54,524 nt of DNA from Ilumatobacter sp. (GTDB lineage Bacteria; Actinomycetota; Acidimicrobiia; Acidimicrobiales; Ilumatobacteraceae): assembly GCA_013002175.1 (NCBI GenBank), contig JABDKP010000091.1, forward strand, positions 1-54,524. Direction: 5' to 3'. Below the pieces are notes generated by a model that was not told the DNA's origin, ran no database searches, and saw only the letters and a program-made list of their open reading frames with translations. Each line of letters begins with the position of its first letter. Position 1 is the stretch's first letter. Shown in pieces: positions 1 to 54,524 of this stretch. A program made the position numbers and the translations under genes.

Positions 1-30
1 CGACCGCCTGACCAGGACAGGCGTCACCGG

Positions 31-921
31 ATGCGACACAATGGCGCCGTGGCGACCAGACCCGAATTCGTGACGTTCGACGTCGACGGGGCCGCGCTCG
101 GCGCGCTCCACTGGCCGGGCATCGACGGGGCGCCGACGGTCGTCGCGGTACACGGCATCACGGCCAACGCCTGGGCGTGGGATCCGATCGCCCATCACCT
201 CGCCGGCGGCGCCGACCTCGTCGCGGTCGACCTCCGCGGGCGCGGGCGCAGCCACACCTCGGGCGGGCCGTTCGGCATCCGCCGACACGCCGACGACGTC
301 GCGGCGATCATCGAGCAGCTCGGTGGACCGGTCGTCGTGGCCGGCCACTCGATGGGCGCGTACGTCGCCCTGATGGCGGCTGAACGACATCCGGCGCTCG
401 TCAAGGATCTCGTCCTCGTCGACGGTGGAGCACCGCTGGAGCTGCCCGACGATGCCGATGTCGACGAGGTGCTCGAAGCGACGCTCGGGCCGGCGATCGA
501 GCGGCTCGGCAAGCTGTGGGTCGATCGCACGTCGTATTACAGCATGTGGTCGGCGCACCCGGCGTTCGCTGACGGCATCAGCGTCGACCTCGAACGCAAT
601 CTGCTGGCTGACCTCGTCGAGGTCGACGGCGGATTCCGGACCGCGGTCGACGTGGACGCCGTGCGCCACGACGGCCGCGAACTGTTCGCCGACATCGAGG
701 TCCGCTCGCTGCTGGAAACCCACCCCGCACCGGTCACCATCATCCGGGCGCCACACGGACTGCTCGGCACCCCTCCCCCGCTGATCAGCGACGACGTGGT
801 CGCCCGCCACACCCGGCATCGGTGGGTCGAGGTTCCCGACACCAACCACTACACCGTGCTGCTCGGGCCTCGGGGCGGACCCGTGGTCGCCGACCATGTG
901 CGGATTGCGATCGCGAGCTGA
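31..921 (+). CDS. Alpha/beta hydrolase family protein
   Basis: A 296-residue alpha/beta-hydrolase-fold enzyme. The oxyanion HG is at residues 41-42, the nucleophile elbow GHSMG at 105-109 (Ser107), and a C-terminal NHY places the probable catalytic His near residue 272. No signal peptide or membrane segment is visible, so it is probably cytoplasmic. The RGRGRS segment after strand 4 is typical of haloperoxidase/esterase-like members, but the substrate cannot be read from sequence. The ATG at 31 was used; a GTG at 49 is a possible later start. It converges with the next gene with no spacer (TGA at 919-921, opposing TAG at 922-924). It could be an esterase, lactonase or C-C bond hydrolase. Confidence 0.85.
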   Translation: MRHNGAVATRPEFVTFDVDGAALGALHWPGIDGAPTVVAVHGITANAWAWDPIAHHLAGGADLVAVDLRGRGRSHTSGGPFGIRRHADDVAAIIEQLGGPVVVAGHSMGAYVALMAAERHPALVKDLVLVDGGAPLELPDDADVDEVLEATLGPAIERLGKLWVDRTSYYSMWSAHPAFADGISVDLERNLLADLVEVDGGFRTAVDVDAVRHDGRELFADIEVRSLLETHPAPVTIIRAPHGLLGTPPPLISDDVVARHTRHRWVEVPDTNHYTVLLGPRGGPVVADHVRIAIAS

Positions 922-2013
922 CTATCCGAATGCGGCGCGCAGCACGACGTCGCCGGACGACGACTGACCTCCGTCGTCACCGGGGACTGCGGACTCGAGC
1001 GTGACGACGAACGACGCCACCCGATCGAGTTCGACACCTGCCCACATCGTGATCCGGCCGCCACGCCGGAACGTGCCGACGGGGACGAGTGCACCGTCGG
1101 TTGTACCGACCCACGCCTGGTAGAACGTGCCGTCGATGCCCCGGGGCAGATTCGGTGCGTCCAGCACCACCTCGAGGCCGGCGTCGAAGGACGTGATCGA
1201 GACGTCGCCGCTGACATCGAGCACCAACCCGGTCGGGGTCAACTCGGCAGTGACGGCGTCGCGCTCGGTGGTGCCGCTCAACGCGCTGAGCACGACGACG
1301 CCGCCGAACACCAGCGTGATCGCGGCCAATGCGCCGAGCAGCGCCGGCCGGACCCACGACGACTGCGATGAGGAACGCGTGTCGCCGATCGACGGCGGCC
1401 GCGCGCCGACGTCCGCGGCGACTGCGACGTTGATCCGGTCGCTGAGGTCGGGCGGGGGGTCGAGCCAGAACATCGGGTCGGAGAGAAGTGCCGGCACCAC
1501 CTCCGCAGCGACACTCGGGACGGAGGGACTCGCGACGGAGGCGACGCGTCGCTCGGCGCGTTCGAGCTGTGCTCGCACGTCGTCGGGGTCGGTGTCGCCG
1601 AGGTCTGCGATCGCGGTGCGGTCCACTCCTTCGAGGCGGCTCAGCCGGAGCATCTCGCGACGGTCCGCATCGAGCGAGTCGACTGCGACACGGACGGCCC
1701 AGACGAGATCGACGTCAGGTGCAGGTGCAGCGCCGCCGTCGGCGTCGACGAACCGCCGAGTGATCGACGCGAGCCACGGCGCGAAGTCGTCGCCGGGTTC
1801 GATGTCGCCGGCATCACGCCACGCCTGCACGACGACCCGTTGAGTGAGCTCGGCGGCCCGCGCCGGATCACCGGCGGCGACGGCGGCGACCGAGTACAGG
1901 ACGGCGCCGTGACCGGCGTACAGCGCACCGACGGCGGCGGTGTCGCCATCTCGAAGTGCCGTCGCGATCTCGGCGTCCTGCCGGACGACGTGGACGGGTC
2001 GGAACAGCTCCAT
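922..2013 (-). CDS. Single-chain ECF sigma-like / RskA-type anti-sigma fusion membrane protein
   Basis: A 363-residue protein whose domains are normally on two proteins. Residues about 11-90 match ECF sigma region 2 (TQRVVVQAW and APWLASITRR align with TQEVFVAAW and GAWLTGITRH of the sigma factor at 3899-4450). Residues about 100-150 resemble sigma region 4. Residues 186-200 (PPPDLSDRI) resemble the PPPAVWDAI motif of the neighbouring anti-sigma protein. One membrane helix lies at about 222-247, and residues about 255-363 form an RskA-like C-terminal domain. The basic LRRE-type tail of region 2 is replaced by an Asp/Gly/Ala/Pro stretch, so promoter binding may be impaired. It is last in a minus-strand run after the DUF4397 and sortase genes, 48 bases from the sortase stop. 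It may be a tethered sigma factor released by proteolysis, or a sigma mimic that titrates the neighbouring anti-sigma factor. The domain reading is by eye. Confidence 0.75.
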   Translation of the reverse strand: MELFRPVHVVRQDAEIATALRDGDTAAVGALYAGHGAVLYSVAAVAAGDPARAAELTQRVVVQAWRDAGDIEPGDDFAPWLASITRRFVDADGGAAPAPDVDLVWAVRVAVDSLDADRREMLRLSRLEGVDRTAIADLGDTDPDDVRAQLERAERRVASVASPSVPSVAAEVVPALLSDPMFWLDPPPDLSDRINVAVAADVGARPPSIGDTRSSSQSSWVRPALLGALAAITLVFGGVVVLSALSGTTERDAVTAELTPTGLVLDVSGDVSITSFDAGLEVVLDAPNLPRGIDGTFYQAWVGTTDGALVPVGTFRRGGRITMWAGVELDRVASFVVTLESAVPGDDGGQSSSGDVVLRAAFG

Positions 2014-2061
2014 GACCGGCCCGATCGTATTGCGTCAGCACCGAAGCGGGCTGAGCGCGCC

Positions 2062-2877
2062 TCACCGAAGCGGATGAGGGTCGGTTTCGACCGGCCTGGC
2101 GAAGGCGACGACGTTGTCTTCGTAGCTGCGCTGGGCACGATTGAAGCGGCCCCCACACGTGAACAACACCAGGGTGGGATCTCCGTCTTTCGCCCAGACG
2201 AGCGCTTCGGGCAGTTCGTCCTTGTCGTACAGTTCGACTGCGACGATCTCGAACGTCTGCGTGGTCCCGTCTTCGTAGCCGATCTCAACCAGTTCGCCAC
2301 CGTCGAGGTCACGAAGGTAGCGGAACACCCCAGGAACCCCGTTGTAGTTCACGTGTGCCGCGAGGACCGACGCGCCGCGCCGCCCGGGGACCGAACTCCC
2401 CGTGTACCAACCGACCACGAGCGGGTCCGGCACGTCGAGTTCGCCTTCGTTCTTCACCCCGACGGGATCGATCGGCGCGCGCTCGACACCCAGATCGGCG
2501 ATGGAGATCGTGAGCGGACGGGCCGCGGTGACGTGGTCGTTCGGGTCGTAGGTCGCGCTGCCGATCGGCTGCACGAGCTCGGCGAGCGGTGACGGGGCCG
2601 CCGCCGGCCGGGTGACGACCGAGCCGGCGAGGCGGGTGGAGTCGTCAGCGACCTGATGAACGACATCGGCATCAGCGGATGACTGCGTTCCGCTCGGAGG
2701 TCGGACCGTCACGACCGACGGCGGTGTGGTGCCGGCGGGGAGGCCCGGCACCACACCGTCGATCGTCGCAGCGATGAGCGCCTCGGTCGCACCGCGTGAA
2801 GGCGTCGAACTGCACGCGCCCGCGACCAGCACGAGTGCGAACAGCCCGATCCACATGCGTTTCACCGGTGCGATCAC
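2062..2877 (-). CDS. Class E/F-type sortase, membrane- or lipid-anchored
   Basis: A 271-residue sortase-family transpeptidase. The triad is visible: His175 in VLAAHVNYNG, Cys241 in LVLFTCGGRF, and an Arg among 244-250. The N-terminus (residues 1-22) is hydrophobic and ends in VAGAC, a weak lipobox with Cys22; otherwise it is a signal anchor. A Ser/Thr/Pro-rich spacer (about 23-115) separates it from the catalytic barrel, as in actinobacterial class E/F enzymes. Sortases join proteins carrying LPxTG-like motifs to cell wall or to each other at the outer membrane face. The start is GTG at 2877, seven bases after the DUF4397 gene, so the two are probably cotranscribed. The neighbouring DUF4397 protein lacks a classical LPxTG; the only clear LPxTG protein in the window is at the far right end. 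Confidence 0.85.
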   Translation of the reverse strand: MIAPVKRMWIGLFALVLVAGACSSTPSRGATEALIAATIDGVVPGLPAGTTPPSVVTVRPPSGTQSSADADVVHQVADDSTRLAGSVVTRPAAAPSPLAELVQPIGSATYDPNDHVTAARPLTISIADLGVERAPIDPVGVKNEGELDVPDPLVVGWYTGSSVPGRRGASVLAAHVNYNGVPGVFRYLRDLDGGELVEIGYEDGTTQTFEIVAVELYDKDELPEALVWAKDGDPTLVLFTCGGRFNRAQRSYEDNVVAFARPVETDPHPLR

Positions 2878-2884
2878 GTCGGTG

Positions 2885-3688
2885 TCAGGCGGTGCGCTGC
2901 ACGCGGACGACCGCTCCGGTGCCGGCGAGTGCGAGCATCGCGATCAGCAGGATCGCCAGGTACGGAACGCCGCCCTCGCCATCGATCGGCGTGTTGCCGG
3001 TGTTGACGCGGGTCGGGGCCGTTCCGAGGCCGTCGATCGTCTCCGTCAGCACCGTCAGCGAGTCGTCGGACAGCGAGCCGACGGCGTAGACGATGAGGTT
3101 CTGCCCATCGGCGATGCTGAGATCAGCCGGCCCGATCACCGGATCGGTCGTTCCGGCCGGGGCGACGCTGGCGTTGATCGTGCCGACCGGAAGGTCGACC
3201 ACACCCTCTTGCGGGTTCGTGACGCCTGCGAATGCGACGTTGCCGTCTGCCAGGACATCGACGGCCGGCGCGGCAGCCGTGTGACGGACGGTGAGTCGGC
3301 CCTCGCCCGCGGCAATCGAGCTGACGTCGTTTTCGAAGACGCCGAGCGACGGCGTGCCGTCTGCGCTCAGGTGGGCAATCACCGTGTAGTTCCCGCTGCC
3401 CGGCAACGTGACGTCACCGGCGTCGATGGCGACGGTGTCGGTGCCGGCTGCCTTCACCTGCACGCCGACCAGCGTCTGGCCGGCCAGCGCCGACAGATCC
3501 TGGGTGTCACCGAACGAGAAGCCCTCGAACACGTTCGCTCCGCCGGCCGCGACGTCGACGTCGACGCCGGGTATGCCGTGGATGAGATGGATTCGGGCTT
3601 CGGACTGTGCATCGGTGCCCGAGCCGAACGCGACGAGGCTGGTTGCCGCAACGAGCGTCGTTGCGAACGTCTTCTTGATGGACCACAT
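2885..3688 (-). CDS. DUF4397 domain secreted protein with C-terminal membrane anchor
   Basis: A 267-residue exported protein. Residues 1-28 form a Sec signal peptide (Lys-rich start, hydrophobic core, cleavage near TDAQS). Residues about 30-215 match the DUF4397 beta-rich extracellular family (IHLIHGIPGVDVDV near the start; a second similar stretch, TVRHTAAAPAVDVLADG, near 133). After a Gly/Thr linker, residues about 240-262 form a membrane helix followed by a short basic tail (RVQRTA). This looks like a cell-wall sorting end, but no LPxTG motif precedes the helix, so either the sortase accepts another motif or the protein stays membrane-anchored. GAAAGG lies upstream of the ATG. First gene of the minus-strand run with the sortase and the sigma/anti-sigma fusion. 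The ligand is unknown. Confidence 0.8.
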   Translation of the reverse strand: MWSIKKTFATTLVAATSLVAFGSGTDAQSEARIHLIHGIPGVDVDVAAGGANVFEGFSFGDTQDLSALAGQTLVGVQVKAAGTDTVAIDAGDVTLPGSGNYTVIAHLSADGTPSLGVFENDVSSIAAGEGRLTVRHTAAAPAVDVLADGNVAFAGVTNPQEGVVDLPVGTINASVAPAGTTDPVIGPADLSIADGQNLIVYAVGSLSDDSLTVLTETIDGLGTAPTRVNTGNTPIDGEGGVPYLAILLIAMLALAGTGAVVRVQRTA

Positions 3689-3898
3689 GGGGATGCCTTT
3701 CAGTAGGAAGTGTCATCGTCCCTACGCAACGGTCCGCCTCCGTGGATGCAGCGATCCCAGAAAATGTCGAAAGTCGTCGGTCGGGTGCATCCAAGTCGCA
3801 CGGTGCGTCCGAACCGTAGATGCATGTCTGCTGCCCTGCTGACTCGTCCGGACTGGCACAATGTCCCGGAGGAACCGCTCCGGCGCGTCTCCGATCAG
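3689..3898. promoter_or_regulatory. Divergent intergenic region of the ECF/sortase locus
   Basis: A 210-base gap between the start of the DUF4397 gene (minus) and the ECF sigma gene (plus), so it must hold promoters for both. No convincing housekeeping -35/-10 pair or long palindrome was found. A GGAGGA sits at 3868-3873 but is too far from the chosen ATG to act as its ribosome site. An in-frame upstream ATG at 3824 could lengthen the sigma factor by 25 residues. In SigK/RskA-type systems such gaps usually carry the autoregulated ECF promoter; that role is inferred here. Confidence 0.4.
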
Positions 3899-4450
3899 AT
3901 GACCGAACCGACAACGCTCGACGACGCGTTCGCGCGCGGTGGTGACTCGGTCCTGCGCGCCGCATACGACGAACACGGCTCATTCGTCTACTCGTTGTGC
4001 CGTCGGACCGTCGGCGAGGACCTCGCCGCGGACATCACGCAGGAGGTGTTCGTCGCCGCATGGCGGCAGCGGGCGTCGTACGACCCGGCTCGGGGCAGCC
4101 TCGGCGCATGGCTGACCGGGATCACCCGGCACAAGATCGTCGACGTGCTGCGGCGCGAGGCCCGCCACCGAAACGAACGCCTCGACTCGTCGAACGTGCT
4201 GCTCGACGTGTCCGACCCGGTCGAATGGGTACGCCAGCTCGGCGACCGGATGCTCCTCGCGGATGCGATGGAAGCTCTGACCGAACGAGCACGCGCGGTG
4301 ATCGAGCTCGCCTTCGTCGAGGATCTCACCCATGAACAGATCGCAGCATCGACCGGCATCCCGCTCGGCACCGTGAAGAGCGACGTGCGCCGGGGCCTCG
4401 ACCGACTGCGACGCCACATCGACTTCGACCCCCCGACCGGTGAAACATGA
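3899..4450 (+). CDS. ECF RNA polymerase sigma factor, SigK-like
   Basis: A 183-residue ECF sigma factor. Region 2 (residues about 20-90) contains DITQEVFVAAW and ends in the basic VDVLRREARHR, and region 4 (about 120-175) contains LTERARAVIELAFVEDLTHEQIA followed by TGIPLGTVKSDVRRGLDRLR, the -35-binding helix-turn-helix. It directs polymerase to a small regulon and is normally held by its anti-sigma partner, encoded immediately downstream with ATGA stop/start overlap at 4447-4450. The ATG at 3899 gives the family's usual length; the frame is open upstream with an alternative ATG at 3824. It is divergent from the DUF4397/sortase/fusion genes, which are plausible targets (inference). Residues 113-183 of this protein align by eye with residues about 100-155 of the fusion protein. 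Confidence 0.92.
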   Translation: MTEPTTLDDAFARGGDSVLRAAYDEHGSFVYSLCRRTVGEDLAADITQEVFVAAWRQRASYDPARGSLGAWLTGITRHKIVDVLRREARHRNERLDSSNVLLDVSDPVEWVRQLGDRMLLADAMEALTERARAVIELAFVEDLTHEQIAASTGIPLGTVKSDVRRGLDRLRRHIDFDPPTGET

Positions 4451-5079
4451 TGAACGACCCCGATGACCGAGTCCGCCACCTGCTGCGCGACGTGACCCCC
4501 GATGACGCGCGCCGCACCGCGCCCCCGCCGGCCGTGTGGGACGCGATCGCCGCTGAGGTCGGCCACGATGCCCGCGCCGACACCGCCGACGCGACGGACG
4601 AGACCGTCGCAGGGGTCGTCGCGCCCATCCCATTGCGGGCACGTCACCGGTGGTCATGGACGCTCGGCGCAGCGGCCGTGTTGCTGGTGGCGATCGGAGC
4701 CGCCGTGATCATCGACGCGCGCCGTGCGGACGCACCCGACCTGATCGCCGCGGTGGACGTGACCAGCGAAGGCCTGCCGGATGCGCCCGCTGGGATCGCC
4801 ACCCGCGCGATCATCGAGGAGACCGGCGGCGTACGCCGGGTCGCGCTCGACGTGTCCGGCGTCGACGTCGGTGCCGATGAGTTCCTCGAACTCTGGCTGA
4901 TCAACGACGACATCACCGACATGGTGTCGCTCGGCGTCGTCCGCAACGGCGGCACGTTCGAGATCCCCGCCGAGGTGGAACTGGCCGACTTCCCGATCAT
5001 CGACGTGTCGGTCGAACCCGACGACGGCGTGCCGACGCACTCGGGACGCTCGGTGCTGCGCGGCCGCCTCGAAGCCTGA
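4447..5079 (+). CDS. RskA-type membrane anti-sigma factor
   Basis: A 210-residue protein translationally coupled to the ECF sigma gene (ATGA overlap). The cytoplasmic part (1-72) holds the anti-sigma motif RTAPPPAVWDAIAAEV; it lacks an obvious His-x3-Cys-x2-Cys zinc motif. One membrane helix runs about 73-91 (WTLGAAAVLLVAIGAAVII). The outside part (95-210) matches the RskA C-terminal domain (LDVSGVDVGADEFLELWLI, then PIIDVSVEPDDGVPTHSGRSVLRGRL). Known members sequester the sigma factor until stepwise proteolysis releases it. The motif order after the first 20 residues is the same as in the second half of the fusion protein at 922-2013, suggesting shared ancestry. The sensed signal cannot be read. 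Confidence 0.88.
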   Translation: MMNDPDDRVRHLLRDVTPDDARRTAPPPAVWDAIAAEVGHDARADTADATDETVAGVVAPIPLRARHRWSWTLGAAAVLLVAIGAAVIIDARRADAPDLIAAVDVTSEGLPDAPAGIATRAIIEETGGVRRVALDVSGVDVGADEFLELWLINDDITDMVSLGVVRNGGTFEIPAEVELADFPIIDVSVEPDDGVPTHSGRSVLRGRLEA

Positions 5080-5093
5080 GCCGATGGTGCAAC

Positions 5094-5170
5094 TGGTGGG
5101 CACGACGGGACTCGAACCCGGGACCTCTACCGTGTCATGGTAGCGCTCTAACCAACTGAGCTACGCGCCC
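5094..5170 (-). tRNA. tRNA-Val(GAC)
   Basis: A 77-base tRNA on the minus strand. The acceptor stem GGGCGCG pairs with CGTGCCC (one G-U pair), the D arm contains AGTTGGTTAGA, and the anticodon stem CTACC/GGTAG closes a seven-base loop ATGACAC, giving anticodon GAC for valine. The T loop has TTCGAGT, and the 3' CCA is encoded in the DNA (5094-5096). GATAAC at 5185-5190 on the minus strand is a possible -10 element; no clear -35 was found. It lies downstream of hemW and converges with the anti-sigma gene. Confidence 0.95.
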
Positions 5171-5235
5171 GTAGCGGCTGACAAGTTATCACCGCGGACC
5201 TCGCACACCACCGACCGCGCCCACGGTGGGAACGG

Positions 5236-6309
5236 TCAGTCGGCGAGCCGCATCGAGATGTCGTTCGCCATCAGCCGCCCTGCCCGGGTGAGCACCACGC
5301 GATCCGGGTCCTCGGGATGCGGTGCGATCATCCCGTCCAGCAGCTCCAGCGTCTCGGGCGCGAAGGCCGACCGTTCGATGCCGTCGCGCGTGCGCAGGAT
5401 CAACTGCTGTCCCTCGATGTGCCGGACCGCCGGATCGAGCGTCTCTGCTGCCGCCTCGACCGACTCGCCGCGGTCGACCAGATCGATGTAGCGGTCGGGC
5501 GTGCGCACATTCCACCAGCGCCGGCCGTCCTGATGGGAGTGGGCGGCACATCCGAAGCCGCGGTAGTTCTCCTGCCGCCAGTACAGGAAGTTGTGCTGCG
5601 ACTCGTGCCCGTCGAGGGCCCAGTTCGACACCTCGTAGTTGGCGAGCCCCGCGCCGGTCAGCAATCGGTCGGCGACCTCGTACTTGTCTGCCTGATCGTC
5701 GTCGTCCGGATGGCGGTCGGATCGGTCGGCGAGCGGCGTGCCGGCCTCGACGGTGAGGGCGTACGCCGAGACGTGCGGGGGGCGGAGGTCGAGTGCCGCC
5801 TCGACGGTCTGCGTCCAGTCGTCGACCGTCTCGCCCGCCGCGCCGTAGATCAGGTCGAGATTGAAGGTCGGCAGGCCGACGGTGCGGACCGCGTCGACCG
5901 CACGCGCCACGTTGTGCCGGTCGTGGGTCCGGCCCAGCGCGGCGAGCACGTGCGCGGACATCGACTGCACACCGATGCTGACCCGGTTGACGCCGGCCGC
6001 GACGTAGGTCTGCAGCAGCTCGACCGTGACGTCATCGGGATTGCACTCGACGGTGACCTCGGAGTCGGCGGTCCTCGGGATCGCAACGATCGCTGCTGCC
6101 AGCGCCTCCGGCGCCACGAGCGTCGGCGTCCCGCCCCCGACGAAGATCGTGTCGGCGGTCGGCATCCCAGCCTCGACGGCGGCGGCGATCTCGGTCTGGA
6201 GCGCGTCGAGGTATGCGGTGGTCAGATGGTGCCGGTCGGTCCACGTCGCGAACGCGCAGTAGTCACACTTCGAGGCGCAGAACGGGATGTGGAGGTACAC
6301 GCCGAACAT
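5236..6309 (-). CDS. hemW: HemW-like radical SAM protein, putative heme chaperone
   Basis: A 357-residue radical SAM protein. Near the N-terminus, HIPFCASKCDYCAF supplies the Cx3Cx2C cluster motif (Cys11, 15, 18). GGGTPT follows at about residue 65, and VSIGVQS at about 115. HemW proteins share ancestry with coproporphyrinogen oxidase HemN but act as heme-binding chaperones; members are often misnamed HemN. The ATG at 6309 puts the SAM motif at the family's usual position; the frame is open further upstream but that extension is low-complexity Arg/Ser. It follows the bldD homologue by 28 bases on the same strand. Its place beside lepA/hrcA/dnaJ is typical of hemW in many Gram-positive genomes. 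Confidence 0.9.
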   Translation of the reverse strand: MFGVYLHIPFCASKCDYCAFATWTDRHHLTTAYLDALQTEIAAAVEAGMPTADTIFVGGGTPTLVAPEALAAAIVAIPRTADSEVTVECNPDDVTVELLQTYVAAGVNRVSIGVQSMSAHVLAALGRTHDRHNVARAVDAVRTVGLPTFNLDLIYGAAGETVDDWTQTVEAALDLRPPHVSAYALTVEAGTPLADRSDRHPDDDDQADKYEVADRLLTGAGLANYEVSNWALDGHESQHNFLYWRQENYRGFGCAAHSHQDGRRWWNVRTPDRYIDLVDRGESVEAAAETLDPAVRHIEGQQLILRTRDGIERSAFAPETLELLDGMIAPHPEDPDRVVLTRAGRLMANDISMRLAD

Positions 6310-6337
6310 GCGTGCACCAGTCTGGCGCGGATCGGCG

Positions 6338-6847
6338 TCAGAGCGGCTTGAAGAGCAGGTCGAGCGCGGCGAGCCGGTCGGCGACCTGGTCGACGGGGAC
6401 GTCGAGCATCGCCGCGATCGCACGGGTGTCGTCGCCTCGGACCGTGATCACCCGGCCGTTGAAGTCCTGGCGCTGCACTTGGATCAGCCGCAGGTACCTG
6501 GCGAGCATCTCGAACGGCGAGCCGCTGAGCTGCACCAGCTTGGAGACGTCGATGGGCAGCTTCTTGTTGATCGGCGAATCGATCGCCGCAGCCTCGGACC
6601 CGGTGATCTCGCGAGGCAGCAGCTGCTCGATCGGGACGTTGTAGAACTGCGCCAGCCGGTCGAGGCGCGGCACCGACAGTGCCCGCTCGCCACGCTCGTA
6701 CGCGCCGAGCACCGAGGCCTTGAACTCCTGATTGGACTGTGCCTCCACTTCCTGGAGCGACAGCCGCTTCTGCTTGCGAATGACCCTCAGCCGCTCGCCG
6801 ACCTGCTGGCTGTAGGCAGACGGCGCATCTCCGTCGAATGTGACCAT
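6338..6847 (-). CDS. bldD: BldD-like c-di-GMP-responsive transcriptional regulator
   Basis: A 169-residue regulator. Residues about 15-72 form an XRE helix-turn-helix (LRVIRKQKRLSLQEVE, then SVLGAYERGERALSVPRL). The C-terminal half has the BldD dimer domain with RQD at 126-128 and RGDD at 137-140. These line up with the RGD-x8-RQDD signature that binds the tetrameric cyclic-di-GMP cage in Streptomyces BldD, with all charged ligands (R, D, R, D, D) kept. In Streptomyces BldD represses development genes; the targets here are unknown. The ATG at 6847 is preceded by GAAGGCGG. An in-frame extension upstream to 6946 would cross the intergenic region and overlap rsmE, and is not supported. Confidence 0.9.
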   Translation of the reverse strand: MVTFDGDAPSAYSQQVGERLRVIRKQKRLSLQEVEAQSNQEFKASVLGAYERGERALSVPRLDRLAQFYNVPIEQLLPREITGSEAAAIDSPINKKLPIDVSKLVQLSGSPFEMLARYLRLIQVQRQDFNGRVITVRGDDTRAIAAMLDVPVDQVADRLAALDLLFKPL

Positions 6848-6920
6848 GGTGATTTCCGCCTTCGAAGATCCCAGAGGTTGCCGCCACCCTCTAGCGGCGT
6901 GATGTGAGGGCGCACTCAAC

Positions 6921-7631
6921 CTAATCCAATTCGTCACGCAAACCAAGGATTCTGTGACGGAACGCTACGGAGAGTGTGATTATCACTAATGCGGCCGTCT
7001 CAGTACGCAGAACGTTCGGCCCCAAATCGATCCGTACGCTGGCACGTTGCAGCTCAGTGTCGCTCCAACCACCCTCCGGGCCCACCGCGACCACCGAATC
7101 GGCGGGCCGCAGTTCGCGACCGCCGGGCTCGGCAACCGCGGCGCCGGCCAGCACGATGTCGGCCGGAACCGGGGCGTCGACCGCCACCCGCCAGACGCGC
7201 CGGCTCTGGCGCGCGGCCTCGTCGGAGATCCGCTGCAATCGGCCCAGTCGCCGCTCGACGCGGTCGGGCTTCCACCGCACGACGGAACGGTCGGTGTGGA
7301 GCAATGCGATGCGGTCGACACCGATCTCGGTCGCCTTCTGCACGAGCCAGTCGAGGCGATCGCCCTTGGGCATCGCCGTGGCCAGTGTCAGCGGCTCGTG
7401 CCGGCGCGGCTCGTGCACGACGTCACCGGCGGACTCCAGCCTGATGGCGGTCCCCGTATCCGTGACGACGGTGGGCTGCCAGTGGCCCGCGCCGTCGCTG
7501 ACGGTGACCGGGTCGCCGTCGCGCAGGCGCAGGACGCGGGCGAGGTGATGTGCGGTCTCGTCCGACAGGTCGATCGTGTCTCCGAGATGGTCGACGAAGA
7601 CGTGCGCCGAGCTGTGCCGGCGCGGGTTCAC
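6921..7631 (-). CDS. rsmE: 16S rRNA (uracil(1498)-N(3))-methyltransferase RsmE
   Basis: A 236-residue SPOUT-class methyltransferase that methylates U1498 of 16S rRNA in the small subunit. The N-terminal PUA-like part contains HHLARVLRLRDGD (about 28-40). The C-terminal knot carries the SAM-binding signatures AVGPEGGWSDTEL and LGPNVLRTETA. The start is GTG at 7631; its GTGA overlaps the dnaJ stop, so translation is probably coupled. The hrcA-dnaJ-rsmE order is widespread in Gram-positive bacteria. Length is close to the family norm, with all motifs intact. Confidence 0.93.
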   Translation of the reverse strand: MNPRRHSSAHVFVDHLGDTIDLSDETAHHLARVLRLRDGDPVTVSDGAGHWQPTVVTDTGTAIRLESAGDVVHEPRRHEPLTLATAMPKGDRLDWLVQKATEIGVDRIALLHTDRSVVRWKPDRVERRLGRLQRISDEAARQSRRVWRVAVDAPVPADIVLAGAAVAEPGGRELRPADSVVAVGPEGGWSDTELQRASVRIDLGPNVLRTETAALVIITLSVAFRHRILGLRDELD

Positions 7632-8776
7632 GAGAACGCTGACTTGATCCGGGAGAACAGGCCTTCCTTGCCGTTGCCGACCGTCTCGCCGCGGCCGGTC
7701 GCGTACGTCGTCAGCAGCTCGACCTCGTCGTCGGTCAGCTTCGTCGGGACGTCGACGCGCACGCGAGCGATCAGGTCGCCGCGTCCGCGACCCTGGAGGT
7801 GCGGCACGCCCCGCTGCCGGAGGACGAACTCGCGGCCCGGTTGGGTGCCCGGTGCGATGACGAGGTCTTCCTCGCCGTCGAGCGTCTCCAGCTGCAACGA
7901 GGTGCCGAGCGCGGCCTGCGCGATCGAGATCCCGACGTCGGTGACCAGGTCGTTGCCTTCACGCACGTACCGGTCGTGTGGAGCAACGCGCAGGTGGACG
8001 TAGAGATCACCGTTGCGGCCACCGCGGGGCCCGGCCGCGCCGCGGCCGGTGAGACGCAGCGTCGACCCGCTGTCGACCCCTGCCGGCACGTCGACCTGGT
8101 AGCTCTTGTCGACCGTGACCCGGCCCTGCCCGTGACACTCCGGGCACGGCGTGGCGATGACCTCGCCCATCCCACCGCAGCGACCGCACGGGCTCGCCGT
8201 GACCATCTGGCCCAGCAGGCTCTGGCGGACCCGCTGGATCTGCCCGGAGCCGCCGCAGTCGCCGCAGCTGACCGGTTTGGTGCCTTCACCCGCGCCGCTG
8301 CCGTCGCACGCCTCGCAGCGCACCGGCAACTTGAGCCCGACCGTGACCTGATCGCCGAACACCGCTTGTTCGAGCGTGAGGTCGGCAACGACTTCGAGGT
8401 CCTGCCCGCGCGGCGGACCGCTCGGACCTCGGCTGCGCCCTCCGCCACCGCCGCCGAACGGGTTGCCGCCGGATCCGCCGAAGAACGCGTCGAAGATGTC
8501 GCCGAGGCCACCGCCGAAGAGATCCTCCGCGGATGCGCCGCCACCACCACCGGCTCCGGCGACACCGGCTTCACCGAAGCGGTCGTAGCGCTGGCGCATG
8601 TCGGCGTCGGAGAGCACCTGGTAGGCGCGCGCGACTTCCTTGAACTTCGCCTCGGCGGCCGCGTCGTCCGGGTTGGCGTCCGGGTGCAACTCCCTGGCCC
8701 GCTGGCGGTACGCCCGCTTGATTTCGTCGGCCGTCGCGCCTCGCGACACGCCGAGCAGTTCGTAGAAATCTGCCAT
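7628..8776 (-). CDS. dnaJ: Molecular chaperone DnaJ
   Basis: A 382-residue type I Hsp40 co-chaperone. The J domain (1-70) has HPD in ARELHPDANPDD, which stimulates DnaK ATPase. A Gly/Phe-rich stretch (75-125) follows. Four zinc-binding CxxCxGxG repeats (CEACDGSG, CGDCGGSG, CGRCGGMG, CPECHGQG) lie at about 153-215, then the two substrate-binding beta domains. It lies 34 bases downstream of hrcA and overlaps rsmE. No dnaK or grpE is in the window, so this is the HrcA-linked DnaJ2-type copy found in many actinobacteria. Confidence 0.95.
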   Translation of the reverse strand: MADFYELLGVSRGATADEIKRAYRQRARELHPDANPDDAAAEAKFKEVARAYQVLSDADMRQRYDRFGEAGVAGAGGGGGASAEDLFGGGLGDIFDAFFGGSGGNPFGGGGGGRSRGPSGPPRGQDLEVVADLTLEQAVFGDQVTVGLKLPVRCEACDGSGAGEGTKPVSCGDCGGSGQIQRVRQSLLGQMVTASPCGRCGGMGEVIATPCPECHGQGRVTVDKSYQVDVPAGVDSGSTLRLTGRGAAGPRGGRNGDLYVHLRVAPHDRYVREGNDLVTDVGISIAQAALGTSLQLETLDGEEDLVIAPGTQPGREFVLRQRGVPHLQGRGRGDLIARVRVDVPTKLTDDEVELLTTYATGRGETVGNGKEGLFSRIKSAFS

Positions 8777-8810
8777 GACGGACTCCAGGATGCCGGGAAA
8801 TCGCCCCGGT

Positions 8811-9806
8811 TCAGCCTTCTTCGATGCGATGACCCAGCTGTTCGCTGACGACGTCCACGGTCGCCAGCGCCTGGGGGTAGTTCATCCGAGTCGGACCGAG
8901 CACGCCGACGCTGCCGAGGTGTTCGCCCTCGACGACGACGGGCGCGACGACCACCGAGCATGCCGAGAGTTGCTCGACGCCGTGCTCGAGGCCGATCGCC
9001 ACCGACATGCCGCGACCGACGATGTCGGTGACGAGCGTGACGACGACGAACTGTTGCTCGAGCGTGTGGAGGACGGAGCGCACGACGTCGACCGCGTCGA
9101 ACGCATCGGCCACCGCGGACACGCCGCCGGTGTAGACGTGGTCGACCGAACCCATGTTCCTCAGCGCATCCAGCGACACGTCGCACAAGCGGTCGACCGC
9201 CGCGTCGCCGGTCGGCGACGCCGTCCCGACCGCGCCGAGCACGGTGCCGCCGATCGCAGCGGAGAGGTGAGCGCTCGCAGCCGCCAACTTGACGTCGTCG
9301 TCATCGTCGACGAGATCGATCCCGACGTTCTCGACCGAGCCGTTGGCGAAGACGACGACCACCGTGGCCGTGGTCGGCGACAACGACACGATCTGCACGC
9401 TGCGGATCGGGATCGCCTCGGCCTTCGGGCCGACGACGACGGCGGCGTTGTTGGTCAGGTCGGCGAGCAGGTTCGAGGTCTGGTGCAGCAACTCCTCCAG
9501 CCGCCCATGGGCCGCCGAGAAGAACTCACCGACCTGCTTGGCGGTGGCCATGTCGAGCCGGCGCGGCGAGGACAGGTTGTCGACGAAGTACCGGTACCCC
9601 TTGTCGGTCGGGATGCGCCCCGCCGACGTGTGCGGCTGCACGAGGTAGCCCTCGCTCTCCAGCTGGGACATCTCGTTGCGCACGGTTGCCGACGACACGT
9701 TGATATCGGGCGCGCTCGCGATGTGGGTCGACCCGACCGGCTGCGCGGTGGCGATGTACTCCTGTACCACCGCCCCGAGGATCGCCGTCTTGCGCTCGTC
9801 CAACAT
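8811..9806 (-). CDS. hrcA: Heat-inducible transcription repressor HrcA
   Basis: A 331-residue repressor of heat-shock genes. The N-terminal winged helix (1-75) contains the family signatures GSTHIASAPDINVSSATVRNEM (here given by its ends at residues 25-46) and TSAGRIPTDKGYRYFVD. The GAF-like regulatory core follows, and the C-terminal LGPTRMNYPQALATVDVV is also characteristic. HrcA binds CIRCE inverted repeats (TTAGCACTC-N9-GAGTGCTAA). I saw no CIRCE copy in the 74 bases upstream of this gene, so its targets, probably groEL/groES, lie outside the window. First gene of hrcA-dnaJ-rsmE. Confidence 0.95.
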   Translation of the reverse strand: MLDERKTAILGAVVQEYIATAQPVGSTHIASAPDINVSSATVRNEMSQLESEGYLVQPHTSAGRIPTDKGYRYFVDNLSSPRRLDMATAKQVGEFFSAAHGRLEELLHQTSNLLADLTNNAAVVVGPKAEAIPIRSVQIVSLSPTTATVVVVFANGSVENVGIDLVDDDDDVKLAAASAHLSAAIGGTVLGAVGTASPTGDAAVDRLCDVSLDALRNMGSVDHVYTGGVSAVADAFDAVDVVRSVLHTLEQQFVVVTLVTDIVGRGMSVAIGLEHGVEQLSACSVVVAPVVVEGEHLGSVGVLGPTRMNYPQALATVDVVSEQLGHRIEEG

Positions 9807-9880
9807 TGCCCGTTCAGCCTACTGACCGCCGCTCGGAGCGCGGAGTTCGCGGGCCCACCCGCAACTGGAGCCGGAACCCC

Positions 9881-11236
9881 TCACTCCCCCGCCGACAGGG
9901 TCTTCAACCGACGCAGGGCCTCCTCCCGCTCGGCCTTGTGGTCGAGCATCGGTTCGCCGACATCGGGCGCCCAGCGGTCGACGTACTCGCCGGTCGGGTC
10001 GTACCGCTCCTGCTGGGTCGTCGGGTTGAAGACCCGGAAGTACGGCGCCGCATCCGTGCCGGTGCCGGCGGCCCACTGCCAGCCGTGATTGTTCGACGCG
10101 AGATCGCCGTCGATCAGGTGGTCCATGAACCACCGCGCCCCCCACTGCCACGGCAGGTGCAGGTCCTTGACGAGGAAGCTGGCGACGATCATCCTGACCC
10201 GGTTGTGCATCCAGCCGGTCGCGAGGAGCTGGCGCATCCCGGCGTCGACGATGCCGAAGCCGGTGGTCCCCGCGGCCCACCGGTCGAACTTGGCCCATGC
10301 GGCGGCATCTGTGTCGAGCGGCATCGCGTCGAACTTGGCGTTGAGGTTCTCCCACGCCGATCGCGGATTGACCGACAGCACGTCGGCGTAGAAGTCACGC
10401 CAGGCGAGCTCACTGGAGAACACGACCGGGCCGTCGTCGCGAGGCCCCGACAGGTCGAGGTCCGCGAGCAACGTCCGGGGATGGATCGCCCCCCACTTGA
10501 GGTCCGCCGACAGCCGACTCGTCCCGTCGAGGGCAGGGAGGTCGCGCAGCTCCTCGTAGGCCTCGACGCCCGACCGCAGCGTTCCGTCGGCGGCCGACGC
10601 CGACTCCAGGAAGTCCGTCCACCTGCGGTGGGCCGCCTCCTCGCCGACCGCCGGCAGATCGACGTCGAGGTCGGGCCGGTCGAACAGCGGCTCGGAGAGG
10701 TCGTCGAACGTCGTCGCATCGGCCCAACGGACGTCGTCGGGCTCGGGGTGTGGCGCCTCCCAACCCACGCGCCGCCAGATCTTCGAGAACGGGGTGAACA
10801 CCTTGTACGCGGTGCCGTCGTCCTTGCGGACATCGCCGGGGTCGACCGCATAGGGCGAACCGATCGGTACGAGGTGACGGCCCGACTCGGCGAGCGCACC
10901 GGCGACGGCGGCATCACGTCGCCGGCCGTACGGCATGAAGTCGTCGCTGACGTAGACGGCGACGGCCCCGACTTCCTCGGCGACGTGCGCGACGACCTCC
11001 TCGGGATCGCCGTGGCGGATCAGCAAGCGAGCGTCGGAGCGGGCGACGATCGACGCATCGAGCGATGCGAGCGAGTCGTGCAGGTATGCCCGCCGGGGCG
11101 CCCCCGCCGCGGCGAATGCCGGGTCGACGACGAACAGTGGCACGACCTCGCGCCCGTCCGCCCCGGCTGCGAGCAGGGCCGGCAGGTCGCCGAGCCGCAG
11201 ATCGCGTCGGAACCACATGATCGATCGGCTGGTCAT
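9881..11236 (-). CDS. phr: Deoxyribodipyrimidine photo-lyase (class I)
   Basis: A 451-residue light-driven repair enzyme for cyclobutane pyrimidine dimers. The N-terminal antenna domain begins IMWFRRDLRLGDLPAL. The C-terminal FAD domain has TSRLSADLKWGAIHPRTL, ELAWRDFYADVL, the GFGIVDAGMRQL stretch, and WQWAAGTGTDAAPYFRVFNP near the end; these are photolyase/cryptochrome signatures. The start is ATG at 11236; ATG at residue 7 is an alternative. Downstream of the alditol oxidase gene on the same strand (28-base gap). A photolyase suits an organism from sunlit habitats. A cryptochrome role cannot be excluded, but the repair-type FAD region is well kept. Confidence 0.92.
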   Translation of the reverse strand: MTSRSIMWFRRDLRLGDLPALLAAGADGREVVPLFVVDPAFAAAGAPRRAYLHDSLASLDASIVARSDARLLIRHGDPEEVVAHVAEEVGAVAVYVSDDFMPYGRRRDAAVAGALAESGRHLVPIGSPYAVDPGDVRKDDGTAYKVFTPFSKIWRRVGWEAPHPEPDDVRWADATTFDDLSEPLFDRPDLDVDLPAVGEEAAHRRWTDFLESASAADGTLRSGVEAYEELRDLPALDGTSRLSADLKWGAIHPRTLLADLDLSGPRDDGPVVFSSELAWRDFYADVLSVNPRSAWENLNAKFDAMPLDTDAAAWAKFDRWAAGTTGFGIVDAGMRQLLATGWMHNRVRMIVASFLVKDLHLPWQWGARWFMDHLIDGDLASNNHGWQWAAGTGTDAAPYFRVFNPTTQQERYDPTGEYVDRWAPDVGEPMLDHKAEREEALRRLKTLSAGE

Positions 11237-11264
11237 ACCGGATCGTTTCTAGTCGCGCCGCGGG

Positions 11265-12527
11265 TCACACGCCGATGTGGCGCCGCCACCAGTCGTTGAC
11301 GAACACACCGTGGGGGTCGAACCGGTGCGCGAGGTCGGCGAAGTCGTCGAGACAGACGTAGGCCGCCGCAGCCGAGAATGCATCGTGATGAAAGACCTTG
11401 CCCCAGTGCGGTCGCGGCGCGAACGGCGCAAGGGCCTCCTCGACCGCACGCACCGCGGCGTCGACGGCGGCGTCGTCGTTGACCCAGGTGAAGTGGAACG
11501 CAGCCGAGTCCCGGCCGTACTGCGGGCTGAGCCACAGCTCGTCCGCAGCGACCGCGCGGATCTCGCTGACCATCATCGCCGGCCCGAAGTCCGCCCGGCG
11601 GGCGCGCAGTGCCTCCAGAGCGGCCGGCCCCGCCGCGAGGTCGACGAAGAACTCGCTCTGCTGCTCGTCGCCGTCGCTCGGTCGCGCTCCGATCCGGAAG
11701 TGCGGAAGCCGGTCGCACCACGGCCCCGGCACGCCGAGCTGTCGCGTGCAGTGCGTCGGCGTCAGCCCCGGGATCGGATGCTGCTCGGCGGTCGCCGCAA
11801 TCGCCTCGTGGAACACCTGACCGGGACGCAGCGACCGGTCGCGGCCGTCGGTCCGGCGCTTGATCCAGACGCGCCCGCCCTCGTCGCCATAGTCGGTGAA
11901 CACGCTCACGCTGTACGCGGTCGACAGGATCGCCTCGAATGCGCTGGCCAGCACATCGAGGGACAGGTGCTCGAAGAGGTGTTGCTCGATCTCGTAGTCG
12001 AACTGGACGTCCAGCGTGACGGCGGTGACGATGCCCAGCCGGCCGAGCGAGACGACCATGCCGTCGAAGTCGATCGACGAGCGATCGACGTGGACGATCT
12101 CACCACTCGTCGTCACGATCTCCAGACCGGCGACCGAGGTGGCGAGATTTCCGTTCGTGGCGCCGCCGCCGTGCGTCGCGGTCGCGATCGCCCCGGCCAC
12201 CGAGACGTCAGGCAGCGACGCCATGTTGTGCAACGCCAACCCGTGTGGTTGCAGCATCCGCGCGACGTCGCCGTAGGTGGTCTGCGCCGGCACGGTGATC
12301 GTGCCGGCATCCTCGTCGAGCTCGACGTCACGGTCGAGGTCGGCGAGCGTGACGACCTCGTCCGAGTCGGCGATGTCGGTGAACGAGTGGCGCGACCCGA
12401 CCACCCGGAGGTGCTGCGCCTGCTGCGCCAGCGAGGCCACGTCGTCGATCGTGCGCGGCCGGTGGAGGCGGGTCGCGCGAAATTGGTGGTTGCCACCCCA
12501 GTTGCGTGCGATGTCGTCGGCAGCCAT
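11265..12527 (-). CDS. FAD-binding alditol/sugar-lactone oxidase (AldO-like)
   Basis: A 420-residue flavoprotein oxidase of the VAO/PCMH fold. The FAD domain shows VVGSRHSFTDIA, whose His47 corresponds to the residue that binds FAD covalently in Streptomyces AldO, then ATATHGGGATNGNLATSVAGL at about 128-148. The C-terminus ends DPHGVFVNDWW, typical of the alditol oxidase/D-arabinono-lactone oxidase family. Such enzymes oxidize polyols or sugar lactones with oxygen and release hydrogen peroxide. The ATG at 12527 shares one base with the stop of the MFS gene (TGATG), indicating coupled translation. The frame stays open further upstream, but that extension runs antisense-like inside the MFS gene. 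The substrate is uncertain. Confidence 0.87.
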   Translation of the reverse strand: MAADDIARNWGGNHQFRATRLHRPRTIDDVASLAQQAQHLRVVGSRHSFTDIADSDEVVTLADLDRDVELDEDAGTITVPAQTTYGDVARMLQPHGLALHNMASLPDVSVAGAIATATHGGGATNGNLATSVAGLEIVTTSGEIVHVDRSSIDFDGMVVSLGRLGIVTAVTLDVQFDYEIEQHLFEHLSLDVLASAFEAILSTAYSVSVFTDYGDEGGRVWIKRRTDGRDRSLRPGQVFHEAIAATAEQHPIPGLTPTHCTRQLGVPGPWCDRLPHFRIGARPSDGDEQQSEFFVDLAAGPAALEALRARRADFGPAMMVSEIRAVAADELWLSPQYGRDSAAFHFTWVNDDAAVDAAVRAVEEALAPFAPRPHWGKVFHHDAFSAAAAYVCLDDFADLAHRFDPHGVFVNDWWRRHIGV

Positions 12528-13843
12528 CAGCCGCCCGCCGGACGCTCGACGAGCCGGCGCCCGCCGGCGAACCAGAACACGTAGATCCCACCGACGCACA
12601 GCAGGGCGATGATGCTGCCGTAGCCCAGCGCCCACTCGGGGCTGATCGTGTCCGCGATCAGCCCGGTGATCGGGCCGCCGATCGGCGTCGAACCCAGGAA
12701 CGCCACCGCCTGCAGCGCCATCAGCCGTCCCCGCATGTCCGGGGGGCTCTCCTGCTGGGCGATCGCGTTGGCGGACGTGATGAACGCGGCCGCACCGGAC
12801 CCGAGCGGAATCGCCCACAGGAACGCCACCCAGATGTTCGGTGACCATGCGATGCCGAACCCCGTGACCGACAGCACGACGAGGTTGCCGACGTACCAGC
12901 GGAACGTGACGTGGCGGAGTCGCGCCGTGAGCAGCGCGCCGGTCAGCGAGCCGATCGACATCACGCCGAGCACGTACCCGAACGCGTCGTCGCCGCCCCA
13001 CGACTTGTCAGCGAGCTCGGGGAAGACCACTGACTGGTTGTAGGCGAACGTGCTGACGATGACCAGCGAGACGAACAGCACCGCCATGTCGCGGCGCCCC
13101 GAGACGAAGCGCAGCGCGTCGCGGACCGGCTGGCCGCCACGTGGGCGCGGCGGCATCGGGTACATCTCCGCCGGCCGGATCGCGAGCAGCGACACGATGA
13201 TCGCCGAGAACGACACACCGTTGAGCAGGAAGCACCACCCCGTGCCGAACGCCCCGACGAGCACCGCCCCGAGGGCAGGACCGAAGATCCGCGACGACGT
13301 CATCACGGCGGTGTTCAGCGACGTCGCGTTGGTGATCTCGACCGGCTCGACCAGCTCGGTGACGAGGCTCCGGCGCGCGGGATTGTCGAACGCGTTCGCC
13401 ACACCGAGCACGAACGACATCACATACACGAGGGGCAGGTTGATCAGCCCGGTCAGGTCGAGCACGCCGAGCGTCAACGCCTGTGCGGCCATCAGCGATT
13501 GCGTGATGATCGCCATCGTCCGCTTGTCACGCGCGTCGGCCACCGCTCCCGCCCACGCCCCGAGCAGCAGCATCGGGAGGAACTGGCAGGCGACCGTGTA
13601 GCCGACGGCGGACGACGTGCCGGTCAGGCGGTACACGAGTAGCGACATCACGGTCAGCTGCATCCACGTCCCGACGTTCGACACGAGCAGGCCCGTGAAG
13701 AAGAGCCGGGCGTTGCGGTAGCGCAGCGACCGGAACGTGGTCGAGCCGATCCGCTGCCGGGGCGCCTGGAGATCGGTGCCGGCGGGCTCGGGCAGGCGGC
13801 CGACGTCGGCGCCGTCGCGCGGGGGCGGTGCGGACACGGTCAT
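12527..13843 (-). CDS. MFS transporter (MFS_3/EntS-like)
   Basis: A 438-residue major facilitator protein with about 12 membrane segments. The N-terminus after a 30-residue Pro-rich tail reads FRSLRYRNARLFFTGLLVSNVGTWMQ, the start signature of the MFS_3 exporter group, and the loop 2-3 motif is GAWAGAVADARDKRTM. These proteins usually export siderophores, drugs or other small molecules by proton antiport. Its stop overlaps the start of the alditol oxidase gene by one base, so the two are probably coexpressed; a link to sugar-alcohol metabolism is only inference. It starts 13 bases after lepA. Confidence 0.87.
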   Translation of the reverse strand: MTVSAPPPRDGADVGRLPEPAGTDLQAPRQRIGSTTFRSLRYRNARLFFTGLLVSNVGTWMQLTVMSLLVYRLTGTSSAVGYTVACQFLPMLLLGAWAGAVADARDKRTMAIITQSLMAAQALTLGVLDLTGLINLPLVYVMSFVLGVANAFDNPARRSLVTELVEPVEITNATSLNTAVMTSSRIFGPALGAVLVGAFGTGWCFLLNGVSFSAIIVSLLAIRPAEMYPMPPRPRGGQPVRDALRFVSGRRDMAVLFVSLVIVSTFAYNQSVVFPELADKSWGGDDAFGYVLGVMSIGSLTGALLTARLRHVTFRWYVGNLVVLSVTGFGIAWSPNIWVAFLWAIPLGSGAAAFITSANAIAQQESPPDMRGRLMALQAVAFLGSTPIGGPITGLIADTISPEWALGYGSIIALLCVGGIYVFWFAGGRRLVERPAGG

Positions 13844-13856
13844 CGGCCCGACGGGA

Positions 13857-15641
<1,785 letters not shown>

Positions 15642-15784
15642 GGCCCGCCCAACGCTATCGGCGCGGCCGACGCGGGTGGGCGGCCAGCTCGTGGTGGGGG
15701 TTTGCCGGGGCCGCCGCTAGAGTTTCACGGCTGTTCGGAGCCGGTCGGCTGCGAGCGAATTCGACGAAAGAAGCACCAGGCAAC
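15642..15784. promoter_or_regulatory. Divergent lepA/rpsT promoter region
   Basis: A 143-base gap between lepA (minus) and rpsT (plus). TAGAGT at 15718-15723 is a plausible -10 hexamer for rpsT, about 60 bases upstream of its ATG. No good -35 at the usual spacing was found, so the call is weak. No palindrome of note. Confidence 0.35.
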
Positions 15785-16039
15785 ATGGCCAACATCAAGA
15801 GCCAGAAGAAGCGCATCCTCACCAACGCCAAGCGCCACGACCGCAACCAGTCGGTCCGCGCCGAGGTCAAGACACGCGTCAAGGCGGCCACGGCTGCGGC
15901 GGGCACCGACGACGAGGCCGAGGCGCTGCGCCTCGCCGTGAAGCGCATCGACAAGGCCGCCCAGAAGGGCGTCATGCACAAGAACGCGGCGGCTCGCAAG
16001 AAGAGCCGCCTGATGAAGCAGCTCAACGCCACCGACTGA
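15785..16039 (+). CDS. rpsT: 30S ribosomal protein bS20
   Basis: An 84-residue basic protein that binds 16S rRNA in the small subunit. It begins [25 protein letters not shown] and ends [14 protein letters not shown], both standard bS20 signatures. Almost entirely alpha-helical and Lys/Arg-rich. Single-gene unit: preceded by the lepA divergent region and followed by a stem-loop terminator at 16059. Confidence 0.97.
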
Positions 16040-16058
16040 GCCGTCGATTCCCGACCCG

Positions 16059-16091
16059 AGCGCCGCCGCCGTGCGGCGCTTTCGTCGTTTT
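16059..16091 (+). terminator. Rho-independent-type terminator of rpsT
   Basis: An 8-base-pair perfect stem (AGCGCCGC at 16059-16066 with GCGGCGCT at 16073-16080) and six-base loop, followed by TTCGTCGTTTT. It starts 19 bases after the rpsT stop. On the minus strand there is no T-run, so it mainly serves rpsT rather than the converging holA. Confidence 0.75.
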
Positions 16092-16106
16092 CGGTCCCGG
16101 TCGCCG

Positions 16107-17063
16107 TTAGCGCAGCTTCGACAGCCGCGCGACGAGCACTTCCATCACGAGGTCGGCGTCGAGGTCGCGGGCGCCGCGCAGGTCGAGGTCGGCCTGGGCG
16201 AGCAGCTCGACGGCCCGCTTCACGTTGGGTCCGCCGAGCCGGCGGTAGTTCTGCAGCGCCTTCTTGGCCGGAAACGCGGACTTGATGCCGGTCGCGGCCA
16301 TCGCCTCCTGCTCGGACACCGCGCCGGCCCCGTCGAGCTTGGCGAGGTTGGCATAGTGCGTGTGCAGGATCGACATGATCTGCAGCGGGTGCCGACCTCC
16401 GCCGTGCATCATCCGCGCGAGCAGGTCGAGTGCCGTCGTCGTCCTGCCCCCGTCGATCGCGTCGGTGAAGTCCCACGGTGGCACGCCGCCGGCCTCGCCG
16501 AGGAACGGCTCGATGTCGGCGAACGTCAGCTTGCGGTCGTCACCGAACGTGCTCCGCAACGTCGCCAGGATCCCGTCGACGCGTCCGGCGTCCTCGCCCA
16601 GCCACTGACCCAACTGCGCGATCGCCCCGCCGTCGAGGCGCAGCCCGGTCTCGGCGATGTGATCGGACAGCCAGCTCTGACGATCCTTCGCCCGGCTCGG
16701 CGGCGACGTGTTGGTGATCGTGCCGGCCGCCTTGACGGCGTCGGTCAGCTTCTTCGCGATGCGCCCCTCGCCCCCGACGAGCACCAGGTCGGACGTGTCG
16801 AGCGGATTGTCGAGATAGGCCAGCAGCGGCGTCAGGTCGTCGGTGACGAACCGGCCGATGCCGCGTGCGACGATCACCCGCTTGTCGGTGAGGAACGGTG
16901 GTGTCTGGGCGGCGTCGACGACGTGGCGTACCTCGTACTCCTCGCCGTCGAACTCGTCGACCATCATCGATCGGTCGCCGTCGCCGATGAGGTCGTGGAC
17001 GAGGTCGTGGACCGCGGTTCGCAGGATCGATTCGTCGTCACCGGTCAGGAGATGTGTCGCCAT
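16107..17063 (-). CDS. holA: DNA polymerase III subunit delta
   Basis: A 318-residue clamp-loader subunit that opens the beta sliding clamp. The start MATHLLTGDDESILRTAVHDLV, a central LVLVGGEGRIAKKLTDAVK, and a C-terminal part with LGGPNVKRAVELLAQADLDLRG are characteristic of the family. The delta subunit has a AAA+ fold but no functional Walker motif, as seen here. The ATG at 17063 overlaps the 3' end of comEC by 26 bases, implying cotranscription. comEC-holA-rpsT clustering is common in Gram-positive bacteria. Converges with rpsT. Confidence 0.92.
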   Translation of the reverse strand: MATHLLTGDDESILRTAVHDLVHDLIGDGDRSMMVDEFDGEEYEVRHVVDAAQTPPFLTDKRVIVARGIGRFVTDDLTPLLAYLDNPLDTSDLVLVGGEGRIAKKLTDAVKAAGTITNTSPPSRAKDRQSWLSDHIAETGLRLDGGAIAQLGQWLGEDAGRVDGILATLRSTFGDDRKLTFADIEPFLGEAGGVPPWDFTDAIDGGRTTTALDLLARMMHGGGRHPLQIMSILHTHYANLAKLDGAGAVSEQEAMAATGIKSAFPAKKALQNYRRLGGPNVKRAVELLAQADLDLRGARDLDADLVMEVLVARLSKLR

Positions 17064-18423
17064 GCAGGGACTGATTCTTATCGCGTCGGCCGCGCGGTGC
17101 GACAATGAGCGCTGCAACGGCCGCCAGCAGCGCCCACCCGACCCACGACCACGGCGGCGCCGGCTCGACCCGCTCGCCCAGCAGCGCCACGGTGTCGACC
17201 CAGCGGGTGCCGAACCGTGCCGGCAGCATCACCGGTGTCGCGAGCGCCGGGATCCACCCCGCCAGCAGGCCCGCCGGCATGCCGTACAGCATCACCGCGC
17301 CGGCGACGGGCACCGCGAGGAGGTTGGCGGGCACGCTGACGAGCGGCAGCCGGCCGAACACGAGCACGGCCGGGACGATCACACCGAGCTGCGCGCCGAG
17401 CGTGATGCCGAGCGGCATGGCGAACAGGCCGAGCGCCTGGAACCGGCGCGCGAGCCACGGGCCGGCGGTGCTGACGCCCAGCGTCGCGCCGACCGACAGC
17501 CAGAACCCGATCGACCACACGAGCAGCGGATCGACGAGCACCAGACCGGTGACAGCGAGCGCGAGGATCCGCAGCGGCGCCCGCTCGCGGCCGGTTGCGT
17601 ACGCCAGCGCCGACAGCGAGGCCATCGCGCCGGCCCGGATGATCGACGGTTCGAACCGGGTCAGCGCGACGAACCACGTGATCAGCCCGATCGTCACCGC
17701 GAGCCGCGGCCACGTCCGCAACCGCCGCAGCAGCGGCCCACAGGCGGCGAGCACGAAGCTGACGTTCTGCCCCGACACCGCGGTGAGGTGGGACAGCCCG
17801 CTGGCCCGGAAGCGGGTGATCATCGCCACCGGTTGATCACGGTCGTCGCCCACGACGAGCCCGCGGAACAGCGCCCCGTCGTCGTCGGGCAGGGTCGCCG
17901 CCGCCCGCTCGATCGCCCGGCGAACACGATTCGACGCCCGCGCGACCGCGCCGCCCTCGTCGACGTCGCTGGCCCAGTCGAGGACGAACTCGCCGACGAC
18001 GTGCTGCCAGGCGACGCGATGCGCGCGCGTCGCATCCAGTGCCACCCGCTGCCCGCTCATCGCGACCCACTGCCCGCCGCGCCAGGTACGGACGCGCAGC
18101 TGCCGGGCCCGACCACGGGACCACACCTCGTAACGCTCGCCGTCGACATCGACGATCACCCGCGTGCTGGCGGCGTACGGCTGCGGATCGTCGACCACGC
18201 GCACCCACCCCTCGAACGGCCCGAGCTCGTCGGGCGCGAGACCGGACCATGCCCGCTCGGACCGCACCGACCCGACGACGCACACGAACATCACCACTGC
18301 GATCAGCGCAGCCGACCGAGTCGACGTCCACAGCAGCAGCGACGTTGCGGCGCCCATCGTGACGGCGACGGTGATGTCGCCGGCCCAGACCGACACCGCT
18401 GCCAGCACGGCAACCAGCACGAC
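17038..18423 (-). CDS. comEC: ComEC/Rec2 DNA-uptake channel protein, lacking the beta-lactamase-like domain
   Basis: A polytopic membrane protein of about 461 residues. The competence signature GLSHLTAVSGQNVSFVLA begins the membrane channel region, followed by about eight further hydrophobic segments. In naturally competent bacteria ComEC passes single-stranded DNA across the membrane. The protein ends shortly after the competence domain with RGRRDKNQSLHG and has no C-terminal metallo-beta-lactamase-like domain, which full-length proteins (about 700-800 residues) carry. The frame is intact and overlaps holA, so this looks like a short form rather than a fresh truncation. The start is uncertain: GTG 18423 is used; GTG 18492 is possible but would nearly abut the opposite gene's start at 18494. 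Confidence 0.8.
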   Translation of the reverse strand, partial: VVLVAVLAAVSVWAGDITVAVTMGAATSLLLWTSTRSAALIAVVMFVCVVGSVRSERAWSGLAPDELGPFEGWVRVVDDPQPYAASTRVIVDVDGERYEVWSRGRARQLRVRTWRGGQWVAMSGQRVALDATRAHRVAWQHVVGEFVLDWASDVDEGGAVARASNRVRRAIERAAATLPDDDGALFRGLVVGDDRDQPVAMITRFRASGLSHLTAVSGQNVSFVLAACGPLLRRLRTWPRLAVTIGLITWFVALTRFEPSIIRAGAMASLSALAYATGRERAPLRILALAVTGLVLVDPLLVWSIGFWLSVGATLGVSTAGPWLARRFQALGLFAMPLGITLGAQLGVIVPAVLVFGRLPLVSVPANLLAVPVAGAVMLYGMPAGLLAGWIPALATPVMLPARFGTRWVDTVALLGERVEPAPPWSWVGWALLAAVAALIVAPRGRRDKNQSLHGDTSPDR

Positions 18424-18493
18424 CGCACCATCACGATGTGACGTCCGCCGGTGCCGATATTCATCATCCGCACTGCCGTACGATGAGGACACC

Positions 18494-18970
18494 GTGACGT
18501 CGTACTCATCAGCCCCCACCGGGCTCACCCCCCACCCCCAACGAATCGAAACCGGCGGCGCGCTGGTCGACGGGCCGCGCTGGTACCGCTCACGCATTCG
18601 TGGTTGGGGGCCGCTGCTCGGCGTGCTCCTGCCCGGGTTGATCGGCCTCGTCGCGTACGGCTCGCTGCGGTTGTCCGACGCGCCGTGGAGTGGTGCGGTC
18701 GGGCTGATCGGCGGCGTCGTCGCAGCTCCCGGGCTGCTGGCGGCAGGCGCACCGTTCGGTGACCGAGGGCTGTACCCGGCTGCGATCGCCGCGTCCGGGG
18801 TGATGTGGGTCGCAGTCGGCCTCCTGGCCTCGCGCCGCGCCACCCGCAACCCGCTCGCGACGTGGAGCGACTACTGGCGGCACTACCTGTGGCTGGCCGG
18901 CGGCATCTGGGCCGGGGCCGGCGTCGCGCTCGGCGTGGCGACCGCCGTGATCGGCGACCCGCTGTTCTGA
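18494..18970 (+). CDS. Small integral membrane protein of unknown function
   Basis: A 158-residue protein that I do not recognise. It has a 35-residue soluble N-terminus (with RIETGGALVDGPRWYRSRIRG), then about four hydrophobic segments (near 38-55, 65-85, 93-110 and 132-152) with a TWSDYWRHYLWL loop before the last one. The start is GTG at 18494, with GAGGA four bases before and TACGAT at 18479-18484 as a possible -10. It lies on the opposite strand between comEC and comEA, converging with comEA after an 18-base gap. Codon use and composition match its neighbours. Confidence 0.65.
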   Translation: MTSYSSAPTGLTPHPQRIETGGALVDGPRWYRSRIRGWGPLLGVLLPGLIGLVAYGSLRLSDAPWSGAVGLIGGVVAAPGLLAAGAPFGDRGLYPAAIAASGVMWVAVGLLASRRATRNPLATWSDYWRHYLWLAGGIWAGAGVALGVATAVIGDPLF

Positions 18971-18988
18971 CGCTGCCGTCCGGCCGGC

Positions 18989-19723
18989 TCACGTCGTCAC
19001 GAACTCACGCAGCGACGCCAGCTTCGCCGGGCCGATCCCCGGCACCCGTTCGAGATCGTCGACGGTCAGGAACGGCCCGTTGCGCTCGCGTTCGGTGACG
19101 ATCGCCGCCGCCGTGGCGGGCCCCACACCCGGCAACGACTCCAACTCCGCCGGCGACGCCCGGTTGACGTCGATCGGCCCCGGTGCGGCCGTGCCGACCG
19201 CCGCGGACCCCGCGACGATCTCGACCTGCTCGCCGACGAGCGGGACGTGGATCCGGCTGCCGTCGACCACGACAGCGGCGAGGTTCAGCGCGTCTGCGTG
19301 CGCATCGTCGGATGCACCCTCGGCCGCGACGATCGCATCGAGGACCCGCGCTCCCGCCGGCAGCCGGTACACCCCTGGAGCGCGGACGGCGCCGGCGACG
19401 TGCACGGTGATCGAGCCCGGTTCGCCACCGGAGCCGGCGGGCTCGGCTGCGGACGGATCGGCGGTGGTGGCCGGCGTCGGCATCGTCGACTGCGGCGCGG
19501 TCGACCCAGCCGCTCGTGGCAGCGACGCCTCGCTCGGCGGCGGCGGCGTGCGCACCAGCCAATAGGCACCTGCGCACACGACGGCGACCGCGAGCGCCGA
19601 CGCGAGCAGGTGACCGAGGCCGAACCAGGCGAGCCAGTCGCGTGTCCGGTCGCGAAGATGCTGCGGCGGCGCGGGACGTCGGGGCTGCTGCGGGTCGTGC
19701 GGCGCGAGCTCCGCGATCTCCAT
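18989..19723 (-). CDS. comEA: ComEA-like DNA-binding protein (SLBB + helix-hairpin-helix)
   Basis: A 244-residue protein with a cytoplasmic N-terminus, one membrane helix at about 36-57, a Pro/Ser/Thr-rich spacer, an SLBB domain at about 103-165 (ITVHVAGAVRAPGVYRLPAG), and a C-terminal double helix-hairpin-helix domain (IDVNRASPAELESLPGVGP, then LERVPGIGPAKLASL). ComEA proteins bind double-stranded DNA outside the membrane and feed it to ComEC. The ATG at 19723 has a perfect AGGAGG six bases upstream. comEC lies downstream, separated by an opposite-strand gene, so the usual comEA-comEC operon is broken here. Confidence 0.9.
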   Translation of the reverse strand: MEIAELAPHDPQQPRRPAPPQHLRDRTRDWLAWFGLGHLLASALAVAVVCAGAYWLVRTPPPPSEASLPRAAGSTAPQSTMPTPATTADPSAAEPAGSGGEPGSITVHVAGAVRAPGVYRLPAGARVLDAIVAAEGASDDAHADALNLAAVVVDGSRIHVPLVGEQVEIVAGSAAVGTAAPGPIDVNRASPAELESLPGVGPATAAAIVTERERNGPFLTVDDLERVPGIGPAKLASLREFVTT

Positions 19724-19729
19724 GGTCGA

Positions 19730-19758
19730 CCTCCTGGGATGTCGCGCCGGGGCGCGAC
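19730..19758 (-). promoter_or_regulatory. Stem-loop and Shine-Dalgarno leader of comEA
   Basis: On the minus strand, an 8-base-pair perfect stem (GTCGCGCC/GGCGCGAC, two-base loop, 19741-19758) ends five bases before a perfect AGGAGG (19730-19735), which lies six bases before the comEA ATG. The hairpin could control ribosome access or be the end of a terminator for the upstream desaturase gene; no T-run follows it. Confidence 0.4.
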
Positions 19759-19845
19759 GGGAACATCAGGAGGGAGTCGGTGACCGCATGCTACCGCCGG
19801 CGACGTCGACCGGCGATCCCGCGCCCGGTGCCCGGCGCGCGGGCG

Positions 19846-20802
19846 TCAGCCGGACGAGCAGGCCCGCCAGAACGCCCGGTAGCTCGGGTATTCGAGCGCG
19901 TCGACGACCCAGCCGGAGCGAACGAGTTCGGTGTGGAGCCGTGGCAGGTTGCGCCAGGGCACACCCATGTCCACGTGGTGGGCGAGATGCCAGCCGGTGT
20001 GGTACGGCACCATCCAGAATCGCGCCCAGGGTGTCTGGCGGATGACGTGGGTCGTCTCGCGCCGATCGCGCGAGCGGATCATCCCGCCGTGCTCCGCGAT
20101 CGCCCGGAGCCGGTTGAGGACGCGCCACGACGTCGACCACGCCACGAACCACACGACGTACGCCAACGGTCGCATCACGGCGATCGAGCCTGCGAGCATC
20201 ACGGCGTGCACGGCGATGATGTAGCGGGCCTCCGGCTGCCCCCGCCGGACCGAGCGCCACAGCCCCTTGAAGATCTTGACGGCGCTGGCGCCGGTTGCGT
20301 CACGGCGCAGCTTGCGGTGCCACGAGTCCTTGCTGATCGGGTACCCGGCGTACAGCGACGCGTCGGGCTCGTCGGGGCCCATCTCGGCGCGATGGTGGGC
20401 GAAGTGGGCCCGGCGGTACGCGAGCATCGGCGAGAACGTCGGGTACGACAGCAGCCACCGGCCGACGCCGTCGTTGAGCACCCGGTTGGTGAACAGCAGG
20501 CGGTGCGCCGCCTCGTGCCCGAGGATGTTGAGGCAGACGTGGCCCCGGCCCATCAGCACGAACGCCACGAGATACGACCACCAGGTGTGGATCCAGGCGG
20601 CGGCGACCACGACACCGAACGTCTGCAGGAGACAGCCGACGACGGTGACCGCGCTCCGGACGTCGGAGATGCGCCGCAGCTCGTCGCGCAACTGGCGAGT
20701 GGGCTTCGCGCGAGCGTTCAGCCGATCGGTCGGCAGGACGTCGGGCAGCAGCTCGCGTCCGGGCACGAGGGTGACGCCGGCTGCGGTGTCCGGATTCGTC
20801 AT
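19846..20802 (-). CDS. Membrane fatty acid desaturase family protein
   Basis: A 318-residue membrane di-iron enzyme. The three histidine boxes are present: HEAAH (about 93-97), HFAHH (about 132-136) and HTGWHLAHH (about 268-276), which hold the two irons. Hydrophobic segments lie at about 50-85 and 195-225. Such enzymes insert double bonds into acyl chains or hydroxylate lipids or carotenoid-like molecules; the particular substrate is not readable. Minus strand, 27 bases downstream of the thioredoxin gene, so possibly cotranscribed. Confidence 0.85.
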   Translation of the reverse strand: MTNPDTAAGVTLVPGRELLPDVLPTDRLNARAKPTRQLRDELRRISDVRSAVTVVGCLLQTFGVVVAAAWIHTWWSYLVAFVLMGRGHVCLNILGHEAAHRLLFTNRVLNDGVGRWLLSYPTFSPMLAYRRAHFAHHRAEMGPDEPDASLYAGYPISKDSWHRKLRRDATGASAVKIFKGLWRSVRRGQPEARYIIAVHAVMLAGSIAVMRPLAYVVWFVAWSTSWRVLNRLRAIAEHGGMIRSRDRRETTHVIRQTPWARFWMVPYHTGWHLAHHVDMGVPWRNLPRLHTELVRSGWVVDALEYPSYRAFWRACSSG

Positions 20803-20829
20803 TGCATCGCCCCGTTTCCCCGCGTCGGC

Positions 20830-21537
20830 TCAGTACAGCCGGGCGGTCAGTTGCCTCCGGTAGTCGGCCGTGCGCGGGTCGTCGGCACCCATCAGCTCGA
20901 GGATGTCGATGAACTTCTGGCGCGCCTCGTCGTCGGTCTTCACCGAGTCCAGCAGCTCGGCCAACTGCGCGTCGTAGTCGTCGCTGGGCTCGTCGCCGAC
21001 CCTCGCCGCGGCGGCGACCTTGCGGGTGCGATCGGACTCGGGGATGCGTGCGAGCACGAGCAGCGCCTCGTCACCATCGCCGGCATCGACGAGCAGCTCG
21101 GCGAGCGCAACGGTGGCATCCTCGTTGGCCGGCTCGATCGCCAGCGCCTTCCGCAGGCTGTCCTCGTCGCCGGCGCTGATCAGCTCGGACACCTCGACGT
21201 CGTTGGCGCTGGGCAGCAACGACTCGACGAACTCCTTGACGACATGCTCGGGATACGACCCGGTGAACCCGTTGACCACCGCGCCGTCCTTCATGGCGTA
21301 GACCGCCGGGATCGACTGCACCTGGAACGCCTGGCTGAGGGCGGGATTGTCGTCGACGTTGACCTTCACGAGCACGACGTCGCCGTCGGTGGCGTCGACG
21401 ACGCGTTCGATGATCGGCCCCAGCGTCTTGCACGGGCCGCACCACGGAGCCCACAGATCGACGACGACGGGAACCTGCTTGGACTTCTCGATGACTTCGG
21501 TCTCGAACGTTGCGTCGGTGACGTCGATGGCTGCCAT
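20830..21537 (-). CDS. Thioredoxin/TPR co-chaperone (CnoX/YbbN-like)
   Basis: A 235-residue protein. The N-terminal thioredoxin fold (1-110) keeps the WCGPC active site in VDLWAPWCGPCKTLGPII, with cis-Pro in VQSIPAVYAMKDG. Residues about 115-235 are helical and TPR-like (ALAIEPANEDATVALAELLVDAGD). This order is that of CnoX/YbbN proteins, which guard unfolded proteins against oxidation. The ATG at 21537 places the fold correctly; the longer open frame upstream is Arg-rich and overlaps the divergent PAC2 start. Divergent from the PAC2 gene across 92 bases. Confidence 0.88.
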   Translation of the reverse strand: MAAIDVTDATFETEVIEKSKQVPVVVDLWAPWCGPCKTLGPIIERVVDATDGDVVLVKVNVDDNPALSQAFQVQSIPAVYAMKDGAVVNGFTGSYPEHVVKEFVESLLPSANDVEVSELISAGDEDSLRKALAIEPANEDATVALAELLVDAGDGDEALLVLARIPESDRTRKVAAAARVGDEPSDDYDAQLAELLDSVKTDDEARQKFIDILELMGADDPRTADYRRQLTARLY

Positions 21538-21629
21538 GCCTCCAGGATACCGAAGCCCCTCTTGATCCCGGCGGGTGCGACGCCGTGCGCACACGGCGAC
21601 CGCTCGTGCGCTCGCTACCCTCGGCATTG

Positions 21630-22586
21630 ATGAGCGACGACCCCGGCGAGCCGACCGACGACCGTCGGCCGGCTCGCGGGCCGGCCCGGGCGTCCGACGG
21701 CCTCGACGCGGACTACGAGTGGGTCGGCGGCGAGTCGATGCTCCACGAACCGGTGCTCGTGGTGATGATGACCGGCTGGATCGATGCCGCAGGGGCCGCG
21801 GCGGACGCCGTGGCTGCAGTGCTGGCGGAGTGCGAGGTCGGTCCACTGGTGCGCTTCGACGACGACACGTTCATCGACTATCGCGCCCGGCGCCCCACGA
21901 TGGAACTCCGCGACGGCGTCAACACGGATCTGCGCTGGAACCACATCGAGCTCGGCGCAGGCCGCTCGCCCGCCGGACGTGACGTGCTACTGCTCACGGG
22001 GCCCGAGCCCGACATGCGGTGGCGCCGCTTCGCCACGTGCATCGGCGACATCGCCGTCGAACTCGGGGTGACGCAGATGGTGTCGTTCGGCGCGTACCCG
22101 TTCGCCACGCCGCACACGCGCGAGCCCCGTCTGTCGTGCTCGTCGCCCTCGACCGACGTGCTGGCGAGTGTCACGTTCGCGCGCAGCTCCGTCGACGTCC
22201 CCGCCGGGATGGCCGCAGCGCTCGAGCACACGATGCACGCCCGCAAGATCCCGGCGCTCGGCATCTGGGCCCAGGTGCCGCACTACGTCACCGGGATGTC
22301 CTATCCGGCATCGTCGGTGGCTCTGCTCGAGGGCCTGGAGGAGGCGACCGGCATCGCGGTCACCGGCTCGGCGCTGCGCAACGAAGTCGAGATCCAGCGC
22401 CAGCGGATCGACCGGATGATCCGCGACAACGACGAGCACGTCGCGATGATCGAGCAGTTGGAATCGCTCCACGACGCGGCGCTCGAAGACGACGCCGACG
22501 CCGCCCGCGCCGCCGCCGAGATGCGGCTCAAGTCCGGCGACGAGATCGCGGAAGAGATCCAGGAGTTCCTCCGCGACCAGGACTGA
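21630..22586 (+). CDS. PAC2 family protein
   Basis: A 318-residue protein of the PAC2 (proteasome assembly chaperone 2-like) family. After a disordered 35-residue N-terminus, the core reads LVVMMTGWIDAAGAAADAV and includes DYRARRPTMEL, VSFGAYPFATPHTREP and VPHYVTGMSYPASSVALLEGL, typical of actinobacterial members, with a Glu/Asp/Arg-rich helical C-terminus. Function in bacteria is undefined; a proteasome link is known only for eukaryotic relatives. The ATG at 21630 was chosen because the upstream extension (21585) is Arg-rich and lies in the divergent promoter gap. Confidence 0.82.
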   Translation: MSDDPGEPTDDRRPARGPARASDGLDADYEWVGGESMLHEPVLVVMMTGWIDAAGAAADAVAAVLAECEVGPLVRFDDDTFIDYRARRPTMELRDGVNTDLRWNHIELGAGRSPAGRDVLLLTGPEPDMRWRRFATCIGDIAVELGVTQMVSFGAYPFATPHTREPRLSCSSPSTDVLASVTFARSSVDVPAGMAAALEHTMHARKIPALGIWAQVPHYVTGMSYPASSVALLEGLEEATGIAVTGSALRNEVEIQRQRIDRMIRDNDEHVAMIEQLESLHDAALEDDADAARAAAEMRLKSGDEIAEEIQEFLRDQD

Positions 22587-22641
22587 GCCACGCTCACCGT
22601 CGACACGACGCCGGGACCGCGGCGTGTGTACCGTCGCCAGG

Positions 22642-23661
22642 ATGAAGATCGACGGCACCCTCGGTACGGACATCGCACGCGTCGGCCGGCGCGCCCAGGA
22701 TGCTGAGGCCGCCGGCTACTCCGGCGCGTGGACCGCCGAGACGTCACACGACCCGTTCCTGCCGCTGGTGCTCGCCGCCGAGCACACGACGCAACTGGAG
22801 ATCGGCACTTCGATCGCGGTCGCGTTCGCCCGCAACCCGATGACGCTGGCGATGACCGCGTGGGACCTCCAGGCGTACTCCGGCGGGCGCTTCGTGCTCG
22901 GACTCGGCAGCCAGATCAAACCGCACATCACGAAGCGGTTCTCGATGGAGTGGAGCAAGCCGGCGGCGCGGATGCGCGAGATGGTCCTGGCGATCCGGGC
23001 GATCTGGGACACCTGGCTGACCGGCGAGAAGCTGGCGTTCCGCGGCGAGTTCTACACGCACACGTTGATGACGCCGTTCTTCGCCCCGCCGGCGACCGAC
23101 CTCGACGGGTTCGGCCCACCGAAGATCTTCCTCGCCGGCGTCGGCGAGCTGATGACCGAGGTCGCGGGCGAGGTCTGCGACGGGTTCATCTGTCACGGCT
23201 TCACCACCGAGAAATACCTCCGCGAGGTCACGGTCCCCGCGCTCGAACGCGGCCGGGCGAAAGCCGGCACGACCATGGACGGGTTCGAGATCGTCGGCCC
23301 GTCGTTCGTCGTGACCGGCGCAACCGACGAGGAGATCGAGCACGCCGCCGACGCCACCCGCCAGCAGATCGCGTTCTACGGTTCGACGCCGTCGTATCGC
23401 GGCGTCCTCGACATCCACGGCTGGGGCGGCCTGCAGGACGAACTCAACAGTCTGTCGAAGCAGGGCGAGTGGGAGCGGATGGGCACGCTGATCGACGACG
23501 AGATCCTGACGACGTTCGCCGTCGTCGGCGAGCCCGAGGCGATCGCACCAGAGCTGGCGAACCGTTACGGCGACGTCATCCAGCGGCTGAGCTTCTACGC
23601 GCCGTACGAGGGTGACCCCGAGCGGTGGGCCCGGGTGATGAAGGCGCTGCAGGCGGTCTGA
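22642..23661 (+). CDS. LLM class F420-dependent oxidoreductase
   Basis: A 339-residue luciferase-like monooxygenase-fold protein. Motifs include GYSGAWTAETSHDPFLPL, IGTSIAVAFARNPMTLAMTAWDLQ, GRFVLGLGSQIKPHITKRFSM and PPKIFLAGVGELMTEVAGEVCDGFICHGF. These match the TIGR03617-type F420-dependent branch common in actinobacteria, in which coenzyme F420 replaces flavin; cofactor choice is inferred from the family. The start at ATG 22642 follows CCAGG. It follows the PAC2 gene by 55 bases and converges with the PhzF-like gene after a 10-base gap. Confidence 0.88.
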   Translation: MKIDGTLGTDIARVGRRAQDAEAAGYSGAWTAETSHDPFLPLVLAAEHTTQLEIGTSIAVAFARNPMTLAMTAWDLQAYSGGRFVLGLGSQIKPHITKRFSMEWSKPAARMREMVLAIRAIWDTWLTGEKLAFRGEFYTHTLMTPFFAPPATDLDGFGPPKIFLAGVGELMTEVAGEVCDGFICHGFTTEKYLREVTVPALERGRAKAGTTMDGFEIVGPSFVVTGATDEEIEHAADATRQQIAFYGSTPSYRGVLDIHGWGGLQDELNSLSKQGEWERMGTLIDDEILTTFAVVGEPEAIAPELANRYGDVIQRLSFYAPYEGDPERWARVMKALQAV

Positions 23662-23671
23662 GCGAGCGGGC

Positions 23672-24508
23672 TCAGACGGCGATCATCCCGGAGATCCGCA
23701 GCGACGTCTCGCCGCCGACCCAGACGCTGTCGCCGTCCTGGTCGATGAACACCCGGCCGCGCCGGCCCAGCGCAGTGCCCTGCGCAGCGACGTACGGCGC
23801 GGTGAGCGTGCCGTTGCCGACGAGCCACTGTGCGATCGAGGCATTGAGACTGCCGGTCACCGGGTCCTCCCGGATCGTGCCGTTCGAGCCGTTGAAGAAC
23901 GCCCGCACCTCGACCGCACACTCCGCGCCCGGCTCGTGTGGTCCGACGATGCCGACGTCGAAGTCGGTCGCTGGTTCGGTCGGCACCGACACCTCGAGCA
24001 CCGAACGCGCATCGGCGAGCAGCAGCCCCAACCAGCCGGGTCCGTTGTCGATCCACTGGGCCGCCACGACGTCGTCGGACTGCAACCCGAGCAGGCGAAC
24101 GACCCGCTCGAGGTGGATGCGGTCGACCGGCTCGAACCGCACCATCGGCGGCGCGGCGAACGCCAGGCGTTGCCCGGAGCGCCTGATCGTCACCAGCCCG
24201 GCGCCGCACTCCTGCACGACGACGTCGCCGTCGCGAGGTGTCCCACCGGCGGCGAGCCACGCCGCACACGAGCCGAGCGTCGGGTGACCGGCGAACGGCA
24301 GCTCCGCTTTCGGTTCGAAGATCCGCACGCGGTAGTCGGCACCGCGCACCGTCGGGGCGAGCAGGAACGACGCCTCTGACAGGTTCGTCCAGCGGGTGAT
24401 CGCGGCCATCTGCTCGGTCGTCAGGTCGTCGGCGTCATGGACGACTGCCAGTGGGTTGCCCGAGTACGGCCCGGAGGCGAACACGTCGACCTGGTGGAAC
24501 ACATGCAT
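23672..24508 (-). CDS. PhzF family isomerase/epimerase-like protein
   Basis: A 278-residue protein of the diaminopimelate-epimerase-like PhzF fold. It begins MHVFHQVDVFASGPYSGNPLAVV and has NLSEASFLL with the conserved Glu, ELPFAGHPTLGSCAAWL, and EDPVTGSLNASIAQWL, all family signatures. PhzF itself isomerizes a phenazine precursor; most members have unknown substrates and no phenazine genes are nearby. The start at ATG 24508 is four bases downstream of the NiCoT stop, so the two genes are probably cotranscribed. Confidence 0.9.
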   Translation of the reverse strand: MHVFHQVDVFASGPYSGNPLAVVHDADDLTTEQMAAITRWTNLSEASFLLAPTVRGADYRVRIFEPKAELPFAGHPTLGSCAAWLAAGGTPRDGDVVVQECGAGLVTIRRSGQRLAFAAPPMVRFEPVDRIHLERVVRLLGLQSDDVVAAQWIDNGPGWLGLLLADARSVLEVSVPTEPATDFDVGIVGPHEPGAECAVEVRAFFNGSNGTIREDPVTGSLNASIAQWLVGNGTLTAPYVAAQGTALGRRGRVFIDQDGDSVWVGGETSLRISGMIAV

Positions 24509-24512
24509 CTCG

Positions 24513-25418
24513 CTACACCAACAGGTCGGGCAGCGCCTCGACGCCGACGACGAGCAGCAGTCCCATCGCGATCGAACCGACCGCGACCAGCACGGCGACG
24601 GCGGCATAGAGCGTGAAGCTGCGCTCGGCGTGGAGCACGCCGTATCCCGCCAACATCGCAACTGCCGCGTTCGCGACGACGAGTCCGACGACCCATGCCG
24701 CCAGCAGGGTCAGCCCGGCCGCAGTCCCCCCGACCGACGTGGCCGCCACGAACACGGCGATCTGTGTGGGGCTCTCGATGCCAACACCGTGGAGCACGCC
24801 GATGCCGGCCGCGCCGCGGGTGCCGTACGACGCGAACGGATCGGACGGCAGCTGCACATGGTGGCGGTGTCGGTGGCGGTGCGTGGTGAATCGGCCGAAC
24901 CAGCCGGGTGCCGCGCCGGAGGCGAGCACGAGCGCACGGTCGTCGGCCGCGACGTGGGCGTGATCGTGCTCGTCGCTGTCCACGTCGCTGTCGCTGTGCT
25001 CGTGGGCGTGGTCGTGGGCGACGTCGATCGTGCGTTGGGTCGTCGCCGAGCGGACTCGCCGCAGGCCGTGGAACGTCCCTCGCAGTACGAGCATCCACCG
25101 GCTGCGCAGCCGGAAATCGCGGCCCTGGCGCACCAACTGGACGAGCACCCAGGTGCCGAGCGCGAGCAGGGTCACGCCGACGACGCGGCCCATCCACTCG
25201 TCGACGCCCGACGGCAACGACGCGCCGAACAGCAAAGCGATGGCACCGAGCGCGAAGACCACCGCGGCGTGGCCCAGCGCGTACACGAGCGACAGGACGA
25301 TGCCGCGACGTCGCGTCGGCGACGACGATGTCAGGTCGGTGATCGCGGCGATGTGATCCCAGTCGATGCCGTGCCGGACACCGAGCGACAGTGCGGTGAG
25401 GACCAGCGCAGCGGTCAT
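24513..25418 (-). CDS. NiCoT family nickel/cobalt transporter
   Basis: A 301-residue polytopic membrane protein. The metal-binding signature is RHGIDWDHIAAITDLT (residues 14-29, first helix), and a second family motif is LHGVGIESPTQI. Between them lies a cytoplasmic loop with a His/Asp-rich stretch (HDHAHEHSDSDVDSDEHDHAH) and a HRHRHRHH cluster, which may buffer metal. NiCoT permeases import Ni2+ or Co2+ for enzymes such as urease, hydrogenase or B12 synthesis; none of these genes is in the window. No cobalamin or nickel riboswitch was recognised in the 83 bases upstream. Confidence 0.9.
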   Translation of the reverse strand: MTAALVLTALSLGVRHGIDWDHIAAITDLTSSSPTRRRGIVLSLVYALGHAAVVFALGAIALLFGASLPSGVDEWMGRVVGVTLLALGTWVLVQLVRQGRDFRLRSRWMLVLRGTFHGLRRVRSATTQRTIDVAHDHAHEHSDSDVDSDEHDHAHVAADDRALVLASGAAPGWFGRFTTHRHRHRHHVQLPSDPFASYGTRGAAGIGVLHGVGIESPTQIAVFVAATSVGGTAAGLTLLAAWVVGLVVANAAVAMLAGYGVLHAERSFTLYAAVAVLVAVGSIAMGLLLVVGVEALPDLLV

Positions 25419-25501
25419 GGACTGCCGAACCTATCTCGATGCCGGTCGATCCACGGCAACTGCGGCGCGACGTCGACGTGTCGGGCGCAACGTCGTCGGA
25501 C

Positions 25502-27571
25502 TCAGTCGGCCAGCGTCGCGAGCGTCGCGGCTTCCGTGATCTCGACCGGCACCGACAGCTGCTCGACGGTGAGGTGGCACTTGATGCGGTGACCGGGCGA
25601 CAGTTCCTGCATGGCCGGCTCGGTGACTTCGCACAGCCCCTCGATCACCCGGTGGCAGCGCGTGTGGAACACGCAGCCCGACGGTGGGTTGGCCGGCGAC
25701 GGGATCTCACCGGTCAGCGGAATCCGGTTCTCCGCCTCGCCGTCGACGCTCGGCACCGCCGACAGCAACGCCTCCGTGTAGGGGTGGTTCACCTCGCTGA
25801 ACATGACGTCGGTCGAGCCGATCTCCATGATCCGGCCGAGGTACATCACCGCGATGCGGTCCGCGAGATAGCGCACCACGCCGATGTCGTGGGTGATGAA
25901 GAGGTAGCTCGTCCGTTCGTCGTTCTGGAGGTTGGCGAGCAGGTTGAGGATCGCGGCCTGGACCGACACGTCGAGCGCCGATGTCGGCTCGTCGCACACC
26001 ACGACGTCGGGATTGCCCGCAAACGCACGGGCGATCGCGACACGCTGCTTGAGGCCACCGGAGAGCTGCCGGGGACGCATGTCGAGGTGACGCGGCGAGA
26101 GTCGCATCGCCTCGGCCAGTTCCTCGACCCGCCGGTCGGCTTCGGCGCCCTGCACGTCGGTGAGCTTCGTCAGCGTCCGTTTCAGGATCCGTCGAACCGT
26201 CCACATCCGGTTGAGTGCCGAGTCCGGGTTCTGGAACACCATCGAGATCGCACGCGTCGACTCGGCGATGCGGTCGGTCGCCTTCGACTGCATCTCGCGG
26301 CCGCGCAACGTGATCGTGCCGCCCGAGTCCGGTGAGTGGATGCCGAGCAGCGTCTTGGCGAGCGTGCTCTTGCCCGAGCCGGACTCGCCGACGAGGCCGA
26401 GCGTCTCGCCCTCGTGGAAGCCCAGGTCGACACTGACCAGTGCCGGCACGTCGTGGCCGCGTTGGCGGAACGTCTTGGAGACGCCGTTCAGCTGGATGAC
26501 GTTGTCGGTGCCGATGTCGTACTCGGTGATCTGCGCGTCGGGTTCGACGATCTGGGCCATCCGGTCGATGTGGTGGCAGCGGCTCCAGTGGCCGTCGCCG
26601 ACGGGAACCACCGGCGGCACCTCGGTGCGACACAGGTCATCGGCGAGCGGGCAGCGGTCGACGTAGACACACGTCGGCAGCGGTGTGCCGATCAACGGCA
26701 GGTTGCCCGGAATCGTGAACAGTGCCCGGTCGGTCTTGCGCACGCCGGATCGGGGAATCGCATTCAGGAGACCCTTGGTGTACGGGTGCTCGGGATTGTC
26801 GAACACGACCTGGGCGTTGCCCTCTTCGACGATGCGGCCGGCGTACATCACGCCGACGCGGTCGCACATCGAGCGGATGACGCCGAGATTGTGGGCGATC
26901 AACAAGATGGCCGCGTTCGTCTCCTCGCGCAGGTCGCGGACGAGGTCGAGCACCTCGGCTTCGACCGTCGCGTCCAAGCCGGTCGTCGGCTCGTCGAGTA
27001 CGAGCAGCTTCGGGTCACCGGACAGCGCCATGGCGATCACGACGCGCTGCAACATGCCGCCCGACAACTGATGGGGATAGCGATCGAGCACGCGGACAGG
27101 GTCGGCGATCTTCACCCGGCGGAGCGCATCGCCCGCGCTCTCCATCGCCTCCGACTTCGACTGCCCGAGGATCTGGTAGCACTCGGCGACCTGGCGGCCG
27201 ATCTTCAGCGCCGGGTTCATCGCCTGCACCGGGTCCTGGTAGACCATCGACGCCTGTGAACTGCGGAAGTCCCGCAGTTCACCTGTCGACATCTTCAAGA
27301 TGTCCACGCCGTTCGCCAGCACGGCCCCGCCTTGCACGACCGCGTTGTCGGGCAGGTACCGCAATGCCGCGTACGCGGTGGTCGACTTGCCGCAGCCGGA
27401 CTCGCCGACGAGGCCGAACGCCTCGCCCGGGCGGATCTGGAAGGTGACGTCGCGCAGCACCTCGCGCGGCACGCCGCGTACTTCGTAGGCGAGTTCGAGA
27501 TTCTGCACCGCGAGGGCCGCGGTGGTCGGATCGCCTCGATCCGCGATGCCAGCAGGCTCGGTCACGGTCAT
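25502..27571 (-). CDS. Peptide/nickel-type ABC transporter, fused double ATP-binding protein
   Basis: A 689-residue protein with two complete ATPase domains, equal to DppD and DppF joined. Domain 1 (about 18-330) has GESGCGKST at 56-64, LSGGMLQR and LLVLDEPTTGLD, then the oligopeptide C-terminal element HPYTKGLLNAIP and a Cys-bearing RCPLADDLC. Domain 2 (about 350-689) has GESGSGKST, LSGGLKQRVAIARAF, VVVCDEPTSALD and HPYTEALLSAVP. It powers import through the two permeases encoded upstream. AAGGGG precedes the ATG. Last gene of the importer operon, 31 bases after the second permease gene. Confidence 0.94.
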   Translation of the reverse strand: MTVTEPAGIADRGDPTTAALAVQNLELAYEVRGVPREVLRDVTFQIRPGEAFGLVGESGCGKSTTAYAALRYLPDNAVVQGGAVLANGVDILKMSTGELRDFRSSQASMVYQDPVQAMNPALKIGRQVAECYQILGQSKSEAMESAGDALRRVKIADPVRVLDRYPHQLSGGMLQRVVIAMALSGDPKLLVLDEPTTGLDATVEAEVLDLVRDLREETNAAILLIAHNLGVIRSMCDRVGVMYAGRIVEEGNAQVVFDNPEHPYTKGLLNAIPRSGVRKTDRALFTIPGNLPLIGTPLPTCVYVDRCPLADDLCRTEVPPVVPVGDGHWSRCHHIDRMAQIVEPDAQITEYDIGTDNVIQLNGVSKTFRQRGHDVPALVSVDLGFHEGETLGLVGESGSGKSTLAKTLLGIHSPDSGGTITLRGREMQSKATDRIAESTRAISMVFQNPDSALNRMWTVRRILKRTLTKLTDVQGAEADRRVEELAEAMRLSPRHLDMRPRQLSGGLKQRVAIARAFAGNPDVVVCDEPTSALDVSVQAAILNLLANLQNDERTSYLFITHDIGVVRYLADRIAVMYLGRIMEIGSTDVMFSEVNHPYTEALLSAVPSVDGEAENRIPLTGEIPSPANPPSGCVFHTRCHRVIEGLCEVTEPAMQELSPGHRIKCHLTVEQLSVPVEITEAATLATLAD

Positions 27572-27602
27572 TGTGGACCCCTTCTCGGAGGTGGAACTGG
27601 AA

Positions 27603-28574
27603 TCATGACTTGTTCACCCGGTCGAGCGAGTCGGCGACCAGGTTCACGCCGATGACGAGCAGCGCGATCGCCAACGCCGGGAAGATCGCCGCCCACCACT
27701 GGCCGGCCTGGATCGTGTCGTACTGCTTGCCGAGATCGCGGCCCCAGTCGGCGGCGCTGGAGTCACCGGCATTGAGCCCGAGGAACGACAGCGTCGCCAC
27801 GGTGAAGATCGCATAGCCGATGCGCACGGTCAACTCGACGACGGCGACACCGGTGACGTTGGGCAGGATCTCACGGGTCATCACGAACAAGGAGTTCTCG
27901 CCACGCAGCTTGGCCGACGTGACGTAGTCCAACTGCGCTTCGGCGAGCACCGCCGATCTGACGGTTCGGGTGACCACCGGAATGAACAGCACGGCGATCG
28001 TCAAGATGATGACGGTCTGCGACCGGCCGAGCGTGGTGAGCACCATGATCGCAAGGAGGATCACCGGGATCGACAGGAGCGCTTCGATGATGCGTCCGAC
28101 GATTTCGTCGACCCACCCCCGGAAGTAGCCGACGGTCAGGCCGAGCAGCGTGCCCGCCGCAACGGCGAGGACGGCCGCGGTGACCGCGACGATCAGCACC
28201 GGGCGCGCGCCGTAGATGATCCGGGCGAACACGTCGTTGCCGATCTTGTCGGTGCCGAACCACGCATCGGCTCGCGGGCCGACGCGAGGGATCACCGAAC
28301 CGTCGACGCGGACGACTTCGTTGTCACCCCACTTCGTGAACCAACTCGGTACGGCGGCGCACAGCACCCAGATGATGAGGATGCTCGCCCCGAAGAGGAA
28401 GCCGGGGCTGCGCAACAGCAGCTGCCGTCGTTCCTTACGAACCTGCTTGCGTTCGGTCGACGCGTCGACGCCGACGTCGTCGGCTTGGGGAATTGCCGCG
28501 GTTTCGAGCGCCTCGCTCGCGGCGACACCGCCGGTCGGATCACCTTCGAGTGGGATGTCGGAATCGTCACTCAT
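27603..28574 (-). CDS. ABC transporter permease, DppC type
   Basis: A 323-residue inner-membrane permease. A 60-residue charged N-terminus precedes the first helix (LFGASILIIWVLCAAVPSWF), followed by the DppC-type motif GTDKIGNDVFARIIYGARP and five further helices, with the ATPase-coupling loop near RSAVLAEAQLDYVTSAKLRGE. It pairs with the DppB-type permease to form the channel. Start and upstream stop overlap (TGATG at 28574), with AAGGAG ahead of the ATG, showing translational coupling. The substrate class (peptides, nickel or other solutes) cannot be set from sequence. Confidence 0.93.
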   Translation of the reverse strand: MSDDSDIPLEGDPTGGVAASEALETAAIPQADDVGVDASTERKQVRKERRQLLLRSPGFLFGASILIIWVLCAAVPSWFTKWGDNEVVRVDGSVIPRVGPRADAWFGTDKIGNDVFARIIYGARPVLIVAVTAAVLAVAAGTLLGLTVGYFRGWVDEIVGRIIEALLSIPVILLAIMVLTTLGRSQTVIILTIAVLFIPVVTRTVRSAVLAEAQLDYVTSAKLRGENSLFVMTREILPNVTGVAVVELTVRIGYAIFTVATLSFLGLNAGDSSAADWGRDLGKQYDTIQAGQWWAAIFPALAIALLVIGVNLVADSLDRVNKS

Positions 28575-29533
28575 CAGGACTCCTTGATGTTCATGCGTGC
28601 TCGGGGGTTCATGTAGGCGATCAGAATGTCGGCGCCGAGCGTGCAGAGCATGAAGATGATCGCCACCGTGATGACGCCGGCCTGGAGCAGGGGGAAGTCG
28701 GGTGCGGTCGCCGCGTTGAGGATCAGCAGGCCGAGGCCCGGGTAGTTGAACACCACCTCGAGCCCGACGAGACCGCCGAAGAGATATCCGATCTGGGTAC
28801 CGGTGACGGCCACGGTCGGCTGGAGACTGTTGCGCAGTACGTGTTTTCGCACGACGGATCTCGTACTGAGACCTTTCATGAACGCGGTGCGCGTGTAGTC
28901 CGCGTCGAGCGCGGTGATCGTGCCGGCACGGGTGATGCGCGCGATGTAACCGAAGTACACGAAGACGATCGCGAGCGCGGGGAGCAGCAGATACCGGAGC
29001 TCGGTGATGATCGACGACCCTTCAGGGATGTTCGTCACCGCCGGGAGCCAGCCGAGCCGGACGCCGATGACGTACTGGAGCAGAACACCGGACACGAACT
29101 CGGGGATCGAGGAACTCGCGAGGCCGATGTTGACGATGGTGCGGTCGAGCAACGTGTCCTTCTTGCGGGCCGCGACGATGCCGCCGACGATGCTGATCGG
29201 CAACGTGAGGACCAGGGCGAACAGCACGAGCTTCGCCGAATTCCACAGCCGCGGGCGGATGAGGTCGAGGACGCGCTCGCCCGGCTGCGAATACGATTCG
29301 CCGAAGTCGAGCGTGACGACGTCGCGCAGGAGGCGCCCGAACTGGGTGATCATCGGGTCCTTGAGCCCGAGGTCCGCGTTCAGCTGGTCGACTCGTTCCT
29401 GGCTGCCGAACGGGCCGGCGAGCTGGCGCGCCGGATCGCTGGGGAACACCCGCGTGAGCAGGAAGATCACGGCGATCAGGATCAGGAGTGTGATCAGCGA
29501 GAGCGCCAATCGACGTAATACGTATCTGAGCAT
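28574..29533 (-). CDS. ABC transporter permease, DppB type
   Basis: A 319-residue inner-membrane permease with about six helices. The family N-terminus LRYVLRRLALSLITLLILIAVIFLLTR, the periplasmic DPARQLAGP stretch, and the ATPase-coupling region near TALDADYTRTAFMKGLSTRSVVRKHVLRN are visible. It pairs with the DppC-type permease whose start overlaps its stop. GGAGGG lies just before the ATG. It lies downstream of the binding-protein gene across a strong stem-loop (29556-29590). Confidence 0.93.
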   Translation of the reverse strand: MLRYVLRRLALSLITLLILIAVIFLLTRVFPSDPARQLAGPFGSQERVDQLNADLGLKDPMITQFGRLLRDVVTLDFGESYSQPGERVLDLIRPRLWNSAKLVLFALVLTLPISIVGGIVAARKKDTLLDRTIVNIGLASSSIPEFVSGVLLQYVIGVRLGWLPAVTNIPEGSSIITELRYLLLPALAIVFVYFGYIARITRAGTITALDADYTRTAFMKGLSTRSVVRKHVLRNSLQPTVAVTGTQIGYLFGGLVGLEVVFNYPGLGLLILNAATAPDFPLLQAGVITVAIIFMLCTLGADILIAYMNPRARMNIKES

Positions 29534-29555
29534 GGGGCCCTCCAGCGTAATCGCA

Positions 29556-29590
29556 CTGACGGGACCCGCTCGACGAGCGGGTCCCGTCAG
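29556..29590 (-). promoter_or_regulatory. Strong intercistronic stem-loop between binding protein and permease genes
   Basis: A perfect inverted repeat with 17-base arms around a single base (CTGACGGGACCCGCTCG and its complement); in RNA, about 15 pairs with a short loop. It starts eight bases after the binding-protein stop and lies 22 bases before the dppB-type ATG. No T-run follows. Such hairpins often protect upstream mRNA ends and reduce read-through so that binding protein exceeds permease (inference). Confidence 0.7.
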
Positions 29591-29597
29591 CAGGTGT

Positions 29598-31364
29598 TCA
29601 GCTCTTGCTGGCGCCGCTCAGGATGCAGTGACCCAGCGACGTGACCTCGACGCCGGAGACACTGCTGTCATGACCTGAGAGGAAGCTGTAGAAGTAGGCG
29701 TACGACGCCGGGAGGTCGGTCCACACGATCTCCTGGATTCGCGAGATCGCCGCCTTCTGGCCCGCGACGTCGACCGCCGTTCGGTACTCGGACAGCTTCT
29801 GGTCGAACTCGTCGTTGGCATAGTTCGACGAGTTCCACACGCCGCCCGTGGCGAGTGCGGAGCCGAGGAAGATGTCCGGGATCGGACGGTGGCCGTAGTC
29901 GACGATGCCGAACTCGGACGCGTTGTCGCACGGCAGTGTCGGGTCGCTTTCCGACGGCCCGGGGCACCATGAGTCGCCGTAGAACGTGGAGTTCGACTGC
30001 ACGTTCACCGTGAGGTTGATCCCGGCTTCGGCGGCGTTCTGCTTCATGATCTCCGCGAGCTGGGGGATCTCCTGCAGGTCGCCGCTCTCGATGTTGGCGT
30101 TGACGCTGTCGACGCCGGCCTCGGCGAGCAGTGACTTGGCCATGTCGATGTCACGCGAACGCTGCGGGACGATGTCCGGATCGTAGAACGGCAGCGAGTC
30201 GAGGATCGGGTGGTCGTTGGCGATCTTGCCACGACCGTTGAACAACGTCGACAACATCTGCTCGCGGTCCCAACACCACGCCATGGCCTGACGGACCAGC
30301 CGGGCCTCGTCGCCGGCGAACTGGCCCTGCTGCCAGTTGAACCACAGCTGACGGTGGTTCGACGCCGGCGGCTCGAGCACGGTGAAGTTGCCGTCGTTGA
30401 GCAGACCCTCGCCGCCGATGACGCTGAACTGCTGCACACCGTCGACTTCACGGCTGGCCATCGCGGTGACGGCGGTGCCGATGTCGGCGAAGCCGCGCAA
30501 CTCGATCGTGTCGAGCGGCGTCGTGCCGCCCCACCAGTTCGGATTGCGGTTGAACTTCGCCGTCGAGGTGGCGACATCGAAGCTGTCGAGGATCCAGGCG
30601 CCGGTGCCGGCGGGACGCTCGTTGAGCGTCGTGCCCGAGCTGTAGTCGGCCGGGGCGATCAGCGACTGCGCGTTGAAGATCGACACGAGCACCGGGAAGT
30701 TGCCGTTCGCCTCGATGAGGGTGAATTTCGCAACCAGCGGGTCGGACGCGTCGACGGCACCTTCTTCGATGACACCGCCGAGGCCGGCGTTGCCCGCTGC
30801 GGCGAGACGGTCCATCGTGGCGGCCACGTCGGCCGAGGTGAAGTCGCTGCCGTCCTGCCACTTGACGCCGGGACGGAGGTTGAACGTCCACTCCGACCCG
30901 TCGGCGTTCGGCGACCAGTCGGTGGCGAGCGCGGTGGCCGCGATGTTGCCGTCCGGGCCGAGACCGACGAGATACTCGAAGCTCTGCGAGCACACGTTGT
31001 ACGTGCCGAGGTCGAGCATGTTGACCGGGTCGAGGCCGGAGTTGGCGTCACCTTGCTGGTTCGCCCAGACCACGCCGCCGCCCGACGATGGCGGCGGTGG
31101 CGGTGTGGTGTCGCCACCACCTGCCGGCTCGGTGGCCGGAGGGGTGGTGCCGCCCGCAGAGGTGTCGCCACCTCCGCCGCTGGGCTCATCGTCGCTGCCG
31201 CAGGCGGCGATGATTGCGCCCATCACCGGCATCGACAGGCCGATGACGGTGCCCCGCTTGACGAAGTCGCGCCGGCTCACCTTGCCCTGTGCGTAGGACT
31301 CGATCAGGTCGAGTTCGATGGGACCAACAGAGCTGCGGGCTCGGTCAAGTCGTTTCCAATCCAT
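29598..31364 (-). CDS. ABC transporter substrate-binding lipoprotein (SBP_bac_5), Tat type
   Basis: A 588-residue extracellular binding protein. The N-terminus has a twin-arginine motif SRRDFVKRG (Arg31-Arg32) and then a lipobox ending AACGS with Cys55, so it is predicted to be exported folded by Tat and then lipid-anchored. A Gly/Thr/Pro-rich linker (56-100) precedes the family 5 domain, which shows LATDWSPNADGSEWTFNLRPGVKWQDGSDFTSADV (positions about 157-190) and AMAWCWDREQML. It captures peptides, nickel chelates or similar solutes for the downstream permeases. The ATG at 31364 has AAGGGGGAA upstream; the longer open frame before it is not Tat-compatible. First structural gene of the importer. 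Confidence 0.92.
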   Translation of the reverse strand: MDWKRLDRARSSVGPIELDLIESYAQGKVSRRDFVKRGTVIGLSMPVMGAIIAACGSDDEPSGGGGDTSAGGTTPPATEPAGGGDTTPPPPPSSGGGVVWANQQGDANSGLDPVNMLDLGTYNVCSQSFEYLVGLGPDGNIAATALATDWSPNADGSEWTFNLRPGVKWQDGSDFTSADVAATMDRLAAAGNAGLGGVIEEGAVDASDPLVAKFTLIEANGNFPVLVSIFNAQSLIAPADYSSGTTLNERPAGTGAWILDSFDVATSTAKFNRNPNWWGGTTPLDTIELRGFADIGTAVTAMASREVDGVQQFSVIGGEGLLNDGNFTVLEPPASNHRQLWFNWQQGQFAGDEARLVRQAMAWCWDREQMLSTLFNGRGKIANDHPILDSLPFYDPDIVPQRSRDIDMAKSLLAEAGVDSVNANIESGDLQEIPQLAEIMKQNAAEAGINLTVNVQSNSTFYGDSWCPGPSESDPTLPCDNASEFGIVDYGHRPIPDIFLGSALATGGVWNSSNYANDEFDQKLSEYRTAVDVAGQKAAISRIQEIVWTDLPASYAYFYSFLSGHDSSVSGVEVTSLGHCILSGASKS

Positions 31365-31600
31365 TTGTTCCCCCTTGTGGAGCGTTTCAGAACACGTCGC
31401 AGGCGGTCGCCCGAGGCATGTCGATCGTGACCAGCGAACACGCAGACGCGCAGGAGAGGCGAAACACGCCTCCTCGGCACCCCCACGATCCGCTGATGCG
31501 CTCACCGTAGTCGATCATCATGACAGCGGTCACATCGCGCTGCCCGATGCGGCGCGCTGTGGCGCGTCCCACAGCTGCGTGAGCAGGCCCGATGGAGATA
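31365..31600. promoter_or_regulatory. Upstream region of the ABC importer operon
   Basis: About 240 bases between the binding-protein start and the TetR terminator; no gene supported. It must hold the importer promoter. A small hairpin is visible (GAGGCG at 31456-31461, loop AAACA, CGCCTC at 31467-31472), which may be an operator or leader structure. No clear -35/-10 pair was identified. Confidence 0.35.
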
Positions 31601-31601
31601 T

Positions 31602-31622
31602 GAAAACGATCGCGCCCGATCG
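31602..31622 (-). terminator. Terminator of the TetR gene
   Basis: On the minus strand, ACGATCG-GGCG-CGATCGT (31605-31622), a perfect 7-base-pair stem with four-base loop, is followed by TTTTC. It starts 10 bases after the TetR stop. It separates TetR transcription from the importer operon. Confidence 0.6.
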
Positions 31623-31632
31623 TGCTGACCGT

Positions 31633-32274
31633 TCAATCGCGAGCGACGCCGGACTCGCGCAATGCAGCAGCTCGTGCCGCTGGGTCCGCGAGCACTGCCG
31701 CGAGCATGAGGTTCAGGCCGAGCGCCGACGAGTCCTGGTAGGCGTCCCAGTCGATGACCCCGAGCGCCCACTTCTCGAGACGGTGCATCCTCGTGACGAA
31801 CACGTGCCGTGCAAGCCGTTCGACGTCACAGTCGATGACGAACATCCCGTCAGCCGCTGCCTTGCCGAGGTCGTGCACGATCAGCAGGACGAGCCGATCC
31901 CCGAGCGGCCCCAATCCGTGCGGGCCGCGGTTCCGGCGCAGCATCGAGAGGATCGAACGCCACACCTGCGGCTGCGCGTCGACGACGCCGTCGAGCGTCG
32001 CGAACAGCGCCCAGGTGGCGTCCAGCGGCGCGTGCGCCGGTTGGTGGTCGAGGGCGCGTTCGAGCTGGTCGAGGCCGTTGCGCACGAACTCGACGAGCAC
32101 CCCGTTGCGGTCACCGAACTGGTTGTAGAGCGTGGCGACCGCGACGCCGGCGCGCGCCGCGAGCTTGCGCATCGTCAGGCCGTCGAGCCCGGACTCGCCG
32201 ATGATCTCGCCCGCCGCCGTCAGCACCCTGTGGCGGGTGTGCTCCTGCCGGCGTTGCCAGCCCGCTGCTGCCAT
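31633..32274 (-). CDS. TetR/AcrR family transcriptional regulator
   Basis: A 213-residue one-component repressor. The DNA-binding domain (about 13-60) reads RVLTAAGEIIGESGLDGLTMRKLAARAGVAVATLYNQFGDR (residues 16-56), a standard TetR helix-turn-helix. The ligand domain is Leu/Ala-rich and not assignable. It is divergent from the FAD oxidoreductase gene (95-base gap with a 16-base palindrome at 32303) and ahead of the ABC importer on the same strand, but separated from the latter by its own terminator. The oxidoreductase is the more likely target, by geometry. Confidence 0.88.
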   Translation of the reverse strand: MAAAGWQRRQEHTRHRVLTAAGEIIGESGLDGLTMRKLAARAGVAVATLYNQFGDRNGVLVEFVRNGLDQLERALDHQPAHAPLDATWALFATLDGVVDAQPQVWRSILSMLRRNRGPHGLGPLGDRLVLLIVHDLGKAAADGMFVIDCDVERLARHVFVTRMHRLEKWALGVIDWDAYQDSSALGLNLMLAAVLADPAARAAALRESGVARD

Positions 32275-32302
32275 AGGCGGGCCAGCATAGGGTTTCGTTC
32301 CG

Positions 32303-32318
32303 TCGCTCGCCGGAGCGA
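32303..32318. promoter_or_regulatory. Candidate operator in the TetR/oxidoreductase divergent gap
   Basis: TCGCTC-GCCG-GAGCGA, a perfect 6-base inverted repeat with four-base centre, midway between the two divergent starts. Size and place suit a TetR-type operator; in such GC-rich sequence a chance palindrome is possible. Confidence 0.3.
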
Positions 32319-32369
32319 GACACCGGTACCGTCACGACGCTGGGTGCGGGCGACGTAGCGTGGCCGTCG

Positions 32370-33731
32370 ATGGACCTCGTCGCCGAGCCCGCTCGCAACA
32401 TCGCCGTGCTGACCCGGGCCGATGTCGTGGTGGTCGGCAGTGGACCCGGCGGTCTCGCTGCCGCGATCGCAGCAGCCCGCACGGGTGTCTCGGTCGTGCT
32501 GCTCGAGCGCAACGGGTGTTTCGGGGGCAACATCACCGCGGTCGGCGTCGAGGGGTTCGCGTGGTACCGCCACGAGCACACCGTCGACACTGAAGGCATC
32601 GGGATCGAATTCGAGGAGCGCGCGAAGAAGATGGGCGCGGCCCAACCGGAGCCCCAGTCGGACAGCGCTGCGCTGGATGGCGAGTTGTTCAAGTACGTCG
32701 CCGACACGCTGGTGTCGGAAGCGGGCATCGAAGCGCTGCTCCACTGCTCGGTCGTGGCACCGATCATCGAGGACGACGAGTTGCGGGGCGTGATCGTCGA
32801 GAGCAAGTCGGGGCGACATGCGGTGCTCGGCAGCCGGATCATCGACGCCAGCGGGGATGCCGACATCGCGGCGCGGGCCGGAGCGCCGACGATCATGGCG
32901 CCGCGCGAGGCGCTGATGGCGGCGTCGGTGATGTTCCATCTCAGCGGCGTCGACAAGCAGGCGTTTCTCGCCGGGGTCGCTGCCGACCCGCAGACGTACC
33001 GCGATTGGGAGGGGGCCGGCTGGACGATGGAGACGAGCGGCAAGGAGGACGCCATGTTCTCACCGTTCCTGCGCAAGCCGTTCGAGCAGGCGATGGCCGC
33101 CGGCATCATCCCGCGTGACGTCACGACGATCGGCGGAACGTGGGGGGCGATCTCCGATCAGGGTGAGCTGACGTACCTCAACCTCGTCCACCTCGTCGGC
33201 GTCGACGGCACCGACGTCCGCAGCCTGACCGCGGGTGAGATCGAGGGGCGGCACCAGGCGGTGCTCGCGGCCGAGGCGTTGCGCCGTTTCACGCCGGGGT
33301 GCGCGCAGGCGAAGATCCGCAACTTCGGGATGACGATCGGCATCCGCGACACCCGCAAGATCGACGCGGCGTACAACCTGACCGCCGACGACGTCCGTGA
33401 GCAGGGCCGCTTCGAGGACTCGATCGGCATCTTCCCGGAGTTCATCGACGGCTACGGCATCCTCGTGCTGCCGACGACCGGCCGCTACTTCCAGGTCCCG
33501 TACCGCTCGATGCTGCCGAAGCAGATCGGCAACCTGCTCGTCGCCGGACGCAGCATCGGCGGGGACCGCGTCAGCCACGCGGCGGTCCGCAACATGATGT
33601 GTTGCACGGTCAGCGGCCAGGGCGCCGGCGTCGCGGCGGCCGTGTCGGTACGGTCACGACGCCGCGTCGCCGATGTCGACATCGGCGCGGTCCAGAGCGA
33701 ACTCCGCCGGCAGGGTGCCCGCCTCCACTGA
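32370..33731 (+). CDS. FAD-dependent oxidoreductase (FAD_oxidored / PF12831-like)
   Basis: A 453-residue flavoprotein. A Rossmann FAD-binding motif, VVVGSGPGGLAAAIAAARTG (19-38), ends with LLERNGCFGGN at about 44-54. Later motifs include RIIDASGDADIAARAGAP and, near the C-terminus, GNLLVAGRSIGGDRVSHAAVRNMMCCTVSGQGAGVAAA (about 390-427), which matches the FAD-dependent family with GDADVA signatures. The substrate is unknown. Divergent from a TetR gene and upstream of a convergent gap containing two DnaA-box sequences. No signal peptide is visible. Confidence 0.85.
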   Translation: MDLVAEPARNIAVLTRADVVVVGSGPGGLAAAIAAARTGVSVVLLERNGCFGGNITAVGVEGFAWYRHEHTVDTEGIGIEFEERAKKMGAAQPEPQSDSAALDGELFKYVADTLVSEAGIEALLHCSVVAPIIEDDELRGVIVESKSGRHAVLGSRIIDASGDADIAARAGAPTIMAPREALMAASVMFHLSGVDKQAFLAGVAADPQTYRDWEGAGWTMETSGKEDAMFSPFLRKPFEQAMAAGIIPRDVTTIGGTWGAISDQGELTYLNLVHLVGVDGTDVRSLTAGEIEGRHQAVLAAEALRRFTPGCAQAKIRNFGMTIGIRDTRKIDAAYNLTADDVREQGRFEDSIGIFPEFIDGYGILVLPTTGRYFQVPYRSMLPKQIGNLLVAGRSIGGDRVSHAAVRNMMCCTVSGQGAGVAAAVSVRSRRRVADVDIGAVQSELRRQGARLH

Positions 33732-33742
33732 CCCCGACCGAC

Positions 33743-33774
33743 TTGTCCACAGCCCCGCCCCCAACTTGTCCACA
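33743..33774 (+). promoter_or_regulatory. Pair of perfect DnaA-box sequences
   Basis: Two copies of TTGTCCACA (33743-33751 and 33766-33774), same orientation, start-to-start 23 bases, about two helical turns. This is the actinobacterial DnaA-box consensus known from Streptomyces and Mycobacterium. They sit between convergent gene ends, not next to dnaA/dnaN, so a chromosomal origin is unlikely; a DnaA-binding or titration site is possible. Confidence 0.5.
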
Positions 33775-33778
33775 GCAG

Positions 33779-33813
33779 GGGGTCAGGCAGGGGTCAGACA
33801 CCTGCCTGACCCC
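33779..33813. repeat. Palindrome at the 3' end of the acyl-AMP ligase gene
   Basis: A perfect 13-base inverted repeat (GGGGTCAGGCAGG at 33779-33791, complement at 33801-33813) with nine-base loop GGTCAGACA. The neighbouring GGGGTGTCAGG carries the ligase stop codon (33823-33825). The core words GTCAGACA and TGTCAG also appear in the repeats at 42891-43022. It can fold as a bidirectional terminator between the convergent genes; no T-run is present. Confidence 0.6.
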
Positions 33814-33822
33814 AACGGGGTG

Positions 33823-35559
33823 TCAGGGGGCGGCGACGAGGGCGAGTTCCTCGGCGAGGTACTCCGCTTTGCATGCGGCCCGCTGCAGCTTGCCGCTGCT
33901 CGTCTTGGGGATCGTGCCCGGGTCGACCAGCATCACGTCGCGTGGCGGCAGCCCGCTGACCTCGAGCGTGCGATGGTGGATCCGCTCACGGATGTCGTCG
34001 GCACCACCGGACGTGTCGGTCGTCCGCACCTCGGCGACGACGACGACGCTCTCCTTGCCCTTGTAGCCCTCCATCCCGAACGCGATCACGTTCCCCGCGC
34101 GGACGCCGTCGAGTCGGCCGACCGCGCGCTCGATGTCCTCGGGAAAGACGTTGCGGCCGCCGACGATGATCACGTCCTTGATCCGGCCGCACATCACGAG
34201 CTCGCCGCCGAGGAGGTACGCGAGATCACCCGTCCGCAACCATCCGTCGCGGAAGAGCGCTGTGGTCGCGTCCGGCCGCTTGTAGTAGCCGGGCGTCACC
34301 GACGTGCCGCGCAGCAGGAGTTCGCCGACGTGACGCTCGGGCAGTTCCTCGTTGGACTCCGGGTCGACGACCTTCATCTCCAGACCGGGCACCGCCGTGC
34401 CGAGCAGCGGCAGCCGCCTCGCGGTGACCGCGAACTCGTCCGGGTCCTGCACGACGACCGGCTTCGCGACGCGCTGCGTCTCGAGCACGATGCGGTCGAC
34501 CGTGTCGGTGACGAGGCCCCGCCCGCGCGGCGGGAACGAGCCGCCGATCGCGACCTCGGCCATGCCGAACGCCGGGAACACGCTGCCCGGGTCGAAGCCG
34601 AAGCGCTGTGCCTCCGCGACGAATGCGTCGACCGCGCGGGGGTCGACCGGTTCCGCACCGGACAGCGCGAGCGTCAGACTCGACAGGTCGAGGTCCGCTC
34701 CCTGACGCGCGAAGCGCTGGAGCGCACGCGTCGCGAGGACCCACGAGAAGTTCGGCCCGGCGGTTGCCGTGCAGCGGTAGTCGGACAGCCACGTCATCCA
34801 GTTGCCGGGGTGCGCGAGGAAGTCCTGCGGTGCGGCCTGGACGAGGTTCGTCCCCTTCGTCATCGGCAGCGCGAGGAAGCCGACGAGACCCATGTCGTGG
34901 TAGAGCGGCAGCCAGGACATCATCGTCTCGTCGTCGCCGAGGTCGGCCGCGGCGCAGCACGCATCGATGTTCGCCGACAGCACGCGGTCGGGGATCATCA
35001 CGCCCTTCGGTTCGCTGGTCGAGCCGCTCGTGTACTGCAGGATGACCAGTCGGTCGGGGTCGTGCGGCGGGAGTTCGAGCGCGTTGCCGGTCGGGACGTT
35101 CGGCGCGCCGGGGAGGACCGCGCCCATCGGTTCGAGCGGCGGGTCGCCGTCGGCGGCGTGGTAGAAGTCGGCAAGCAGGTCGTCGATCAGCACGAGCTTC
35201 GCGTCGCCGTGCCGGATCCGGGCCCGTGTGTTGTCGATGAACACGTCGAGCGAGCCCATCCGCATCGGCAACGGCAACACCATCGACGCGATCCCGGCCA
35301 GCCAGCACCCGCGCACGATCGTCATCAGCTGCCGGCTCGTCGGCCCGAGGACGGCGACATGGTCGCCGGGGAGCAGCCCCTTCGCCTGCAGCGCGGCGCC
35401 CACCGCCCTGGCATCGTCGTGGATCTCGCTCCACGACACGAGCGCCGGGCGGCCGTCCGGTCCGGGTTCGCCCATCACGGACTGGCCGACGAAGCGGACG
35501 CCGGTCCCCCGGTCCGCCGCGCCCTCCAGTCGGGCGATCGTCGAATCGGCCGTGCTCAT
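33823..35559 (-). CDS. Fatty-acyl-AMP ligase (FAAL-like AMP-dependent synthetase)
   Basis: A 578-residue adenylate-forming enzyme. The ATP motif is QYTSGSTSEPKGVMI, the core SWLPLYHDMGLVG with downstream GPNFSWVLATRAL is typical of FAALs rather than ordinary acyl-CoA ligases, then AFGMAEVAIGG, RTGDLAYLLGGELVMCGRIKD and the C-terminal Lys motif TIPKTSSGKLQR. FAALs activate fatty acids as acyl-adenylates and load them on acyl carrier proteins of polyketide or lipopeptide assembly lines. No carrier protein or synthase gene is in the window, so this copy is orphan here. It ends inside a palindromic repeat. Confidence 0.86.
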   Translation of the reverse strand: MSTADSTIARLEGAADRGTGVRFVGQSVMGEPGPDGRPALVSWSEIHDDARAVGAALQAKGLLPGDHVAVLGPTSRQLMTIVRGCWLAGIASMVLPLPMRMGSLDVFIDNTRARIRHGDAKLVLIDDLLADFYHAADGDPPLEPMGAVLPGAPNVPTGNALELPPHDPDRLVILQYTSGSTSEPKGVMIPDRVLSANIDACCAAADLGDDETMMSWLPLYHDMGLVGFLALPMTKGTNLVQAAPQDFLAHPGNWMTWLSDYRCTATAGPNFSWVLATRALQRFARQGADLDLSSLTLALSGAEPVDPRAVDAFVAEAQRFGFDPGSVFPAFGMAEVAIGGSFPPRGRGLVTDTVDRIVLETQRVAKPVVVQDPDEFAVTARRLPLLGTAVPGLEMKVVDPESNEELPERHVGELLLRGTSVTPGYYKRPDATTALFRDGWLRTGDLAYLLGGELVMCGRIKDVIIVGGRNVFPEDIERAVGRLDGVRAGNVIAFGMEGYKGKESVVVVAEVRTTDTSGGADDIRERIHHRTLEVSGLPPRDVMLVDPGTIPKTSSGKLQRAACKAEYLAEELALVAAP

Positions 35560-35615
35560 CCACGCGACGGTAACCCAGCTCGCACCCGCATCCGCCCGGC
35601 GCCGGCCACGTCCCC

Positions 35616-35668
35616 CCGAAATCTGACGGTTTCAGCCCGCGTGGCGCAGCGCGACCGACAGATTTCGG
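35616..35668. repeat. Long inverted repeat in intergenic DNA
   Basis: CCGAAATCTGACGG (35616-35629) and CCGACAGATTTCGG (35655-35668) are inverted with 13 of 14 positions matching; the spacer is 25 bases and GC-rich. It lies between the ligase start and the zinc-ribbon gene stop, which run in the same direction. The AT-containing arms stand out from the surrounding composition. It may be a REP-like element, a terminator or an operator. Confidence 0.5.
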
Positions 35669-35679
35669 AAGGCGGCCGA

Positions 35680-36000
35680 TCACTGACTGCCGTCGAGGCG
35701 GTCGGGGAGGTGGGTGGGCTGACCGCCGCGTACCCGCACCTCGACCGGCTCGCAGTCGTGACAGCCGTACTCGACGTGGATGCCCTGGATCGACATCTGC
35801 GTCCCGCGCGACTTCTCGAGGATCAATTGCGGCTTGTGATACAGGTCGTCGCCGCCGCACGCCGGGCACCGCGGGCGCGGGTCGCGCTGCCACTTCACCT
35901 GACATGCCGCGCAGGTCAGCTCGATCGTCCCGTCACCGACGGGTCTGCCGGTGAGGTGTTCGTCCGACGAGCATGCCGGACACACGATGTCGAGCGCCAC
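35680..36000 (-). CDS. Zinc-ribbon protein of unknown function
   Basis: A 106-residue protein with four CxxC pairs: CPAC near residue 7, CAAC near 30, CPAC near 45 and CHDC near 79, enough for two zinc ribbons. No catalytic motif is seen. The start is GTG at 36000, giving VALDIVCPAC. Zinc-ribbon proteins of this size often act as nucleic-acid-binding or scaffold subunits. It lies between the acyl-AMP ligase (same strand, downstream) and the divergent P450 gene. I do not recognise the family. Confidence 0.7.
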   Translation of the reverse strand: MALDIVCPACSSDEHLTGRPVGDGTIELTCAACQVKWQRDPRPRCPACGGDDLYHKPQLILEKSRGTQMSIQGIHVEYGCHDCEPVEVRVRGGQPTHLPDRLDGSQ

Positions 36001-36084
36001 GACCCGAGACTACGTCGGGTTCGGACGCCGACCCAGTAGGACGCCGACCCAGTGATCGGCGCGGCGATCGACAAGGATGGCCCG

Positions 36085-37344
36085 ATGCCGGACTACCGCA
36101 CGATCGACGACATCCGCCTGGGCGACAACGAGTTCTGGATGCGGTCGATCGACGACCGCCACGAGGCGTTCGCGAAGTTGCGCAACGAGAGCAAGCACGG
36201 CGAGGGGATGTGCTTCCACGAGGAGATCTCCGTCATCGAGGGCGGCATCCGCGGGCCGGGGTTCTGGTCGGCCGTGACGTACGACGACGTGCGGGCGATC
36301 AACCGCAACCCGAACGCGTTCTCGTCGGCCGGCGGGATCACGCTCGGCGAAGTACCGCCCGAGTCGCTGGAGTTCTTCGGCTCGATGATCGTCCTCGACG
36401 ACCCGCGGCACGCGAAGATGCGGCTGCTCGTGCAGAAGGGGTTCACGCCGAAGACGATCGCCTCGATCGAGGAGTCGGTGCGGGCCAGGGCGAAACGGCT
36501 CGTCGCCGACGTCCGCGAGATGGGCGACTGCGACTTCGTCGAGCAACTCGCCGCTCCCCTGCCACTCGGTGTGATCTGCGACATGCTCGGCGTGCCGCCG
36601 GAGGACGAGCAGCAGATCTTCGACTGGACGAACGTCATCCTCGGTGCCGGCGACCCGGACTTCGCAATGGACCTCGACGAGTTGATCCTGGGCGCCGCCG
36701 CGATGTTCGACTACGCGCAGGCACTCGGCCAGGACCGGCTCGACCATCCCGGCGACGACATCACGTCGATCCTGATGCACGCCGAGGTGGACGGCGAGCG
36801 GCTGACGGCGTCCGAGTTCGGTTCGTTCTTCATCCTGCTGGCGGTCGCCGGCAACGAGACGACGCGAAACGCGATCTCCTGGGGCATGCACCAGCTGACC
36901 GCCCACCCCGATCAGCGTCGGCAGTTGCAGGAGAACTACGCCGAGATGTCGCTCGCCGCGGCCGACGAGATCGTGCGCTGGGCGTCGCCGGTGATCCACA
37001 TGCGGCGTACGGCGAACCACGACATCGACATCGGGAACACCTCGATCGCAGCCGGCGAGAAGGTGGTCATGTGGTACTGGTCGGGCAACCGTGACGAGGA
37101 CTGGTTCCCCGACGGCGACCGCTTCGACATCAACCGGCCGAACACGAAGGAGATGGAGGGTTACGGCGCCGGTGGACCCCACTTCTGTCTCGGCGCCAAT
37201 CTCGCCCGCCGCGAGATCCAGGTGATGTTCGACGAGATCTTCACCCAGATCCCGAACCGGGAGATCACGGGCGACCCCCACCGCCTCGTCAGCGGGATCA
37301 TCAACGGCATCAAGCGGATGCCCTGCTCGCTCGACCCCGGCTGA
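36085..37344 (+). CDS. Cytochrome P450
   Basis: A 419-residue heme monooxygenase. The I-helix motif is AVAGNETTRNAI, the K-helix ExxR is ADEIVRWASP, and the heme loop YGAGGPHFCLGANLARRE places the thiolate at Cys368. The N-terminus is soluble, as usual for bacterial class I enzymes, so it needs ferredoxin and reductase encoded elsewhere. The resemblance is to actinobacterial CYP125/CYP142-like steroid or fatty acid hydroxylases, by general motif only. The ATG at 36085 has AAGGATGG upstream; an ATG at 36052 is less likely. Confidence 0.92.
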   Translation: MPDYRTIDDIRLGDNEFWMRSIDDRHEAFAKLRNESKHGEGMCFHEEISVIEGGIRGPGFWSAVTYDDVRAINRNPNAFSSAGGITLGEVPPESLEFFGSMIVLDDPRHAKMRLLVQKGFTPKTIASIEESVRARAKRLVADVREMGDCDFVEQLAAPLPLGVICDMLGVPPEDEQQIFDWTNVILGAGDPDFAMDLDELILGAAAMFDYAQALGQDRLDHPGDDITSILMHAEVDGERLTASEFGSFFILLAVAGNETTRNAISWGMHQLTAHPDQRRQLQENYAEMSLAAADEIVRWASPVIHMRRTANHDIDIGNTSIAAGEKVVMWYWSGNRDEDWFPDGDRFDINRPNTKEMEGYGAGGPHFCLGANLARREIQVMFDEIFTQIPNREITGDPHRLVSGIINGIKRMPCSLDPG

Positions 37345-37464
37345 CACGGCTCGCCCGTCGGACGGCCGCGTGCCGGATGTCATGGCCGAGGTGTGTCCTG
37401 GCGCACAGACGGCCCCGGTGATGTCTGCGCACAGTTGGACGACCCGACCGAACGGAGCTGTGCC

Positions 37465-38124
37465 GTGTTCCCCATCGACTCGATCTCGACCCGCCAACTT
37501 CACGACGCGGACATCCTCGTGGCCGCGCAGCAGCGACGCCGTCGCGGCGTCGCACATCGCTCGAAGGCGGCGCGGCGGCCGGACTTGCAGGTGCTCACCC
37601 GCGTCGTGCTCGCCGGACTGCGGCCCCGTCGACGCGTTGCGACGGGCCCGCTGGGCGCGTCACACGAACTGTTCGTCGGGCTCGACGCCCCACAGCTCGA
37701 ACAGCTCGGTCAGCACCTCACCGTGATCGACGTGCCCGCCGGGCGGTCGCTCGGGCGGCAAGGGGCGCTGGCCCACGAATTCGTCACCGTCATCGACGGT
37801 CAGGTCGGCGTGACGATCGACGGCGTCCCGAACGCGGTGTTCGACGACGGCTCGCACTTCGGCGCCCTGCCGCTGCTCGAGGACGATCGCAACCCCAGGC
37901 ACCGGGCGTCGTTCAGCGCGTTGGTGCCGACCCGCATCGCAGTCGCCGGCCCCGCCGAGTTCCGGGCACTGCTGGCCCGCTTCCCGACGGTCGCCGCGCG
38001 GATCCGCTCGATGACGAAGATCCGCAAGGCGTATCTCAACGGGCTCGCCGACGCCCGACCGGCCGACACGCCGGAGGCCGCGAACGAAGCGCCGGTCGAG
38101 TACCCGGCGCACATCCCGGCGTGA
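37465..38124 (+). CDS. Cyclic-nucleotide-binding-domain protein without DNA-binding domain
   Basis: A 219-residue protein. The N-terminal 65 residues are basic (AAQQRRRRGVAHRSKAARR). Residues about 70-190 resemble a cNMP-binding beta roll (LFVGLDAPQLEQLGQHLTVIDVPAGRSLGRQGALAHEFVTVIDGQVGVTI at about 70-119, then GSHFGALPLLED). The CRP-type helix-turn-helix is missing; instead it ends in a helix and an acidic/Pro tail. The usual phosphate-binding Arg-Ala signature is not clear, so ligand binding is uncertain. The GTG start at 37465 has GGAG seven bases before it. It may be a signalling adaptor. Confidence 0.65.
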   Translation: MFPIDSISTRQLHDADILVAAQQRRRRGVAHRSKAARRPDLQVLTRVVLAGLRPRRRVATGPLGASHELFVGLDAPQLEQLGQHLTVIDVPAGRSLGRQGALAHEFVTVIDGQVGVTIDGVPNAVFDDGSHFGALPLLEDDRNPRHRASFSALVPTRIAVAGPAEFRALLARFPTVAARIRSMTKIRKAYLNGLADARPADTPEAANEAPVEYPAHIPA

Positions 38125-38204
38125 CATCGCTCGAATGACGAGCTCGGGCGGACAGGGCGATTGCCCGGGGCGGCATGAGGGAGCCGCTCTGGGCAGCCGT
38201 CCGG

Positions 38205-38579
38205 TCAGCTCTGACCGAGCACGGCCTTGAGCTTGTCGGTGTCCTTCGAGCCGAACACGACGCGGTTACCGGTGGCGAGGTAGACGAGGTCGAGGTCGAC
38301 GCCCGCCTCCGCGATCTTGCGGGTCAGGTCCGCGAGTTCGCCCGGGCGGTCGTGCACATCGACCACGACGACCTCACGCTCGCGCGACACCGCGACATGC
38401 GAGATCCCGAGCACGTGCTTCGCCGCCTCGGCATGCGGCACCAGGATGTGCACCTCGGCGTTGGAACTGGTTCCGGTGTAGGTCGCGGCCGCCATGTTGA
38501 CGCCGGCGTCACTGACCGCCGCCGCAACCTTGGCGAGCGCCCCGGGCTCGTCCACCACCTCGATCACCAGATCCATCAT
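38205..38579 (-). CDS. Tandem ACT-domain protein
   Basis: A 124-residue protein with two ACT-like halves: [27 protein letters not shown] (3-29) and [27 protein letters not shown] (about 70-96). ACT domains bind amino acids or small ligands and regulate enzymes; here no catalytic domain is attached, so it may act as a regulator or sensor subunit. The start has consecutive ATGs (38577-38579 used). It converges with the cNMP-domain gene. Confidence 0.82.
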
Positions 38580-38681
38580 CGGTACAGGCCCCCACGTCGT
38601 GTTGTCGGATGTGTTCTCGCATCCTCATCGCGCGGCGGGGTGAAATGCAAGTGGGTGCCGACCGAGAAGACGGACGGGGCC

Positions 38682-39842
38682 TCAGAGGCAGGCCCGGACG
38701 GCCTCGTTGAGGGCGATCGTGCGCGGGTCACCCGCAATCCCGTTGGCCATCTGGTTCATCACGTAGCCGTAGCCGACCTTCGCCTCGGGATCGGCGTACC
38801 CGAGCGACCCGCCGGCGCCCGCGTGGCCGAACGACGCCCCGCTGAGCAGCGGCGTCAGCTCGCCGTCCAGCATGAACCCGTACCCGAACCGACTGTTCGC
38901 GACGAGGCACGCGTCGGGCCCGTTGACGCGCTCGGCCCGGGTTTCCTCGACGGTGTCGGACGCCAGCAGGCGGACCCCGTCGACGTCTGCAACCGTCGCG
39001 CCGTACATCCGGGCGAGGCTGCGCGCCGTGGTGATGCCGTTCGCCGCGGGCATCTCGGTGGCATGTACCTCACGCGAGTTGAAGGGGTTGTCCACCGGGT
39101 CGAGCGCCATGACGGCGCCGTTCATCGTCAAGGCCTTGAACCCGTTCGTGCCGGGACCCATGACGGCCATCATCAGTGCGAGCATCTCCGGGTCGGACAC
39201 CGGCGGTGCCGTCTCCAGTCGGCTGACGCGCGACTCCTCCTGCTCGGGCAGGCCGATCCAGAAGTCGAGGCCGAGCGGTGCTGCGACCTCCTCGGCGAAG
39301 TAGGTACCCAACGTGCGGCCGTCGACGCGACGGACGAGTTCGCCCGCGAGCCAGCCATAGGTGAGCGCGTGATAGCCGTGCTGCGTGCCGGGCTCCCACA
39401 CCGGGGCCTGCGCCTCGAGCGCCGCGACCACTGGGTCGACGGCGACGATGTCAGCCAGCGTCAGCGGCGCATCGACGTACGGCAGACCGCCCTGGTGGCT
39501 CATCATCTGGCCGACGGTGATCGTTTCCTTGCCCGCCTCGGCGAAGTCGGGCCAGTACGACGCGACCGGGGCCTCGTAGTCGATCGCGCCGGCCTGCGCG
39601 AGGCGGGCCACGCAGATCGCTGCGGCGCCCTTCGTCGTGGAGAAGACGAGCTGGAGCGTGTCCGCGTTCCACTCGGCGCCGGTCTGCTTGTCGGCCACGC
39701 CGGCCCACAGGTCGGCCTTCATCTCGCCGTCGACGTACACGCTGAACGCCGCGCCCAGCTCTCCGTGCTCCGCGAAGTTCCGCTCGAAGGTGTCGGCGAC
39801 GGCGCCGTATCCGTCGGCGACGGTCCCGTTGATTTCGGTCAT
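38682..39842 (-). CDS. Serine beta-lactamase-like hydrolase (esterase EstB type)
   Basis: A 386-residue class C beta-lactamase-fold enzyme. The nucleophile motif SxxK is STTK at 68-71, the second motif is GYHALTYGW with Tyr157, and the C-terminal region [17 protein letters not shown] supplies the HxG-type third motif. No signal peptide is visible, which argues for a cytoplasmic esterase or peptidase rather than antibiotic resistance. Divergent from leuS across 72 bases. Confidence 0.87.
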
Positions 39843-39914
39843 CGCGCCAACGTACTCAGCACCGGAATCGATTGCCTGGTCGTACGGACCGACGCCTTAG
39901 GCTGGGCGGACGCT

Positions 39915-42794
39915 ATGAGTCAGCCGACGACGACCAGACCGGAACCGGCCGCCACGGGCGGCGAGATCCCGCCCCACCGGTACACGTCGGCGCTCGCCGA
40001 GCAGATCGAGCTGCGCTGGCAGGACTGGTGGGACGAACACGGCACGTTCGAGACGCCCAACCCGAGCGGCCCGCTGGGCGACCCCGACGCCGTGGCTGCG
40101 CGCGGCGAGCGGCTGTTCGTGCTCGACATGTTCCCGTACCCGTCGGGCAAGGGGCTGCATGTCGGCCATCCGCTCGGCTACATCGGCACGGACGTCTACG
40201 CCCGGTTCAAGCGAATGACCGGCCACAACGTGCTGCATGCGATGGGCTACGACGCGTTCGGCCTGCCGGCCGAGCAGTTCGCCACCGAGACGGGCCAGCA
40301 TCCCGCTGTCACGACCGCGCAGAACATCGAGAAGTATCGGCGCCAGCTGCGGCGGCTCGGGCTGGCCCACGACCCCCGGCGCAGCGTGTCGACCACCGAT
40401 CCGCAGTACTACCGGTGGACGCAGTGGATCTTCAACCAGATCTTCAACGCCTGGTACGACGACGAGGCCCAGCGGGCCCGGCCGATCGCCGAGTTGATCA
40501 ACCAATTCGAGTCCGGCACACGGGTGACGCCCGACGGCCGGCCGTGGGCGGACATCCCGGCCGCCGAGCAGCAGGCGATCGTCGACGGCCGCCGGCTGGC
40601 CTACGTGTCCGACGCGCCGGTCAACTGGTGCCCCGGGCTCGGCACGGTCGTCGCCAACGAGGAGGTCACCGCCGACGGACGCAGCGACCGCGGCAACTTC
40701 CCGGTGTTCAAACGCAACATGCGGCAGTGGATGATGCGGATCACGAGCTACGCCGACCGGCTGCTCGACGACCTCGACGTGCTCGACTGGACCGACGCGA
40801 TCAAGACGATGCAGCGCAACTGGATCGGTCGCAGCGAGGGTGCCCGGGTCGACTTCGCCAGCCCCGCAGGCACGATCAGCGTGTTCACCACCCGGCCCGA
40901 CACGCTGTTCGGCGCATCGTTCATGGTGCTGTCGCCCGAGCATCCGCTCGTCGACGAACTCGCGACCGCAGGACGGGGCGAGGAGATCGCGGCGTACCGC
41001 GCGCAGGCCGCGCTGAAGAAGGATTTCGAGCGCCAGGACGACACCCGCGAGAAGACCGGCATCTTCACCGGCTCGTCTGCGACCAACCCGGTCAACGGCG
41101 AGGAGATCCCGATCTGGGTCGCGGACTACGTGTTGATGGGGTACGGAACCGGCGCGATCATGGCGGTGCCGTGTGGCGACCAGCGTGACTTCGAGTTCGC
41201 CCGCAAGTACGACCTGCCGATCCCACCGATCCAGCGGCCCCCCGACCGCTGGCTGTCCGAGCACGACGTGTCGACCGACGATTCGCTCGACACGTCCGCC
41301 TGGCCGGTCGCGTACGTCGGCAACGCTGCATACGTCGCGTCGGCGAACGACGGGCTCGACCTCAACGGCGTCGACAACACGACCGACGGCATTGCGATGA
41401 CCAACGCGTGGCTCGAGGCGAACGGCGTCGGGGAAGCGACGATCAGCTACAAGCTGCGCGACTGGTTGTTCAGCCGGCAGCGGTACTGGGGCGAGCCGTT
41501 CCCGATCGTGTACGACGGCGACGGCCAGCCGCACGCGCTGCCCGACTCGTTGCTGCCGGTCGAGCTGCCCGACACCGATTCGTTCTCGCCGCGCACGTTC
41601 GATCCCGACGACGAGTTCTCCAACCCGGAGAGCCCGCTCGACCGCCTCGAAGACTGGGTCGTCGTCGAACTCGACCTCGGTGATGGCGTCAAGACGTATC
41701 GCCGCGACACCAACGTGATGCCGCAGTGGGCCGGCTCGTGCTGGTACGAGATGCGCTACCTCGACCCGACGAACGAGAACTGCTTCGTCGACCCCGATGT
41801 CGAGCGGTACTGGATGGGCCCGCGTACCGATGTCCGTCCCGACCACCCCGGCGGCGTCGACCTGTACGTCGGCGGCGTCGAGCACGCGGTGCTGCACCTG
41901 CTGTACGCGCGCTTCTGGCACAAGGTGCTGTTCGACCTCGGTCACGTCAGCTCGAAGGAACCGTACGCCCGGCTGTACAACCAGGGGTACGTGATGGCGC
42001 ACGCCTACAAGGACGAGCGCGAGATCTATGTCGAGGCGACCGAGGTCGACGGCGACGACGCGCAGGGTTACACCCACAACGGCGAGCCGGTCACGGCGGT
42101 GTGGGGCAAGATGGGCAAGAGCCTGAAGAACGCGGTGTCGCCCGACGAGATGTACGCGCAGTACGGCGCGGACACGTTGCGGCTGTACGAGATGGCGACC
42201 GGGCCCCTGGACGCGTCGCGTCCGTGGGAGACCCGCGACGTCGTCGGCATGTACCGCTTCCTCCAGCGGCTGTGGCGCAATCTCGTCGACGAGGAATCCG
42301 GCGAGTGCGTCGTCGTCGACGCGGACCTCGACGACGAGACGAACAGGCTGCTGCACCGCACGGTCGACTTCGTGCGCGCCGAGATGGACGCGCTGCGGTT
42401 CAACACGGCGATCGCCAAGTTGATCGAGCTGAACAACGCGGTGACGAAGCTCGAGGCAACGCCGCGTGCGGTGGCCGAACCGATGGTCAAGATGGCCGCG
42501 CCGCTGGTGCCCCACCTCGCCGAGGAGCTGTGGCGCAAACTCGGCCACGATGAGACGGTGACCTATCTCGACTTCCCGGTCGCCGACCCGGAACTGCTCG
42601 TCGACGACATGATCGAGGTGCCGGTGCAGGTCAACGGGAAGGTTCGCAGCCGCATCACGATCGCCACCGACGCCGACGCGGCAGCTGCCGAGGCCGCCGC
42701 ACTCGCCGACGACAAGGTGATCGCGGCGATCGACGGTCAGGCCCCGAAGAAGGTCATCGTCATCACCGGCAAGATGATCAACGTCGTCGTCTGA
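39915..42794 (+). CDS. leuS: Leucyl-tRNA synthetase
   Basis: A 959-residue class I synthetase that charges tRNA-Leu. The HIGH motif is HVGH at 82-85 in [15 protein letters not shown], the editing domain is in the middle ([20 protein letters not shown]), and KMSKS appears as KMGKS at about 732-736. The C-terminal anticodon-binding domain and the short LeuRS tail ([16 protein letters not shown], then [15 protein letters not shown]) are complete. The frame stays open 1.7 kb upstream of the ATG at 39915, but that stretch is antisense to the hydrolase and ACT genes and is not coding. A comEC/comEA-leuS neighbourhood is typical of actinobacteria. Confidence 0.97.
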
Positions 42795-42829
42795 CGACGC
42801 GACGCGGGCGCCGGCCTCCCGCGGCCGCG

Positions 42830-43019
42830 CCGCGGCGGACGCTGCTCCGCTACGGTGTTCCCTGCGCGACGCGGCCTGGCCTCGGGCTTGTGTCTGACAC
42901 CCTTCGGGTGTCAGCACCTGCCTCGACCGAATCTCCGCGGCGGACGCTGCTCCGCTACGGCGTTCCCTGCGCGACGCGGCCTGGCCTCGGGCTTGTGTCT
43001 GACACCCTTCGGGTGTCAG
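42830..43019. repeat. Two near-identical 85-bp direct repeats ending in a palindrome
   Basis: Copies at 42830-42914 and 42935-43019 (period 105) differ at one position that I can see (TACGGTGTT vs TACGGCGTT). Each ends in TGTCTGACACCC-TTC-GGGTGTCAG, a hairpin of at least 7 and, in the second copy, 12 base pairs. The second copy's 3' arm contains the stop codon of the MMPL gene (43016-43018). It lies between convergent leuS and MMPL ends, so it can act as a bidirectional terminator. No gene is seen in this 220-base gap. Confidence 0.85.
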
Positions 43020-45418
43020 ACACTTGCATCGACCAGTTCGCGTTCGGGCTCGTCTTCGACGGCGGGGGAGTTCTCGTGGTGGCCTTCGACGTTGAGGGTG
43101 GGGAGGATGCGGTCGAGCCACTTCGGCAGCCACCAGTTGCGCTCGCCGAGCAGCTCCATCGTCGCCGGCACGAGCAACATCCGGACGAGCGTCGCGTCGA
43201 GCAGGACGGCGGCCGCGAGTCCGAGGCCGAACATCTTGATCACCCGCGCGTCCTCCAGCACGAAGCTGCCGAACACGACGACCATGATCGCGGCGGCCGC
43301 CGAGATCACGCGGGCGGTCGCGGCCAGCCCGTCGGCGACCGAGTTGACGGCATCGCCGGTGCGGTCGTACTCCTCACGGACCCGTGAGAGCAGGAAGACC
43401 TCGTAGTCCATCGACAGGCCGAACACGATCGCGAACAGCATCATCGGCAGGAACGGTTCGATCGGGCCCGACCCGGTGCCGAGCAGTTCCACGCCCCACC
43501 CCCACTGGAACACTGCGACGAGCAGCCCGTAGGCCCCACCGATCGACAGCAGGTTCATGACGACGGCCTTCAGCGGCACGAGTACCGAGCGGAAGACCAT
43601 CATCAGCAGCAGGAACGACAGCGACAGCACCGCGACGAAGAAGATCGGCAGCCGGCGCGCGAGGTAGTCGGAGAAGTCGATACTCGAGGCGACGGCACCC
43701 GTCACCTTGACGTCGAGACCGGACCCGTCGACGGCCGACGGAATCACGGCGTCGCGCATCGTCCGCACGAGATCGGACGTGGCCGCCTCCTGCGGACCGG
43801 TCTCGGGGACGACGAAGATCTGGAACGCCCGCCCGTTCTCGCTCGGGATCGGGCCGAGCGCCTGGGCGACGCCGTCGGTCTCGTTGAGCGCGGCGACGAG
43901 CGCCTGTGCGGCGGGCAGTTGGCCGGGGTCGGTGACCTCCGCCACGACGAGCAGCGGACCGTTGCTGCCCGCACCGAAGCCTTCGGCGAGCAATTCGTAG
44001 GCCTGGCGCGTCGTCGTGTCCTCGGCGAATGTGCTCTCGTCGCCGAAGCCCAGCCGAAGCCCGAGCACCGGCGTACTGAGCACGAGCAGGAACACCGTGA
44101 CCCCGATCGCCATCGGCCACGGCCGACGCTGCACGAAGTGGCTCCAGCGATACGCCAGTGTCTCACGGACCGGCTTCTCCCGGCGGGGCGGCAACGCCTC
44201 GCGCAACCTCGGCACGAAGAACGAGGCGACGATGGTGAGGACTGCCAACAGCGCCGCGACCGCGGCGACCGGCGGCAGCTTGAGACCCACCGCCAGCACC
44301 GCGAGCGCGGCGAAACCGGCGGTGATCAGCCCCCGCCAGCGGGTGATCTCGACCCGGTCGCCGGCGAAGCCGATCAGCGCGGGCAGCAACGTCAGGGAGG
44401 CGACCATCGTGATCATCACCGTGACGGCTGCGCCCGTGGCGAGACCGTTGATGAACGCGAGGCCCATGACGTACATCCCGAGCAGCGAGATCACGACGGT
44501 GAGACCGGCGAACAGCACCGCGCGGCCGGCGGTGTCGATCGCCTGCACGGTCGCGCGGTGTGCGGACAGACCCGCCCGCGTGCCCTCCCGGTAGCGGGTG
44601 ACGATGAACAGCGCGTAGTCGATGCCGACGCCGAGGCCGATCATCGCGCCGAGCGTCGTGGCGAAGTCCGGGATCGTCATCACGTTCGTCAGCAACGTGA
44701 TCGTGCCGACGCCGATGCCGACGCCGAACAGCGCGACGCCGATCGGCAGACCCATCGCCAGCACCGAACCGAACGCGAGGATCAGGACGACGATCGCGAA
44801 CGCAACACCGATCAACTCGGACTCCGGTGGCTCGAACTCGGCCAGCGCGGCGCCGCCGATCTCGATGTTGACGCCGTCGAGGTCGATGCCGTCGACGAGC
44901 GCGTCGATCTGCCGCCCGATCTCGCTGGCGCGTAGCTCGTCGGTGTCCTCGTCGAAGTCGATACTGGCGTACGCGATCGTGCCGTCCGCCGACACCAGCC
45001 CGCGCTGCTGCCCGAGCTCGGAGTATGGGCTGATGACCGTCAACTCCTCGAACGTGTCGAGTCGGTCGAACACCCTCGACATCTCGGCTTCCACCGCCGG
45101 GTCGTCGACGCCCTGCGGTGCCTCGTAGACGATCGACCCGGTGAGGAAGCTGCCGCCCACGCCGAAGTTGTCCTGCAGGATCTCGAAGCCGGCCTGCGAG
45201 TCGGAGTCGGGGCTCTCGAACGAACTCTCGCTGGAACTGCCGATCTGGCCGACGAGACCGAACACGGCGACGAGGACGACGACCCAGGCGGCCAACACGC
45301 GGCCGCGGCGACGGTAGGCGAGCGATCCGAGCCGGGCCCAGACCGACGCGTCGGTGAGATCGAGGGCGTCGTCCGCAGCGCGGGAACTACTGGACAGTTT
45401 GTTCATGATCGCCATCAT
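43016..45418 (-). CDS. MMPL/RND family membrane transporter
   Basis: An 800-residue exporter with two repeats of one helix, a large periplasmic loop and five helices. Helices cluster at about 45-65, 195-370, 415-435 and 560-740. Typical motifs are GLGVGIDYALFIVTRYREG (first half) and FGLSMDYEVFLLSRVREEY (second half), whose acidic residues take part in proton coupling. MMPL proteins export lipids or siderophores in mycobacteria; the cargo here is unknown. ATG 45418 is used, with GGGGAG upstream; 45415, 45406 and a TTG at 45442 are alternatives. Divergent from a TetR gene that probably controls it. The last two residues and the stop lie within the palindromic repeat. Confidence 0.92.
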   Translation of the reverse strand: MMAIMNKLSSSSRAADDALDLTDASVWARLGSLAYRRRGRVLAAWVVVLVAVFGLVGQIGSSSESSFESPDSDSQAGFEILQDNFGVGGSFLTGSIVYEAPQGVDDPAVEAEMSRVFDRLDTFEELTVISPYSELGQQRGLVSADGTIAYASIDFDEDTDELRASEIGRQIDALVDGIDLDGVNIEIGGAALAEFEPPESELIGVAFAIVVLILAFGSVLAMGLPIGVALFGVGIGVGTITLLTNVMTIPDFATTLGAMIGLGVGIDYALFIVTRYREGTRAGLSAHRATVQAIDTAGRAVLFAGLTVVISLLGMYVMGLAFINGLATGAAVTVMITMVASLTLLPALIGFAGDRVEITRWRGLITAGFAALAVLAVGLKLPPVAAVAALLAVLTIVASFFVPRLREALPPRREKPVRETLAYRWSHFVQRRPWPMAIGVTVFLLVLSTPVLGLRLGFGDESTFAEDTTTRQAYELLAEGFGAGSNGPLLVVAEVTDPGQLPAAQALVAALNETDGVAQALGPIPSENGRAFQIFVVPETGPQEAATSDLVRTMRDAVIPSAVDGSGLDVKVTGAVASSIDFSDYLARRLPIFFVAVLSLSFLLLMMVFRSVLVPLKAVVMNLLSIGGAYGLLVAVFQWGWGVELLGTGSGPIEPFLPMMLFAIVFGLSMDYEVFLLSRVREEYDRTGDAVNSVADGLAATARVISAAAAIMVVVFGSFVLEDARVIKMFGLGLAAAVLLDATLVRMLLVPATMELLGERNWWLPKWLDRILPTLNVEGHHENSPAVEDEPERELVDASV

Positions 45419-45449
45419 GGCGACTACACTCCCCAACCGCAAGCATTCT

Positions 45450-45461
45450 CACGAGATCGTG
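45450..45461. promoter_or_regulatory. Candidate TetR operator between MMPL and TetR genes
   Basis: CACGA-GA-TCGTG, an inverted repeat centred in the 60-base divergent gap, flanked by TTC and GAA that nearly extend the symmetry. Position and form suit autoregulated control of both genes. Confidence 0.4.
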
Positions 45462-45478
45462 CCGAACGACACACGACC

Positions 45479-46075
45479 ATGACGACCCCCACGGACATCG
45501 ACGACGACATCGACCCACGGGTCGAGCGCAGCCGCGCCGCCGTCGTTGCCGCGTCAGCTGCCCTGCTGCTCGACGAGGGCCCTGATGCGATCACGCACGG
45601 ACGGGTTGCCGCTGCCGCAGGCGTGTCCCGCACGACGGTGTACAAGCACTATCCGGAACGCTCGGATCTGCTGCACGCCACCCTCAGCGAGATCGGCAAG
45701 GACACGCCGTCCACCGACGCGCTCAGCGGCGACTTCGGACCCGATCTGCGGTTTCTGCTCGGCATGCTCGCAGGCGACCTCGCCGACGAGGGTCGCGCCA
45801 GGCTGATCTCCACGATGATGGCTCGCGCCCAGCACGACGTCGCCGTGGCAACGGTCCGCGACGACCGGTTCAGAGATTTCCGCCACGCGTTCGGCGTGCT
45901 GCTGCAGCGGGGAATCGACGACGGCCTCGTACGCACCGACATCGACGTCGACCGGGCGATGGCCGCGCTCGCCGGCTCATTGCTGTTCGCCAAGTTCATG
46001 GCGAATCTCCCGGTCGACGACGAACTCCTCGACGGCATCATCGACGACTTCCGCTCGACGAACGCCCCGCGCTGA
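45479..46075 (+). CDS. TetR family transcriptional regulator
   Basis: A 198-residue repressor. The N-terminal helix-turn-helix (about 20-62) reads VVAASAALLLDEGPDAITHGRVAAAAGVSRTTVYKHYPERSDLL (residues 21-64), and a TetR C-terminal-like domain follows (FRHAFGVLLQRGIDDGLVRTDIDVDRAMAALAG). Divergent from the MMPL exporter across 60 bases, the usual arrangement for a local repressor of an efflux gene. The inducer is unknown. It converges with the giant surface-protein gene. Confidence 0.9.
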   Translation: MTTPTDIDDDIDPRVERSRAAVVAASAALLLDEGPDAITHGRVAAAAGVSRTTVYKHYPERSDLLHATLSEIGKDTPSTDALSGDFGPDLRFLLGMLAGDLADEGRARLISTMMARAQHDVAVATVRDDRFRDFRHAFGVLLQRGIDDGLVRTDIDVDRAMAALAGSLLFAKFMANLPVDDELLDGIIDDFRSTNAPR

Positions 46076-46102
46076 CGCCGACCCCCGCCGCTGCGGACGG
46101 TC

Positions 46103-46119
46103 CGGTGTGGGCCACACCG
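46103..46119. terminator. Short hairpin between convergent TetR and surface-protein genes
   Basis: CGGTGTG (46103-46109), loop GGC, CACACCG (46113-46119): a perfect 7-base-pair stem in a 69-base gap between two gene ends. No T-run on either side, so termination is plausible but not certain. Confidence 0.4.
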
Positions 46120-46144
46120 CACCGGCCGCGGAAAGGTGGGCAAA

Positions 46145-49100
46145 TCAGGCGGCGCCGGCGATGGTGCGGCGGCGACGCCGTCGAGCGAGCGCCAGCAGCA
46201 TCAACCCGGCGATGCCGAACAGCACGCCGATGTTCACCAGGCCGAGGCCGTCACCACCGGTGGCGGGGAGCACGCCGGTCGGCCGGAGCAATTCGGTCAC
46301 GTCGGTGGCGCGGTCGTTGGTGGCCGTCGGGTCCGACACCGAGGCAGCAACGATCGCCGTGTTGACGACGACGTTGCTCGTGGTCTCCAGGACACGGCAG
46401 CTCGTTCTGATCGTCACCGACGAGTTCGGCGGCATGTTCAGGGTGCTCTCGATGTCACCGGTCCCGGCGGCCGGCTGCACCGTGGCACCCCCTGACGGCA
46501 GTGCGTTCCACTCACACGCGAGGAAGGCGGGGAGGTCGTCGACCAACTTCACCGCAGGATCAACGGACGGGCCGGCGCTCGACACGACGATCGTGTACGT
46601 CAGCAGGTCTCGCCCTGGCGTCGCCGAGTCCCGGCCGTCGGTCTTCGTCACCGAGATGTCGGCAACCGGACGCAGCACCGTGTCGGAGTCGGTTGCCGTG
46701 TTGTTCGCGAGGTTCGGATCGGTGAACGTCCGGGCCACGAGGAGGCCGGCCCCGGCTCGTGTGAGTGCGCCCGGCACGGACGCGGTCACGGTGTTCGAGA
46801 GTGTGCCGGTGGCGGCCGGGTCGATCGAGCAGCTCGTCGTGTACGTCACCGACGAGCCGAGCGGCAGCGTCAATGTCTCCGAGAGGTCGCCGGCCCCCGT
46901 GGCCGAGTTGCCGGTGGCGCCCCCGGATGCAGTCGACGTCCAGGTGCACGTCAGCGCGTTCGGGAACGCGTCCGTCAGGCTGACACCGGTCGCCTGCGAC
47001 GGGCCGGCGTTCGAGACGACGATCGTGTAGGCGATGAGGTCCCGCCCTGGCACGGCCGACGTCCGGCCGTCCGTCTTCGTCACCGAGACATCAGCTTGCG
47101 GCGTGAGCGCGGTCGTGTCCGTTGCGCTGTCGTTGGCGGCGTTCGGGTCGAACGATCCGGCGACGGTGGCGGTGTTCGTCACGGTTCCGGTCGCGGCGGC
47201 GTCGATCGAGCAACTGACCGTGTATGTGACCGAGGCGCCGACTGCGAGGGGGAACGTCTCGCTGAGGTTGCCGCTGCCGGTGGCGGTCGGCCCGTCGGTC
47301 GTCGTCCACGAGCAATCGAGCGCAGCCGGGAACGTGTCGGTCAACGTGACCGCCGGGTCAGCCGAGGGGCCGTTGTTCGTCGCGACGATCGTGTAGACGA
47401 TCGCCGGGCCGCCTGGGACGGCGGAGTCCACACCGTCGGTCTTCGTGACCGCGATGTCCGCCCGGCCGATCACCGCCGTGGTCGCACTTGCGCCGTTGTT
47501 GGACAGGTCCGGGTCGGGTGTGGACGAGCCGACGACGGCACCGGCAGCGACGACGCTGTCCAGCTGTCCGCGTACCGCGCCGGCCGGGAAGACGTCCGAG
47601 TGGACGTTGACGTAGAAGCCACCCGGGTCGGCGATGATGTCGTCGATCAGAGCGCCGTCAGCCGGGACACAGCCGGTCGCACCGTTCGACGGCCAGTCGA
47701 GGTCGACCACGACCGGCCCGTTCACGCCGCTCACGCCACGGTGGATGTGGGCAGCGACGACCGTTCCCTGGAGACCGGACAGGGCGAGGGCGAAGCACAC
47801 GTCATCGGCCGCGGCGTTGGCCCGTACGAGCGCCGTGCCGGAGCCGAGCGGATCGCCGGATCCCGCAGGCACTTCGTTCGCTCCGGAGAGACCGGCGACC
47901 AACGAGCTGTTGACGACCGATCCCGAGGTCGCCGGATCGACGGTGACCGTGATCGTGTACGACACCGATGCGCCCGCTGCGATCGAACCCAGCGTGCACG
48001 AGGGCGCTCCCGCCGGATCCTCGGCACATCCGCTCGTGGAGCCGAACGTGGTGCCGGCAGGCACGAGGTCGGTCACGACCACGTCGGCGGCGTCCGACGG
48101 CCCGGCGTTGTCGACCGTGATCGTGTACGTCAGCGTCTCACCCGCCACCACCGGGTCGGGCAGGTCGGTCTTGGTCACCGACAGGTCGGCCTCGGTCACG
48201 ATCGTCGTGGTGTCGACCGCCGAGTTGTCCAACAGATCCGGATCGACGACATCCGACGACACGTCCACGACGTTGACCACGTCGCCGGCAGGCGTCGCCG
48301 GATCGATCGAGAACGTCACGTCGAATGCGGCCGCGGACCCGGCCGCGATGGTGCCGAGGTCACACGTCAGCTGGCCGGGCCCCGGGACGCCCGGCGTGCA
48401 CGGCACCGTCGCCGAGTCGAACATCAACCCTGCGGGCACGGTGTCGATCACCGTCACGTTGGTCGCGTCGGACGGGCCGACGTTGGTGACGTCGATCGCG
48501 TAGGTCACGGAGTTTCCTGCGGTCACCGGTGCCCCGCCGTCGTCCTTCAGGATCACCAGGTCGGCTTCGGCGACGACCGTCGTCGTCGCCGAAGCACCGT
48601 TGTTCGTCGTGTTGGGGTCGAACGTCGACGAGTCCGCGATCGCGCCCGCGGCGATGCCGCTGTCGAGTTGGCCACGGACTTCGCCACCGGGGAAGGCGTC
48701 GGTGTGGACGTTGACGTAATACCCGGCCGGGTCGGCGAGGATGTCCGCGAGCACACCGGCGGCGGCTGGTACACATCCGCTCGGGCCGTTCGTCGGCCAG
48801 TTCAGGTTCACCACGACCGGCCCGTTCACGCCGGCAGCAGCCTCGTGCACATGGGCCCCGGTCACCGTGCCGGTGAGGTCGAGGAGCCGCAGTTCGAAGC
48901 ACAGCTCGCCACTCGCCACATCGGCGAGGACCATCGCCCGGCCCGACCCCATCGAGCCGGCCGGGGGCACCTCGTTCGCCGCGTCGAGTTCGGCAACGAG
49001 CGCCTCGTTCACGACCGTCCCCGTCGTCGACGGATCGACCGTCACGGTGATGTCATATGATGCCGACCCGCCGGCGGGGATCACCCCGAGACTGCACGTC

Positions 49101-52100
49101 GGCACACCAGCAGGATCCTCCGCACACCCGCTCGTGGAGACGAACGTGGTGCCGGCTGGAACGAGGTCAGTGACGACGACGTCGGCGGCGTCGGACGGCC
49201 CGGCATTGTCGACCGTGAGCGTGTACGTCAGATCCTCACCCGCGATCACGGGATCGGGGTCGTCGATCTTCGCTATCGACAGATCCGCGACCGCAATGAC
49301 GGTGGTCTCCTCGACCTCCTCGTCGTTCAACGGGTTCGGGTCGGGCGTGTCCGAGACCGCCGTGTGCTTCGTCGTGTACACGCCTGGTGTCGCCGCCGGA
49401 TCGACGGCCACCGTCCAGGTCCCGGTGAGCGTCTCGCCGGGCGCGAGCGCGGGAGCGAAGAGACCACTGAACCCGACGATCGAGAACGGCGGATCGTTGT
49501 TGCTAATTACGGATGTTGCATTGAATGCGGTGGACGGCCCGAGGTTGGTGATCTCGACCGCGAACTCGACGTTCTCCCCCGCCGCCACCGGATCGGGGTC
49601 GTCGACGACCGTAATGGCGAGGTCGGCAACCGGCGTGAGCAGGGTGTCGTCGTCGGTCGCGGTGTGGTCGGCGGTGTCCAGGTCGGCGACCGACGGCGTC
49701 GCGGTCGCGGTGTTCGACAGCGTGCCAGTGGCAGCAGGGTCGATGTCGCACGTCACCGTGTAGGTCGCCGATGAGCCGGCCGGCATGAAGAGGGTGTCGG
49801 CCAGCGAGGTGCCCGCCGACGAGGAGTTGCCGACGACGCCGATCGACGCAGTCGACGTCCACGCGCAGTTCACCAGCTCGGTCGGGAAAGTGTCGTCGAC
49901 GGCGACGGCGGGGTCGGTTGACGGGCCGGCGTTGGCGACGACGATCGTGTAGACGATCTGGTCCTGACCGGGCACCGCCTCGGTCACGCCGTCGTCCTTC
50001 GTGATCGAGATGTCGGCCTGCGCGGCGGTGACCGTCAGCGTGTCGGCCGCCGTGCCGCTGTCACCCGACGACGAGGTGAGGTTGTCGCTGACGTTGTCGT
50101 GGTCACCGACGAGGATGCCGGTCACGTCGACCGTGACGGTGCACGTTGCGCCCGCGGCAACCGACCCGCCCGTGTACGTCACGGTCGAGCCTCCGTCCGT
50201 TGCCGTCAACGTTCCGCCCGTGCAGGTCGTTGTCGCGTTCGACGGCGTCGCGAGGACAAAGCCGGCGGGGACGGGGAACGTGTCGGTGAAGTCGAGTGAC
50301 GTCGCGTCGAGCGTGCTCGCCGAGTTGTCGATGGTGAACGTCAGTGTGCTGTTGGTCGTCAGGAAGATCGTGTCGGGCGCGAACGCTTTGGCGAACGTCG
50401 GCGGTGGGACGACCGTCAGGGTGTCGGTGGCTGTGCCGCTGTTGCCCGACGAGGACGTCAGGTCACCGGTGGTGTTGACGTGCGAGCCAGGAGTCGTGGA
50501 CACGACATCGACCGAGATCGTGCACGAGGCGCCCGCCGGGACGGTGCCGCCGACGAAGGTGAAGGAGGTGTTTCCCGCCGCCGCGTCACCCATCCCGCCG
50601 ACACAGGTGTTGACCGCACCAGGCGGCGTCGCAATCACGACACCCGGCGGGAATGCATCGGTGAACGCGAACCCGGTGGCGTTGATCGGGCTGGCCGAGT
50701 TGTCGATCGTGAACGCCAACGTGCTCGACGTCGTGACCGAGATCGTGTCCGGCGCGAACGCCTTGACGAACGTCGGCGGCCGAGGCGTCATCGTCAGGGT
50801 GTCGGACGCCGTGCCGCTGCTGCCCAGCGACGACGTGAGCGCGCCGCTGGTGTTGTCGTGATCGCCAGGCGTCGACACGACGACGTCGACCGACACCGTG
50901 CAGGAGCTGCCGGCCGCGACCGTGCCACCCGAGTACGAGATCGTCGACCCGCCGTCGGGCGCCGTCAGCGTCCCGCCGGTACACGTCGTGGCCGCACCCG
51001 ACGGCGTCGCGATCGTCACGCCGGTCGGCAGCGTGTCCGAGAAGTCCAACGACGTCGCGTCGACCGTGCTGCCCGAGTTGTCGATCGTGAACGTCAGCGT
51101 GCTCGTGTTCGTCGTCGTCAGCGCGTCCGGCGCGAACACCTTGGCGAATCCGGGCTGTGGGTTGACGACCAGCGTGTCCGTCGCCGTGCCGCTGTTGCCC
51201 GACGACGACGTCAGGTCGTCGGTCGTGTTGACGTGGCTGCCCGCGACCGCTGAGGTCACATCGAACTGGATGATGCACGAGGCAGCAGCCGGCACCGTGC
51301 CACCGCCGAACGTGAACGACGGGTTGCCCGCCGCAGCGTCACCCATGCCGGCCGAACACGTCGTGGACGCGCCCGGCGGCGTGGCGATCACCACACCGGT
51401 CGGGAACGTGTCGACGAAACCGAAGCCCGTTGCGTCCAGCACGCTCGCGGTGTTGTCGATCGTGAACGTCAGCGTGCTCGTCTGGCCCACGCCGATCGAG
51501 TCCGGCGAGAACACCTTGGCGAACGTCGGCGGCGGCACGACGGTCAGCGACGCCGTCGCTGGTGTGCCGACGACACCGGCATTCGATCGCGGCTCGCTCG
51601 TGGTGTTCGGGAACGTGCCGGGCGCCGCGTCCGCCGGCACCAGGAGGTTGACCGCGAACGTGCACGAGTCGCCAGGCGTGCCGGCCTTCGCGAGCTCACC
51701 GCCCGTGAGCGTCAGCGTGGAGCTGCCGGCGATGGTCGAGCCCGCGCCGCAGGGGTTGCTGGTCGGCAGGCCCGTCGCGACGAGGCCGGCGACGACGGCG
51801 TTCAGGTCGTCGGTGAACGTGAGCCCGGACTGTGCATTGTCCGTGTCACGGTTGGTCAGCGTGAACGACAGCACCGGCGTGCCGTTCACCGTCGTCGCAC
51901 CATCGAACGACTTGGTGAACGTCACGGCGGTGACCACCAGGTCGTCGGAGGCCGCGGCGCCGCTCGCCTTACTGCGACCGACGAACCCGGTCAGAGCGCT
52001 CGTCGTGTTCGTGAAGCTGCCGGACGGCGCGCCCGCAGGCACCGCAACGGTGACATCGAACGTGCAGCTGTCGCCCGGGTCGCCCGACTTCGCCAAGACG

Positions 52101-54524
52101 CCGTCCATCAGTGTCAGCGTCGTCGTGCCGGAGATCGACGAGCCCGCGCCACACGGGTCCGTGGGCAGTGGGGCGGTCGCAGTGAGGCCGGCGAGCGAGG
52201 CGTCCAGGACGTCGGTGAACGTGAGAGCGGTCGCCGACTCGGACAGGGTGTCGTTGGTGAGCGTGAAGCGCAGTGTCGCCGTTCCCCCCGGCCCGACCGG
52301 ATCGTCGATGAACTCCTTGACGATCATGATCGACCGCTCGTCGACGACGAGATCGTCGGTGGCGTCGGGCAGGGGTGCAAACGGAGCGCCGTCGATCGAT
52401 GCGCCGAAACCGGTCGTCCGGTTGGCGTGCACACCTGGCGATGCCGCCGCCGGCACCTCGAGCTGGACGGTGAACGAGCAACTGGTCGCCGGTGCCAGGG
52501 TGCCGCCCGAGAGTGACAGCACTGTCCCTGCGGCGTTGTCGTCAATCGTCCCGCCGCACTCCGCCCGTGGCAGCAACCCCTGCTCGGTGGCGGAAAGTAC
52601 CAGCGAGCCACCGGCGACTCCCGGCGTGGTGTCGAGTGTGTCCTCGAAGTCGTCCGAGAACGAGATCGACGTGGCGTTTGCCGCCGCGGCGGTGTTGTCG
52701 ATCGTGAACGTCAGCGACACGAAGTTTCCGGCAAACACCGGGTCGTCGGTGAACTCCTTCGACAACGTGAGGTTCGTGACCACGAGGTCGTCCTTGGCTT
52801 CCAAACCCGTGACGGCGACGCCGTCGACGGTCGCCGTGACGGGGCCGGCGGTGTTCGTGTGGACGCCTTGCGGTGTGGTACCGGACGAGGCGAGCGTCAC
52901 CGAGAACGTGCACGTCGCGCCCGGCGCCAGCGTCGCACCAGAGAATGTGAGCATGGTGTCACCGGCCGATCCGACGAGCGTGCCATTGCCGGGACCGCAC
53001 ACGTCGGTGAGCGGCAGGCCGGACGCTGTCAACCCGGCGACGAACGTGAGGTCATCGGCGAAGCCGATGCTCGTGGCATCGCCAGGCGCGAAGGCGTCGT
53101 GCTCGAGCCTGAACTCGAGCGTCACCGAGTCGCCGGGTGTGATCGGGTCGTCGGTGAACTCTTTGGTGAGCGACGGCGGTGCGACGACAACGAGGTCGTC
53201 GGTCGCCTTGTCGCCGGTCACTGACATCATCCCGACCGATGCGGTGATCTCGCTCGTCACGTTCGGGTACGTCCCGGTACTCGCGCTCGGATCGACGTCG
53301 AGCGTCATCGAGAACGTGCATGAGTCGCCCGGCATGCCGGCCGGAGCGAGGCTCGCACCGGTGAGGGTCAGCGTGGCGGGTGTCGGAGTTCCAGGGGCAG
53401 GGTCGAACAGCGGGGTGAACGTGAAGTCCGAACCGGCTCCGCACACCGATCCGTCGGCGGGAGCGCCGGACGGCGACGTCGGCAACACGGTCGGGAACTC
53501 GTCGCTGAACGAGATCGCGCTGGCTGAGTCCGATGGGCTGGTGTTGGTGATCGTGAACTCGACCGTGACCACGCCGCCGGCCCCGGCCGGATCGTCGGTG
53601 AACTCCTTCGTCAGCGCCGGCGCCGGCACGACGAACAGGCTGTCGCTCGCCTCGTTGCCGGTCACCGGGACACCGCCGACCATGCCCGAGACCGTTCCGC
53701 TCGTGTTGTCGTAGGTCCCGGCCGACGGAGCGGTGACGAGCACCGTGATCGTGCAGAAGCCCCCGGCGGCAACTGTGCCGCCGGTGAGGCTGATCGTCCC
53801 GCTGCCGGCCGATGCCGTGAGCGGGCCGCCGCAGTCGTTCGTCGTCGTTGACGGGGTCGCGACGACGACACCCCCGGGGAGCGTGTCGGCGAAGGCGACG
53901 CCGGTCGCGGGGTCGGTCCGGTCGAAGTTCTCGATCGTGAATTCGAGGGTTGCGTTGCCGCCCGGCGGGATCGGGTCGTCGGTGAACTCCTTGGCGATGT
54001 GCAGCGCAGCGACGAGCACATCGAGTGACGCTGTCGCCTTCCCGGCGGAACGGTTCACCCCACCGACGGTGGTCTCCAGGTTGCTGCTCGAGTTGATCGG
54101 CGTCCCCCCGGCCGTGGCCACGACGTCGACGACCACCGTGCAGGTGTCGCCGGCAACGAGGGCGCGAGCTCCGGCGAAGAAGCTGCCGAAAACGTTCAAG
54201 GCGATCGTCGAACCGCCCGCAGGCGCGTCGAACGTGACGGACGCGCTCGGCTCTCCGCAGTCCGTCGACGCATTCGACGGGTCGGCGATCACCATGCCGG
54301 TCGGCAGCGTGTCGGAAAATTCGAGGAACGAGACGTCGCTCGCGTTCGCGCTGTTGTCGATGACAAACGTCAGCGTGCTGCGCTCGCCCTTGTCGACCGG
54401 GTCGGGTGAGAAGTCCTTCGAGAAGCCGGGCCGATCGGTGGCCACGGTGAGATCGTCGGTGGCAGTGCCGCTGGCTCCCTCGCTCGACGTGAGGGTGCCG
54501 GAGGTGTTCACGTAGGTGCCGCCA
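46145..54524 (-). CDS. Giant LPATG-anchored surface protein with DUF7933/DUF11 and CHRD repeats (5' end beyond window)
   Basis: At least 2,790 residues; the start lies beyond the right edge and the frame is open to the last base. From N to C I count about 11 units beginning like PTFAKVFSPD with TLTFTIDNS and DTFPTGVVIATP (DUF7933-like), then eight DUF11 units beginning ADLSVTKTD with YTITVDNAGPSDA. Two DUF11 units each contain an inserted CHRD domain. It ends with VLPATGGDG, a membrane helix and an RRRRRR tail, so a sortase should attach it to the cell wall. Each unit has paired Cys residues. The architecture suggests a fibrous adhesin or stalk; no enzymatic domain is seen. The DUF7933 label is from recall of the motif. 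It converges with TetR. Confidence 0.9.
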   Translation of the reverse strand, partial: GGTYVNTSGTLTSSEGASGTATDDLTVATDRPGFSKDFSPDPVDKGERSTLTFVIDNSANASDVSFLEFSDTLPTGMVIADPSNASTDCGEPSASVTFDAPAGGSTIALNVFGSFFAGARALVAGDTCTVVVDVVATAGGTPINSSSNLETTVGGVNRSAGKATASLDVLVAALHIAKEFTDDPIPPGGNATLEFTIENFDRTDPATGVAFADTLPGGVVVATPSTTTNDCGGPLTASAGSGTISLTGGTVAAGGFCTITVLVTAPSAGTYDNTSGTVSGMVGGVPVTGNEASDSLFVVPAPALTKEFTDDPAGAGGVVTVEFTITNTSPSDSASAISFSDEFPTVLPTSPSGAPADGSVCGAGSDFTFTPLFDPAPGTPTPATLTLTGASLAPAGMPGDSCTFSMTLDVDPSASTGTYPNVTSEITASVGMMSVTGDKATDDLVVVAPPSLTKEFTDDPITPGDSVTLEFRLEHDAFAPGDATSIGFADDLTFVAGLTASGLPLTDVCGPGNGTLVGSAGDTMLTFSGATLAPGATCTFSVTLASSGTTPQGVHTNTAGPVTATVDGVAVTGLEAKDDLVVTNLTLSKEFTDDPVFAGNFVSLTFTIDNTAAAANATSISFSDDFEDTLDTTPGVAGGSLVLSATEQGLLPRAECGGTIDDNAAGTVLSLSGGTLAPATSCSFTVQLEVPAAASPGVHANRTTGFGASIDGAPFAPLPDATDDLVVDERSIMIVKEFIDDPVGPGGTATLRFTLTNDTLSESATALTFTDVLDASLAGLTATAPLPTDPCGAGSSISGTTTLTLMDGVLAKSGDPGDSCTFDVTVAVPAGAPSGSFTNTTSALTGFVGRSKASGAAASDDLVVTAVTFTKSFDGATTVNGTPVLSFTLTNRDTDNAQSGLTFTDDLNAVVAGLVATGLPTSNPCGAGSTIAGSSTLTLTGGELAKAGTPGDSCTFAVNLLVPADAAPGTFPNTTSEPRSNAGVVGTPATASLTVVPPPTFAKVFSPDSIGVGQTSTLTFTIDNTASVLDATGFGFVDTFPTGVVIATPPGASTTCSAGMGDAAAGNPSFTFGGGTVPAAASCIIQFDVTSAVAGSHVNTTDDLTSSSGNSGTATDTLVVNPQPGFAKVFAPDALTTTNTSTLTFTIDNSGSTVDATSLDFSDTLPTGVTIATPSGAATTCTGGTLTAPDGGSTISYSGGTVAAGSSCTVSVDVVVSTPGDHDNTSGALTSSLGSSGTASDTLTMTPRPPTFVKAFAPDTISVTTSSTLAFTIDNSASPINATGFAFTDAFPPGVVIATPPGAVNTCVGGMGDAAAGNTSFTFVGGTVPAGASCTISVDVVSTTPGSHVNTTGDLTSSSGNSGTATDTLTVVPPPTFAKAFAPDTIFLTTNSTLTFTIDNSASTLDATSLDFTDTFPVPAGFVLATPSNATTTCTGGTLTATDGGSTVTYTGGSVAAGATCTVTVDVTGILVGDHDNVSDNLTSSSGDSGTAADTLTVTAAQADISITKDDGVTEAVPGQDQIVYTIVVANAGPSTDPAVAVDDTFPTELVNCAWTSTASIGVVGNSSSAGTSLADTLFMPAGSSATYTVTCDIDPAATGTLSNTATATPSVADLDTADHTATDDDTLLTPVADLAITVVDDPDPVAAGENVEFAVEITNLGPSTAFNATSVISNNDPPFSIVGFSGLFAPALAPGETLTGTWTVAVDPAATPGVYTTKHTAVSDTPDPNPLNDEEVEETTVIAVADLSIAKIDDPDPVIAGEDLTYTLTVDNAGPSDAADVVVTDLVPAGTTFVSTSGCAEDPAGVPTCSLGVIPAGGSASYDITVTVDPSTTGTVVNEALVAELDAANEVPPAGSMGSGRAMVLADVASGELCFELRLLDLTGTVTGAHVHEAAAGVNGPVVVNLNWPTNGPSGCVPAAAGVLADILADPAGYYVNVHTDAFPGGEVRGQLDSGIAAGAIADSSTFDPNTTNNGASATTTVVAEADLVILKDDGGAPVTAGNSVTYAIDVTNVGPSDATNVTVIDTVPAGLMFDSATVPCTPGVPGPGQLTCDLGTIAAGSAAAFDVTFSIDPATPAGDVVNVVDVSSDVVDPDLLDNSAVDTTTIVTEADLSVTKTDLPDPVVAGETLTYTITVDNAGPSDAADVVVTDLVPAGTTFGSTSGCAEDPAGAPSCTLGSIAAGASVSYTITVTVDPATSGSVVNSSLVAGLSGANEVPAGSGDPLGSGTALVRANAAADDVCFALALSGLQGTVVAAHIHRGVSGVNGPVVVDLDWPSNGATGCVPADGALIDDIIADPGGFYVNVHSDVFPAGAVRGQLDSVVAAGAVVGSSTPDPDLSNNGASATTAVIGRADIAVTKTDGVDSAVPGGPAIVYTIVATNNGPSADPAVTLTDTFPAALDCSWTTTDGPTATGSGNLSETFPLAVGASVTYTVSCSIDAAATGTVTNTATVAGSFDPNAANDSATDTTALTPQADVSVTKTDGRTSAVPGRDLIAYTIVVSNAGPSQATGVSLTDAFPNALTCTWTSTASGGATGNSATGAGDLSETLTLPLGSSVTYTTSCSIDPAATGTLSNTVTASVPGALTRAGAGLLVARTFTDPNLANNTATDSDTVLRPVADISVTKTDGRDSATPGRDLLTYTIVVSSAGPSVDPAVKLVDDLPAFLACEWNALPSGGATVQPAAGTGDIESTLNMPPNSSVTIRTSCRVLETTSNVVVNTAIVAASVSDPTATNDRATDVTELLRPTGVLPATGGDGLGLVNIGVLFGIAGLMLLALARRRRRRTIAGAA
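46148..46270 (-). other. C-terminal cell-wall sorting signal (LPATG, membrane helix, Arg tail)
   Basis: LPATG is encoded at 46256-46270, followed by GGDGLGLVNIG, a hydrophobic helix (VLFGIAGLMLLALA) and six Arg codons before the last residues. This is a complete LPxTG sortase substrate signal. The sortase at 2062-2877 is the only sortase in the window and may or may not be its partner. Confidence 0.9.
47558..47890 (-). other. CHRD domain nested in a DUF11 unit (copy 2)
   Basis: About 111 residues, from LSGANEVPAGSGDPLG to DVFPAGAVRGQLD, with the CHRD hallmarks GSGTALVRAN, VVAAHIHRGVSGVNGPVVVDL and a closing RGQLD. It interrupts a DUF11 unit between VVNSSLVAG and SSTPDPDLSNN, which would otherwise be joined as in the uninterrupted unit (TNTATVAGSFDPNAAND). 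Confidence 0.82.
48662..48991 (-). other. CHRD domain nested in a DUF11 unit (copy 1)
   Basis: About 110 residues, from ELDAANEVPPAGSMGSG to DAFPGGEVRGQLD, containing GAHVHEAAAGVNGPVVVNL. It is inserted at the equivalent place in its DUF11 host (after VVNEALVA, before SSTFDPNTTNN) as copy 2. The DUF11 part that precedes each copy is nearly identical at the nucleotide level (compare 48025-48135 with 49130-49220). Confidence 0.82.
50021..51529 (-). repeat. Tandem two-unit duplication (ABAB) in the surface-protein gene
   Basis: Four adjacent units lie at 51155-51529 (A), 50777-51154 (B), 50402-50776 (A') and 50021-50401 (B'). A and A' share DATGFGF/NATGFAF, a PPGxxxTC stretch, MGDAAAGN and DLTSSSGNSGTATDTL. 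B and B' share DATSLDF, TTCTGGTLTA, DGGST and DHDN. So a block of about 750 bases was duplicated as a pair rather than unit by unit. Confidence 0.8.

Follow-up and report, generated by a model that had tools for sequence, protein, structure and literature searches.

A membrane-anchored fusion of an ECF sigma-like domain and an RskA-type anti-sigma in Ilumatobacter, lacking the promoter-reading regions of its sigma part

Introduction

The usual reading of a sigma factor fused to its anti-sigma factor is that of a self-contained switch from which an active sigma factor is released. One protein encoded in a 54,524-nucleotide stretch of Ilumatobacter sp. (GenBank assembly GCA_013002175.1, contig JABDKP010000091.1, positions 1 to 54,524; called the window below) departs from that reading, and raises the question of what a sigma-like domain may do when it is joined to a membrane anti-sigma and has lost the parts that read promoters. 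An earlier note on this DNA had offered two answers, a membrane-tethered sigma factor freed by proteolysis and a sigma decoy that competes for the anti-sigma factor. Here we describe a computational analysis of the gene, its relatives and its neighbours that bears on both.

Results

One open frame joins sigma-like, anti-sigma and RskA_C parts

The fusion gene occupies positions 922..2013 of the minus strand, to which the coordinates of all its parts also refer, and forms a single intact frame of 363 aa with its stop codon at 922-924. The extent of the gene and the order of sigma2, sigma4, PPPxL motif, membrane helix and RskA_C domain in one frame were therefore as the earlier note had described them. 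The protein opens with the motif MELFRPVHVVR (residues 1-11; 1981..2013) and continues with a sigma2-like domain (residues 12-91; 1741..1980) that was delimited by alignment, motif counts, model helices between residues 7 and 91 and a match to Pfam Sigma70_r2 (residues 31-87, E 2.4e-6, 27.7 bits against a cut-off of 24). In the alignment, regions 2.1-2.3 of this domain are recognisable and PWL is retained; region 2.4 is deleted, and motif counts agree with the earlier note that the basic end of region 2 is missing. The sigma4-like domain (residues 101-161; 1531..1713) was placed by motif counts, a Foldseek match and a match to Pfam Sigma70_r4_2 (residues 107-156, E 5e-5, 23.3 bits) that lies slightly below the cut-off of 25.7, and the recognition-helix motif GTVKSR has become DPDDVRAQ. 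A sigma match for the N-terminal half therefore holds above the Pfam cut-off for sigma2 and stays below it for sigma4.

The anti-sigma segment (residues 166-204; 1402..1518), with LLSDPMFWLDPPPDLSDRINVAV, was located by alignment with unfused anti-sigmas and has model helices at 166-177, 180-183 and 190-204, PPPDL (residues 186-190) lying between the last two. A single transmembrane helix (residues 222-245; 1279..1350) is plain from a hydrophobic run in the translation and is modelled with moderate confidence (block means 56-78). Beyond it lies an extracytoplasmic RskA_C beta domain (residues 253-361; 931..1257), the strands of which are seen in the model and which is covered by Pfam RskA_C (residues 226-341, E 9.6e-9, 36 bits against a cut-off of 29.4). 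The NCBIfam 'antisigma' model NF052375 matched residues 175-342 (E 1.7e-11), but the 44.5 bits of this match do not reach the curated cut-off of 100. Both hallmarks of an RskA-type protein, RskA_C after one membrane helix and an anti-sigma segment before that helix, are present, and the Pfam matches of the protein at E up to 1 included neither a receiver domain nor a zinc-finger family.

The annotated start is preceded by a -10 type element

A TACGAT element of the -10 type (TANNNT; 2024..2029, minus strand) begins 16 bases ahead of the ATG. All of the fused genes and the unfused genes of the FRP type (9/9) have a TANNNT whose first T lies 12-16 bases ahead of the FRP start, compared with a rate of about 1.3% (0.013) per equal window, although these nine genes are relatives and so are not nine independent trials. 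According to the cited passages of PMC3160421, -10 type signals close to the start mark leaderless genes, which are common in Actinobacteria. The position of TACGAT backs the annotated ATG and suggests that the fusion mRNA is leaderless or nearly so. An internal start that leaves the sigma half untranslated is unlikely, given the near-fixed TANNNT spacing before the FRP start in all nine genes and the selection on the sigma half described below.

The M.EFRP motif at the N terminus is the best-kept part of the sigma half (1981-2013 in the window, and at the same place in eight relatives). The FRP codons vary at third positions across distant copies, and the motif thus looks kept as protein. However, the first 20 codons also differ little at synonymous sites between the window genome (G000) and G002 (pS 0.13).

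The same fusion is present in six genomes of the family

A profile search of 221 family genomes gave matches at E up to 1e-12 in 27, which were then subjected to an ORF check. Six of the 27 carry the fusion, in two (G009 and G035) a contig end truncates the anti-sigma part, and separate frames are seen in all the others. The fused order, which the earlier note had proposed to look for in related genomes, is therefore found in 6/221 family genomes, five of one genus (G000, G001, G002, G007 and G008) and one of another (G024). Among the ten genomes of the first genus, the remaining five comprise three with unfused FRP-type pairs (G003, G005 and G006), G009 with a 3' fragment, and G004 (69% complete), in which there was no match. 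The G009 fragment is a C-terminal RskA_C piece of the same kind at the end of contig C117 (L044:1-300), and the G008 fusion runs into a contig end after residue 301.

Searched singly with Pfam at E up to 0.1, the six fusions gave RskA_C in 4/6, Sigma70_r2 in 3/6 and Sigma70_r4_2 in 2/6, which suggests that in some of them the sigma part is eroding past Pfam's reach; sigma4 is wholly lost from the G024 fusion. A profile of all six matched ECF sigmas among solved structures (best E 3.8e-12). Further afield, profiles were run against 397 genomes of the order, 396 of the phylum and 395 of the class, sets that overlap and in which the five best first-look candidates were scored per genome; among the matches listed, no further one had both halves and no stop. 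When open frames were checked at 153 loci, 99 of which contain both parts, only the six genomes had fused ones. Searching the genome contigs for the FRP motif gave 17 stretches, four of which are relatives.

The window assembly is incomplete (191 contigs, 89% complete), which counts in favour of an assembly or sequencing error having joined two genes. However, the same fusion occurs in independent genomes at 35-63% identity, and a frameshift between two genes, one of the outcomes that the earlier note had named as refuting its reading, was looked for and not found, the same one-frame architecture being seen in six genomes. We consider such an artefact extremely improbable; frameshift and mis-assembly are ruled out by the independent copies.

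Promoter-reading regions are lost from all fusions

We compared the six fusions with 19 intact relatives chosen from unfused loci, in stretches that we take, from general knowledge of ECF sigmas, to be regions 2.2-4.2. The region 2.4 motif of -10 recognition is present in 19/19 intact proteins and 0/6 fusions, and the same holds for the GTVKS-type motif of the region 4.2 recognition helix (19/19 against 0/6), while the region 2.3 tryptophan is kept throughout (19/19 and 6/6). The Q..F pair of region 2.2 occurs at its aligned place in 19/19 intact proteins and 0/6 fusions (Q in one, F in four); a Q..F string in G024 lies in region 2.1, not at the aligned place. The net charge of region 4.2 averages +3.6 in the intact set, against -3 in the window protein. 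Conversely, the N-terminal FRP is found in all six fusions and in only 3/19 intact proteins, the three unfused orthologues. The tryptophan before PPPxL (W183) is retained in 6/6 fusions, G024 included, and the exact PPPxL in 3/6. It can be seen that a sigma2 without region 2.4 and a short membrane-proximal anti-sigma segment are recognisable in all six.

As regions 2.4 and 4.2 are lost in the fusions, the sigma half is not expected to guide RNA polymerase to promoters, and naming the protein a sigma factor from its Sigma70_r2 match alone would assign it the wrong function. The loss of Q..F implies that the face of sigma2 that binds RNA polymerase and, in other pairs, the anti-sigma is changing too.

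These losses bear directly on whether the protein might be a functional membrane-tethered sigma factor freed by regulated proteolysis, in the style of IutY or ECF52, as the earlier note had put forward. The order of sigma, anti-sigma, membrane helix and outer domain matches such a protein, and members of the site-2 protease family (PF02163), which is generic, are encoded in 11/11 genomes searched. However, regions 2.4 and 4.2 are gone from 6/6 fusions and kept in 19/19 intact relatives, and the region 2.2 Q..F is gone from its place in all six. We conclude that the tethered-sigma proposal is not supported by this evidence and rate it as very unlikely.

The sigma-like half and the anti-sigma helices are predicted to form one body

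The full-length AlphaFold2 model, made from an alignment (A3) in which the intact sigma rows are cut before 4.2, has a pLDDT of 88.1 and a pTM of 0.60. For residues 1-208 the mean pLDDT was 92.9 and the pTM 0.87, with the sigma-like part and the anti-sigma helices in one body. Block means were 94-98 in the sigma-like helices (101-160), 74 at 161-170, then 95, 97 and 97 on the anti-sigma side (171-200) and 84 at 201-208, and most of the anti-sigma segment is thus modelled as confidently as the sigma-like part; the cis packing itself is that of a single predicted model on a 25-row alignment.

In Foldseek searches the nearest solved folds were ECF sigmas, and most of the leading matches came from complexes with an anti-sigma (AlgU-MucA, SigW-RsiW, SigE-RseA). 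The rmsd was about 12-15 A to anti-sigma-complexed sigmas and about 23-27 A to RNA polymerase-bound ones, the two kinds being mixed when ranked by E-value, and whole-body TM-scores were below 0.5, which means that the domain arrangement is only roughly alike. A stretch of 62 columns matched sigmaE region 4 (2h27_D) with an rmsd of 1.0 A (E 0.28). Sequence and model, with the loose whole-body fold match, together point to a sigma-like fold without promoter-reading elements. The full model also weakly matches Cu,Zn superoxide dismutase folds (E about 0.02-0.06), presumably via the RskA_C beta domain (residues 253-361; window 931-1257) and probably as a general beta-sandwich likeness.

The sigma half evolves under constraint, less tightly than intact sigmas

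We estimated omega by NG86 with a codon bootstrap, a measure that is rough on GC-rich diverged genes. For the sigma half as a whole it was 0.42 (0.28-0.64) in the pair G000/G002 and 0.28 (0.14-0.45) in G007/G008, where synonymous differences are high (pS 0.63 in the sigma half). With upper bounds below 1 in two pairs, the sigma half as a whole appears from these sequences to be under purifying selection. In G000/G002, RskA_C gave 0.25 (0.15-0.41), the sigma4 part alone 0.53 (0.26-1.02) and the anti-sigma/linker part, the fastest-changing of all, 0.60 (0.29-1.19), the last two intervals reaching 1. Intact sigmas are held more tightly, with 0.14 for sigma2 of the neighbouring ECF2 and 0.19 for the unfused sigma of G003/G005.

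An alternative explanation is that the fusion is vestigial, with an anti-sigma and RskA_C that are useful for ECF2 or in another role and a sigma half that is a decaying passenger after loss of a stop codon. Erosion is indeed graded, from the Q..F missing at its place in 6/6 to the complete loss of sigma4 in G024, selection is weaker than on an intact sigma2 (0.35 against 0.14), and the bootstrap intervals of both sigma4 and anti-sigma/linker reach 1. However, a passenger would not readily account for the upper bounds of 0.64 and 0.45 on the whole sigma half, for six diverged sigma halves with neither stop nor frameshift, for FRP and the region 2.3 tryptophan retained in 6/6, or for the compact and confident model of residues 1-208. 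We regard decay of this kind as possible, though doubtful.

An ordinary ECF sigma/anti-sigma pair adjoins the fusion

A hydrolase gene ends at 921, beside the fusion, and a class F sortase gene (2062..2877, minus strand; Pfam, NCBIfam) lies upstream of it; a gene for a DUF4397 protein is also among the window neighbours. The ordinary ECF sigma/RskA pair that the earlier note had placed next to the fusion is present on the plus strand. Its sigma factor, ECF2 (3824..4450), has regions 2.4 and 4.2 intact and probably starts at ATG 3824, as inferred from the G002 homologue, within an ORF that opens at GTG 3710; the RskA-type anti-sigma, RskA2 (4447..5079), overlaps the ECF2 stop. ECF2 is the sole other match in the window's own genome (E up to 0.001). 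The block of ECF2/RskA2, DUF4397 and class F sortase sits between tRNA-Val and the fusion in G000 (2062-5079) and in G002 (L032 8732-11775) and was not found there in G006, G005, G003 or G001; the tRNA-Val locus may be an insertion hot spot.

This neighbour raises the alternative that the protein is a self-capped anti-sigma, the sigma-like half being a removable lid and the freed helix silencing another ECF factor such as ECF2. Such a role would be consistent with the retention of W183 in every fusion, with ECF2/RskA2 adjoining the fusion in both G000 and G002, and with another ECF-sigma-like ORF about 4.4 kb past the 3' piece of the G008 fusion (L043:4613-5173). However, within the stretches examined, ECF2/RskA2 did not turn up next to the fusion of G001, G007 or G024; moreover, the anti-sigma/linker is the part that changes fastest, with PPPxL in just 3/6. 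We give this alternative little credence. The G008 ORF at 4613-5173 (contig C9, L043:3936-5873) matches ECF2 with an E of 4e-7, and the ORF that follows it (5226-5873) resembles a zinc-type anti-sigma by eye.

The fusion derives from a two-gene operon

The unfused FRP-type pairs of G003, G005 and G006 all lie near hemW (within 2 kb in G005 and G003), and the dnaJ block of the window is shared by G005 and G006. In G006 the order is hrcA-dnaJ-rsmE-XRE-hemW-tRNA-Val-sigma-anti-sigma-hydrolase. In the window the hrcA-to-tRNA-Val block and this hydrolase again flank the fusion, and tRNA-Val is separated from it by ECF2/RskA2, DUF4397 and sortase. The G001 fusion is likewise within 2 kb of hemW, and in G024 hemW and tRNA-Val lie at least 3.4 kb before the fusion. 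In the anti-sigma half, identity to the unfused orthologues is 46% with G003 and 50% with G006. Because relatives in the genus hold an intact pair near the same neighbour and with the same FRP motif, sequence comparison indicates that the fusion arose when the two genes of an ordinary bicistronic ECF sigma/RskA-like pair became one frame. An intact FRP-type orthologue was not found in the fused genomes (G007 99%, G024 98% and G008 94% complete), and the fusion has therefore replaced the pair.

The G007/G008 fusion lies away from the hemW locus, 13 bases behind a tRNA gene (L037:34-1165; L038:8732-9725), and so moved in that pair; its neighbours there, judged by eye from the sequences, are presumably RimO-, FtsK- or PgsA-like. 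ARAGORN called the preceding gene tRNA-Arg tct in G007 and a doubtful tRNA-Pyl cta in G008, apparently the same tRNA.

A four-marker species tree places unfused G006 with the fused genomes G001, G007 and G008 (support 100) and apart from fused G000/G002, the other nodes being weaker (37-79); an rpoB tree was dropped, there being no rpoB match in G001, G002 and G009. The best anti-sigma tree agrees weakly with separate fused groups, and forcing it to a single fusion group made it 5.8 log units worse (AU p 0.10, not rejected). If inheritance was vertical and pairs were never restored, the species tree calls for three fusions (G000/G002; G001/G007/G008; G024). A single origin of all fusions is disfavoured by the four-marker grouping; the anti-sigma tree test (AU p 0.10) is compatible with one origin followed by restored, duplicated or transferred pairs.

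Discussion

The reading that we favour, and consider probable, is that the protein combines a promoter-dead sigma mimic with a membrane anti-sigma of its own, which would hold the mimic in cis. Its cytoplasmic part is predicted to be one body, in which the sigma-like half folds together with the short anti-sigma helices; one predicted helix tethers it to the membrane, and RskA_C lies outside as the likely sensor. The sigma-like half would cap the anti-sigma helix in cis until RskA_C receives a signal. The body would then be opened or released, a step in which intramembrane proteolysis may take part. Once opened, the body may act by binding a partner rather than promoters. A different RskA-type anti-sigma is the most likely partner, by analogy with the binding of NepR by PhyR; alternatively, the freed anti-sigma helix might bind another ECF sigma. 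The cited passages of PMC7406223 describe class I anti-sigmas in which helix 4 contacts the RNA polymerase-binding region of sigma2, while the DNA-binding region of sigma4 is taken by helix 1, and give the binding of ASDI helix 4 to that region of sigma2 as general.

Several observations stand against the mimic. The G024 fusion has no sigma4, although a complete mimic ought to have retained it. Selection on the fused sigma is looser than on the intact sigma2 of ECF2, and in G000/G002 the intervals for sigma4 alone and for the anti-sigma/linker part reach 1. The change at the Q..F face of sigma2 also counts against it, as do the loose whole-body fold matches, with RNA polymerase-bound sigmas mixed among the top ones. 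The decoy proposed in the earlier note survives in its sigma-mimic part, but its nearest competitor would be, in the model, the protein's own fused anti-sigma in the same chain. No result of this analysis connected the decoy with the neighbouring anti-sigma at 4447-5079, and the ECF2/RskA2 pair was not found in the corresponding stretch of G001, G003, G005 or G006.

More tentatively, the lineage may repeatedly have made an ECF sigma/anti-sigma operon into a promoter-dead membrane chimera with a selected mimic, from which an outside signal would release a decoy that frees other sigmas; this wider scheme we hold to be possible at best, and 'repeatedly' would mean three times if intact pairs were never restored. 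If it is true, the chimera would be a membrane-sensing counterpart of PhyR. Close relatives span intact pairs, fusions with an eroded sigma4 and a fusion without sigma4, a series in which the fate of a selected sigma that does not read promoters is directly testable.

Fusions such as IutY and ECF52 and mimics such as PhyR are known separately, and their combination looks new: the titles, abstract starts and cited passages of the literature, a weak basis for an absence, held no description of a fusion with a sigma part lacking its promoter-reading regions. IutY of Pseudomonas putida (ECF243) carries sigma and anti-sigma in one polypeptide according to the cited passages of PMC5411451 and PMC8999054, and the window protein likewise has an ECF sigma-like N-half and a membrane anti-sigma C-half in one open frame. 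In those passages, however, the IutY sigma domain is active after cleavage by Prc/RseP, whereas the window protein appears to have no functional promoter-reading sigma domain, and its outer half is RskA_C. The actinobacterial proteins of ECF48, ECF52 and ECF53 (for example SCO4117) resemble it in having a C-terminal membrane anti-sigma fused to an ECF sigma; as far as the cited part of PMC8999054 describes them, they have a zinc-finger anti-sigma domain, one or two membrane helices and an expected release as active sigma, whereas the window protein has no zinc-finger Pfam match and a sigma part without regions 2.4 and 4.2. PhyR of Alphaproteobacteria, which matched weakly in our fold searches (9by5, E 0.026 to 0.29), has a domain that resembles an ECF sigma but binds an anti-sigma instead of serving as a sigma factor; it is described in the cited passages of PMC4598750 with a receiver domain and no fused anti-sigma, whereas the window protein has a fused membrane anti-sigma and no receiver match. 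The pairs of G003, G005 and G006, with their FRP motif and RskA_C, are its most likely evolutionary source, but they are two genes with regions 2.4 and 4.2 intact where the window has one gene with neither. The window protein thus joins the fusion architecture of IutY and ECF48/52/53 to the promoter-dead sigma fold of PhyR, and departs from each in a defining feature.
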